DNA of 40,037 nucleotides from contig JAFMMJ010000013.1 in the NCBI GenBank assembly GCA_017859785.1, forward strand, positions 1 through 40,037. The letters are read 5' to 3'. The translations under genes and the position numbers were made by a program. A model generated the notes under the pieces. The model was not told the origin of the DNA and made no database searches. It saw only the letters and a list, made by a program, of their open reading frames with translations. Positions 1 to 40,037 of the stretch are shown here, piece by piece. Source of the stretch: Ilumatobacteraceae bacterium. Its GTDB lineage: Bacteria; Actinomycetota; Acidimicrobiia; Acidimicrobiales; Ilumatobacteraceae. Position 1 is the stretch's first letter; every line of letters starts with the position of its first letter.

Positions 1-66
1 GCGCCTGCTCCGGCTCCCGCGCCTGCTTCCGCGCCGGCGCCTGCTCCGAGCCCTGCCCCGGCGGCG
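1..66 (+). repeat. Ala-Pro-rich low-complexity linker (first)
   Basis: Alternating GCN/CCN codons encode an APAPAP-type flexible linker upstream of the E3-binding domain. Such linkers give the swinging lipoyl arm reach. The codon repeat is imperfect, so this is protein-level low complexity and not a DNA regulatory repeat. Confidence 0.8.
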
Positions 67-1080
67 CCGACTCAGGCAGTGCGAGACAGCCGGTTGCTCT
101 CGCCAGTCGTGAGGCGACTCGTCAACGAGAACGGTCTCGACGTCGATGCGATCACTGGCACCGGCCCAGGAGGGCGCATCACCCGCGAGGACGTGCTCGA
201 TCACCTCGATAGCCGCAACTCCGGCGCGCCCGCCCCTGCACCAGTGCCGGCTCCAGCCCCGGCCCCCGCTCCTGTCCCGGCAGCGACTCCCGCTTCTGCG
301 CCGGCTCCTGCCCCTGCGGCGGCGCGAGCTCCCGCGGCTCACTCACCGGCGGAGGTGCTCGCCGGCGATCGCGACACGGTGGTTCCGTTGTCCAAGATCC
401 GACAGCTCACCGGCAGTCACATGGTGGAGAGCAAGTCCATCTCGCCGCACGCCTTCAGCGTGGTGGAGGTCGACTACTCCAACGTCGATGCGACCCGATC
501 GGCCGTGAAGGCCGAGTTCCGTGCCGCCGAGGGCTTCTCGCTCACCTACCTCCCGTTCGTCGCCCGCGCCATCGTCGACGCGCTCGCCGAGTTCCCGCAT
601 CTCAACGCGAGCGTCGATGGGGACCGTCTCGTGGTGCACGGCTACGTCGACCTCGGCATCGCGGTGGATCTCGATCACGAGGGACTCCTCGCCCCGGTGG
701 TCCGCAGCGCCGAGGCGAAGCGTCTCCGAGCGATCGCGCGCGAGATCCGCGACCTGGCGGATCGCGCGAAAGCGCGCCGGCTCAGCCCCGATGAGATCCA
801 AGGCGGCACGTTCACCATCTCGAACAACGGCTCAGCCGGTTCGGTGCTGACGATGCCGATCATCAACCAGCCTCAGGTCGGCATCATCTCGACCGACGCG
901 GTCGTCCGTAGGCCAGTCGTGGCCGCGATGGCCGATGGTGGAGAGGCGATCGTGATCCACCCCGTTGGCAATCTCGCCATGAGCTGGGATCACCGCGCCT
1001 TCGACGGCGCGTACGCGGCGGGCTTCCTGAAGCGGGTGAAGCAGATCCTCGAGACCCGGGACTGGTCGGCGGAACTCTGA
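1..1080 (+). CDS. 2-oxoacid dehydrogenase E2 (dihydrolipoamide acyltransferase), 5' partial
   Basis: Core acyltransferase of a pyruvate, 2-oxoglutarate or branched-chain 2-oxoacid dehydrogenase complex; it moves the acyl group from lipoyl-lysine to CoA. The frame is open from base 1, so the N-terminal lipoyl domain(s) lie outside the window; the GTG at 79 is an internal codon. Visible in order: an Ala-Pro linker (1-66), the peripheral E3-binding domain (about 85-204, SRLLSPVVRRL...GPGGRITREDV), a second Ala-Pro linker (about 220-345) and the catalytic domain (about 370-1075) with the HRAFDG motif (HxxxDG) at 991-1008. The stop is 1 base before the lipB-lipA fusion gene, so E2 and the enzyme that lipoylates it are probably co-transcribed. 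The substrate class cannot be decided from this fragment. Confidence 0.93.
   Translation, partial: APAPAPAPASAPAPAPSPAPAAPTQAVRDSRLLSPVVRRLVNENGLDVDAITGTGPGGRITREDVLDHLDSRNSGAPAPAPVPAPAPAPAPVPAATPASAPAPAPAAARAPAAHSPAEVLAGDRDTVVPLSKIRQLTGSHMVESKSISPHAFSVVEVDYSNVDATRSAVKAEFRAAEGFSLTYLPFVARAIVDALAEFPHLNASVDGDRLVVHGYVDLGIAVDLDHEGLLAPVVRSAEAKRLRAIAREIRDLADRAKARRLSPDEIQGGTFTISNNGSAGSVLTMPIINQPQVGIISTDAVVRRPVVAAMADGGEAIVIHPVGNLAMSWDHRAFDGAYAAGFLKRVKQILETRDWSAEL
220..345 (+). repeat. Ala-Pro-rich low-complexity linker (second)
   Basis: A second stretch of about 40 residues, nearly all Ala and Pro with a few Val, Ser and Thr, lies between the E3-binding domain and the catalytic domain of E2. It is unusually long for this position in the family. 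Confidence 0.8.
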
Positions 1081-1081
1081 G

Positions 1082-2746
1082 ATGAGCGGTCCGCTCCGGG
1101 TGCGCTGGCTCGGACGAGTCGCCTACCGGGAGGCTCTCGACCTGCAGCGAAGGCTCTGCCACGAGGGCGTGGGGGAGCACCTGCTCCTGCTCGAACACGA
1201 CCACGTCTTCACCCACGGACGCCACGCCGATCTCGGGCGGAACCTTCTGTGCGACCCGGCGACCGTCGGCGCTGAGCTCGTTCCGGTCGATCGTGGGGGT
1301 GACATCACCTACCACGGTCCGGGCCAGCTCACGGGCTACCCGATTGTCACGACCGAGAGCGGCAAGGGCTCCCTCGATCACGTTCGCCGGGTCGAAGGGG
1401 TGGTGATCGACGCTCTGGCTCACCTCGGGTTGAGCGCCGGACGACTCGATGGGTATCCCGGCGTCTGGATCGACGCTGATGGCGCCAACCCGCGGAAGAT
1501 CGCCGCGGTTGGGGTTCGGATCTCCCACGGGCGGAGCATGCATGGGTTCAACCTGAACCTCTCGACCGACATGGACTACCTGCGGCGCCACATCATCGCC
1601 TGCGGGATCGACGATCGCCCGGTCACCAGCCTCCACGAAGAGGGCGTCGACGTCGACATGCGCGCCCTGGTCGATGCCGTCGCGGAAGTCGCCGGTCGTC
1701 ATTTCGGCGACGGGCGAATCGAACGGCAGGACATCGTCTGGAGGCGCAGCACCGATGACCTCGCGCCGTTCTCTCGTGGAGCTGGCCCCGGTGCTCTCTC
1801 CCGATTGAGCGTCCGGGCTGGCGAGGCTGGGCTCGCCGAGGGGCTCAACATCGAGTCGCGAAAGCCGGAGTGGCTTCGTCCGGTCGTTCGTCACGGGGAG
1901 GAGGTTCTGGCCTTACGTCGCACGTTGCGCTCGCTCGACCTCGTCACCGTCTGTGAGGACGCGGGATGCCCGAATCTCTCGGAGTGCTGGTCGGAGGGCA
2001 CCGCGACCTTCATGGTGCTCGGCGAGCGGTGCACACGGGCTTGTGGCTTCTGCCTGGTCGACACCCGCCGTCCTGAGGCCCCCGCCGTGGACGAACCCGA
2101 CCGGGTCGCGGAGGCGGTGTCGAGAATGGGGTTGGATCATGCGGTGTTGACCATGGTCGCCCGAGACGACCTCGATGATGGGGGGCTCGGTCACGTCGCG
2201 CGGTGTGTCCGCGCGATACGTGAAGCCGCCCCGTCGACGACCGTGGAGACGCTCATCTCCGATGCCGGAGGCGACGCCGATGCGCTCGCCATGCTGTTCG
2301 CCGCGCGTCCCGACGTTCTCAACCACAATGTCGAGACGGTCGCGCGACTGCAGCGAGCCGTTCGCCCCTCGGCGGGCTATGCCCGAAGTCTTACGGTCCT
2401 CGCTCGCGCCGCCGAGGCCGACCTCGTGACCAAGTCCGGGATCATGCTCGGAATCGGAGAGGAGGAGCGCGAGATCGAAGGATGCCTCGCTGACCTCGCC
2501 GCGGTCGGTGTCTCGATCGTCACCCTCGGCCAATACCTGCGCCCCACCTCGAACCACCTTGCTGTTGACCGCTGGGTCGAGCCGGCCGAGTTTGTGCACT
2601 GGGCCGAGGTGGCGAAGGGCCTCGGCATCCGTCATGTGGAGTCGAGCCCCCTCACCCGGTCGAGTCACCACGCAGGAGAGGCAGCCCGCGCCGCGGGCGT
2701 CGTTCCGGTGTCCCTCGGCTCGCGCGCGGCTGGCGCTCCTGCTTGA
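1082..2746 (+). CDS. lipB-lipA: LipB-LipA fusion: octanoyltransferase and lipoyl synthase in one protein
   Basis: A 554-aa protein containing both steps of de novo lipoylation. Residues 1-220 are LipB, which moves octanoyl from ACP to the target lysine: RGGDITYHGPGQL at 71-83, the catalytic Lys139 (PRKIAAVG) and Cys174 (IIACGI). Residues about 255-540 are LipA, a radical SAM enzyme that inserts two sulfurs: auxiliary cluster cysteines C291/C296/C302 (C-x4-C-x5-C), radical SAM motif CTRACGFC at 317-324, then LNHNVETV and QYLRPT. The C-terminal serine motif is RSSHHA (526-531) where most LipA have RSSYHA. A linker of about 35 residues (220-255) joins the halves, with no stop or frameshift. Each half is near the usual family length, so this is a full fusion and not two remnants. 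The ATG follows the E2 stop by 1 base. Confidence 0.95.
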   Translation: MSGPLRVRWLGRVAYREALDLQRRLCHEGVGEHLLLLEHDHVFTHGRHADLGRNLLCDPATVGAELVPVDRGGDITYHGPGQLTGYPIVTTESGKGSLDHVRRVEGVVIDALAHLGLSAGRLDGYPGVWIDADGANPRKIAAVGVRISHGRSMHGFNLNLSTDMDYLRRHIIACGIDDRPVTSLHEEGVDVDMRALVDAVAEVAGRHFGDGRIERQDIVWRRSTDDLAPFSRGAGPGALSRLSVRAGEAGLAEGLNIESRKPEWLRPVVRHGEEVLALRRTLRSLDLVTVCEDAGCPNLSECWSEGTATFMVLGERCTRACGFCLVDTRRPEAPAVDEPDRVAEAVSRMGLDHAVLTMVARDDLDDGGLGHVARCVRAIREAAPSTTVETLISDAGGDADALAMLFAARPDVLNHNVETVARLQRAVRPSAGYARSLTVLARAAEADLVTKSGIMLGIGEEEREIEGCLADLAAVGVSIVTLGQYLRPTSNHLAVDRWVEPAEFVHWAEVAKGLGIRHVESSPLTRSSHHAGEAARAAGVVPVSLGSRAAGAPA

Positions 2747-2754
2747 CTGTCGCC

Positions 2755-3867
2755 ATGGCGTCCGCGCACCTCGATCCAGCCCTGATCGCTGCCCGTCTCG
2801 ACCGCGCTCGAGCGGCGATGCGCTCCCATGGCGTCGAGGCACTCCTCGTCTCGGTTGGGCGCGATCTTCCGTATCTCGCCGGCTACGAAGCCATGCCTCT
2901 CGAACGGGTCACGATGCTCGTGGTGCTTCCCGATGGTGAGGCCAGCCTGGTGGTGCCAGCGCTCGAGGCAGCGAGGGTCACCGAGATGCCCGGGGCGTTC
3001 TCGATCGTTCCTTGGCACGAGACCGACGACGCCATCGGTGTGATCGCCGGCCTGCTCGGAACTCGTCGTCGCGTCGCCATCGGCGACCAGATGTGGGCGC
3101 GCTTCCTTGTTGAGCTCCTCGAGCGGATGCCCGATCTCAGCGTGCTGCGCGCCGTGGACGTCGTCGGCGATCTGCGGATCGTGAAGGACGACGCCGAGAT
3201 CGACGCACTAGCGGCCGCCGGCTCGGCCGTCGACGGCATCGCGGCGGAACTTCAGGCGGGACGCATTCCGCTGCTCGGGCGAACTGAGGCCGAGGTGTCG
3301 GCCGACCTGTCGCGGCGCATCCTCGACGCAGGGCACGAGCGGGTGAACTTCGCGATCGTCGCTACCGGCCCGAACGCGGCGAGCCCGCATCATCATCCTG
3401 GTCCCCGAGTCATCGAGGAGGGCGACCTCGTGCTCTGTGATTTCGGCGGGACGATGGCCGGATACTGCTCGGACATCACACGCTGTGTGGTCGTCGGTGA
3501 CCCTGATCCTGAGGTGGTCGAGGCGTGGGCGGTGCTTCGAGCCGCTCAGCAGGCGGCGGTCGAGGCGGCAGTCATCGGCACGCCGTGTGAGGAGGTCGAC
3601 CGCGCCGCAAGACGCGTGATCACCGAAGCCGGCTATGGCGAGTACTTCATCCATCGGACCGGACACGGGATCGGGATGGAGGAGCACGAGGACCCGTACA
3701 TGGTCGAGGGGAACTCACGTCCGCTGGTCGCTGGGCACGCCTTCAGTGTCGAGCCGGGCATCTACGTGCCCGGACGCTGGGGAATGCGACTCGAGGACAT
3801 CGTGGTCGCCACCGAGCAGGGTCCGCGTCGGTTGAACCGCGCTGACCACGCCCTCGCCTTCGTCTGA
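2755..3867 (+). CDS. M24 family metallopeptidase (Xaa-Pro aminopeptidase/prolidase-like)
   Basis: A 370-aa two-domain 'pita-bread' peptidase that removes N-terminal residues next to proline or splits Xaa-Pro dipeptides. A creatinase-like N-terminal domain (about 10-140) precedes the M24 catalytic domain. All five metal ligands are visible: D229 (LCDFGG), D240 (CSDITR), H304 (RTGHGIG), E333 (SVEPGIY) and E347 (RLEDIV), plus HHHPGP at 212-217. I chose ATG 2755, 8 bases after the lipB-lipA stop; a TTG at 2743 overlapping that stop is the alternative. No signal peptide is seen, so it should be cytoplasmic. It is likely co-transcribed with the E2/lipoylation genes, although no functional link is known. 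Exact substrate cannot be assigned. Confidence 0.9.
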   Translation: MASAHLDPALIAARLDRARAAMRSHGVEALLVSVGRDLPYLAGYEAMPLERVTMLVVLPDGEASLVVPALEAARVTEMPGAFSIVPWHETDDAIGVIAGLLGTRRRVAIGDQMWARFLVELLERMPDLSVLRAVDVVGDLRIVKDDAEIDALAAAGSAVDGIAAELQAGRIPLLGRTEAEVSADLSRRILDAGHERVNFAIVATGPNAASPHHHPGPRVIEEGDLVLCDFGGTMAGYCSDITRCVVVGDPDPEVVEAWAVLRAAQQAAVEAAVIGTPCEEVDRAARRVITEAGYGEYFIHRTGHGIGMEEHEDPYMVEGNSRPLVAGHAFSVEPGIYVPGRWGMRLEDIVVATEQGPRRLNRADHALAFV

Positions 3868-3873
3868 TCGGGC

Positions 3874-4482
3874 TCAGCGGGTGGCGAGCAGTGACTCGTC
3901 GGCGCGATCCTCGTAAGTCACAAGGTCGATGGTGAGGTCGGCCCCGTCGTAGCCGGCGAGCACCCCCGAGGGGAGCGCGCAGTAGGACTTGTCGCCGCCA
4001 ACCACCGGCACCGCCACACAACGCGCGGTCAGGCCAGCGACCGAGTAGTCGGTCACGGTGCCCGGACCGATCGAGCGGTTGGCATCGGTTCTCAGGCGGT
4101 TCTCCATCGCCCGCGACCAGAACTGGTGGGTGACCTGCACATCGCTGATCGCGGCGTCGTTGATGCCGCTCTCGCAGGAGGCTTCGATGAGGTCGCAGGT
4201 CGCGGTTCGCTCGCCGTCGACGAGGAATCGGGTGTGGCCGACGGTGATCGAGCGGCGGGAGCCGCTCTGGGTGACGACCGCTGGGGTCGTCGCCCCTCCG
4301 AATTTCGTGAAGATGAGATACGACGCGGTGAATTCGGCGGAGTCCGCCCCAGCCATGAGGTTGAGGACCTCGCGGGACCCTGGGTCGGCGACCGGGGGAG
4401 TGTCGACCAACGTGGGGCGAGGTCCGGTGGCGCATCCGGTCACAATCGCCACTGCGGCGAGCAAGGCGAAGCGATGACCCAT
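3874..4482 (-). CDS. putative lipoprotein of unknown function
   Basis: A 202-aa protein with a lipoprotein signal: an Ala/Val-rich hydrophobic stretch then VTGC, so Cys17 would be lipidated and the protein anchored outside the membrane. I recognise no domain in the mature part; it has several cysteines (CDLIEASCES, TARC, SYCALP) that could form disulfides. It converges with the M24 peptidase (6 bases between stops) and diverges from the membrane protein at 4519. A -10-like TAGCCT lies 9 bases before the ATG, which fits a leaderless transcript. Confidence 0.75.
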   Translation of the reverse strand: MGHRFALLAAVAIVTGCATGPRPTLVDTPPVADPGSREVLNLMAGADSAEFTASYLIFTKFGGATTPAVVTQSGSRRSITVGHTRFLVDGERTATCDLIEASCESGINDAAISDVQVTHQFWSRAMENRLRTDANRSIGPGTVTDYSVAGLTARCVAVPVVGGDKSYCALPSGVLAGYDGADLTIDLVTYEDRADESLLATR

Positions 4483-4491
4483 CCCGTCCGA

Positions 4492-4510
4492 AGGCTACGG
4501 GCAGTACCCT
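4492..4510. promoter_or_regulatory. back-to-back leaderless promoters (divergent)
   Basis: Minus-strand -10 TAGCCT (complement of 4492-4497) serves the lipoprotein gene starting at 4482; plus-strand -10 TACCCT (4505-4510) is 8 bases before GTG 4519. Only 7 bases separate the two boxes, so polymerase can probably occupy only one at a time. No Shine-Dalgarno sequence is visible for either gene. Predicted from sequence only. Confidence 0.6.
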
Positions 4511-4518
4511 CCGCCGAC

Positions 4519-5385
4519 GTGATCCGTCTCGACGCCGCGACCGTCGCACTCCAGTGGTCGGTCGGTGGGATGGCGATGTGCTGGTTCACCACTCGCCGCC
4601 GCGTGGTGGGCGTCGGCTACGGATGGCTCCTTCGCGGCGTCTATGCCGCGCTCGCTGCTCTCGGGCTTGCGGCCGGCCTGCGCACCGAAGGGTTCGGTGT
4701 TCGTGAGTTGTCCGCTGCGGCGGTCGTCATCGCGTGTTGCGCGGTGCTCGCGGTGTCAATCGTCCGTCGTCACGCCGGAGTGGCGCTGGCCGAGGCCGAG
4801 CACGACCGTCGGTCGGCGAGGGTCGCGGCCATGACGGGAATCGAGCGGGGATCCGAACGTGGCTCGACTCGAGGTTCCGAGTTCCCCCCGCTGCTCGACC
4901 TCGTTCCCGTCGCACTTGGCGTGATCGGGCTCATCGCCGGTGCGTACTCAGCCGTTGACGGCTCGGGCTCGGACGAAGTGGTGTCGGTCCTGAGGGTGTT
5001 GGTCGGGGCCCTGTTTCTTGGCGCGGTCACCGATGCCATGTTGCTCGGGCATTGGTACCTCGTTCAGCCGGGCCTGCCTCGGTCGCTCCTCAACGAGATC
5101 GTGGGCGCTCTCGGCGCCCTCTGGCCGGCCGAACTCGTCGTGATGCTGCTGCCAACCGGGATGTTGAGCGTGCTGTCGGGTTCGGTGGACGACGGATGGG
5201 GTGGCCAACTCGGCTGGTTCTGGCTCGCGTGCACGATCACGACGATCGTCCTGGTGTTCGTCACGCGGGCAGCGCTCAGGGAGCGTCAGTACTCCGCGGT
5301 GATGGCCGCCACCGGCCTCCTCTACCTCGCGATTCTCACCGCGTTCGGCATGGATCTCGTGGCGCGAGCAGTGTTGGCCGGCTGA
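4519..5385 (+). CDS. polytopic membrane protein of unknown function
   Basis: A 288-aa protein with about seven or eight hydrophobic segments, e.g. LLRGVYAALAALGLAAGL, AAAVVIACCAVLAVSIV, VPVALGVIGLIAGAYSAV and WLACTITTIVLVFVTR. A charged loop rich in Arg, Ser and Glu (IERGSERGSTRGSEF) interrupts helices 2 and 3. I do not recognise the family. The open frame extends upstream to 4126 but that stretch is antisense to the lipoprotein; GTG 4519 with TACCCT 8 bases before it is the better start, and ATG 4474 is a second choice. It diverges from the lipoprotein gene and converges on the acyl-CoA synthetase at 5401. Confidence 0.75.
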   Translation: MIRLDAATVALQWSVGGMAMCWFTTRRRVVGVGYGWLLRGVYAALAALGLAAGLRTEGFGVRELSAAAVVIACCAVLAVSIVRRHAGVALAEAEHDRRSARVAAMTGIERGSERGSTRGSEFPPLLDLVPVALGVIGLIAGAYSAVDGSGSDEVVSVLRVLVGALFLGAVTDAMLLGHWYLVQPGLPRSLLNEIVGALGALWPAELVVMLLPTGMLSVLSGSVDDGWGGQLGWFWLACTITTIVLVFVTRAALRERQYSAVMAATGLLYLAILTAFGMDLVARAVLAG

Positions 5386-5400
5386 CCGGCGAGAGCGTGC

Positions 5401-6936
5401 TCAGTTGACCTGTCGGTCGTGGCCCTCCCAGAAGGGCTGGCGCAACTTGAACTTCTGGAGCTTGCCGGTTGCGGTTCGAGCGAGCTCAGTGCGGAACTCG
5501 ACCTTCTTCGGGCACTTATAGCCGGCGAGTTTCGTGCGGGTCCACGAGATCACGTCCTCTTCCGAGAGCTCGGAGCCGGGGGTGGTGACAACGAGCGCGG
5601 TAACGAGCTCGCCCCACTTCTCGTCCGGGATGCCGATGACGGCGACCTCGGTCACCTCGGGATGCTGGAAGATCGCGTCCTCCACCTCGATTGAGGAGAC
5701 GTTCTCCCCTCCGGAGATGATGACGTCCTTCTTCCGGTCGGAGATCGTGACGTAGTTCGCCGCGTCGATCGACCCTCCGTCTCCGGTGTGGAAGAAGCCC
5801 TCACGGATCGCCTCGGCGGTCGACTCAGGCTGCTCCCAGTAGCCCTCCATGATCATGTTGCCTCGGGCGAGCACCTCGCCCTCGTGGTCGACATCCATCG
5901 TGCAGCCGATGACCGGGGCCCCGGCTCGGTTGAGCAGGGTGGCCCGCTCGCCCGCGGTGAGCGCGTCCCATTCGGCGCGGCCGCGGTTCATGGTGAGGAC
6001 GGGAGCGGTCTCGGTGAGCCCGTAAATCTGAACGAACTCCCAGCCGAGCTCCGTTTCGCATCGCTCGATCGTGCGCGTGGGAGGCGGCGCGCCCGCCACC
6101 ACGATTCGAACGCGACCGGCACCGGGAATCGGGCCCTTCCAGTCGGCGGCGGCATCCAGAATCATGTTCAGCACGGCCGGAGCGCCGCACATGAGCGTGA
6201 CCCCCTCCGCCTCGACCCGTCGGAGGATCTCAGCACCGTCGATTTTGCGGATGATGACGTGGCGCGCCCCCATGCCGGTGACCGCGTAGAGCATGCCCCA
6301 GCCGTTGCAATGGAACTGCGGCAGGGTGTGCAGATAGACGTCGCGGTCACTAACTCCCATATGCCAGCCGAAGACGGCTGCGTTCAGCCACACGTTGCGA
6401 TGGGTGAGCTGCACCCCCTTCGGCCTCGCGGTCGTTCCGGATGTGTAGTTGATGGTGGCGGTCGCGTCCTCGTCGGGCTCCCACGCCTGAGGCTCGATGT
6501 CGAAGCGCATGAGCTTCGCGTCGGTTTCGGCTCCGATGGTCCACTTCATCTCGCATTCGACGGACGCCAATGCCTCCTCGAGTTCGGGGTCGACGAGCAG
6601 AATGCGGGCACCGGAGTGCTCCACGATGTAGGAGACCTCTTCTGCGACAAGGCGGAAGTTGACCGGCACAAGGATTCTCCCTGAGCCCGACACCCCGAAG
6701 AGGGCGGTGAGCAGGCGCGCGGAGTTGTGCGAGACCATCGCCACCCGTTCTCCAGCGGCGATACCGAGGGCGTCGAGGCCGGCGGCAATCGCCCGGGCGC
6801 GACGTGCCATCTCGGCGTAGTCGAAGGACTCCCAAGACTCCGCGGGCTGATCGGGCTCGTCGACGACCGCCGTGCGGTCCGGGTAGACGAGTTCGGCTCG
6901 TCGAATGAAGTCGTTGACGGTCATCGGAACTTTCAC
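5401..6936 (-). CDS. acyl-CoA synthetase (AMP-binding, FadD-like)
   Basis: A 511-aa ATP-dependent acid:CoA ligase that activates a carboxylic acid as acyl-AMP and then acyl-CoA. AMP-binding P-loop motif INYTSGTTARPKG, then QIYGLTET (A5), FHTGDGGSI (A7), ISDRKKDVIISGGENVSS (hinge) and the C-terminal catalytic lysine in TATGKLQK. The motif set and length match the medium/long-chain or aryl-acid AMP-ligase branch; substrate is unknown. I placed the start at GTG 6936 and not at the earlier TTG 6945, because TAGTTT ends 7 bases upstream of the GTG. It is a single gene, oriented away from the LLM flavoprotein gene. Confidence 0.92.
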   Translation of the reverse strand: MKVPMTVNDFIRRAELVYPDRTAVVDEPDQPAESWESFDYAEMARRARAIAAGLDALGIAAGERVAMVSHNSARLLTALFGVSGSGRILVPVNFRLVAEEVSYIVEHSGARILLVDPELEEALASVECEMKWTIGAETDAKLMRFDIEPQAWEPDEDATATINYTSGTTARPKGVQLTHRNVWLNAAVFGWHMGVSDRDVYLHTLPQFHCNGWGMLYAVTGMGARHVIIRKIDGAEILRRVEAEGVTLMCGAPAVLNMILDAAADWKGPIPGAGRVRIVVAGAPPPTRTIERCETELGWEFVQIYGLTETAPVLTMNRGRAEWDALTAGERATLLNRAGAPVIGCTMDVDHEGEVLARGNMIMEGYWEQPESTAEAIREGFFHTGDGGSIDAANYVTISDRKKDVIISGGENVSSIEVEDAIFQHPEVTEVAVIGIPDEKWGELVTALVVTTPGSELSEEDVISWTRTKLAGYKCPKKVEFRTELARTATGKLQKFKLRQPFWEGHDRQVN

Positions 6937-6943
6937 GGCCGCC

Positions 6944-6949
6944 AAACTA
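6944..6949 (-). promoter_or_regulatory. -10 box of a leaderless promoter (acyl-CoA synthetase)
   Basis: TAGTTT on the minus strand, 7 bases before GTG 6936, matches the TANNNT pattern seen before many genes here. No ribosome-binding site is visible. Confidence 0.55.
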
Positions 6950-7042
6950 GTCGGCGGCTCTGTGGGCGGTGACGGTCGTCACGGTGCGACTGCTGGCGGG
7001 CGACCTCGAGGGCCCGAGTCCGGTCGATGGGCGGGCGGCACC

Positions 7043-7048
7043 TAGGGT
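7043..7048 (+). promoter_or_regulatory. -10 box of a leaderless promoter (LLM flavoprotein)
   Basis: TAGGGT lies 6 bases before ATG 7055, with no Shine-Dalgarno sequence between. No clear -35 box. Confidence 0.55.
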
Positions 7049-7054
7049 CGCGGC

Positions 7055-8035
7055 ATGGATCAACGCCGACCAGGTATGACCGTGCCGCTCCCCGGGCACC
7101 TCCACGCGCAGCGTGACCGTCTCTGCGAACTCGCCGACCTTGGCTACACGGATATCTGGAGCGCCGAGAGCGATGGCGCCGACGGGTTCACACCACTCGC
7201 GCTCGCCGCGGCGTGGGAACCGCGGCTGCGCCTCGGCACCGCGATCATCCCGGCGTACACCAGAGCGCCCGCGTGTATGGCCCAAAGCGCGGCGTCACTC
7301 GCCGACGCGGCACCCGGACGATTCGCCCTCGGCCTCGGGTCATCGAGCAATGTGATCGTCGAACGCTGGAACGGCATTCCGTTCGAGTACCCGTACCGTC
7401 GCGTTCGGGACATGGTGAGGTTCTTACGGGAAGCCTTCGCTGGTGAGAAGGTGTCGCGGAAGTTCGACACCTTCGAGGTGGATGGCTTCCGCCTCGGAGT
7501 GCGGCCCGAGGTGGCGCCGCCAGTGTTGGTGGCGGCGCTCCGTGAGCAGATGCTGGCGATGGCCGGTCGCGAGGCTGACGGGGTAATCATCAACTGGCTT
7601 GCTCCCGAGGACGTGCCGACGGTCGCCTCGGTGGTTCACGGCGCGGCGGGAGGCGAGGCCCGGGAGGTGGTCGCGAGGATCTTCGTCTGCCCGAGTGAAC
7701 GGGCCGAGGTAGTGCGAGAGGGCGCGCGCCGTGCCATCGCCGCGTACATGAACGTGCCGGTGTACGCCGCGTTTCAGGAGTGGCTCGGTCGGGGGGACGC
7801 GCTTCGGCCGATGTGGGAGGCCTGGGCGGCTGGTGACCGCAAGGGAGCGCTCGCGGTGATCCCCGACGAGGTGGTGGACGCCTTGGTGATCCACGGAAGC
7901 GCCGAGTATTGCCGGTCGCGGATCGCCGATTACTTCGATAACGGGGTGACGACCACCTCGCTTGCGATCCTTCCGCTTGATCCGGAACTCGATTTCTTCG
8001 AGGCCGTGCGCTCGCTCTCACCGAGCGCAGGCTGA
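7055..8035 (+). CDS. LLM-class (luciferase-like, probably F420-dependent) oxidoreductase
   Basis: A 326-aa TIM-barrel flavin/F420 oxidoreductase. Family features: ADLGYTDIWSAES near the N-terminus, LRLGTAIIPAYTRAP, SSLADAAPGRFALGLGSSS, and the late PPVLVAALREQMLAMAGREADGV strand-helix motif typical of F420-dependent actinobacterial LLM proteins. The cofactor (F420 or FMN) cannot be settled from sequence alone, but the G-(L/S)-G-S-S pattern and lineage favour F420. Reaction unknown; relatives reduce or oxidise diverse lipids, sugars and xenobiotics. It is monocistronic, with a leaderless-type start. Confidence 0.87.
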   Translation: MDQRRPGMTVPLPGHLHAQRDRLCELADLGYTDIWSAESDGADGFTPLALAAAWEPRLRLGTAIIPAYTRAPACMAQSAASLADAAPGRFALGLGSSSNVIVERWNGIPFEYPYRRVRDMVRFLREAFAGEKVSRKFDTFEVDGFRLGVRPEVAPPVLVAALREQMLAMAGREADGVIINWLAPEDVPTVASVVHGAAGGEAREVVARIFVCPSERAEVVREGARRAIAAYMNVPVYAAFQEWLGRGDALRPMWEAWAAGDRKGALAVIPDEVVDALVIHGSAEYCRSRIADYFDNGVTTTSLAILPLDPELDFFEAVRSLSPSAG

Positions 8036-8045
8036 GGCACTCGGT

Positions 8046-8270
8046 TTACGCCGCATCGCGGCTATCGAGCCGCTGCCGACGACGCTCCTCGAGCATGGCC
8101 CGGATCTCGGCGATATGCCGCATGCCGCGGCGACGGGTTTCGAGGTCGAGCCGCAAGCTGGGATCGAGCCGACTCGTGCCGAGCAGGCTGAGTTGCACCG
8201 GTTCCGGGAGCTGATCAGCGACCCCGTCGGCGTGACCCGCGCCCGTCTTGTGGATGGTCTGTGTTGCCAT
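8046..8270 (-). CDS. small conserved-looking hypothetical protein (74 aa)
   Basis: Starts MATQTIHKTG and ends in a strongly basic, probably helical tail (RHIAEIRAMLEERRRQRLDSRDAA). No transmembrane segment or cysteine. The LDLETRRRG...AMLEERR composition suggests a coiled-coil or nucleic-acid- or protein-binding peptide, but I do not recognise it. It follows the rhomboid gene after 32 bases on the same strand and may be the last gene of that operon; a CATGAT box 6 bases before its ATG could give it its own start. It fills what would otherwise be an empty 267-base gap. Confidence 0.6.
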   Translation of the reverse strand: MATQTIHKTGAGHADGVADQLPEPVQLSLLGTSRLDPSLRLDLETRRRGMRHIAEIRAMLEERRRQRLDSRDAA

Positions 8271-8302
8271 ATCCCCATCATGCGAAAGGGGTGTGACAGT
8301 CC

Positions 8303-9160
8303 TCAGATTGCGCCGACGGATACCAACGCGATCAGGGCTGAAGCGACGATCAGCACGAGGAGCCCGGCGATCGCTCGGGCCGGTTCGACGCGCCTCGGAG
8401 ACAGCAGCAGCGGTGCGGCGGCGGCCCCGACGAGGACGCCACCGAGGTGTCCGCCGACCGAGATCCCGGGGATGACGAAGGTGATCATCAAGTTGAGGAT
8501 CAACAGCGAGCCGATACCGGTGTTCATCGGGTTGATGCCGCGCAGCCGGAATCCAACGAAGGCCAGGCCCATGAGCCCGAAGACTGCCCCTGACGCCCCG
8601 CCGTGGAGGCCGTTCGGCTGAAGCACCATCGCGCCGGCGGAGCCGCCGAGTAGTGCCGCGAGATAGGCGAGGCCGAACCGAACACGACCCACCTCGGGCT
8701 CGAGCAGATTGCCGAGTTGGAAGAGGAGGTACATGTTGAAACCGATGTGGATGAGTCCGAAGTGAATGAACCCCGACGAGACCAAGCGGTACCACTCCGC
8801 GGGAGACTCGAGTAGGAAGCGCGCGCTCAGTCCCAGGTTGAACTGCCCCCGCGATATCCCGCCGCCCAGGCTGGATGGCTCCGCGAGGGTGATGTAGATA
8901 AACACCGCGAGGTTGACGGCGATCAAGGAGCGGGTGACGAGCGCGGCGTGGCGCGCCTGCCAGTGACGAACTCGCGTGGTTGCAGCGGGACGCGATGCCT
9001 TCAGGCAGTCAGGACAGTTCGACCCGACGGCCGCGCGGGTGAGGCAGTCGTCGCAACAGGGCCGACCACAGCGCGTGCAGCGCCGACCGGCTGGCCGGGC
9101 GGGATGCCGGTAGCACGAGATGATCTCCACCGGGGGAGTGGTCGGTGGGGGAAGGTTCAC
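8303..9160 (-). CDS. rhomboid intramembrane serine protease with N-terminal zinc ribbon
   Basis: A 285-aa membrane protease cutting substrates within the lipid bilayer. The N-terminal cytoplasmic part carries a cysteine/histidine-rich zinc-ribbon-like module (CYRHP, CTRCGRPCCDDCL, CPDC at residues 16-52). The rhomboid core starts near residue 75 with about six or seven helices; catalytic Ser190 is in GASGAVFG and His238 in GGHLGG, with H138/N142 (HIGFN) on the oxyanion side. So the dyad is complete. The start GTG overlaps the stop of the DUF971 gene by 4 bases (GTGA). Substrate unknown. Confidence 0.93.
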   Translation of the reverse strand: MNLPPPTTPPVEIISCYRHPARPAGRRCTRCGRPCCDDCLTRAAVGSNCPDCLKASRPAATTRVRHWQARHAALVTRSLIAVNLAVFIYITLAEPSSLGGGISRGQFNLGLSARFLLESPAEWYRLVSSGFIHFGLIHIGFNMYLLFQLGNLLEPEVGRVRFGLAYLAALLGGSAGAMVLQPNGLHGGASGAVFGLMGLAFVGFRLRGINPMNTGIGSLLILNLMITFVIPGISVGGHLGGVLVGAAAAPLLLSPRRVEPARAIAGLLVLIVASALIALVSVGAI

Positions 9161-9453
9161 TCGCCGACGCCTCCCGCCAGCGAGCGCAGCATTTCCCAGC
9201 CGTAAATCCCCGTTTCGTGGCCATCAGACCAGCGGATGGCGAGACCCCAATTGCCATGAAGCTCGGCGGAGAGCGCGGACAGACCTGCCGGCGGCTCGAT
9301 CTCGGCCCCTCGTTCTCTGACCCCGATACACCCCGCGCAGGGGCAGAGGGAGCGAAGGTCACGCAGCGATATGTCGAGACGGCTGCCGTCCTCCCAGGCG
9401 ACACCGAGCGAACGTTCGCGGTCGACGACGATGTCGACGACCTCCACCGTCAT
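9157..9453 (-). CDS. DUF971 domain protein
   Basis: A 98-aa protein whose pattern (WEDGSRLDISLRDLRSLCPCAGC ... AIRWSDGHETGIYGWEMLR) matches the DUF971 family, also found as the N-terminal domain of gamma-butyrobetaine hydroxylase-like enzymes and next to Fe-S assembly proteins. The CPCAGC cysteines and the DGHxTGIY motif are conserved and may bind metal. It is the middle gene of a tightly overlapping operon: its ATG overlaps the tiny lipoprotein's stop (ATGA) and its stop overlaps the rhomboid start. Function unknown; an Fe-S-related role is only inferred. Confidence 0.85.
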   Translation of the reverse strand: MTVEVVDIVVDRERSLGVAWEDGSRLDISLRDLRSLCPCAGCIGVRERGAEIEPPAGLSALSAELHGNWGLAIRWSDGHETGIYGWEMLRSLAGGVGE

Positions 9454-9596
9454 GGACTCTCCGTGGGCTCGGTCGGGGGAACATACGGCACCGTCGGATC
9501 GCGCAACTCCCGGCCATCGCCGGTATCGCAGGCCGACACCGAGGTGATCAGTGCCACCACCAATAACGCCACGGTGAGCCCGTTACGTCCTCGCAC
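9450..9596 (-). CDS. very small lipoprotein (48 aa)
   Basis: Starts at GTG 9596 with TAGCCT 7 bases upstream. Signal peptide RNGLTVALLVVALITSVSAC gives a lipobox VSAC; after cleavage at Cys23 only 26 residues remain, mostly Pro, Thr, Glu and Asp. The longer open frame starting at 9671 reads into the opposite mca gene and is not credible. It leads the operon with DUF971 and rhomboid genes (ATGA overlap). A membrane-tethered peptide in a rhomboid operon is unusual; no function is known. Confidence 0.6.
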   Translation of the reverse strand: MRGRNGLTVALLVVALITSVSACDTGDGRELRDPTVPYVPPTEPTESP

Positions 9597-9603
9597 GGCC
9601 CGA

Positions 9604-9619
9604 AGGCTACCGGTAGCCT
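9604..9619. promoter_or_regulatory. 16-bp perfect palindrome forming two back-to-back -10 boxes
   Basis: AGGCTACCGGTAGCCT equals its own reverse complement. The right half ends with TAGCCT, 7 bases before GTG 9627 (mca). The left half, read on the minus strand, is also TAGCCT, 7 bases before GTG 9596 (small lipoprotein). Both genes lack a Shine-Dalgarno sequence, so the element is a symmetric bidirectional leaderless promoter with only CCGG between the two boxes. Confidence 0.7.
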
Positions 9620-9626
9620 CACAGGC

Positions 9627-10547
9627 GTGTCTGGCGGTCCTCCCACCACCATCTTGACCGTGCACGCGCACCCCGACGATGAGGCGTCGAAGGGGGCTCC
9701 GACCCTCGCGATGTACGGCTCACGAGGGGTTCGAACCGTCTTGGTCTGCTGCACCGGCGGCGAGGAGGGTGATCTTCAAAACCCGTCGCTCGCTGAGCCT
9801 GGTCAGCCGTTCCATGGGCTCGACGAGGCCGAGTCGCGCAAGCTGTTGGCAGAGTTGCGCCCGCTCGAACTGGCTCGCTCGGCGGAGGTCATCGGATTCG
9901 ACGAGGTCGTCATGCTCGGCTACCGCGACTCCGGGATGGCCGACTCCGAGGCCAACTCGCATCCCGACTGCTTTCACTGCGCGGATCTCGATACCGAGGT
10001 CGGTGACCTTGTCGAGATCATCCGACGCGAGCAACCCGCTGTGATCATGACCTACGGCGACGATCACAGCGGCTACCCGCATCCGGATCACATCCGAGTC
10101 CACGAGATCTCGGTGCTCGCCTTCGATCGCGCCGGCGACCCTCAGTGGTATCCGGATCGAGGACCCGTCTTCCAACCGCTCAAGCTCTACTACTCGACGT
10201 GGACGCGCCGCCGTATCGAGGCCGTTCATCGAGCCCTCACCGACAAACTTGGCGAGTCCCCCTTCGACGACTCGTGGTTTGAGCGCCTAGATCAAGACCA
10301 CCGCATCACCACCCGGATCGATGTCACGGGTTTCATGTGGGCCCGCACGGGTGCCCTTCGGGCGCATGCCACGCAGATCGATCCAAACGCATCGTTCTGG
10401 TTCGGCCTCGACGACGCCGAACTCGAGGCCGTCTACCCGTATGAGGATTGGATTCTCGCTCGATCAGAGGTCGGACCGATCCCGGGTCTCGACGAGGAGG
10501 ACGACCTCCTCGCCGGCATCTCGCTCGTCGTCGAGGCCTCTGGATGA
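9627..10547 (+). CDS. mca: mycothiol S-conjugate amidase
   Basis: A 306-aa LmbE/PIG-L-type zinc amidase that cleaves mycothiol S-conjugates to a mercapturic acid and GlcN-inositol, detoxifying electrophiles in the cytoplasm. Zinc-binding HAHPDDE is at residues 13-19, and the second zinc motif SGYPHPDHIRVH lies near residue 150. Mca-specific blocks are clear (GGEEGDLQNPSL, KLYYS, ALRAHATQIDPNA, WILARS), which separates it from the deacetylase MshB. GTG start with a leaderless -10. Its stop overlaps the small downstream gene (ATGA). Presence of mca implies that the cell makes mycothiol. Confidence 0.93.
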   Translation: MSGGPPTTILTVHAHPDDEASKGAPTLAMYGSRGVRTVLVCCTGGEEGDLQNPSLAEPGQPFHGLDEAESRKLLAELRPLELARSAEVIGFDEVVMLGYRDSGMADSEANSHPDCFHCADLDTEVGDLVEIIRREQPAVIMTYGDDHSGYPHPDHIRVHEISVLAFDRAGDPQWYPDRGPVFQPLKLYYSTWTRRRIEAVHRALTDKLGESPFDDSWFERLDQDHRITTRIDVTGFMWARTGALRAHATQIDPNASFWFGLDDAELEAVYPYEDWILARSEVGPIPGLDEEDDLLAGISLVVEASG

Positions 10548-10777
10548 GTATTCGCTGCACCGTTGAGATCCCCCGCGCTGACGATCGAAGCGAGGGGCCT
10601 GAGGATGCTGAGGCGACGGTGACGGTTCCACTCAAGGTGGCCACCGAAGCTGGGTTCTCAGCGACGGTTGAGTACATGCGGGGCCGCCTGAAGGCCAAGG
10701 GTCACACGGGGACGATTCTCGACGCGCTCTCCGACGGCACCATCGACGAGATGGTGCAACGTCTCGTCGCGGAGTGA
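10544..10777 (+). CDS. small hypothetical protein (77 aa) coupled to mca
   Basis: ATG 10544 overlaps the mca stop (ATGA), so translation is coupled. The protein is acidic and soluble, with no cysteine after Cys5: MSIRCTVEIPRADD ... VTVPLKVATEAGFSATVEYMRGRLKAKG ... ILDALSDGTIDEMVQRLVAE. I do not recognise a family. Overlap with mca suggests a related role, but nothing in the sequence names it. Confidence 0.7.
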   Translation: MSIRCTVEIPRADDRSEGPEDAEATVTVPLKVATEAGFSATVEYMRGRLKAKGHTGTILDALSDGTIDEMVQRLVAE

Positions 10778-10808
10778 CTCGTCACGGATCGAGTGGCGCC
10801 GCGCGCCC

Positions 10809-11642
10809 TCAGTTCGAACGCATGAGGTCGCGGAGATCGCGGTAGCCGATCAGCGCCGCTCCGACCTCTTTCACGGCATCGGCGAGCGTCCCATCGACGG
10901 CGAGCCGGTGGTCGTCAATCCACGCCTCAGCCGAAGACGAGAGCGCGCGCACCTCCGGCGTGTCGACCACTGGCTGAATGTGCACTTCGGTGACCCCGGG
11001 AGCGAGCTCGGCGATGGAGCGAAGCAGGCGATCCCGCGAGCCTGCTCTCCAGTCGTGATCGAAGTGATCCGGGAAGAGGACACCCTCCTCCGCGGCGAGC
11101 CGTCGGTAGGGGAAGCCGGCTTCGGCTTCGGTGACGGTTGAGGGCAGACGAATCGGCAACGTGAACTCGGTCGCGAGTTCGAGATAGACGTCGAAGAATT
11201 CGGGGCGCAAGGTGATCGCACTGAGGTGAGGGGCGAGATGGGTCACATCGACACCCCAAGCGAGGGCGCGGTTGACTTGGGCGCGCAATTCGCGACGGAC
11301 CTCATCGAGGTCGGCGTGCTCCCACAGATCGGCCGTGTTTCGCGGAAACCCTCCCTCGCCCGAGAGCAGCGATGGAGCGTGGGTGATTGGACCCCAGCGG
11401 TAGATGTCATGCTCCGCGTTCAAAGTCAGGTGCACGCCGATGTCATCGCCCGGTTCGAGCAACTCGGTGGCGTGGCGGGCCCACGGGGCGGGAACCATGA
11501 TCGAGGCGCAAGTCGCCGCTCCTGTTCGGAGGGCGTCGAGCACGCCGAGGTTGGCGGCGTGGCAGGATCCCAGGTCGTCGCACGAGACGATCAGCAGACG
11601 CGCGTCTGAGCTGTGGCCGAGACGTTCTGCGAGCTCGCTCAC
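10809..11642 (-). CDS. ChbG/HpnK (YdjC-like) carbohydrate deacetylase
   Basis: A 277-aa metal-dependent deacetylase of the YdjC/ChbG superfamily, whose members remove N-acetyl groups from oligosaccharides or hopanoid precursors. Seen: LLIVSCDDLGSCHAAN with the metal-binding Asp pair (DDLG), MVPAPWA, GVHLTLNAEH, and the second metal site HLAPHLSAIT. The C-terminal part is less typical. GTG start at 11642; TAGCGT lies 7 bases upstream and includes the stop codon of the thermonuclease gene. The substrate cannot be deduced. Confidence 0.85.
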   Translation of the reverse strand: MSELAERLGHSSDARLLIVSCDDLGSCHAANLGVLDALRTGAATCASIMVPAPWARHATELLEPGDDIGVHLTLNAEHDIYRWGPITHAPSLLSGEGGFPRNTADLWEHADLDEVRRELRAQVNRALAWGVDVTHLAPHLSAITLRPEFFDVYLELATEFTLPIRLPSTVTEAEAGFPYRRLAAEEGVLFPDHFDHDWRAGSRDRLLRSIAELAPGVTEVHIQPVVDTPEVRALSSSAEAWIDDHRLAVDGTLADAVKEVGAALIGYRDLRDLMRSN

Positions 11643-11649
11643 CGGAACG

Positions 11650-11655
11650 ACGCTA
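11650..11655 (-). promoter_or_regulatory. -10 box overlapping a stop codon (deacetylase)
   Basis: Minus-strand TAGCGT, 7 bases before GTG 11642. Its first three bases (11655-11653) are the TAG stop of the upstream thermonuclease gene, so the -10 starts on the stop codon. Confidence 0.55.
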
Positions 11656-12189
11656 TCGGTCGCTGGTTGGGCAGAGGGCCCAGATACCGCGGCGAGCTGA
11701 CTTGGCCGAGGACACCGCCCGTTCGATGGTGTCGCTCAGCGCCGTGTTCGGTTCGATCGGCATGGCTCGGGCGAATCCTCGCTCGGCCATCGTCAGGGCA
11801 CTCGGTCGGTCCGAACCGGCGGGAATGACGTGAGCCAAGATCCGGCCGTAGTGATCCCGTCCGACGATCTCTCGGCGGAGCGAGACCCTTGAACCGATGG
11901 GGAGGATGACCGAGAGAGCATCCGTGGCCAGATCCGCGCCGCACTCGGCCGGTGCACCGTCGCGAGCGACCTCCGGAGTGTCGATGCCGAGCAGTCGGAT
12001 GCGCTCCGTGATGCCCGATAGCGAGGCGACGACGGTGTCCCCATCGATGACCTCGAGGATGACCGCGGTCGAGCCGTCGAGCGGCTGCGAGATGCTCGCG
12101 CAGGCGGAGCAGATGACCGCGAGGGCGGCAAGGCGGGATCTCAGAGGCGCTCGATGAGCGTGCCGGTGCCGAGTCCGCCGCCACAGCAC
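11653..12189 (-). CDS. secreted thermonuclease-like (SNase) nuclease, probable lipoprotein
   Basis: A staphylococcal nuclease fold enzyme: VIDGDTV, RIRLLGIDTPE (catalytic Arg and Glu), then DHYGRILAHV (second catalytic Arg) and the C-terminal ARRGIWAL. A basic N-terminus, hydrophobic LAALAVICSAC and a Cys suggest export, possibly as a lipoprotein, although the lipobox is imperfect. The start is uncertain: ATG 12189 overlaps the thiolase by 49 bases, while a CTG at 12144 would give a 4-base CTGA overlap with the thiolase stop. No in-frame ATG, GTG or TTG lies between. It is downstream of and co-directional with the thiolase. Would degrade extracytoplasmic DNA or RNA. Confidence 0.82.
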   Translation of the reverse strand: MLWRRTRHRHAHRAPLRSRLAALAVICSACASISQPLDGSTAVILEVIDGDTVVASLSGITERIRLLGIDTPEVARDGAPAECGADLATDALSVILPIGSRVSLRREIVGRDHYGRILAHVIPAGSDRPSALTMAERGFARAMPIEPNTALSDTIERAVSSAKSARRGIWALCPTSDR

Positions 12190-13337
12190 ATCGACACCAG
12201 TCCGAATCGGCCACCGGTGCGCTCGAGCTCGCTGAGCGCCTTGGTGAGGAGCACGCCACCGGTGGCACCGAGCGGGTGACCAAGAGCGATCGCGCCTCCG
12301 TTCGGATTGGTGCGGTCGAGATCGGCTCCGAGTTCTCGGGCCCAGGCGAGCACGACGGAGGCGAAGGCCTCGTTGATCTCGAAGGTGTCGATATCGCCGA
12401 TGCCGAGCCCGTTCCTGTCGAGAAGGCGTCGAGTCGCGTCGATCGGCCCGGTGAGCATAAGGACCGGGTCGACACCGACGAGGCAGGTGTCGACCACTCG
12501 GGCCCGCGGCTTGAGGTCGAGCGCCTCGGCTCGAGTGGCCGTCATCATGAGCAGGGCCGATGCGCCGTCGGAGATCTGAGACGAGTTGCCGGCGGTGTGA
12601 ACACCGTTCTCGCGGGCGACGGGCTTCAAGGTCGAGAGACGCTCGAGTGAAGTGTCTCGGATGCCTTCGTCGTGGGCGAGGGTGACCGTTTCACCGGTCG
12701 GCTCGCCATCTTCGCCGAGTACTGGCGCGACCACGGGAACGATCTGCGGTTCGAATCGACCTTCCGCCCGCGCGGTCGCGGCGCGCTCCTGGGATGAGAG
12801 ACCGAGACGGTCCGTGTCGTCACGAGTGATCTCCCACCGCTCCGCGATCCGCTCAGCTCCCTCGAACTGAGAGGTGAACTCGTAGTTCTCGAAGTACGAC
12901 GAGGGGATCGGGACGCCGAGTCCGAGTCGGCGGGAGGAGTTCGAACCGATGGGCACCCGCGACATCGCCTCGACACCGCAGGCCACCGCGGTGTCGACGA
13001 CACCCGATGCGATCAGCGAGTAGGCGAGCCCGGTGGCTTGCTGGCTCGATCCGCATTGGGTATCGACCGAGGTCGCTGCTGTCGTGAGCGGGAGTCCGGC
13101 GGACAGCCAGGCAGTGCGGGTGATGTTGAAGCTCTGCTCGCCGACTTGGCTGACGCACCCGCCAACGACCTGTTCGACCTCACCAGGATCGATGCCACTT
13201 CGAGCGATGAGCGCCGACAGCGCCGTGGAGAGCAGCTCGGCCGGGTGGACTCCAGCGAGGGATCCGTTGCGCCGGCCGACCGGAGTGCGGACGGCCTCGA
13301 CGATGACGACGTCTCGAGCACGTTCTGGTGTTGCCAT
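12141..13337 (-). CDS. thiolase, steroid 3-ketoacyl-CoA thiolase (FadA5)-like
   Basis: A 398-aa thiolase that cleaves a 3-ketoacyl-CoA with CoA. Nucleophile Cys95 (DTQCGSSQQATG), His354 (GGAIALGHPLG) and Cys384 (SMCCGGG) are all present, with NEAFASV and HTAGNSSQISDGAS. From memory the N-terminal half (RNGSLAGVHPAELL, GGCVSQVGEQS, ACGVEAMSRV) resembles FadA5, which acts in cholesterol side-chain beta-oxidation, more than bulk FadA; that is family resemblance, not proof. ATG 13337 follows a TAGCCT box by 6 bases. No hydratase/dehydrogenase partner is adjacent, so the pathway context is missing. Confidence 0.92.
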   Translation of the reverse strand: MATPERARDVVIVEAVRTPVGRRNGSLAGVHPAELLSTALSALIARSGIDPGEVEQVVGGCVSQVGEQSFNITRTAWLSAGLPLTTAATSVDTQCGSSQQATGLAYSLIASGVVDTAVACGVEAMSRVPIGSNSSRRLGLGVPIPSSYFENYEFTSQFEGAERIAERWEITRDDTDRLGLSSQERAATARAEGRFEPQIVPVVAPVLGEDGEPTGETVTLAHDEGIRDTSLERLSTLKPVARENGVHTAGNSSQISDGASALLMMTATRAEALDLKPRARVVDTCLVGVDPVLMLTGPIDATRRLLDRNGLGIGDIDTFEINEAFASVVLAWARELGADLDRTNPNGGAIALGHPLGATGGVLLTKALSELERTGGRFGLVSMCCGGGLGTGTLIERL

Positions 13338-13343
13338 AGCCGA

Positions 13344-13349
13344 AGGCTA
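13344..13349 (-). promoter_or_regulatory. -10 box of a leaderless promoter (thiolase)
   Basis: TAGCCT on the minus strand, 6 bases before ATG 13337. It separates the thiolase from the GntR gene, which ends 50 bases upstream. Confidence 0.55.
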
Positions 13350-13399
13350 GGTGGCGGGCTCGGCGCGGAGCGATCCAGCCCCGCGATGTCGGGCGACGA

Positions 13400-14188
13400 T
13401 CAGGATTCGGTTCGGTGTTCGGGGCGCAGTTCGCTCATTCGACCGGCCGCCCAATCGGCGACGAAGGAGAAGCGGTCTCCTCGGAGGAGGGTCCGACGCC
13501 ACTCAACCGGTCGTCCACGATGACAACCGAGACGATCGATGCAGAACACCGCCTCGCTTTCGCTGAGACCGAGCAACGCTCTCTCGTCGGGACCGGGCAT
13601 CAGGGGGATAATCCGCTCGCGGCCTGAACCTGGCCGGCATCCTGACACCCGCTCGAGCTCGTCATAGAGCGAGGTATGGGAGAAGTCGACGTCGAGCAGC
13701 CCCGCGGCAATTGAGGCCGGCATCCACGCGCGATCGACGGCGAGCGGCTCACCTCCGGCGAGGCGGAGGCGCTCGAGAAGCACGAGCTCGCTGTCATGGG
13801 GGAGTTCGAGTCGCTCAGCGGCCTCGATATCACGTGTTGTCTCCAGGGTGAGAACCTCGGAGGTCTGGGCGAGTCCGGACGCCTCGACCACTTGGAACAG
13901 GCTGTAGAGCGAGCCGAGTGACTGCTCGAAGCGCGCGGCGTCGACCGAGGTGCCGATTCCACGGGCCCGTCGCACGATGCCGTCGGCCCCCAACTGTCCA
14001 ACCGCCTGTCGGGCCGTGTGGCGGCTCACTCCGTAGACCGTCATCAACTCCCGGTCGGTCGGGAATCGCTCGGCGAAGTCACCACGGTCGAGCCGGCGAC
14101 GCAACTCATCCTCGAGTTGAGCCCAGAGTGGCTTGGCGCTCTCTCTCGAGAGCGTCGCAGCCCCAGTCGCGAATCCGTCAGTCGTCAA
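13400..14188 (-). CDS. GntR/HutC-family transcriptional regulator, candidate regulator of the sulfur cluster
   Basis: A 262-aa regulator with an N-terminal winged helix (about 18-82: PLWAQLEDELRRRL, FPTDRELMTVYGVSRHTARQAVGQL, GIVRRARGIGTSV) and a C-terminal UTRA ligand-binding domain (about 95-255: LERLRLAGGEPLAVDRAWMPASIAAGLL, TSLYDELE). Start chosen: TTG 14188, 17 bases after the Mo-oxidoreductase stop, with GGGAG about 10 bases upstream; longer frames run into that gene. It is the last gene of the sulfur run. GT-N4-AC sites (GTCCGTAC) at both promoters of the cluster fit its DNA-binding family. The ligand is unknown. Confidence 0.88.
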   Translation of the reverse strand: MTTDGFATGAATLSRESAKPLWAQLEDELRRRLDRGDFAERFPTDRELMTVYGVSRHTARQAVGQLGADGIVRRARGIGTSVDAARFEQSLGSLYSLFQVVEASGLAQTSEVLTLETTRDIEAAERLELPHDSELVLLERLRLAGGEPLAVDRAWMPASIAAGLLDVDFSHTSLYDELERVSGCRPGSGRERIIPLMPGPDERALLGLSESEAVFCIDRLGCHRGRPVEWRRTLLRGDRFSFVADWAAGRMSELRPEHRTES

Positions 14189-14205
14189 GGTTGCTTCACT
14201 CCCGC

Positions 14206-17019
14206 TCAGGCGAGGTACGCCTCCGGAACCGGCTTGAGCGGCCGCGCGTACCACAGGGGTCGACGAAGACCGTTCGGGCCAGGTGCCGGGCGGGTCTTGG
14301 TCAACCAATCGAGGTACGCCTCGCGGCTCTTCGCTGTGTCGACGACGACATCGCCGTACTCGTCGCCTTCCTCAGCCGGGCTCACGTGCACCCGCTGGTG
14401 CCAGCACTGCATGCCCGAGATGGGATCCGGCTGCACCGCGAAGGTGAGGTTCTGGTGAACGCCGGTGTCGTTCCACCAGATGCGCTCGGTATCGGGATCC
14501 GAAGAGCTGTACGACTTCATGCCTTTCGTCCGGCGAAGTCGCCAACTCGTGCCGTCGTTGTCGATCATCGCGAGGCCGTTGCCCCAGGAACGAGCCTTCT
14601 CCTCTTCGATGCGCCAGCGACCCATGTGGTGCGAGGCCGCCACGACTCCGGGACGAATGCCCTCGGTCCTCCAGGCGGAGATCACGAAATGTCCGATCCT
14701 CGTGGACACGCGAACCAGTCCGTTCTCGGCGATGCCGAGTCGCTCGGCGTCGCTCGGATGGATCCAGAGTGGATGACGGTGAGAGATCTCGTTCAACCAC
14801 TTCGAGTTGGCCGACCGGGTGTGGATGAGCGTCGGAATACGGAATGTCGGAAGCAGGATGCGCTCTGACCCTTCGAGGTCGAGGTCCTCCCAGTGGACAT
14901 GTGAGGGAATCCACTTCGGCGTCGCGTACTCGTCCCAACCCCAGTCGCTCAGCGTGGTCGAGAACAACTCCAGCTTCTTCGACGGTGTCGGGAAGCCCTC
15001 CTTCAACTCGCCATCGACTTCGATCGCCGGCGAGCCGTCGCCGAGTTTGGCGAGCGCCAGTCCGCTGAGCGACTCGCTTGAGCCGTCCCAAGTGCCCTCG
15101 GTGCCGGGCTTGCGGAACACACCGGTTGAGTCCTTGGTGCACCCCTCGACCGCTGATGGGTCAACCGGGCGCTCGTAAGGGCGGTACGGGTCGCCGGGAA
15201 CGGCGAAGGCACCGCGGTCGCGCATGTACTCGAGCGGGCTCTGGCCGGCTTCGGTGGCCGCCTCGACGAGTCCGGGCACGCTGTCGGAGAACATGCGGCC
15301 GTAGTACTCGTCGATTCCCATCGGCGTGCCGGGACGTTCATCGCTCTCGAAGAACTTGCGGATGCCGAGCGAGCCATCCGGATCGATTCGCCAAGAGAGG
15401 TCAATCCAGAACTCGTTCTCCTCCCAGACTTCGCCGACATTGAACTGATGCGACCGCGAGTCGGGTCCGACCTCCTCGCCGTTGAGTTCGGCGTAGCGGC
15501 GCATCACCGGCTGCCGGAACCCGATCCAACGGCCGGCGTGGGTCTCGTAGGAGGCGATGTCGTGACGCTCGCTGCCAACACCCATCGGCAAGACGTAGTC
15601 AGCGAACCACGAAGTCTCCGACCAGGTGGGCGTGAGAGCGACATGACAGCCGACACGGTCGGTGTCCTTCAGCGCCTCGAGCCAACTGAACCCGTCGGGA
15701 TTGGTCCACACCGGGTTGTAGACCCGCGTGAAGTAGGTGTCGAGACGTCCACGGCCCTCGTTCAAGAAGTGGGGGAGGAGGATCGACATCTCGTGGTAGG
15801 CGAGCGGATACTCGATTGGCCAGTTGAGCTCGTTCCACTCCTTGATCGGCTGGCCGCCCTTCGGCGGAGCAGGCGTGAACTTGTTCCAGCCGTTGCCGCT
15901 GGTGCCGCCGGGCGTGCCGACCGATCCGGTCAGCACGTTCACGAAGAACAGCGTGCGGGCGACCTGCCAGCCTCCGAGGTTGCCGGCTCCGGCAGAGCGC
16001 CAGTTGTGCGAGGCGAACTTGGTGGGATGACGTCCGATGATCTCGGCGATCTCGCGAAGCGTGTCACCGGAGACGCCGCAGACGTGCTCGGCGCGCTCGG
16101 GGGTGTACTCGGCGTACTCGTCGAGCAACGCCTGTTCGAGGCTCTCGAACTCGCACGGGAGATCGGGCCGGCGCTTTTGCAGGTAGGTCTCCCAGTTCAC
16201 CCAACGCCGCACGAAGTCGCGCTCCCACGTGCCGTTGGCGATCAACAGCCGGGCGATCGTGAGCATCATGAACGCCTCGGTGCCCGGCCACGGCGCGAGC
16301 CAGTAGTCGGCCTTGGCGCCGGTGTTGGAGAGCCGGGGGTCGACGCAGATGACCGTCGCGCCTCGGGCCTTGCCCTCCATGATCCGCTGGGCGTGCGGGT
16401 TGAAGTAGTGGCCGGCCTCAAGGTGCGAGGAGATGAGGAAGATGACCTCGGCATTCGCGAAGTCCGATGAGGGGCGGTCGAGGCCCATCCAGGACTGGTA
16501 GCCGATGCGCGCGTTCGACGAGCAAATATTGGTGTGGCTGTTGTGGCCGTCAACACCCCATGCCGACAGGACCCGCTCGGTGTAGCCGTCCTCGCCGGGG
16601 CGGCCGACGTGGTACATGACCTCGTTGCCACGTCCCTCGGTGATGGCGGTGCGAATGCGGCTTCCGATCTGGTCGAGCGCCTCGTCCCAGGAGATCCGCT
16701 CCCACTGTCCTGATCCGCGCTCACCCACCCGGCGCATCGGATAGAGGATTCGCTCGGGGTCTTGAACCTGGTTGAGGGTGGCTGGGCCTTTGGCGCAGTT
16801 GCGGCCGCGGCTCGCCGGATGCTCGGGGTTGCCCTCAAACTTCGCGACTTCGCCGGTCTCCTTGTCGATGAATGCGACAAGACCACAAGCAGCCTCGCAG
16901 TTGAAGCAGGTCGTCGGGACGAGCGTGTAGTGGCGCTCGACCCGCTCTGGCCAGGCCTTGGCGTCGAGCTCGGTCCAGTCGTGCCACTTCTCGTGCGGCG
17001 GGTGGTTCATGAGTGTCAT
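14206..17019 (-). CDS. molybdopterin (Mo/W-bisPGD) oxidoreductase, SoeA-like by context
   Basis: A 937-aa catalytic subunit of the DMSO reductase superfamily. [4Fe-4S] cysteines C38, C41, C45 and C75 (C-x2-C-x3-C-x29-C). The likely metal ligand is Cys166 in HTNICSSNARIG, as in sulfur-compound and Nap-type enzymes. Large central Mo-cofactor domains and a C-terminal dinucleotide-binding barrel (about 740-900) are present. There is no twin-arginine signal, so it works in the cytoplasm. ATG 17019 has an excellent GAGGAG site 5 bases upstream. It follows the Fe-S/NrfD subunit by 31 bases. Between sulfide and persulfide oxidation genes, the best guess is sulfite:quinone oxidoreductase (like SoeA). 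Other sulfur-oxyanion or polysulfide substrates, or another reaction, are not excluded. Confidence 0.9.
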   Translation of the reverse strand: MTLMNHPPHEKWHDWTELDAKAWPERVERHYTLVPTTCFNCEAACGLVAFIDKETGEVAKFEGNPEHPASRGRNCAKGPATLNQVQDPERILYPMRRVGERGSGQWERISWDEALDQIGSRIRTAITEGRGNEVMYHVGRPGEDGYTERVLSAWGVDGHNSHTNICSSNARIGYQSWMGLDRPSSDFANAEVIFLISSHLEAGHYFNPHAQRIMEGKARGATVICVDPRLSNTGAKADYWLAPWPGTEAFMMLTIARLLIANGTWERDFVRRWVNWETYLQKRRPDLPCEFESLEQALLDEYAEYTPERAEHVCGVSGDTLREIAEIIGRHPTKFASHNWRSAGAGNLGGWQVARTLFFVNVLTGSVGTPGGTSGNGWNKFTPAPPKGGQPIKEWNELNWPIEYPLAYHEMSILLPHFLNEGRGRLDTYFTRVYNPVWTNPDGFSWLEALKDTDRVGCHVALTPTWSETSWFADYVLPMGVGSERHDIASYETHAGRWIGFRQPVMRRYAELNGEEVGPDSRSHQFNVGEVWEENEFWIDLSWRIDPDGSLGIRKFFESDERPGTPMGIDEYYGRMFSDSVPGLVEAATEAGQSPLEYMRDRGAFAVPGDPYRPYERPVDPSAVEGCTKDSTGVFRKPGTEGTWDGSSESLSGLALAKLGDGSPAIEVDGELKEGFPTPSKKLELFSTTLSDWGWDEYATPKWIPSHVHWEDLDLEGSERILLPTFRIPTLIHTRSANSKWLNEISHRHPLWIHPSDAERLGIAENGLVRVSTRIGHFVISAWRTEGIRPGVVAASHHMGRWRIEEEKARSWGNGLAMIDNDGTSWRLRRTKGMKSYSSSDPDTERIWWNDTGVHQNLTFAVQPDPISGMQCWHQRVHVSPAEEGDEYGDVVVDTAKSREAYLDWLTKTRPAPGPNGLRRPLWYARPLKPVPEAYLA

Positions 17020-17050
17020 GGGAACTCCTCGTTGGCGATCGATGTGGTGG

Positions 17051-18580
17051 TCAGGAGAGCGGGACGGACTGGCCGGCGCGGACGTAGGCGTCCTCGTAGC
17101 TGAACAGCCCGATGAGGGCGAGGAGGCCGGCAAGGGCGACCACCCCGTCAGCGAGGCCGGTGGCGAGATCGGCGTAGACGATCGCCGCTGGGGCGACGAT
17201 GCCGATCAGAATGCCGCCGATCCAGAACTTGCGCGCCTGGGCGCCTCGGGTCATCTCGAGGGTGGCGAGCTCGACGGAGCGCGAGCCCTTCGACCAGATC
17301 TCGGTGGCGAGGAGCAAGGCGAGCACACCGAGTCCGATGAGGAACGCAATCCCGACCGCGTCGGGTTCAGGAACATCCACCGCGAGGCCGAGCACGCTGT
17401 ACGTGGCGCCACCGGCCACGAGCGCCTGAGCGAGGAGGGTGGGCAGCAGGAGCGGGGTCTGCCAGAGGTCGCGTCCCTCGCACTGGCCGAAGAGGAAGGC
17501 GGTGTAGCCAGCCACGGCAGCCGCGAGGAGGATTTGAGGCAACACGAGCCACGGCAGAGCGCTGCTCAATCCGATGAGGCCGAGGAGCCCCCACAATCCG
17601 CTGACGCCGGCGAATGCGCCGAGTATCCACGCCCCACGAACCAGCCAGGAGGAGGTGTTGGAACGGGTCAGGATGTAGAGGAAGCGCTTCGGCTGCTTGA
17701 GGTCGGCGATCAGGAGCACGCCCGTGATCGCCGTGAAGACACCCGCGATCACCGCGGGGAGTAGACCGGCCGCGGTGGCCGATTCGCCGTGGCCGAGCAT
17801 GACCATGAGTGCGGCCATGATCATCGCTCCGGCGGCGATGGCCTTCGTCACGAGATAGCCCGAGACCTTCGACTTCCAGGTGATCGCGTGGGTCGTTGTG
17901 TACGCGGTTCTCGCGACCACACCCGAGCCGCTGTGCTCTTTCATGACGTTGGTGATCGTCGGGTGGTCGGGGGTGGTATCCGCCCAGATCATGCCGTCAG
18001 AGGAGATGGCGGTCCTCGTCGGGTCGAGCGAGGCCTGGTCGACTCCCCGGTAGAAGACCTTCGGGTTGGTGCCTTGCTCGGGGGCGCGCACCGCGACCTT
18101 GTCGCGAGCGACGATCTTGGAGATCTCGGAGTTGGGGTCGTCGAGGTCGCCGGTGATGATCGCGTGTGTTGGGCACACCGTCACACAGGCAGGCTCGAGA
18201 CCAACCTCCACGCGGTGGTTGCAGAAGTTGCACTTGTGCGCGGTGTTTGTTTCCGGGTTGATGTAGATCGCGTCGTAGGGGCAGGCGTTCATACAGGCCT
18301 TGCAACCAATGCAGTTGCCGTCATCGAAATCGACGACGCCGTTCGGCGCGCGGTGCAGGGCGCTCGTCGGGCAGATCGTCATGCACGGCGCGTCGTCGCA
18401 GTGGTTGCACCGCATCACCGAGAACGACCGACCGGTGTTCGGGAACGAGCCCGACTCGATGTACTTGACCCACGTGCGGTTCACGCCGAGCGGCACGTCG
18501 TGCTCGCTCTTGCAGGCCACAGTGCAGGCGTGGCAGCCAATACAGGAGTCGCTGGCGAGGACGAAGCCGAGTCGTGTCAT
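17051..18580 (-). CDS. four-[4Fe-4S] ferredoxin subunit fused to NrfD-type quinone-reactive membrane anchor
   Basis: A 509-aa fusion of the electron-transfer and membrane subunits of the Mo complex. Residues 1-140 hold four cluster motifs: C13/16/19/23, C58/61/66/70, C90/93/96/100 and C117/120/132/136. Residues about 140-235 are a soluble linker. Residues 236-500 hold eight hydrophobic helices with an NrfD/PsrC signature (LLIADLKQPKRFLYILTRSN, then SWLVRGAWIL). In most relatives (PsrB/PsrC, SoeB/SoeC) these are separate genes. No signal peptide, so the cluster domain is cytoplasmic, next to the catalytic subunit, and electrons would pass to menaquinone in the membrane. ATG 18580 has GGGGGA upstream. 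Confidence 0.92.
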   Translation of the reverse strand: MTRLGFVLASDSCIGCHACTVACKSEHDVPLGVNRTWVKYIESGSFPNTGRSFSVMRCNHCDDAPCMTICPTSALHRAPNGVVDFDDGNCIGCKACMNACPYDAIYINPETNTAHKCNFCNHRVEVGLEPACVTVCPTHAIITGDLDDPNSEISKIVARDKVAVRAPEQGTNPKVFYRGVDQASLDPTRTAISSDGMIWADTTPDHPTITNVMKEHSGSGVVARTAYTTTHAITWKSKVSGYLVTKAIAAGAMIMAALMVMLGHGESATAAGLLPAVIAGVFTAITGVLLIADLKQPKRFLYILTRSNTSSWLVRGAWILGAFAGVSGLWGLLGLIGLSSALPWLVLPQILLAAAVAGYTAFLFGQCEGRDLWQTPLLLPTLLAQALVAGGATYSVLGLAVDVPEPDAVGIAFLIGLGVLALLLATEIWSKGSRSVELATLEMTRGAQARKFWIGGILIGIVAPAAIVYADLATGLADGVVALAGLLALIGLFSYEDAYVRAGQSVPLS

Positions 18581-18623
18581 GGTTCCCCCAGTTGGGTGTG
18601 GTGCGGATGGTGCGGATGTCGGG

Positions 18624-19826
18624 TCACGCGAGGCCCTTGAGCATGAGGTTCCAGTAGAGGAACGGCAGGCCGTACTTCTTCAGGTACCACATGTCGCGGC
18701 GAGGCTTGACGGTGTTGATCACAGGAATCGAGGGGGTCCGCTTCATCGAGTAGTCGAATTCGGCGAGGAGCATCGCTTGACGCGAGGTGGTGAGCGGGCA
18801 GGAGGCGTAGCCGTGGTATTCGGCGGAGATTGAACGCCCGGACAGGTAGGCGTCGACGTTCTCTGTGACGACTGGCGCTTGCTTGCGGATCGCGGCGCCG
18901 GTCTTCGAGTTCGGGGTGCTTCCCGCGTCGCCGAGGGAGAACACGTTGGGATAGCGCACGTGCTGATGGGTGTGCTTGTCGACCTCGACGTAACCGGGCC
19001 CCTCTCCGGTGGAGAGCGGACTGTCCTTCACCCAGTCGGGTGCTGACTGGCGTGGCACAACATGGAGCAGGTCGTAGGGGAGTGTGCTGGTGCCGTTGGC
19101 CTCGCCGAGGTTGGTGACGGTGACCGTGCGGTTGGCGCTGTCGACGGCGGTGACCTCAGCTTCGGTGTGGAGGTGGATTCCGTAGCCGGCGATCACCTTG
19201 TCGAGCTCGTCGGCGATCTCGGGGATGCCGAAGGCCCGGGCGCCGGGGATAACCAGGTGGATGTCGATCTTGCCGAGCAGCCCCTGAGACTTCCAGTAGT
19301 CCGCAGCCAGGTAGGCGATCTTCTGCGGTGCTCCGGCGCACTTGATGGCTCCGGTCGGCATGGTGAATACCGCGGAGCCCGACTTGGTGCCCCGGATGAA
19401 GTCCCAGGTCTTTGGCGCGAGGTCGAAGCGATAGTTCGACGAGACTCCGTCACGGCCGAGGGTTTCGGCTAGGCCCGACATCTTGTCCCAGTCAAGTTGA
19501 ATCCCGGGGCACACGATCAGCGCGTCGTACTCGTAGACGGAGCCGTCGGAGCACTCGACGGCGTTGTCGTCGGGACGGAAGGCTGATGCCGCCTTCTTGA
19601 TCCACGTAGCACCCTTCGGCATGACCGAGGCCTCAGACCGCTCCGACGTGCTCGCCTGAGACACCCCGGCGCCGACCAAGGTCCACAGCGGCTGGTAGTA
19701 GTGCTTGTCGGAGGGCTCGATCACGGCGACGTCGCTGTGACCCTTCTTCAGCAGGCGAGCGGCGACGGAGATTCCCGCGCTACCGCCGCCGACGACGACG
19801 ATCCGGTGTTTCGCTGTGGTTGTCAT
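18624..19826 (-). CDS. sqr: sulfide:quinone oxidoreductase, type II (SQOR-like)
   Basis: A 400-aa FAD protein that oxidises H2S and passes electrons to quinone at the inner face of the membrane. FAD-binding VVVGGGSAGISVAARL at 10-25; ALIVCPGIQLDW; redox Cys163 in KCAGAPQKI and Cys343 in YASCPLTTS, the two catalytic cysteines of the SQOR (mitochondrial-like) type; SLGDAGSTPNSKTG for the second FAD contact; and an amphipathic C-terminus (YGLPFLYWNLMLKGLA) for membrane attachment. SQR of this type makes a low-molecular-weight persulfide, the substrate of the next enzyme. ATG 19826 is preceded by GGAGAGGGGG. The gene lies 51 bases downstream of the persulfide dioxygenase. Confidence 0.93.
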   Translation of the reverse strand: MTTTAKHRIVVVGGGSAGISVAARLLKKGHSDVAVIEPSDKHYYQPLWTLVGAGVSQASTSERSEASVMPKGATWIKKAASAFRPDDNAVECSDGSVYEYDALIVCPGIQLDWDKMSGLAETLGRDGVSSNYRFDLAPKTWDFIRGTKSGSAVFTMPTGAIKCAGAPQKIAYLAADYWKSQGLLGKIDIHLVIPGARAFGIPEIADELDKVIAGYGIHLHTEAEVTAVDSANRTVTVTNLGEANGTSTLPYDLLHVVPRQSAPDWVKDSPLSTGEGPGYVEVDKHTHQHVRYPNVFSLGDAGSTPNSKTGAAIRKQAPVVTENVDAYLSGRSISAEYHGYASCPLTTSRQAMLLAEFDYSMKRTPSIPVINTVKPRRDMWYLKKYGLPFLYWNLMLKGLA

Positions 19827-19877
19827 GGTCCCCCTCTCCGTTGGCGCGTCGTCCCTGCGCTGGTGCTGAATCGCGCC

Positions 19878-21257
19878 TCAGGCGCTTTGAGTCGTCTCGA
19901 TCCAGGCGCCGTATCCGCCGAGCACGTCGCTGACGTCGTTGAAGCCCCGTTGGCGAAGCAGGCTCGCCGCCACCGACGAGCGGTAGCCGCCGGCGCAGTA
20001 GATGACCGTTGGTCGGCCAGCGTCGAGCTCGTCGAGTCGAGCGGGCAGCTGGCCAACGGGAATGTTCACCGAGTCGGGCACCATGCCCGACTCGACCTCG
20101 CCCGGGTTTCGAACGTCGACAATCTGGATGTTGGCGATCTCAGCGTGGCGGTCGTTGAAGGCCTGCGATGTCAGGCGTGACGCGCGGCGGACCCGGTCGG
20201 GATTCTCAACGAGGACGCGCGTGGTGTCGCTGATCGCGCCGACGACGCGGTCGAACCCGATACGCGCGAGCCGGTTCTTCGCCTCCAATTCGTATCCGTC
20301 CTCCACGAAGAGCACGATGTCGGCGTCGCTCGGGATGATCGAACCGGCGAACTCGGCGTAGCGACCGCCAAGGCCGACGTTGATGGCGCCCTCGAGGTGT
20401 CCGAGAGCGAACTCCTCGGGGGTGCGACCGTCGACGAGCAGGGCGCCGCCGGCGATGGCGCGATCCGCCTCCTCCAGTGTGAGAGCGGCGGGAAGGGCGT
20501 CCTCGTCGAGCAGTTCGCGCTTGCGCTGATTGAGCACCGCGTCGTAGATGAAGTAACTGGGGGCCGGCGGTTGTCCGGCGGTGACCATCTCCATGAAGGC
20601 GTCTCGGCTCGGGGCGCGAAGGGCGTAATTCGTCGACTTTTGATCGCCGATGGTCGAGGTGAGCTCGGTCGAGAGGTTCTTTCCGCACGCGGAACCGGCG
20701 CCGTGGGCAGGAAACACCCGTGTTTCGTCCGGAAGGGTCATGAGCTTGTTGTGAAGGGATTCGTAGAGCTTCTCGGCCAGTTGATCCTGAGTGAAGCCGA
20801 CCGAGGTGAGCAGGTCGGGACGCCCGACGTCGCCGATGAAGAGGGTGTCTCCGGTGAGCACGCCGTAGGGCTCGGTCGCCTCGGCGCTCTCGAAGACGAC
20901 GATGCTCATCGATTCGGGAGTGTGGCCCGGCGTGTGGCGGAACTCGAGCACGACTTCTCCGAGGCTCACTCGCTCGCCGTCGGACATCTTCCGGTGCTCA
21001 AACTCGGGGTTCGCGATGGCGGAGTAGCAGATCTCCGCGCCGGTGGCCGCGGCGAGTTCGAGGTGCCCGGAGAGGAAGTCAGCGTGGAAGTGGGTCTCGA
21101 TGACCATCTCGATGGTGAGGCCGCTCGCCTCCGCGTCGGCGAGGTACTGAGCGATGTCGCGCTGGGGATCGACGACAACCGCTCGGCCGCTGGTCTCATC
21201 GCCGATGAGGTACGAGGCGTGGGAGAGACATTCGAGGTAGTACTGCTGGAACTTCAT
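19878..21257 (-). CDS. persulfide dioxygenase fused to two rhodanese domains
   Basis: A 459-aa fusion. Residues 1-240 are an ETHE1/PDO-type metallo-beta-lactamase fold with Fe ligands and motif residues H56, H58, D60, H65 (THFHADFLSGH), H112 (HTPGHT), D137 (TGDTLFIGDVGRPD) and H185 (FPAHG). It oxidises glutathione- or mycothiol-type persulfide to sulfite and free thiol. Rhodanese domain 1 (about 262-345) lacks the active cysteine: VLFVEDGYE sits where the catalytic loop should be. Domain 2 (about 365-455) has Cys421 in YCAGGYRS and should be active. ATG 21257 has a GAAGGAG site 6 bases upstream. It is the first gene behind the TTGACC-17-TAAATT promoter, and is translated with SQR and the Mo complex. 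Confidence 0.93.
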   Translation of the reverse strand: MKFQQYYLECLSHASYLIGDETSGRAVVVDPQRDIAQYLADAEASGLTIEMVIETHFHADFLSGHLELAAATGAEICYSAIANPEFEHRKMSDGERVSLGEVVLEFRHTPGHTPESMSIVVFESAEATEPYGVLTGDTLFIGDVGRPDLLTSVGFTQDQLAEKLYESLHNKLMTLPDETRVFPAHGAGSACGKNLSTELTSTIGDQKSTNYALRAPSRDAFMEMVTAGQPPAPSYFIYDAVLNQRKRELLDEDALPAALTLEEADRAIAGGALLVDGRTPEEFALGHLEGAINVGLGGRYAEFAGSIIPSDADIVLFVEDGYELEAKNRLARIGFDRVVGAISDTTRVLVENPDRVRRASRLTSQAFNDRHAEIANIQIVDVRNPGEVESGMVPDSVNIPVGQLPARLDELDAGRPTVIYCAGGYRSSVAASLLRQRGFNDVSDVLGGYGAWIETTQSA

Positions 21258-21283
21258 CGGAACTCCTTCGTCGTGTCCTTGTG

Positions 21284-21312
21284 AATTTAGAGGTACGGAC
21301 ATTTCGGGTCAA
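21284..21312 (-). promoter_or_regulatory. sigma70-type promoter of the sulfur operon
   Basis: On the minus strand TTGACC (21312-21307), a 17-base spacer and TAAATT (21289-21284). This is one of the best -35/-10 pairs in the window. One GTCCGTAC site (21293-21300) sits in the spacer. The promoter overlaps the stop codon of the carbonic anhydrase gene and drives persulfide dioxygenase, SQR, the Mo complex and GntR. Confidence 0.7.
21293..21300 (-). promoter_or_regulatory. operator candidate GTCCGTAC, copy 1 (spacer)
   Basis: Minus strand AATGTCCGTACC lies between -35 and -10 of the sulfur operon promoter. The GT-N4-AC spacing matches operators of GntR/HutC-type regulators. Copies 1 and 2 are 27 bases apart in the same orientation. 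Confidence 0.55.
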
Positions 21313-21926
21313 GGGATTGGTACGGACAAAGCGGGAGATTCACCGGCGGGGCCCTCCTCGGTGATCTCGATGAGCCGTCCCGTGGCGAGATCGTGAACTG
21401 CGCCCCGAAGCACAGCGCGCCCCTCGGCGATCGCGTTGCCGAGAGGCCCGCGGTTCCGGCGCAACCGACGAAGGTTGTGGGCGACGTTGGCGGCGACGGC
21501 GGCATCGAGGTCGCCATCGCAGGACTGGCAGGCGGCGAGCATCTCGTCGATGGGCGCGAGGATCGGAGCGAGCACCGGCGCGAGCACGGGGTCCGGGCTG
21601 TCGTCGAGCGCGGCGCGCACGGCACCACAGTTCGTGTGTCCGAGCACGACAACGAGACCGCAGCCAAGATGCTCTACCGCGAACGTGAGGGATGCCACCG
21701 CCCCGGCGGTCGCGCTCGACCCGGCGATCCGGACCACGAAGAGACTCCCGGCGTCTTGGCCGAAGAGCACCGACGGTGGAACGCGCGCATCCGAGCAGGC
21801 GAGTACGGCCGCGGCCGGGTTGTGGTCGGCGACCGTGCCGTCGTAGCCGTGGGTCGCCACATGCTCGTCATGGCGTCGCACGAGCTCCGCCCAGACAGCA
21901 TCGGCGGTTTCCCGATGCTCAGACAC
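21309..21926 (-). CDS. beta-carbonic anhydrase
   Basis: A 205-aa zinc enzyme interconverting CO2 and bicarbonate. Zinc and catalytic residues: Cys44-Ser-Asp46-Ala-Arg48 (ACSDARVP), His97 and Cys100 (GHTNCGAV), a complete set. Start GTG 21926 overlaps the SulP stop by 8 bases and has GGAGGAG 4 bases upstream. Pairing with SulP is known elsewhere for bicarbonate transport; here it stands next to sulfur genes, so either role is possible. The 3' end carries an operator candidate and the -35 box of the next operon. Confidence 0.93.
   Translation of the reverse strand: MSEHRETADAVWAELVRRHDEHVATHGYDGTVADHNPAAAVLACSDARVPPSVLFGQDAGSLFVVRIAGSSATAGAVASLTFAVEHLGCGLVVVLGHTNCGAVRAALDDSPDPVLAPVLAPILAPIDEMLAACQSCDGDLDAAVAANVAHNLRRLRRNRGPLGNAIAEGRAVLRGAVHDLATGRLIEITEEGPAGESPALSVPIP
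21320..21327 (-). promoter_or_regulatory. operator candidate GTCCGTAC, copy 2 (upstream of -35)
   Basis: Minus strand TTTGTCCGTACC, 8 bases upstream of the TTGACC -35 box. It lies inside the last codons of the carbonic anhydrase gene, so the site has been kept within coding sequence. Confidence 0.5.
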
Positions 21927-23640
21927 CGCTCTCCTCCAGCCCCGCGGCGCGACGATCGCCAGGGGCGGGTTCCGCCGAGCCGGTGATGAGCTCGACCGCC
22001 TGGTGCGCGGTCGCGTGTAGCCGCCCGTCGAGGCGCTCCCATAGGCCGGCTCGTCGAAGCACATCGCGAACCGGACCTTTGACGTCGCAGAGGTGAAGCA
22101 CGACGGGGGACTCGTCGAGGTCGGTGAGGATCTCCGCGAGCGTCTCGGCCCCGGTCGCGTCGATGTCGTTGATTCCAGAGCAGTCGAGGACGAGCGCTCG
22201 GGGCTCGGTCTGCAACTGGGCTGCCCGGTCACCGAGGAGACGCTTGACGTGCTGAGAGTTCACGAACGAGAGCGCGGCGTCGATGCGGACGATGTCGATA
22301 CCGGGAATCGTCTCGGCGTCAGGGAAGCGCTCGAGGTTCCGCCAGCTCGTCGTGCCAGGAATGCGGCCGAGCACAGCGGTGTGGGGCTTGGACATTCGGG
22401 CAAACACCACGAGCATCGACGCGACGACCGCGACCCCGATACCCACCTCGATGCCAAGGATCAGCGTGGCGAAGAACGCGACTCCGAGACCGACGAGGTC
22501 GGTTCGCTTCACAGCAGCGATGTGTCGCATCTCGGCGATATCGACGAGGTTGATGACCGCGACGATGATGATCGCGCCGAGTGCCGCCTTCGGCAGATTC
22601 TCGAAGAGCGGGGTGAGGAGCGCGATGGTGATGAGAACGATCACCGCGGTGATGACACTCGCGAGCGGAGTTCTCGCTCCGGCTGAATCGTTGACGGCTG
22701 TCCGCGAGAAGCCGCCGGTCACGGGATAGCCGCCGAAGAGTCCCGCGGTCACGTTCGATGCCCCGAGGGCGACGAGTTCGCGGTTTGCTTCGACGTCGTA
22801 CCGATGGCGGCGGGCGTACACCTTGGCGACGGCGATGGACTCCATGAAGCCGACGAGGGTGATCACCAACGCTGTGGGTAGGAGGTCGGCGATCGCTCCG
22901 CTGCCGAAGTCAGGCAGGGCAAACATCGGAAGGGAGTCAGGGATCGAGCCGACGGTGGCGACGCCGCTCGATCCGAGGTCGGCGAGTGTGACCACCACGG
23001 TGGTAGCGATCACGACAACCAACGCGCCGGGCACCCGTCGGGCGACGCGCTTCAGGACGAGCAGAAGCGCGACGCTTCCGAGCCCGATCGCCAGGGTGGT
23101 CATATCGGTGCCGCCGATCACTGAGAGCACTTCGGTGACCGTCTCGTGGAAGTGGTCGGTGCGGGGTACCGAGACGCCGAGCAGATGCTTGACCTGCGAG
23201 AAGCCGATGATGATCGCCGCGGCAGCGGTGAAGCCGACGAGGACGGAGTGCGACAGGAAGTTCACGACAAATCCGAGCCGTCCGAAGCCGAGCACGAGGT
23301 GGGCCGCTCCGACGAGGAGGGCGAGCAGCGCCGCTGCCGATATGTAACCGGCGGTGCCCTGCTCGTAGAGGGGGGCGAGCGCCGATGCCGTCAGAAGCGA
23401 GACGATGGCGACGGGGCCGACAGCGAGTTGGCGCGAGGTGCCGAGAAGGGCGTAGGCGAGCAGCGGGAGAGTGGACGCGTAGAGGCCGATCTCCGGGGGA
23501 AGGCCGGCGAGCAGTGCGTAGGCCATTCCCTGGGGGACGAGCATCGCCCCGATCGTCAAACCTGCGGCGAGGTCTGGGCGCAGGTCGTCGCGGTGATAAG
23601 CGCGGATCCAACTTGGGGCGAGAGATCGACCGAGATTCAC
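21919..23640 (-). CDS. SulP-family anion transporter with STAS domain
   Basis: A 573-aa inner-membrane permease of the SLC26/SulP family, which carries sulfate, bicarbonate or other anions. The transmembrane core (about 25-430) contains AAGLTIGAMLVPQGMAYALLAGLPPEIGLYAS in conserved form; a cytoplasmic STAS domain (about 450-550: VRIDAALSFVNSQHVKRLL, LVLDCSGINDIDATGAETL) follows. Start chosen at GTG 23640: TACATT lies 7 bases upstream and TTGACC 17 bases further. The frame can be extended to 23676 but that covers the promoter. Next to the sulfide-to-sulfate genes it may move sulfate; next to carbonic anhydrase, bicarbonate. Cargo is not decidable from sequence. Confidence 0.92.
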   Translation of the reverse strand: MNLGRSLAPSWIRAYHRDDLRPDLAAGLTIGAMLVPQGMAYALLAGLPPEIGLYASTLPLLAYALLGTSRQLAVGPVAIVSLLTASALAPLYEQGTAGYISAAALLALLVGAAHLVLGFGRLGFVVNFLSHSVLVGFTAAAAIIIGFSQVKHLLGVSVPRTDHFHETVTEVLSVIGGTDMTTLAIGLGSVALLLVLKRVARRVPGALVVVIATTVVVTLADLGSSGVATVGSIPDSLPMFALPDFGSGAIADLLPTALVITLVGFMESIAVAKVYARRHRYDVEANRELVALGASNVTAGLFGGYPVTGGFSRTAVNDSAGARTPLASVITAVIVLITIALLTPLFENLPKAALGAIIIVAVINLVDIAEMRHIAAVKRTDLVGLGVAFFATLILGIEVGIGVAVVASMLVVFARMSKPHTAVLGRIPGTTSWRNLERFPDAETIPGIDIVRIDAALSFVNSQHVKRLLGDRAAQLQTEPRALVLDCSGINDIDATGAETLAEILTDLDESPVVLHLCDVKGPVRDVLRRAGLWERLDGRLHATAHQAVELITGSAEPAPGDRRAAGLEESGV

Positions 23641-23647
23641 GCCGCAG

Positions 23648-23676
23648 AATGTACGGACATTTGCTCCCGAGGTCAA
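23648..23676 (-). promoter_or_regulatory. sigma70-type leaderless promoter of sulP
   Basis: Minus strand TTGACC (23676-23671), 17 bases, TACATT (23653-23648), then 7 bases to GTG 23640. The GTCCGTAC operator candidate runs into the -10 box. The -35 sequence and spacing are the same as at the sulfur operon promoter, which suggests joint control. Confidence 0.7.
23651..23658 (-). promoter_or_regulatory. operator candidate GTCCGTAC, copy 3 (sulP)
   Basis: Minus strand AATGTCCGTACATT, a near palindrome (12 of 14 bases symmetric) overlapping the sulP -10. A repressor bound here would block polymerase. It shares AATGTCCGTAC with copy 1. Confidence 0.55.
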
Positions 23677-23682
23677 CCACCT

Positions 23683-23696
23683 ACCCCGTACGGGGT
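23683..23696. promoter_or_regulatory. 14-bp palindrome ACCCCGTACGGGGT
   Basis: A perfect inverted repeat in the region between sulP and the divergent aminotransferase gene, 6 bases upstream of the sulP -35 box. ACCCC...GGGGT symmetry resembles operators of CsoR/CstR-type (copper- or persulfide-sensing) repressors, though no such gene is in the window. The core CCGTAC is shared with the GTCCGTAC sites. Role inferred only. Confidence 0.45.
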
Positions 23697-23759
23697 GTCC
23701 AGCGAGGACCCGCGCCGCCTCTTTACTCGATGATTCGGGATAGGTGAGTTCGAGATCGG

Positions 23760-23765
23760 TAGTTT
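23760..23765 (+). promoter_or_regulatory. -10 box of a leaderless promoter (aminotransferase)
   Basis: TAGTTT ends 7 bases before GTG 23773, with no Shine-Dalgarno site. Confidence 0.55.
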
Positions 23766-23772
23766 CGATGGC

Positions 23773-25071
23773 GTGAGCACCCAGTCCGCCGAACAGACCC
23801 TTCTCGATCGCTACCGAAGCGTCCTCCCGTCATTTGTCTCCCCGCTCTACGCGGAACCGGTCGAGATCGACCGCGGCAGCGGCTCGCAGGTATGGGACTC
23901 GGCGGGCAACCGCTACCTCGACTTCTTCGGTGGGGTGCTGACCACGATGGTCGGCCACGACAACCCGCACGTGACGGCAGCGATTCGTGAACAAGCCGGC
24001 AAGGTGCTCCACACCTCGACCCTGTACCTCTCTGAGCCGATGATCGAGTTCGCCGAGATGGTCGCCGAGGTGTCGGGCATTCCCGATGCTCGTGTGTTCT
24101 TCACCACTTCTGGCACCGAGGCCAACGACACCGCCCTGCTGCTGGCCACCAGCTTCAGGAAGTCGAATCAGGTGCTCGCGGTGCGCAACTCCTATCACGG
24201 GCGTTCCTTCACCGCGCAGGCCATCACCTCCCACTCGAGTTGGTCGTCCACCTCCATCAGCGGACTCCAAGTTCAGTTCGTGCAAGGCGGCTACCGCCTT
24301 CGATCACCGTTCGCCCATCTCGACGACGACGCGTACACCGCCGCCTGCACCGCCGACTTGGTGCAACTCCTCGACATGACGTCCGCCGGGGATGTCGCCT
24401 GTCTCATCGCCGAGCCGATCCAAGGAGTCGGGGGTTTCGCGACTCCACCCGATGGCATGTTCGGGGCGTTCGCGAAGGAACTCTCCAACCGCGGGATCCT
24501 GTTCATCTCCGACGAGGTACAGACCGGCTGGGGTCGCACCGGGGAGCATTTCTGGGGCTACCAAGCACACGGGATCGTTCCCGACATCATGACTTTCGCC
24601 AAAGGCGTCGGGAACGGGATCACCCTGGCCGGGGTCGTGGCGAGGGCCGAGATCATGGACACGATCGATGTCTTGTCGTTCTCGACCTTCGGCGGAAACC
24701 CACTCTCCGCCGCAGCCGGTGCGGCGACACTCCGCTACGTGCTCGACAACGACCTGCAGGGCAACGCGCTTCGCATGGGGCGACGATTCGACGCCCGTGT
24801 CCGCCCGATCGTCGAGCAGACCGACTGGATCGCCGAACTCCGGGGACGGGGGCTCATGTGGGCGCTCGAGATCTGCCACCCGGGAACCGTCGAACCAGAT
24901 CCGAAGCGGACCGCCGCGCTCCTCGAGGCGGCGAAGCGGCACGGTCTGCTGGTCGGCAAGGGCGGCCTCTACGGCAACGTGATCCGAATGTCGCCGATGC
25001 TCGACATCGATGAAGCGACGATGGACGAGGGTCTCGACGCGCTGGTCGCCGCGATCGGCGATTGCGCCTGA
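23773..25071 (+). CDS. class III PLP-dependent aminotransferase
   Basis: A 432-aa fold-type I aminotransferase. PLP residues: SGTEANDTAL (phosphate loop, 113-122), YHGRSF, Asp247 (FISDEVQTGWGRTG) and Schiff-base Lys277 (TFAKGVGNGI), with STFGGNPLSAAAG near residue 300. The overall pattern recalls alanine:glyoxylate / beta-alanine / GABA aminotransferases; the amino donor is not clear. It diverges from sulP across a 132-base gap. A taurine-type substrate would link it to sulfite, but that is a guess. GTG start, leaderless. Confidence 0.9.
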   Translation: MSTQSAEQTLLDRYRSVLPSFVSPLYAEPVEIDRGSGSQVWDSAGNRYLDFFGGVLTTMVGHDNPHVTAAIREQAGKVLHTSTLYLSEPMIEFAEMVAEVSGIPDARVFFTTSGTEANDTALLLATSFRKSNQVLAVRNSYHGRSFTAQAITSHSSWSSTSISGLQVQFVQGGYRLRSPFAHLDDDAYTAACTADLVQLLDMTSAGDVACLIAEPIQGVGGFATPPDGMFGAFAKELSNRGILFISDEVQTGWGRTGEHFWGYQAHGIVPDIMTFAKGVGNGITLAGVVARAEIMDTIDVLSFSTFGGNPLSAAAGAATLRYVLDNDLQGNALRMGRRFDARVRPIVEQTDWIAELRGRGLMWALEICHPGTVEPDPKRTAALLEAAKRHGLLVGKGGLYGNVIRMSPMLDIDEATMDEGLDALVAAIGDCA

Positions 25072-25076
25072 CCATC

Positions 25077-25502
25077 GTGCGCCTGTCTCCGCTGCTTGTT
25101 GTGCTGGGGCTGCTCAGCGCTTGCGCGACTTCATCGGAGGTGGCACCAACGTCCGACATGGCAGAACTCACCTCGGATGCCTTCCTCGCGCTTGTTGATC
25201 CGGCAGGGGCAGAGGCGATCCTCGCTTCCGGCGGTGTTGAGATCATCGACGTTCGGACTCCCGAGGAGTTCGCCGAAGGTCACCTCCCCGGCGCGGACCT
25301 CATCGATATCTCCGCTCCTGATTTCGTCTCGAGGATCGAGGCCCTTGATCGATCAGCCACGTACTTCGTCTATTGCCGAAGTGACAACCGCTCAGGGCAG
25401 GCAACGGCGCTGATGGCCGACCTCGGGTTTGAGTCGATCTACGAACTCGAGGGAGGCACGGTCGCCTGGCTCGCGAGTGGGCGAACGTTGGTCACGGGCT
25501 GA
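25077..25502 (+). CDS. rhodanese-domain lipoprotein
   Basis: A 141-aa single-domain rhodanese exported as a lipoprotein: hydrophobic LLVVLGLLSAC gives lipobox LSAC with Cys16. The rhodanese domain (about 42-138) has IIDVRTPEEFAEGHLPGA and active-site Cys100 in VYCRSDNRSG, so persulfide transfer outside the cytoplasm is possible. I chose GTG 25077, 5 bases after the aminotransferase stop; TTG 25062 overlapping that stop is an alternative. Likely co-transcribed with the aminotransferase, close to the sulfur cluster but on the other strand. Confidence 0.83.
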   Translation: MRLSPLLVVLGLLSACATSSEVAPTSDMAELTSDAFLALVDPAGAEAILASGGVEIIDVRTPEEFAEGHLPGADLIDISAPDFVSRIEALDRSATYFVYCRSDNRSGQATALMADLGFESIYELEGGTVAWLASGRTLVTG

Positions 25503-25511
25503 CCCGACTAC

Positions 25512-25778
25512 TTAAAAGAGCGGCAACTGCTCCCAGGTGGTCGCCACCTCGGCCACGTTCCGCCATTTCCGCCGGCCCCGAGGTCCTGGCCGACGGACCT
25601 CGAGTGCTTCGGGTCGAAGCGAGCGAGCCGAACCGTCTGGGTCGTGCAGGCAGATGCTCCCGTCAGGCTCAACCCCAGAGATACGACCGACCACCCATCG
25701 CCGGTTCGCATGCGGCTTGAAGCGAACCTCCTCGCCGTGAACGAGGCCGATCTGGCGGAGGGCCGTCCGGTCAGCCAC
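25512..25778 (-). CDS. small hypothetical protein (88 aa)
   Basis: A basic soluble protein: GEEVRFKPHANRRWVVGRISGVEPDGSICLHDPDGSARSLRPEALEVRRPGPRGRRKW, ending TTWEQLPLF. The middle looks like a small beta-barrel (SH3-like) fold; proteins with this pattern occur in actinobacteria without assigned function. Start chosen GTG 25778, 5 bases after the SDR stop at 25784; the frame extends to an ATG at 25832 but that overlaps the SDR by 49 bases. Probably translated with the SDR. Confidence 0.65.
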   Translation of the reverse strand: MADRTALRQIGLVHGEEVRFKPHANRRWVVGRISGVEPDGSICLHDPDGSARSLRPEALEVRRPGPRGRRKWRNVAEVATTWEQLPLF

Positions 25779-25783
25779 GACGG

Positions 25784-26563
25784 TCAGAGTCCGAGAGTGC
25801 GACGCTGCAGCCGCTGCATCCCAGAAATCCAACGCGCCGGATCGTCGCCCTTGTGGCGGAGGTAATCACCGACCTCAGGGTGGGGGAGGATGAGAAAGCG
25901 CTCGTCGATGATGGCGGCGTGCACCACCTCGGCCACCTCCTCGGGCTCGAGCACGTTGCCAACGGCTCGGACCACGTCACCTCCGCCGCCGCCGACCACA
26001 TCGGAGTTCAACATGTCGGTGTTGACACCTTGAGGGCACAGGCACGACACCCGGAGTCCGCGACTGCCGTAGGTGATGGCGAGCCACTCGGCGAACGCGA
26101 CGGCGCCGTGCTTGGTGACGGAGTACGGCGCCGACCCGATCTGAGCGAGCAATCCGGCGGCCGAGGCCGTCGAGCAGAAGTAGCCCTCACCACGCTCGAG
26201 CCAGGCGGGAAGCAGCTGCCGCGCGGCCCAACGGTGGGCGTGGAGATTGATGGCGAAGGCCGTTTCCCAGGTGCCCTCCGCGTCCATCGGGTCGGTTCCG
26301 ATCGCCACTCCAGCGTTCGCGAAGAACAGGTCGATCTCACCGTGCGCTGACCGCGCTGCCGTGATGAGTTCGATATTTCCCGCCTCCGAACTGATATCGG
26401 CGGCCACCGAGAACGCGCCGGGTAACTCGCTGGCGAGGGAGTCGGCGCCCCGCAGGTCGGTCACCGAGAGCCGTGCGCCCGCCTCGTGCAGTCGCCGCGC
26501 GATGGCCGAGCCGATTCCGCCAGCGGCCCCGGTCACTACGACATGTCGATCTCGGAGATCCAT
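25784..26563 (-). CDS. short-chain dehydrogenase/reductase (SDR)
   Basis: A 259-aa classical SDR. NAD(P)-binding TGAAGGIGSAIA (11-22), FFANAGVA, catalytic Ser in CSTASAAG, Tyr and Lys in PYSVTKHG. The Asp after beta2 (VTDLRG) favours NAD(H). The C-terminal half (LPHPEVGDYLRHKGDDPARWISGMQRLQRR) resembles actinobacterial SDRs often found with acyl-CoA dehydrogenases; substrate unknown. ATG 26563 follows TACGAT by 6 bases. Divergent from the small gene at 26623. Confidence 0.9.
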   Translation of the reverse strand: MDLRDRHVVVTGAAGGIGSAIARRLHEAGARLSVTDLRGADSLASELPGAFSVAADISSEAGNIELITAARSAHGEIDLFFANAGVAIGTDPMDAEGTWETAFAINLHAHRWAARQLLPAWLERGEGYFCSTASAAGLLAQIGSAPYSVTKHGAVAFAEWLAITYGSRGLRVSCLCPQGVNTDMLNSDVVGGGGGDVVRAVGNVLEPEEVAEVVHAAIIDERFLILPHPEVGDYLRHKGDDPARWISGMQRLQRRTLGL

Positions 26564-26569
26564 CTCGTC

Positions 26570-26615
26570 ATCGTAGGTGGGGATGCGTCCCGAGGACCCA
26601 GCGTCCCGATACGGT
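26570..26615. promoter_or_regulatory. divergent leaderless promoters (SDR and 73-aa protein)
   Basis: Minus-strand TACGAT (26575-26570), 6 bases before ATG 26563; plus-strand TACGGT (26610-26615), 7 bases before ATG 26623. The two boxes are 34 bases apart within a 59-base gap. Confidence 0.55.
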
Positions 26616-26622
26616 GTGGGCG

Positions 26623-26844
26623 ATGACGGATCCGAGCCTCCACACCGACGACGGGAACACCAACTCGACGACGGGAGCGGTGGCGCTCGAGGATCGTCCT
26701 GAGCGCGACGCTGACGCGGTGCTCGCCTCCGCGATCGCCATGGTCGACGAGGCGCTCGGTCGGATGCTTCAGCGCGAACTCGTGTCCTCCAACGAGGTCA
26801 CCGATGTGCTGCTGGACATTCGCAGCGTGCTCGTCTCAATCTGA
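26623..26844 (+). CDS. small hypothetical protein (73 aa)
   Basis: MTDPSLHTDDGNTNSTTG start, then an acidic helical part (DADAVLASAIAMVDEALGRMLQRELVSSNEVTDVLLDIRSVLVSI). No cysteine or membrane helix. The start is supported by a TACGGT box 7 bases upstream. It converges on the PAP2 gene with 15 bases between stops. I do not recognise it. Confidence 0.65.
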   Translation: MTDPSLHTDDGNTNSTTGAVALEDRPERDADAVLASAIAMVDEALGRMLQRELVSSNEVTDVLLDIRSVLVSI

Positions 26845-26859
26845 GATCAGCGGCTGGAG

Positions 26860-27450
26860 TCAGCGACGTCCGGCGAGCCGGTCGAGTGGTCGCGCGAGAA
26901 CCCTCGCGAGGGTGATTCCGGTCAACGCGCCGCCGACGACGTCGCTCGCGTGGTGGATACGCACGACGGCGCGACTGGCGCCGACCACCACGGCCATCGT
27001 CAACCAGATCGGTGAGGTGCGACCACGAGACCATCTGATGAGGGTCACCGCAGCGAAGGCGGCGGCGCTCGCGTGTCCGGAGGGGAACGCCGAGGTGCTC
27101 GGCCGCCGAACGTCGTAGCGGTCATCGCCGGACTCGGTTGGTCGCTCACGACGGAAAAGTCGCTTCACGCCCTGATTGACGATCAGGCTCTCGGCTGCGA
27201 GTCCGATGTCGAGAGCGATCGACTCACGGAGACGACCGCCAGCGAGGGCGCGCGCCAACCCGGCCGCGTGCCAGATCGTGCTCCAGTCGCCGAGCTTGGA
27301 CGCGGTGGTGGCCACCCGATCGACGGTCGGGTTACCGCGGATCGTCTCGAGCCACTCATCGACAGCGGTGTCGAATCGGGCGACCCGGGGTCCGAGGCCA
27401 CCGAGGCCAGGAACTGTGTGCTCGGCGTGCTCGCGCTGTTCCGAACTCAT
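26860..27450 (-). CDS. PAP2-family phosphatase
   Basis: A 196-aa membrane phosphatase with the full acid-phosphatase signature: K96-x6-R103-P104 (KRLFRRERP), PSGH at 123-126 (AFPSGHASAA) and SR-x5-H-x3-D at 159-170 (SRAVVRIHHASD). Hydrophobic helices around residues 58-92 and 128-180 place the active site at the membrane surface; substrates in the family are lipid phosphates or pyrophosphates. Its ATG overlaps the RecB-like gene stop (ATGA). Confidence 0.92.
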   Translation of the reverse strand: MSSEQREHAEHTVPGLGGLGPRVARFDTAVDEWLETIRGNPTVDRVATTASKLGDWSTIWHAAGLARALAGGRLRESIALDIGLAAESLIVNQGVKRLFRRERPTESGDDRYDVRRPSTSAFPSGHASAAAFAAVTLIRWSRGRTSPIWLTMAVVVGASRAVVRIHHASDVVGGALTGITLARVLARPLDRLAGRR

Positions 27451-28271
27451 CGTGGCGCCACCCCGGCGTAGACGACGGGTGCCTCCTCCGCGGCGCGAGC
27501 AGGATCACCGCCGAACTCCGGGCACCAGCGCTGGTAGGCGCAGGAACGGCAGAGCGCGCTCTTCTTCGGTCGGAAGTCGTCGCGCTCGCAGGCCGTCGTG
27601 ATCGCGCTGTGCACGGCACTCACGCGCGTCGTCAGGAACGAGATGGCCTGCTCGGTCGGCTCGGCGCTCAGCACCTCGCCGGAACGAACGAAGAGCAGGC
27701 GCACACTTCCCGGCGATTCTCCGAGGCGCTCGCGACACAGCAGCGCGTAGAAGTGGACTCCGGACATCGACTTCTTCTGGTATGCGGGAGGGGGAGTGCG
27801 CCCCGTCTTGTAATCGCTCACCACGAGTCGACCTTCGGCGTCGCGCTCGAGTCGGTCGATGATGCCTCGCAGGGTGACAGGCCCAACCTCGGCCTCGAGG
27901 CGCAACTCGAGGCCGACCGTCTCGATCGAATCGGGATCCTCCATGGTCAAGTAGTTGCGAGCGAGCGAACGGGCATCGTCATCGAATGCGGCGAGTCGTG
28001 TCTCGTCAAGGGAGAGCCAAGCGAGTTCCGGACCGTCGTGGTACTCAGAGATGGCGGCCTCGGTGCACTGGTCGAGGAAGCCTGGCGTGCGCTCGCCTCG
28101 CGGCGCCTCCATGAAGAGCTCGAGCGCGCGGTGCACGAGGGAGCCCTTGGTCGTCGCCTCGGTGGGTGGGTCGGGGAGGCCGTCGAGGCTCGCGAACCGG
28201 AACGCAAGAGGACACGACAGAAACGACTCAATCCGCGATGGGGAGAGCGTGGTTGGCGGGGTGTGGCTCAC
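27447..28271 (-). CDS. RecB-like PD-(D/E)XK nuclease with Fe-S cysteines
   Basis: A 274-aa stand-alone nuclease of the RecB/Cas4/AddB-C type. Active-site residues: His47 (GSLVHRALE), Asp139 (RGIIDRLE), Asp153 and Lys155 (VSDYKTG). Four cysteines, C20 (FLSCPLAF) plus C241, C244 and C250 (CRSCAYQRWC), would hold a [4Fe-4S] cluster as in Cas4 and AddB. No helicase domain and no CRISPR array nearby, so a DNA-repair exonuclease role is more likely than adaptation. GTG 28271 overlaps the upstream hydrolase stop by 4 bases. Confidence 0.9.
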   Translation of the reverse strand: MSHTPPTTLSPSRIESFLSCPLAFRFASLDGLPDPPTEATTKGSLVHRALELFMEAPRGERTPGFLDQCTEAAISEYHDGPELAWLSLDETRLAAFDDDARSLARNYLTMEDPDSIETVGLELRLEAEVGPVTLRGIIDRLERDAEGRLVVSDYKTGRTPPPAYQKKSMSGVHFYALLCRERLGESPGSVRLLFVRSGEVLSAEPTEQAISFLTTRVSAVHSAITTACERDDFRPKKSALCRSCAYQRWCPEFGGDPARAAEEAPVVYAGVAPR

Positions 28272-29125
28272 GTTGCGCTCCGAAGAAATTCTGTCGTCGA
28301 ATCGGCGATCTCGTCGGGGTGGCTAAACGGGCCGAAGTGGGTCTGGTGCGCAAGCCGACGGAACGTCGCGTTCGGCAGGCGATCGGCCACCGGGCCCGCG
28401 AAGGAGGAGGGTTGATTCGCCTCATCCGCTCCAGCGAGGACGAGGCAGCGAAGCGAGATCTCGGGCAGGTGGCTCCATACGTCGATCCCGTGGGCGCTGG
28501 CGAACACATCGCCCTCGAAACCCGGCCGGCAGGCGAGGGTGACGCCGTCGTCGTGGGGTCGCGTGCCGAACTCGACATAGGCCTGAAGGGTGGATGGTGT
28601 CATCAGCGAGAGCGGAGGCTTCGATCCGTAGTTCTCGATCGCCGTCTGGTGATCGGGGAACGTCGCTCGCCGGCGTCGCGCGCCGATCACGAGCGGTATC
28701 GACTCGGGGTCGAGTCCCGGCGCTGGAGGAGGTGTGATCGGCTCGAAGAGCACCGCCGACGAGATGAGTCCCGGTTCCTGGTCGGAGACCATCAGGGCCG
28801 CTGCCGCACCCATCGAGTGGCCGAACACCGAGACCGGTTCGCCAGCACCGACCGATCGGCACACCTGAAGGAGGTCAGCAGCGAAACCCGACCAGTCGGT
28901 CAGGTTTGACCGTGGCTCGGACGAGCCGCCATGCCCCCGGTAGTCGAGGCCGTGAACTCGATACGACCCTCGGAGACGTCCGATCATGTCGACGTAGCAG
29001 TGCGCATGGAACCCGGTGGCATGAGACACGACGAGCGGAGGGCCGTCACCTCCGAAGTCGTGTACGGCGAGCTTGACGCCGTCGGAGGCGTCCACCTCGA
29101 CCGTGCTCAAGGCCTGGATGCTCAC
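28268..29125 (-). CDS. alpha/beta hydrolase
   Basis: A 285-aa hydrolase with the oxyanion HATGFHA motif near residue 35, LDYRGHGGS, nucleophile Ser104 in FGHSMG, and the late His in LAHQTHFGPF. The substrate is unknown; the family includes esterases, lipases and C-C hydrolases. GTG 29125 is preceded by TTAGAT 9 bases upstream. First gene of a three-gene run with the nuclease and PAP2 phosphatase, all with 4-base overlaps. Confidence 0.9.
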   Translation of the reverse strand: MSIQALSTVEVDASDGVKLAVHDFGGDGPPLVVSHATGFHAHCYVDMIGRLRGSYRVHGLDYRGHGGSSEPRSNLTDWSGFAADLLQVCRSVGAGEPVSVFGHSMGAAAALMVSDQEPGLISSAVLFEPITPPPAPGLDPESIPLVIGARRRRATFPDHQTAIENYGSKPPLSLMTPSTLQAYVEFGTRPHDDGVTLACRPGFEGDVFASAHGIDVWSHLPEISLRCLVLAGADEANQPSSFAGPVADRLPNATFRRLAHQTHFGPFSHPDEIADSTTEFLRSAT

Positions 29126-29148
29126 GTGATCCGGATCTAACGGTTCAC

Positions 29149-30045
29149 TCAGGAGAGGGCGCGAACGAAGAGGGCGGTCTCGTCACCCATGTGGGCCGGA
29201 ACCGTGTAGCCCTCTCGGTCGGTGATCTGCGACCAGTTGTCGCGCACCTCCTCAGGGCTGAGTGAGGCCGAGGTGTAGCCATCGCACTCCCCGATGAACA
29301 CTTCGGCGACGCGGCCGCCACCCACGGAGAAGAGCCGCCCCGAGGCCTCACAGGACTCGTGCGCCAGGTACGTGACGAGCGGGGCGACGAACTCGGGTTG
29401 CAATTTCTGCCCGAGGTCACCGAGCAGATCCTCGGTCATGCGGGTGAGGGCGATCGGCGCGATCGCGTTCGCTCGCACGTTGTTGCGGGCGCCCTCGACG
29501 GCGAGGACTCGGGTGAGGCCGACGAGGCCCATTTTCGCGGCCCCGTAGTTGGCCTGACCGAAGTTGCCAAAGACGCCAGCCCCCGATGAGGTGGACACGA
29601 TGCGGCCGTAGCCCTTGTCGCGCATGATCTTGAACGCCGGCTGGGTGAGATTGAGCGCACCGCGAAGATGTACCTCGAGAACGGCGTCGTACATGGCGGC
29701 ATCCATGTTGTGGAACGCCTTGTCGCGGAGGATGCCGGCATTGTTGATGACGATGTCGACCGTGCCGAAGGCTTCGACGGCGGTCGCCACGATGGCGGCC
29801 CCTCCTTCGGGAGTGGAAACCGAGTTGGTGTCGGCGACCGCCTCACCGCCGAGAGCCTTGATCTCGTCGACGACCCGTTCGGCGGCGCCCTTATCGGACC
29901 CGGTTCCGTCGACGGCGCCACCGAGGTCGTTGACCACCACCAACGCCCCTCTGGACGCGAGCATCAGGGCGTGCTGGCGTCCGAGACCACCACCCGCCCC
30001 GGAGATGATCGCAACCTTGCCGTCGAATCCGAGTTCTGCTGTCAT
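29149..30045 (-). CDS. SDR, multifunctional-enzyme type 2-like 3-hydroxyacyl-CoA dehydrogenase
   Basis: A 298-aa SDR. NAD-binding SGAGGGLGRQHAL (about 15-27), the VVNDLGG stretch typical of the N-terminal (3R)-hydroxyacyl-CoA dehydrogenase domain of peroxisomal multifunctional enzyme 2, NNAGILRD, catalytic Ser (STSSGAGVFGN), Tyr and Lys (ANYGAAKMG). C-terminal extension of about 60 residues beyond a classical SDR (RVAEVFIGECDG ... AHMGDET). Role likely in beta-oxidation of fatty acids or steroid side chains. ATG 30045 with TAACGT 7 bases upstream. Confidence 0.9.
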   Translation of the reverse strand: MTAELGFDGKVAIISGAGGGLGRQHALMLASRGALVVVNDLGGAVDGTGSDKGAAERVVDEIKALGGEAVADTNSVSTPEGGAAIVATAVEAFGTVDIVINNAGILRDKAFHNMDAAMYDAVLEVHLRGALNLTQPAFKIMRDKGYGRIVSTSSGAGVFGNFGQANYGAAKMGLVGLTRVLAVEGARNNVRANAIAPIALTRMTEDLLGDLGQKLQPEFVAPLVTYLAHESCEASGRLFSVGGGRVAEVFIGECDGYTSASLSPEEVRDNWSQITDREGYTVPAHMGDETALFVRALS

Positions 30046-30052
30046 GCGCCAG

Positions 30053-30058
30053 ACGTTA
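30053..30058 (-). promoter_or_regulatory. -10 box overlapping a stop codon (MFE2-like SDR)
   Basis: Minus-strand TAACGT, 7 bases before ATG 30045. Its first three bases (30058-30056) are the TAA stop of the GH65 gene. Confidence 0.5.
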
Positions 30059-32467
30059 GCGAGCGGGTGCGCCGGGTCCCCGTGCCGATCCGCCCGGTTC
30101 GAGGTCGTGCTCGGTCTCGCCGAGTACGACGGTGACCTTGGGCCCCTCAAGGTGCTCGACCGTTGATGCCTCCGCCGTGATCCCGATCTGCAGCCGAGCG
30201 CCTCGATGTCGAAGAGAGAACGAGAGCGAGGACCAGCCCGGCAGAGGCTTCGGTTCGACGTGGACCCGTTCGCTCTCGGTTCGGACCCCGGCGAGCCCGT
30301 TCACGACGGCGGCCCAGACGCCGCCTGCGTTGGCCACGTGCACACCGTCGGCGCTATTGCCGTGGGAGTCGACGAGGTCGAGGGTGAGCGACTCCGCGAA
30401 GTAGCGATGAGCGAGCTCGGGGTGACCGACGGTTGCCGCCATGATCGATTGCACGCAGGCGGAGAGCGAGGAGTCGCCCGTAGTGATCGGGTCGTAGTAG
30501 TCGAAGTTGCGTCGCTTGGTGTCGAGGTCGAAATGCTCGCCCCGCAGGAACATGGCGAGCACGACATCGGCCTGCTTCAGCACCTGATGGCGGTAGATCA
30601 CCAGCGGGTGGAAGTGGAGCAGTAGGGGATATCGATCGCTCGGTGTGCGGTCGAAATCCCAGGGCTCCAAGTCGAGGAACGCCTCATCTTGGGGGTGAAT
30701 GCCGAGTTGCTCGTCGAAGGGCAGATACATCTCATCGGCCGCACGATCCCATGCGTCCTCCTCGCCCTCGGTGAGTGCTGTGGCGCGGATCAAGCGCTCG
30801 AGCGCCTCCCCTCCGAGATCCCGGAGTTCTCGCACCACGCGAGCGGCGAACCGCAGATTGAACCGCGCCATGACGTTCGTGTAGAGGTTGTCGTTGACCA
30901 CGGTCGTGTACTCGTCGGGCCCGGTGACGCGGTGGATGTGGAACCGGCCAGCCGTGCCTGAGCGGTCGGCAGGGGCGTAGAACCCAAGGTCCTCCCACAG
31001 GCGTGCGGTCTCCACGAGGATCTCCGCGCCCTCCTCGTGGAGGAAGTCGGTGTCGCCGGTCGCCTCGATGTAGCGCTCGAGGGCGTAGGCCACCGCGGCG
31101 TTGATGTGGTACTGAGCGGTGCCTGCCGCGTAATACGCCGAAGCCTCCTCCCCGTTGATCGTGCGCCAGGGGTAGAGGGCGCCGCGCTGGCTCAGCTCTG
31201 TGGCACGCCGGCGTGCGGCGTCGAGCAGGCCGTGGCGGAAGCGGAGGAGGCGGCGCGCGGCCTCAGGGTCGGTGTACGCAAGAAAGGGAACCACGTACAC
31301 CTCGGTGTCCCAGAAGTAGTGACCCTCGTAACCCGCCGCCGACACACCCTTGGCAGCGATGCCGGCTTCATTGGTCGCCGCGCTGGCCTGCGCCAATTGG
31401 AACAGATTCCATCGGACGGCCTGCTGGGTAGATGGGTCCCCTCCGATACGCACATCGCTGCGCGACCAAAAGTCATCGAACCAGCCGCGTTGCTCAGCTT
31501 CGAGAGCCTCTCGACCGGTGGAGGCCGCGCGATCGAGCGTGCGCGCGCATCGGTCAGCCAGTTCTTCACAGGGCACGCCAGTGGAGGTGTGATAGGCCAC
31601 AAACTTGGTGACCCGAACGCTCGCGCCCGGGGCGAGCGTGGTCGCCACCACGGTCTTGGCGTGGTCAGGCCGGACCTCGACATTCGTCTCGAGATCATCG
31701 CCCTCGCACTCGATGAGATGGCGGTAGGCGCTCGCGATGGTCATTCCGCTCTCCGCGCAGCGATGTCCGAGGACGACGCCATCGCCTTCGGGAACCTCGA
31801 GGCGGCGCTGGACGCGGCTGAGCAGCACACGCCGGTCGAACCGACGGGCCTGCCGCGGATCGGTGCCGGCCCCGAGCGCAGCCGATTCGACGTGGTACTC
31901 GTCCTCGCCATCTTGGCGATTGAGCAGTTGAGATGACACGACGATCGGCGCCGTGCCATCGAGCATCGAGACCTCGAGGCTGAGCACGGCGAGGTGGCGA
32001 TGCACCATGCTCGCCATGGTCGACGAGGTGACGCGGACCCTCTTGCCGGCCGGAGTGCGCCAAATCAGGTCACGAGTGACGACGCCGGTCCGGAAGTCGA
32101 CCGATCGTTCGTAGTGCTCGAGGTCGGCGGAGCCGAGGCGGAGCGGCTCGTCGTCGACGTAGAGCTTCATGAGCTTCGCGTCCGGAACATTGACGATGGT
32201 CTGGCCGGTGCGGGCGAAGGCGTGGGCGGACTCGGCGTGCATGATCGGCCAGGTCTCGTGGAAGCCGTTCACGAAGGTCCCGTGTGAATGGGCGTCGCGA
32301 CCTTCCGGCGGGTTCGCGCGAAGACCGAGGTAGCCGTTTGCGGCGACGAAGAGGGTCTCGGTGTGACCGAGGTCGTCGCTTCGGTACTCGACTTCGGTGA
32401 GCCTCCACTCATCGACCGGGAACCGATGACGATCGATCTCGGTCGGGCGCCGCACCGCGCCGGTCAC
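30056..32467 (-). CDS. GH65 glycoside phosphorylase (trehalose/maltose/kojibiose phosphorylase family)
   Basis: An 803-aa enzyme that phosphorolyses an alpha-glucosyl disaccharide to beta-glucose 1-phosphate plus a sugar. Four-part GH65 layout: N-terminal beta-sandwich (1-270), helical linker, (alpha/alpha)6 barrel (about 335-720) and a C-terminal beta-sheet domain. The general acid is Glu519 in TGPDEYT; GYEGHYFWDTEV, KQADVV and TGDSSLSACVQ form the substrate and phosphate site, the last favouring phosphorylase over hydrolase. The GTG start overlaps the HAD gene stop by 4 bases; its partner would turn the product into glucose 6-phosphate. Substrate linkage is unknown. Confidence 0.92.
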   Translation of the reverse strand: MTGAVRRPTEIDRHRFPVDEWRLTEVEYRSDDLGHTETLFVAANGYLGLRANPPEGRDAHSHGTFVNGFHETWPIMHAESAHAFARTGQTIVNVPDAKLMKLYVDDEPLRLGSADLEHYERSVDFRTGVVTRDLIWRTPAGKRVRVTSSTMASMVHRHLAVLSLEVSMLDGTAPIVVSSQLLNRQDGEDEYHVESAALGAGTDPRQARRFDRRVLLSRVQRRLEVPEGDGVVLGHRCAESGMTIASAYRHLIECEGDDLETNVEVRPDHAKTVVATTLAPGASVRVTKFVAYHTSTGVPCEELADRCARTLDRAASTGREALEAEQRGWFDDFWSRSDVRIGGDPSTQQAVRWNLFQLAQASAATNEAGIAAKGVSAAGYEGHYFWDTEVYVVPFLAYTDPEAARRLLRFRHGLLDAARRRATELSQRGALYPWRTINGEEASAYYAAGTAQYHINAAVAYALERYIEATGDTDFLHEEGAEILVETARLWEDLGFYAPADRSGTAGRFHIHRVTGPDEYTTVVNDNLYTNVMARFNLRFAARVVRELRDLGGEALERLIRATALTEGEEDAWDRAADEMYLPFDEQLGIHPQDEAFLDLEPWDFDRTPSDRYPLLLHFHPLVIYRHQVLKQADVVLAMFLRGEHFDLDTKRRNFDYYDPITTGDSSLSACVQSIMAATVGHPELAHRYFAESLTLDLVDSHGNSADGVHVANAGGVWAAVVNGLAGVRTESERVHVEPKPLPGWSSLSFSLRHRGARLQIGITAEASTVEHLEGPKVTVVLGETEHDLEPGGSARGPGAPAR

Positions 32468-33198
32468 GTCGTCGCTCCGTTCACGGTGACCTCGTTGAGC
32501 GATTCGACGACGACGTCGGCTCCGGCAGCGAGCAACGTGTCGCGGGCTCCCACCCGATCGACCCCGATAACGAGACCGAATCCTCCAGAGGCACCGGCGG
32601 CCACACCGGACTCGGCGTCCTCAATGATGATCGTTCGCGCCGGTGAAGCCCCGGAGCGACGAGCGGCGAGCAGGAACGGTTCCGGGTGGGGTTTTCCGGG
32701 GATTCCCTCGGACTCGATCACGACGCCGTCGACGATGACCTCGAAGCGCTCGAGCAGCCCCGCAGCGGACAGCACCGCTCGCGCGTTCCGCGATGAGGAC
32801 ACCACGGCGCTTGCCACCCCTTCCTCGTCGAGTCGATCGATCAGATTCGCCGCGTCGGTGTATGCGGCCACGCCACCGCGATCGAGTCGCTCGCGGAAGA
32901 CGGCATCCTTCCGGTTTCCGAGAGCGCAGACGGTCCCGTCGCCGGGAGCGTCATCGGGTTGGCCCTCTGGCAAGTCGACCTCTCTCGAGGCGAGGAAGGC
33001 GCGCACGCCGTCATATCGACTGCGGCCGTCGATAAAGGTCAGATAGTCGCGATCGGTGAACCCGTAGACGGCGAAGAGCTCAGCCCAAGCCGCGCGATGC
33101 AGGTCGGCGGTCGGGGTGATCACGCCGTCGAGGTCGAACAGAACCAGCTCATGTTGGGATCGATCGATGAGCGCGAGCCCACCTGGTCCTTCGGCCAC
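32464..33198 (-). CDS. beta-phosphoglucomutase-like HAD phosphatase
   Basis: A 244-aa HAD-superfamily protein: nucleophile and acid Asp22/Asp24 in LFDLDGVITPTADLH, cap with AWAELFAVYGF, motif II Ser-Ser (VVSSSRNA), Lys in GKPHPEPFL and motif IV EDAESGVAAG. This is the beta-phosphoglucomutase / trehalose-6-phosphatase-like branch. It converts beta-glucose 1-phosphate to glucose 6-phosphate if it follows its GH65 partner, with which it overlaps by 4 bases. GTG 33198 with TAGGCT 6 bases upstream. Confidence 0.88.
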   Translation of the reverse strand: MAEGPGGLALIDRSQHELVLFDLDGVITPTADLHRAAWAELFAVYGFTDRDYLTFIDGRSRYDGVRAFLASREVDLPEGQPDDAPGDGTVCALGNRKDAVFRERLDRGGVAAYTDAANLIDRLDEEGVASAVVSSSRNARAVLSAAGLLERFEVIVDGVVIESEGIPGKPHPEPFLLAARRSGASPARTIIIEDAESGVAAGASGGFGLVIGVDRVGARDTLLAAGADVVVESLNEVTVNGATT

Positions 33199-33204
33199 GG
33201 CGGG

Positions 33205-33210
33205 AGCCTA
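33205..33210 (-). promoter_or_regulatory. -10 box of a leaderless promoter (HAD/GH65 operon)
   Basis: Minus-strand TAGGCT, 6 bases before GTG 33198, in the 26-base gap after the acyl-CoA synthetase gene. Confidence 0.5.
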
Positions 33211-33224
33211 GAAGCGGTGTCGCC

Positions 33225-34841
33225 TCACTCGCTCGCGTGTCCGGTGCGCTCTCGAGCCAGTTCGCCGAGACGTCGGTAGTCGAGCTTGCCATTGACCGCT
33301 CGGCCGACCGAGTCGACACCGAGGATGGTCCTCGGGGCTTTGTAGGCGGCGAGACGAGACTTGACGTGATCGATGAGAAGGGTCGCGTCGGGCGACGAGC
33401 CATCCACGGTCTCCACCAGGGCGCACACGGTTTGCCCGAACCGCTCATCGGGGAGGGCGACCACCGCCGCGTCGCGCACCGAGGCGTGTGTTTTTAGGGC
33501 CTCCTCGACCTCCTCGGGGTAGACCTTCTCGCCTCCCGTGTTGATGCATTGGCTCCCACGTCCGAGGAGTCGAACCGATCCGTCGTTATCGACCTCCGCC
33601 CAATCGCCGGGAATCGAATAGCGCTCCCCATCGATGACCTGGAAGGTGGCCGCGGACTTCTCCTCGTCCTTGTAGTAGCCGAGCGGCATGTGGCCACGCA
33701 GGGCGACACGACCACGCTCTCCCGAACCGGGGACCACATCGCGCCCGTCCTCGGTGACGACCCGAGTGCCGGGACCGAGGGTGAAGGTGGCGGTCTCCCC
33801 GGCGCTGTCGGATGTTGTCGTGTTGGTCGCCATGCCAATGGCCTCGCTCGACCCCAATGTGTCGAGCAGGATCAGACGGGGGTTATGGCTGAGTAGGCCT
33901 TCCTTGGTGGCCTTCGACCACATCACCCCCGACGACACGATCACCCGGAGGCTCGAGATGTCCCAGCGCTCCGGCTCGGTGTCGAGGGCTTCGAGAATCG
34001 GCTTGGCGAAGGCGTCACCGACGATCGAGATCGAGTTGATTCCCTCGCGGTCGATCGTGTCAAGCAGTTCGACCGGATCGAACCGACGTCCGACGAGCGT
34101 GGTGATCGATCCTCCGATGAGCAGGGTGCTCATCGCGTTGAAGAAGCCGGTCCCGTGCATCAACGGAGCTCCCGGTAGGCCCCGCGGTCCGGGTCCGCGC
34201 AGTCGGTCGATCACTGCCGCCGCATCGACCGTGTCGGGCAGTCGGCGACGATTGTTGGCCTCGAGCGCGCCGATCACGTCGGCCTGACGCCACATGACCC
34301 CCTTCGGCATGCCGGTGGTGCCACCGGTGTAGAGAAGGAGAAGATGATCGCCGCTGCGACCCCAAGGTCCGACCGCGCGGTCACCGCTCGAGTTCGCCAG
34401 CTCCTCGTAGGGCACGGCCCAATCGGGGGTGGGGCCGCTGCCGTCGTCGACGTGGATCCACAGGCGAACTCCGGGCACCCGTGAGCGGACCTCCTCGATA
34501 CGGTCGGTGAAGGTTCCGTGGAAGATGACGGCCGCTGTATCGGCGTTATCCCAGAGGTAGACGAGCTCATCGGCGGTGTAGCGATAGTTCGTGTTGACGA
34601 TCGCCATACCCGCCTTGAACGAGCCGAGGACGCTCTCGAGATACTCGGAACCGTTGTAGAGGTACTGCGCGACCTTGTCCTGTTCGCGGAGCCCCGCGTC
34701 GAGGAGCGCGCGACCGAGACCATCGGCGCGCCGATCGAACTCTGCCCAAGTGGTGGCGCGGTCCCCATGCCGTTGGGCAGGTGCCTCAGGCAGCGCGGTT
34801 GCGATCGCCTCGAAGACGTCGGCGAAGTTCCATCCGGACAT
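33225..34841 (-). CDS. acyl-CoA synthetase (FadD-type)
   Basis: A 538-aa AMP-forming acid:CoA ligase distinct from the one at 5401. Motifs: LLLLYTGGTTGMPKGVMW (P-loop), LLDTLGSSEAIG, GDWAEVDNDGSVRLLGRGSQCINTGGEKVYPEEVE (A7 and hinge) and the C-terminal catalytic lysine in VNGKLDYRRL. The CINTGGEKVYPEEVE form is common in actinobacterial FadD proteins for lipid or steroid acids; substrate unproven. I chose ATG 34841 (TAGCGT 7 bases upstream) over ATG 34850. Divergent from the HsaA-like gene. Confidence 0.92.
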   Translation of the reverse strand: MSGWNFADVFEAIATALPEAPAQRHGDRATTWAEFDRRADGLGRALLDAGLREQDKVAQYLYNGSEYLESVLGSFKAGMAIVNTNYRYTADELVYLWDNADTAAVIFHGTFTDRIEEVRSRVPGVRLWIHVDDGSGPTPDWAVPYEELANSSGDRAVGPWGRSGDHLLLLYTGGTTGMPKGVMWRQADVIGALEANNRRRLPDTVDAAAVIDRLRGPGPRGLPGAPLMHGTGFFNAMSTLLIGGSITTLVGRRFDPVELLDTIDREGINSISIVGDAFAKPILEALDTEPERWDISSLRVIVSSGVMWSKATKEGLLSHNPRLILLDTLGSSEAIGMATNTTTSDSAGETATFTLGPGTRVVTEDGRDVVPGSGERGRVALRGHMPLGYYKDEEKSAATFQVIDGERYSIPGDWAEVDNDGSVRLLGRGSQCINTGGEKVYPEEVEEALKTHASVRDAAVVALPDERFGQTVCALVETVDGSSPDATLLIDHVKSRLAAYKAPRTILGVDSVGRAVNGKLDYRRLGELARERTGHASE

Positions 34842-34848
34842 CGATCGC

Positions 34849-34896
34849 ACGCTAGCGACGGGCGATCCGGCAGGCAGAGTCCTCAGGTCCTACGAT
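34849..34896. promoter_or_regulatory. divergent leaderless promoters (acyl-CoA synthetase and HsaA-like gene)
   Basis: Minus-strand TAGCGT (34854-34849), 7 bases before ATG 34841; plus-strand TACGAT (34891-34896), 6 bases before ATG 34903. All 61 bases between the genes are thus promoter. Confidence 0.55.
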
Positions 34897-34902
34897 CTCG
34901 AC

Positions 34903-36024
34903 ATGGCGAGCACCATCTCCGACGAGCTCGTGTTGAACGCTGTGACCGTGGCCCGCGACGGCGCCGACCGTGCCGAGGCCAACCGCCGCCTCCCGCCGGA
35001 GACTGTCGACGCGTTGGCTGCGGCAGGACTCCTCAGCATGTGCCTTCCCGTCGACCTCGGCGGGCCCGGAGTCGGTCCACTCGAGACGATCGAGTTGATC
35101 GAACGGGTCGCTCACGCCGACGGCGCGGCCGGGTGGTGCTCGATGATCTCAAGCACGACCTCCTCGATGGCCGTCTTCTTAGAACCCGACATCGCCCGGT
35201 CGGTGTTCGCCTTGGCGCGGGCGACCGGCGGGGTCTTCGCTCCGAATGGAGTCGGCCGAGTCGAGGGTGACGACGTGGTGGTCTCAGGTCGATGGCAATG
35301 GGGGAGCGGCACCCAGCACTGCGATTGGGTGGTAGGCGGAGCTCGCTGCGACGACGGGATTCAGCGCACCTGCATCTTCCCGGCCTCGGAAATCGAGTTC
35401 CATGACACCTGGTTCACCTCGGGTATGAGGGGCTCGGGTTCGCTCGACTTCTCCGTCGATGAAGTCCGGGTCCCACTCGAGCGAACCGTGGCTCCGGGGC
35501 GTCAGGCGCCCCGCTTGGAGGACCCGATCGCACGGTTCCCGAACTTCACGCTCCTCGCCATCGGCGTCGCCGCGGTCGGCCTGGGAGTGGCGCGCCGCGC
35601 CCTCGATGAGTTGGTCGCGATCGCCGGAGCGAAGACTCCTCAGTTCTCCTCGCGCACGCTTGCCGAGAGCGGTTTCGCACAGGGGGAGTTGGCGCGAGCC
35701 GAGGCGTCCTGGCGAGCGGCGCGCGCCCATCTACACACCAGCGTTGGCGAGGCTTGGGACGAGGCACTCGCTGGCCGGCCAATCGACGTAGATCATCGGG
35801 TCGGCATGCGTCTCGCCGCGATGCACGCCGCATCGGAGGCAACCTCGGTGACCGATCGCGCGTTCACGGTCGCGGGCGGTTCAGCGGTCTACGACACCAG
35901 TGTGCTGGGACGTTGCCTGCGTGACGCGCACGTCGTCCCACAGCACATCATGGTCGCGCCCCGTCTCGCCGAGACTCTGGGCAAGCATCTGATGGGTGTC
36001 GACCTCGACGCGTCGATGATCTGA
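34903..36024 (+). CDS. acyl-CoA dehydrogenase-fold flavoprotein, HsaA-like
   Basis: A 373-aa protein with N-terminal helical domain (NRRLPPETVDALAAAGLLSM), beta domain (VVVSGRWQWGSGTQHCDWVVGG ... WFTSGMRGSGSLDFSVDEVRVP) and C-terminal four-helix domain (AGGSAVYDTSVLGRCLRDAHVVPQHIMVA). The block pattern and the absent acyl-CoA glutamate fit the flavin-dependent aromatic monooxygenase branch (HsaA/HpaB type). These take reduced FMN from a partner reductase. The nitroreductase-like gene downstream could be a flavin-using neighbour but is not an obvious HsaB. Start ATG 34903, not the far upstream 34675 frame, which is antisense to the ligase. Confidence 0.85.
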   Translation: MASTISDELVLNAVTVARDGADRAEANRRLPPETVDALAAAGLLSMCLPVDLGGPGVGPLETIELIERVAHADGAAGWCSMISSTTSSMAVFLEPDIARSVFALARATGGVFAPNGVGRVEGDDVVVSGRWQWGSGTQHCDWVVGGARCDDGIQRTCIFPASEIEFHDTWFTSGMRGSGSLDFSVDEVRVPLERTVAPGRQAPRLEDPIARFPNFTLLAIGVAAVGLGVARRALDELVAIAGAKTPQFSSRTLAESGFAQGELARAEASWRAARAHLHTSVGEAWDEALAGRPIDVDHRVGMRLAAMHAASEATSVTDRAFTVAGGSAVYDTSVLGRCLRDAHVVPQHIMVAPRLAETLGKHLMGVDLDASMI

Positions 36025-36086
36025 TCGCGCCGGTGGCGCCGGTCGCGGTCGTCGACCGCAGATGGTCGGTCGGTCAGAATGTCGAC

Positions 36087-36758
36087 ATGACCGACGACCG
36101 TGGCGCAGAAGTCGTCCTCGAGCACATCATGACCACGCGCGCGATGCGCCGGTTCACCGACGCGCCAGTCGACGACGCGGTGATCCTCGAATGCCTGCGA
36201 GCCGCGCAGCAGGCGCCATCAGGCGGAAACGTCCAACCTCAGCAGTACCTCGTGGTCACCGCACCGGAGGCTCGCGCTCGGGTCGGCCACTGGTACGGGC
36301 GCGCTTATCACCGCTACGAAGCCTCCCTCGCCGATCCCGCCGAGTTCCGATCCGATGACGATCGCCGCTCGTGGGAGCGCACCCGCGACGCGAGCCGCCA
36401 CCTCGCAGACAACATGGCCGACGTCCCGGTGCTCGTGCTGTTTCTTCAACCGAAGATCGCCTGGGGTTCTGAGGACGCCGAGGGGCCACTCGACATCGGT
36501 CGGCTCGACGCGAGTGTCTACCCAGCGGTGCAGAACTTCTGCCTCGCCGCCCGGGCTTACGGCCTCGGGACCGCCTTGACGACGGTCATCCGGGTCTACA
36601 CCGCCGAGGTTCTCGACGAGCTCGGCGTGCCCGCCGACCGATACGAAATCGCGGCGCTTGTGCCCGTCGGGTATCCGATCGGGAGATTCGGAGTCGCCCG
36701 CCGCAAGCCCGTCGAGGCGGTAACTCACTGGAATCGGTTCGGGGACCGTCGCCGGTGA
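36087..36758 (+). CDS. nitroreductase-family FMN protein
   Basis: A 223-aa flavoprotein reducing nitro groups, quinones or similar with NAD(P)H. FMN-contact motifs: TTRAMRRFTDAPV at the N-terminus, QQAPSGGNVQPQQYLVV, SVYPAVQNFCLAARAYGLGTALTT and VPVGYPIGRFG. The start is ATG 36087; the box CAGAAT lies 6 bases upstream in the place of a -10 but does not match TANNNT fully. It lies 62 bases after the HsaA-like gene on the same strand, so it may share its transcript. Confidence 0.88.
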   Translation: MTDDRGAEVVLEHIMTTRAMRRFTDAPVDDAVILECLRAAQQAPSGGNVQPQQYLVVTAPEARARVGHWYGRAYHRYEASLADPAEFRSDDDRRSWERTRDASRHLADNMADVPVLVLFLQPKIAWGSEDAEGPLDIGRLDASVYPAVQNFCLAARAYGLGTALTTVIRVYTAEVLDELGVPADRYEIAALVPVGYPIGRFGVARRKPVEAVTHWNRFGDRRR

Positions 36759-36784
36759 TCGACGCGCCCGCATCCGCGGGTCGA

Positions 36785-36790
36785 TAGCGT
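36785..36790 (+). promoter_or_regulatory. -10 box of a leaderless promoter (typA)
   Basis: TAGCGT, 9 bases before ATG 36800, with no Shine-Dalgarno sequence. The spacing is longer than at most genes here. Confidence 0.45.
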
Positions 36791-36799
36791 CCCCGCGGC

Positions 36800-38638
36800 A
36801 TGTCAACCCCCCTCGCTCAACGCGACGATCTCCGCAACCTCGCGATCGTCGCCCACGTCGACCACGGCAAGACGACCCTCGTCGACGCCATGCTCCGACA
36901 GTCCGGCGCGTTCAGAGCCAACGAGTCGGTCGCCGAGCGCGTCATGGACTCGATGGACCTCGAGCGCGAGAAGGGGATCACCATCCTCGCCAAGAACACC
37001 TCGCTCGTTTGGGAGGGTGTCACCCTCAACATCGTCGATACTCCTGGTCACGCCGACTTCGGCGGCGAGGTCGAGCGAGCGCTCACCATGGTCGACGGAA
37101 TCGTGTTGCTCGTGGACGCGGCGGAGGGTCCCCTTCCTCAAACAAGATTCGTGCTCCGCAAGGCGCTCGCCCGCGATATGCCGGTGATCCTCGCCGTGAA
37201 CAAGGTCGATCGCCCCGATGCCCGAGTCGCCGAGGTGGTCGACGAGGTCTATGAGTTGTTCATCGACCTCGATGCCTCGGACGCGCAACTCGACTTTCCG
37301 ATCGTCTACTGCGCGGGCCGCGACGGTTGGGCGAGCCTCGACCCTTCACAACCGACCAACGACCTGCGCGCGCTCTTCGAGACGGTGCTCGCCCATGTGC
37401 CTCCGCCGCGCTTCACCCTCGGAGCGCCCCTGCAGGCTTGGGTCACCAACCTCGACGCGAATCCGTATCTCGGCCGACTCGCGCTCTGCCGGGTGGTGGA
37501 GGGAACCATCCAGAAGGGTCAGCAGGTGGCTTGGTGCCGCTCGGACGGCACGGTGTCGAAGGTGAAGGTGGCCGAGTTGCTCCTCACCGAGCACCTCGAG
37601 CGCCGTCCGGTTGACTCGGCTCGTCAGGGTGATCTCGTCGCGGTGGCAGGTATCCCCGACATCACGATCGGCGAAACCCTGGCCGACCCCGACGACCCGC
37701 GCGCTCTGCCCGTCATCACGGTCGACGAACCCGCGCTCTCCATGACCATCGGCATCAACACCTCTCCGCTCGCGGGCCGAGAGGGCTCGAAGCTCACGGC
37801 ACGGCTTCTCAAGGCGCGCCTTGACGCGGAGCTCGTTGGCAATGTGAGCCTCCGGGTCGGGCCGACGGAGCGCCCTGACGCATGGGAGGTGCAAGCCCGA
37901 GGTGAGCTCCAGCTCGCCGTGCTCGTCGAAACCATGCGCCGAGAGGGTTTCGAACTGACCGTCGGCAAGCCCGAAGTGGTCACGCGGGTTATCGACGGTG
38001 TCAGGCACGAGCCGGTGGAAGCCGTGACGATCGACGTGCCCGAGGAGCACCTCGGCACGGTCACCCAGTTGCTGGCCTCTCGACGCGGACGCATGGAGTC
38101 GATGGCGAATCATGGCCTCGGCTGGGTTCGGCTCGAATATCTCGTTCCCGCCCGGGGACTGATCGGCTTCCGGACGGAGTTCCTCACCGAGACCCGAGGA
38201 ACCGGTGTGATCAGTCACGTCTACGACCGACACGAGCCGTGGGCTGGGGAGATCCGAGCCCGTGAGCGGGGATCACTCGTCGCCGATCGCACCGGTCCCG
38301 CTACGACCTACGCGATGATCAACCTGCAGGAGCGATCGACGCTGATGGTGGGTCCGGGAACGCAGGTCTACTGCGGGATGATCGTTGGCGAGAACTCGCG
38401 ATCGGGCGACATGGACGTCAACATTTGTCGCGAGAAGAAACTGACCAACATGCGCGCCTCATCGGCCGACGAGACGGTCAAGCTCACCCCGTACCGGGTG
38501 CTTTCCCTGGAGCACGCCCTCGAGTTCATCGACACCGACGAATGCATTGAGGTGACGCCATCGAGCATCCGCCTTCGAAAGCTCCACCTCGACCCGCAGG
38601 ACCGGATCCGACACGCGCGGCGGCCGGTCGAGGTCTGA
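36800..38638 (+). CDS. typA: ribosome-associated translational GTPase TypA/BipA
   Basis: A 612-aa translation GTPase that binds the ribosome under stress and helps 50S assembly. GTPase motifs: AHVDHGKTTL (G1), DTPGHADFGGEV (G3) and NKVDRPDA (G4), then elongation-factor-like domains II, III and V and the BipA-specific C-terminal domain (RSGDMDVNICREKKLTNMRAS). Length matches the family. It is monocistronic, converging with the transglutaminase-like gene 8 bases away. Confidence 0.97.
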   Translation: MSTPLAQRDDLRNLAIVAHVDHGKTTLVDAMLRQSGAFRANESVAERVMDSMDLEREKGITILAKNTSLVWEGVTLNIVDTPGHADFGGEVERALTMVDGIVLLVDAAEGPLPQTRFVLRKALARDMPVILAVNKVDRPDARVAEVVDEVYELFIDLDASDAQLDFPIVYCAGRDGWASLDPSQPTNDLRALFETVLAHVPPPRFTLGAPLQAWVTNLDANPYLGRLALCRVVEGTIQKGQQVAWCRSDGTVSKVKVAELLLTEHLERRPVDSARQGDLVAVAGIPDITIGETLADPDDPRALPVITVDEPALSMTIGINTSPLAGREGSKLTARLLKARLDAELVGNVSLRVGPTERPDAWEVQARGELQLAVLVETMRREGFELTVGKPEVVTRVIDGVRHEPVEAVTIDVPEEHLGTVTQLLASRRGRMESMANHGLGWVRLEYLVPARGLIGFRTEFLTETRGTGVISHVYDRHEPWAGEIRARERGSLVADRTGPATTYAMINLQERSTLMVGPGTQVYCGMIVGENSRSGDMDVNICREKKLTNMRASSADETVKLTPYRVLSLEHALEFIDTDECIEVTPSSIRLRKLHLDPQDRIRHARRPVEV

Positions 38639-38646
38639 CGAACGCC

Positions 38647-39312
38647 TCAGCCAGCGAACTGCGGATCGGCGGGTCGAGGGCCCTCGAGGAACCCCGGGTA
38701 GAACTCGTCGAAATCAGCGAGAATGCGGTCGAGGGGCAAATCCTCGAAACTCCCGTGACTGCGGAGGTACTCCATGTGGCGACGGCCAGTGGAGTCGTAC
38801 GGGTGCATGAGGGCGTCGTCGGTCCCGTCAAAGGAGAGCACCCCTACCCCGAACCGCTCGCACATCTCGAGGTTGAAGGCGGAACTGAGCTTGAACCAGC
38901 GACCGTCGAGATGAAGTTCGGCGTATCCGTGCCACATGAACACGTCGGTACCCATCGCGGCGTGCAGTCGCTCACTGGTGAGGTGATTGCGGACGTCAGC
39001 GAATCCGAGGCGCGCTGGGATGCCCGAGGCGCGGGCCGCGGCGCAGAGCAAAACACTCTTCGGGACGCACCAGTTCGTTGGCGCGAGCGCGACGGCGCTC
39101 GCCCGATATGCATCAGGATCGCGGGAGCACCGATACGGGTCGTACCTGATGCCATCGCGCACCGCGTTGAACAGGAGCACCGCGGTCTCGATCGGCGTGC
39201 GTCGACCCGTTCCGTCGAGCGCGCGCTCCACGAACTCCGATACCGCCGGATGTCCGTGGTCGATGAACTCGGTCTCGGCGAGAAGGCTCGGATCGTCGAC
39301 GGACTCATCCAT
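38647..39312 (-). CDS. transglutaminase-like protein
   Basis: A 221-aa protein with a transglutaminase/papain-like core: Cys82 (TNWCVPKSVLLCAAARASGIPARLGF) and His128 (FMWHGYAELHLDGRWFKLSSAFN). The usual third residue (Asp) is not obvious; SSAFN stands there, as in a branch of bacterial transglutaminase-like proteins. It may be a cysteine peptidase or amidase; substrate unknown. No signal peptide. ATG 39312 with TAGTTT 6 bases upstream. Confidence 0.83.
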   Translation of the reverse strand: MDESVDDPSLLAETEFIDHGHPAVSEFVERALDGTGRRTPIETAVLLFNAVRDGIRYDPYRCSRDPDAYRASAVALAPTNWCVPKSVLLCAAARASGIPARLGFADVRNHLTSERLHAAMGTDVFMWHGYAELHLDGRWFKLSSAFNLEMCERFGVGVLSFDGTDDALMHPYDSTGRRHMEYLRSHGSFEDLPLDRILADFDEFYPGFLEGPRPADPQFAG

Positions 39313-39318
39313 GGACTG

Positions 39319-39324
39319 AAACTA
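39319..39324 (-). promoter_or_regulatory. -10 box of a leaderless promoter (transglutaminase-like)
   Basis: Minus-strand TAGTTT, 6 bases before ATG 39312, at the near end of an 98-base gap shared with the divergent larE gene. Confidence 0.55.
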
Positions 39325-39410
39325 GATCTCCAGTTCGGCCCACCTCTGGTTGGGGTAGTTCCCAGTGCGAGAGGGGGTGCCTTCGATGCTCGGAGTGGCA
39401 GACTCTCACG

Positions 39411-40037
39411 ATGACCGCGATCGGAGGGGCGCTCGACCGGCCTCGCTCGGCCCCGGATGAATGGGATCCGCAAGCCGCCGCCGAGGATCTCGAACGACTT
39501 CGCCGCGAGGTGGCTGACCTCGACTCGGTAGTGGTCGCGTTCAGCGGGGGAGCGGATTCGGCTCTTCTCGCGGCCGTATGCCACCAAGTGCTGGGTGATC
39601 GGGCACTCGCCATCACCGCCGTTTCCCCTTCGTTGGCCGCCTCCGAACTCGCGGACTGCGAGCGACTCACCAGCGAGTGGGGGATGCGCTGGGCGACCGT
39701 TCAGACCGATGAGATGGAGTCAGCCGCGTACCGTCGCAACGACCCGGACCGCTGTTTTCACTGCAAATCCGCGCTCATGGATGCGGTGGTGCCGCTGTCG
39801 GAGCAGTTCGGCGCGGTCGTGGCGCTCGGCGTGAACCTTGATGATCTCGACGATCACCGGCCGGGCCAGCGGGCCGCTCGAGAGCGCGGCGCTGTGTTTC
39901 CCCTCGTGGAGGCGGGCCTCACCAAAGATCAGGTGCGGGCCTGCTCGCGGCTGCTCGGTCTTGAGACGTGGGACAAGCCGGCGGCAGCATGTCTCGCGAG
40001 CCGTGTTCCACACGGAACCGAGGTGTCGGTCGAGTTG
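39411..40037 (+). CDS. larE: LarE-type sulfur transferase, 3' partial
   Basis: An N-type ATP pyrophosphatase of the LarE family that inserts sulfur into the nickel-pincer cofactor precursor (pyridinium-3,5-bisthiocarboxylic acid mononucleotide). The 209 residues seen hold the PP-loop AFSGGADSALLA (43-54), DPDRCFHCKSALM (111-123), and KPAAACLASRVPHG (189-202). Cys115, Cys118 and Cys194 suggest the three-cysteine form that binds a [4Fe-4S] cluster and can turn over, unlike the single sacrificial Cys form. Start ATG 39411; a CAGACT box lies 6 bases upstream. The frame is open at the window end; larB, larC or a larA-type racemase would be expected downstream or elsewhere. Confidence 0.88.
   Translation, partial: MTAIGGALDRPRSAPDEWDPQAAAEDLERLRREVADLDSVVVAFSGGADSALLAAVCHQVLGDRALAITAVSPSLAASELADCERLTSEWGMRWATVQTDEMESAAYRRNDPDRCFHCKSALMDAVVPLSEQFGAVVALGVNLDDLDDHRPGQRAARERGAVFPLVEAGLTKDQVRACSRLLGLETWDKPAAACLASRVPHGTEVSVEL

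Follow-up and report, generated by a model that had tools for sequence, protein, structure and literature searches.

A candidate repressor-controlled sulfide-oxidation regulon with a SoeABC-like, cytoplasm-facing molybdenum enzyme in an Ilumatobacteraceae bacterium

Can sulfide be carried through to sulfate inside the cell by the products of one gene cluster in a bacterium of the Ilumatobacteraceae? The question was raised by seven minus-strand genes at positions 13400-23640 of the window (the whole stretch analysed, 40,037 nucleotides of contig JAFMMJ010000013.1), in which a first-pass annotation had seen a complete cytoplasmic pathway. Acidimicrobiia are abundant bacteria, and recent work demonstrated their growth on sulfide, but it identified SQR alone and followed the sulfur no further than thiosulfate (PMC11697166). 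Our analysis indicated that the genes probably constitute a repressor-controlled sulfide-oxidation regulon with a SoeABC-like cytoplasmic sulfite:quinone oxidoreductase, and such a cluster should convert toxic sulfide to sulfate inside the cell.

The source genome is a draft assembly of 1.96 Mb in 114 contigs with 98.8% completeness. All seven open reading frames were found intact by sequence and domain searches, and all features described below lie on the minus strand. From 5' to 3' the genes encode a SulP/SLC26-type anion transporter with a STAS domain (573 aa, 21919..23640, profile searches), a beta-carbonic anhydrase (205 aa, 21309..21926), a persulfide dioxygenase-rhodanese protein (PDO, 459 aa, 19878..21257), a type II SQR (400 aa, 18624..19826), a fusion of a ferredoxin (Fer4) and an NrfD domain, a Mo-bisPGD catalytic subunit (937 aa, 14206..17019) and a GntR/UTRA regulator of the HutC type (13400..14188). 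The Pfam domains Sulfate_transp, Pro_CA, Rhodanese, Lactamase_B, Fer4_11, NrfD, GntR and UTRA and three Mo-bisPGD domains all scored above their curated cut-offs. The likely starts of SulP, PDO, the Mo subunit and GntR were internal to long open reading frames; that of GntR, the final gene of its unit, is approximate and was placed at an in-frame TTG (14188), which agreed with the point where the homologue alignments begin. The genes had been described as a single co-directional cluster. The shared direction was confirmed, but sigma-70 promoters were predicted before sulP (23648..23676, TTGACC-17-TACATT) and before the pdo-sqr-Mo-gntR unit (21284..21312, TTGACC-17-TAAATT), which indicated two transcription units instead of one. 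Only 4 promoter-like matches occurred in 10.6 kb, with 0.7 expected.

The identity of the SQR as type II was borne out by phmmer, with 327 bits to human mitochondrial SQOR, both catalytic Cys aligned, and no more than 57 bits to flavocytochrome c and 45 bits to type I SQR. At the membrane, this enzyme would oxidise H2S to persulfide and pass the electrons to quinone. The PDO was of the three-domain CstB type, with an MBL dioxygenase, a pseudo-rhodanese and an active rhodanese domain; it aligned over its full length with the structures 3r2u, which we take to be CstB, and 3tp9, and the metal ligands and both Cys were present. Persulfide and O2 would be converted to sulfite, a part of which could be coupled to sulfane sulfur as thiosulfate. 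The product of this step had been given as sulfite. The catalytic residues of a persulfide dioxygenase agreed with that, but what CstB sets free is thiosulfate (PMC9774590), and other products besides free sulfite are therefore to be expected of a CstB-like enzyme. Release of thiosulfate from sulfide was also reported for Salinilacustristhrix (PMC11697166).

The Mo subunit was a Mo-bisPGD enzyme with an N-terminal 4Fe-4S site and a Cys-type Mo ligand. The predicted ligand, Cys166 (codon 16522..16524), matched the Cys of Thermus PsrA in the alignment and was followed by Ser, not His. This Cys-Ser pair was found in 66/66 members of the fused clade, while FdhF has Cys-His in the same column, and the motif SHTN(I/V)CS was invariant and common to the fused clade and its Tat-exported sister. 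In the fusion protein, the SoeB-like N-terminal ferredoxin domain (17936..18580) carried 16 invariant Cys, equal to four 4Fe-4S clusters, and the SoeC-like C-terminal NrfD domain (17051..17935) had eight TM helices and an N-in topology by loop charge. The structure models, built from shallow alignments from which rows of plasmid records were left out, had mean pLDDT values of 69 and 61 and served as a basis for fold and helix count only. As the annotation had stated, neither the Mo subunit nor the iron-sulfur domain contained a Tat motif, and the signal was lacking in 66/66 clade members. Independently, the K/R count of the anchor was 11.6 on the iron-sulfur side versus 1.6 on the opposite side, a pattern shared by 53/54 anchors; in the Tat-bearing sister clade the charge was reversed (6.4 versus 13.0, in 11/11). 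Both lines of computation pointed to an enzyme that faces the cytoplasm, in agreement with the earlier proposal. We infer that its substrate is sulfite and its direction oxidation: the two polypeptides, Mo subunit and fused ferredoxin-NrfD anchor, would oxidise sulfite to sulfate at the cytoplasmic side and deliver two electrons via five 4Fe-4S clusters to quinone. SoxB, DsrA and Sat gave no match in the genome, which leaves direct sulfite oxidation as the simplest exit.

In a tree made by a quick method, with long branches and a partial PsrA sequence, the Mo subunit fell into a clade of its own with a support of 100, apart from PhsA, PsrA, TtrA, ArrA and the formate dehydrogenase FdhF; SoeA was not among the references. 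An arsenic enzyme was rejected on the basis of the active site and of the position of ArrA outside the clade, and membership of PsrA or PhsA was rejected since both fell outside as well. A named SoeA was not found in the PDB, in the 120 plasmid records listed of 783, or in the fetched loci, and several plasmid loci taken as SoeA candidates all proved to be other Mo enzymes. A contig search for SoeA listed mainly Campylobacterota among its matches. These homologues were discarded as Tat-less relatives: the Sulfurovum plasmid copy was frameshifted and complete copies carry Tat signals, as does the Azoarcus plasmid homologue. The fused pair is best read as SoeABC-like in its features, and not as a SoeABC, since its 8-TM NrfD domain is fused to the ferredoxin and is not a separate subunit.

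The association of these genes recurred in relatives, in other actinobacterial classes and in other phyla. The fusion-Mo pair was kept in 40/40 loci of the class examined, occurred in about 10% of the actinobacterial species sampled, and was also found in Chloroflexota, haloarchaea and Firmicutes, with PDO, SQR, SulP, DsrE, TusA, TauE or YeeE as recurrent neighbours. PDO, SulP, DsrE, TusA or YeeE adjoined the pair in 22/40 class loci, and PDO co-occurred with the Mo subunit among 296 class genomes (51/77 versus 71/219, odds ratio 4.1). In actinobacteria of other families, SulP adjoined the Mo subunit at 10/12 loci, PDO at 5 and SQR at 4. The Rhodococcus jostii RHA1 locus, on pRHL3, contained PDO, DsrE and TusA, and haloarchaeal loci a rhodanese-MBL protein and the sulfite exporter TauE. 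What did not hold was the idea of a complete pathway as one fixed unit, because type II SQR was absent from 2/4 nearest relatives and no other sulfur gene lay beside the Mo pair in 18/40 class loci.

The regulator comprised a GntR HTH and a UTRA domain. A conserved candidate operator, AAATGTCCGTACATT, overlapped both predicted cluster promoters. Copy 1, AATGTCCGTACAT (23649..23661), overlaps the -10 element of the sulP promoter; copy 2 is TTTGTCCGTACCA (21318..21330); and copy 3, AATGTCCGTACCT (21291..21303), lies between the -35 and -10 elements of the pdo promoter. The pattern had 4 sites in the 1.96-Mb genome, 3 in the cluster and 1 at a YeeE/YedE gene, all at sulfur genes, and the reversed-pattern control had zero. 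The same site was present upstream of sulP in L031-L034, L190, L191 and L194. These results suggested that GntR may bind the candidate operator TGTCCGTAC and would repress both promoters at AAATGTCCGTACATT until released by an effector, presumably a sulfur metabolite. No paper linking GntR to SQR/PDO control was found in the literature. The operator offers a simple handle for finding the regulon and for testing what the repressor senses.

Other readings of the Mo complex were weighed against sulfite oxidation. It might run in the reductive direction, as a polysulfide, sulfur or thiosulfate reductase in the cytoplasm, with quinol electrons reducing the persulfide or thiosulfate made by SQR and PDO for redox balance or anaerobic respiration. 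The reductases PsrA and PhsA are its nearest characterised relatives by sequence, and in fold only ArrA is nearer; several cytoplasmic PsrA-like enzymes of Campylobacterota were interpreted as sulfur reductases (PMC10045233). However, the partner PDO needs O2, which makes the module aerobic, the relatives' neighbours (TauE, SulP, TusA, DsrE) are those of oxidisers, and the clade is separate from PsrA/PhsA in the tree, so we regard a reductase as improbable. A formate:quinone oxidoreductase (FqoABC) in an incidental sulfur-gene neighbourhood is more improbable by far. FqoABC was assigned tentatively to an NrfD group including Actinobacteria and Chlorobi; such a group, FqoC1, covering 59 actinobacterial species, was assigned from homology to FdnGH (PMC8076601); the fused clade probably corresponds to FqoC1, and its actinobacterial share is similar to the 10% found here. 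Against formate dehydrogenase stood the replacement of the (Se)Cys-His pair by Cys-Ser in every member, the distance from FdhF in the tree, and the sulfur-specific operator and synteny.

Two further readings concern the flux and the transporter. It is possible, although unlikely, that the regulon serves mainly sulfane-sulfur and thiosulfate handling or detoxification, with the CstB-like enzyme ending at thiosulfate, YeeE importing it and the Mo enzyme mopping up stray sulfite only; this overlaps the sulfite-oxidation reading and differs in main flux, not in enzyme. The thiosulfate product of CstB, the fourth operator site at the YeeE/YedE gene and the dispensable SQR of relatives agree with it, as does the absence of a RuBisCO match in the genome, by which Calvin-cycle lithoautotrophy is not indicated. 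This reading would leave unexplained why PDO is so closely linked with the Mo complex and SulP in different classes. For SulP alone, it is rather unlikely that the transporter and carbonic anhydrase have nothing to do with sulfate and together take up bicarbonate, under shared control with the sulfide genes so as to supply inorganic carbon for sulfide-driven CO2 fixation. The carbonic anhydrase gene, from its GTG start, shares 8 nt with the end of sulP, and the family is known to include proteins in which SulP is fused to a carbonic anhydrase. But the transporter (TIGR00815 sulP, 491 bits, cut-off 380) was far nearer its best solved relative, Arabidopsis SULTR4;1 (366 bits), than cyanobacterial BicA (85 bits), and the lack of a RuBisCO match speaks against this reading. 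Carbonic anhydrase stood beside SulP in close relatives only (L034, L194 and weakly L032), while SulP followed the Mo gene without it in other actinobacterial classes. The cargo of SulP is most simply taken as sulfate for export, perhaps exchanged for bicarbonate, which the coupled carbonic anhydrase would handle.

Compared to SoeABC of Allochromatium vinosum, Aquifex aeolicus and Sulfobacillus, the complex shares the Tat-less Mo-bisPGD subunit with its 4Fe-4S site, a four-cluster ferredoxin, an 8-TM NrfD/PsrC-type anchor, the cytoplasmic orientation and a sulfur-oxidation context. It differs in having B and C in one polypeptide, the gene order BC-A, and an operon with CstB-type PDO, type II SQR, SulP and GntR. 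In Sulfobacillus, SoeABC with an NrfD/PsrC-type anchor was reported to be induced by S0 (PMC5114278), and SoeC, the sole suspected inverted NrfD-family member, was reported from Proteobacteria, Aquificae and Clostridia only (PMC8076601). The Tat-exported NrfD/Mo complex of Campylobacterota and Aquificota (L095-L164) belongs to the same Mo-subunit family (36-42% identity), but has separate FeS and NrfD genes, a TorD chaperone, a Tat signal and the opposite anchor charge; the two sister clades form a clear-cut example of how an NrfD-family anchor can be inverted in the membrane. With about even chances of being right, we propose that Actinomycetota, Chloroflexota, Firmicutes and haloarchaea share a large and so far unrecognised clade of sulfite:quinone oxidoreductases that consist of two polypeptides and face inward. 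Their anchor would be turned relative to the Tat-exported sister and locked in orientation by the ferredoxin fusion, and in the lineage studied here the enzyme would be under a GntR-type sulfur repressor that is new, as is the operator belonging to it. The likely sulfite-oxidising role of this widespread Mo enzyme was previously unrecognised in these organisms. If true, a conserved cytoplasmic sulfite oxidase would provide the final step, lacking so far, in about one in ten of the actinobacterial species sampled. The tentative formate-dehydrogenase label of these complexes would then be corrected, and many organisms that may be overlooked in surveys based on proteobacterial SoeA markers would be added.

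The cst system of Staphylococcus aureus (CstR, CstA, CstB, SQR) likewise combines a CstB-type enzyme and SQR under one repressor. The cluster described here has GntR/UTRA and a new operator in place of the persulfide sensor CstR, and it also has SulP, carbonic anhydrase and a membrane-bound Mo enzyme that would act on sulfite. The mitochondrial unit (SQOR, ETHE1, rhodanese, SUOX) has the same four reaction steps and a type II SQR, but its sulfite step is carried out by SUOX and cytochrome c, not by a quinone-linked Mo-bisPGD complex. A SUOX-fold protein, which might oxidise sulfite instead of the Mo complex, is encoded in the same Ilumatobacteraceae genome.

The first-pass annotation had placed seven genes in the cluster (13400-23640), and all of them were found there, complete and on the minus strand, with Pfam domain matches exceeding curated cut-offs. 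The SQR was assigned to type II because human SQOR was its best solved relative (327 bits) and both catalytic Cys were conserved. The persulfide dioxygenase (PDO)-rhodanese aligned over its full length with S. aureus 3r2u, which we take to be CstB, and Alicyclobacillus 3tp9, covering the MBL ligands, the pseudo-rhodanese and the active C-terminal rhodanese. No NCBIfam equivalog fitted the SQR, the ferredoxin-NrfD fusion or the Mo subunit (best PhsA, 186 bits vs 694 required), thus these three proteins lie outside the curated families. A steroid 3-ketoacyl-CoA thiolase gene (window 12141-13337) follows the GntR gene, likewise in the four nearest relatives (L031-L034), which fixes the chromosomal place of the cluster.

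The Mo-subunit family formed its own clade (100*), outside PhsA, PsrA, ArrA, TtrA, YnfE and FDH, in a tree built by a quick method with long branches and partial PsrA and ArrA rows. With FDH and ArrA outside, the Mo subunit stood apart from formate and arsenic enzymes. A Tat-bearing sister clade (Campylobacterota and Aquificota) fell inside or beside this clade, on a long branch and with weak placement. The Mo-ligand Cys aligned with the PsrA cysteine and was followed by Ser in 66/66 members of the clade carrying the fusion, which therefore lack the Cys-His pair typical of formate dehydrogenases. The nearest folds were arsenate and polysulfide reductases.

The proposal that the Mo complex faces the cytoplasm was supported by two computed features. 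The Tat motif was found in 0/66 fused-clade Mo subunits and in 9/9 Campylobacterota/Aquificota homologues examined. Eight helices were then placed per NrfD domain, and Lys+Arg in the loops averaged 11.6 on the N-terminal (ferredoxin) side vs 1.6 on the opposite side in the fused clade (53/54 sequences, the lone exception being truncated at the end of its contig), and 6.4 vs 13.0, in the opposite sense, in the Tat clade (11/11). The positive-inside rule thus predicts a cytoplasmic ferredoxin domain for the fusion and an external one for the Tat clade. The structure model of the fusion contained eight confident helices, and Foldseek matched PsrB, ActC and PsrC within its one chain.

The Mo complex, a candidate SoeABC-like enzyme, resembles SoeABC functionally in its predicted cytoplasmic side, quinone anchor and four-cluster ferredoxin. 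These features, together with the sulfite-producing neighbour and SulP, support sulfite as the probable substrate; the reaction and its direction are presumed. SoxB, DsrA and ATP sulfurylase had no match in the 98.8%-complete assembly, and its one SUOX-fold protein (538 aa, L181:1262-2878 on contig C87) scored far below the SorA and SorT cut-offs and below that of SoxC, so a direct sulfite route is the simplest reading, with the SUOX-fold protein a possible second sulfite oxidase. RuBisCO likewise had no match in this assembly, hence Calvin-cycle autotrophy is not indicated. Growth on sulfide with release of thiosulfate has been reported for an Acidimicrobiia isolate (PMC11697166). Sulfate is favoured as the SulP cargo, since SulP was far closer to the plant sulfate transporter SULTR4;1 (366 bits) than to BicA (85 bits) and directly follows the Mo gene in other actinobacterial classes. 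The carbonic anhydrase gene was coupled to SulP only in close relatives, and a putative sulfate/bicarbonate exchange is an option.

The fusion and Mo genes were paired in 40/40 loci of the class, and sulfur genes adjoined the pair in 22 of them (PDO-type MBL 19, SulP 10, DsrE 9, TusA 7, YeeE 4, SQR 2; DsrE, TusA and Sulf_transp confirmed by Pfam check). Among 296 class genomes, PDO occurred in 51/77 with the Mo subunit vs 71/219 without (odds ratio 4.1, Fisher p 4e-7, kinship uncorrected), and type II SQR was rare (16 genomes, 11 with the Mo subunit). Phylum-wide, 40/397 sampled genomes carried the Mo subunit. At 12 loci from families outside the class, SulP was adjacent in 10, PDO in 5, SQR in 4, and DsrE, TusA and YeeE in 2-3 each. 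The pair was plasmid-borne in Thermomicrobium roseum, in Rhodococcus jostii RHA1 (with PDO, DsrE and TusA) and in haloarchaea (with rhodanese-MBL and the TauE sulfite exporter), and was also present in genomes of Bacillaceae, Alicyclobacillus ferrooxydans, Nitrospinota, Deltaproteobacteria and Caldilineales. In some class members a NarJ/TorD-like chaperone gene (L053:7814-8647) directly follows the Mo gene, even though the Mo subunit lacks a Tat signal.

The promoter scan gave just 4 sigma-70-like sites in 10.6 kb, where 0.7 would be expected. Two are on the minus strand, one immediately in front of sulP and the other immediately in front of pdo. The cluster is co-directional as described, but these predicted promoters divide it into two transcription units rather than one. 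Both promoters contained TGTCCGTAC, which covers the -10 element at sulP and falls within the spacer at pdo; another copy lies a short way upstream of the pdo promoter. These 3 copies in the window (0.15 expected) were reached in 0/100 shuffles. The pattern WWTGTCCGTACNW had 4 matches in the 1.96-Mb genome, 3 within the cluster, and its reversed control had 0. The fourth and last site is on another contig (C75), where it covers the start codon of an apparently leaderless, split YeeE/YedE sulfur-transport gene pair (L180:5155-6107). The candidate operator lay upstream of both sulP and pdo in the four nearest relatives. In other members of the family and order it preceded the pdo, sulP or GntR gene, also at pdo-sqr-gntR or sulP-pdo-gntR loci that lack the Mo pair. 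In 41 genomes of the family, 38 sites were counted vs 9 for the reversed control, several of the remaining ones at no recognised sulfur gene. On its simplest reading, this site would be bound by the linked GntR/UTRA protein as a putative repressor, for which we infer an effector. No open-access paper linking any GntR protein to SQR or PDO was found.

At the Tat clade loci (L095, L109, L125, L131, L142, L146, L148, L149 and L155), FeS and NrfD are encoded by separate genes, a TorD-like gene is present, and the anchor charge orientation is reversed. In two of them, both from Aquificota (L142:404-4500, L146:462-4543), the Tat-type complex is adjoined by another Mo enzyme, which also bears a Tat signal and has a 15-Cys ferredoxin. 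The Mo gene on a Sulfurovum mangrovi plasmid (L078:7974-11172) was frameshifted or mis-assembled.
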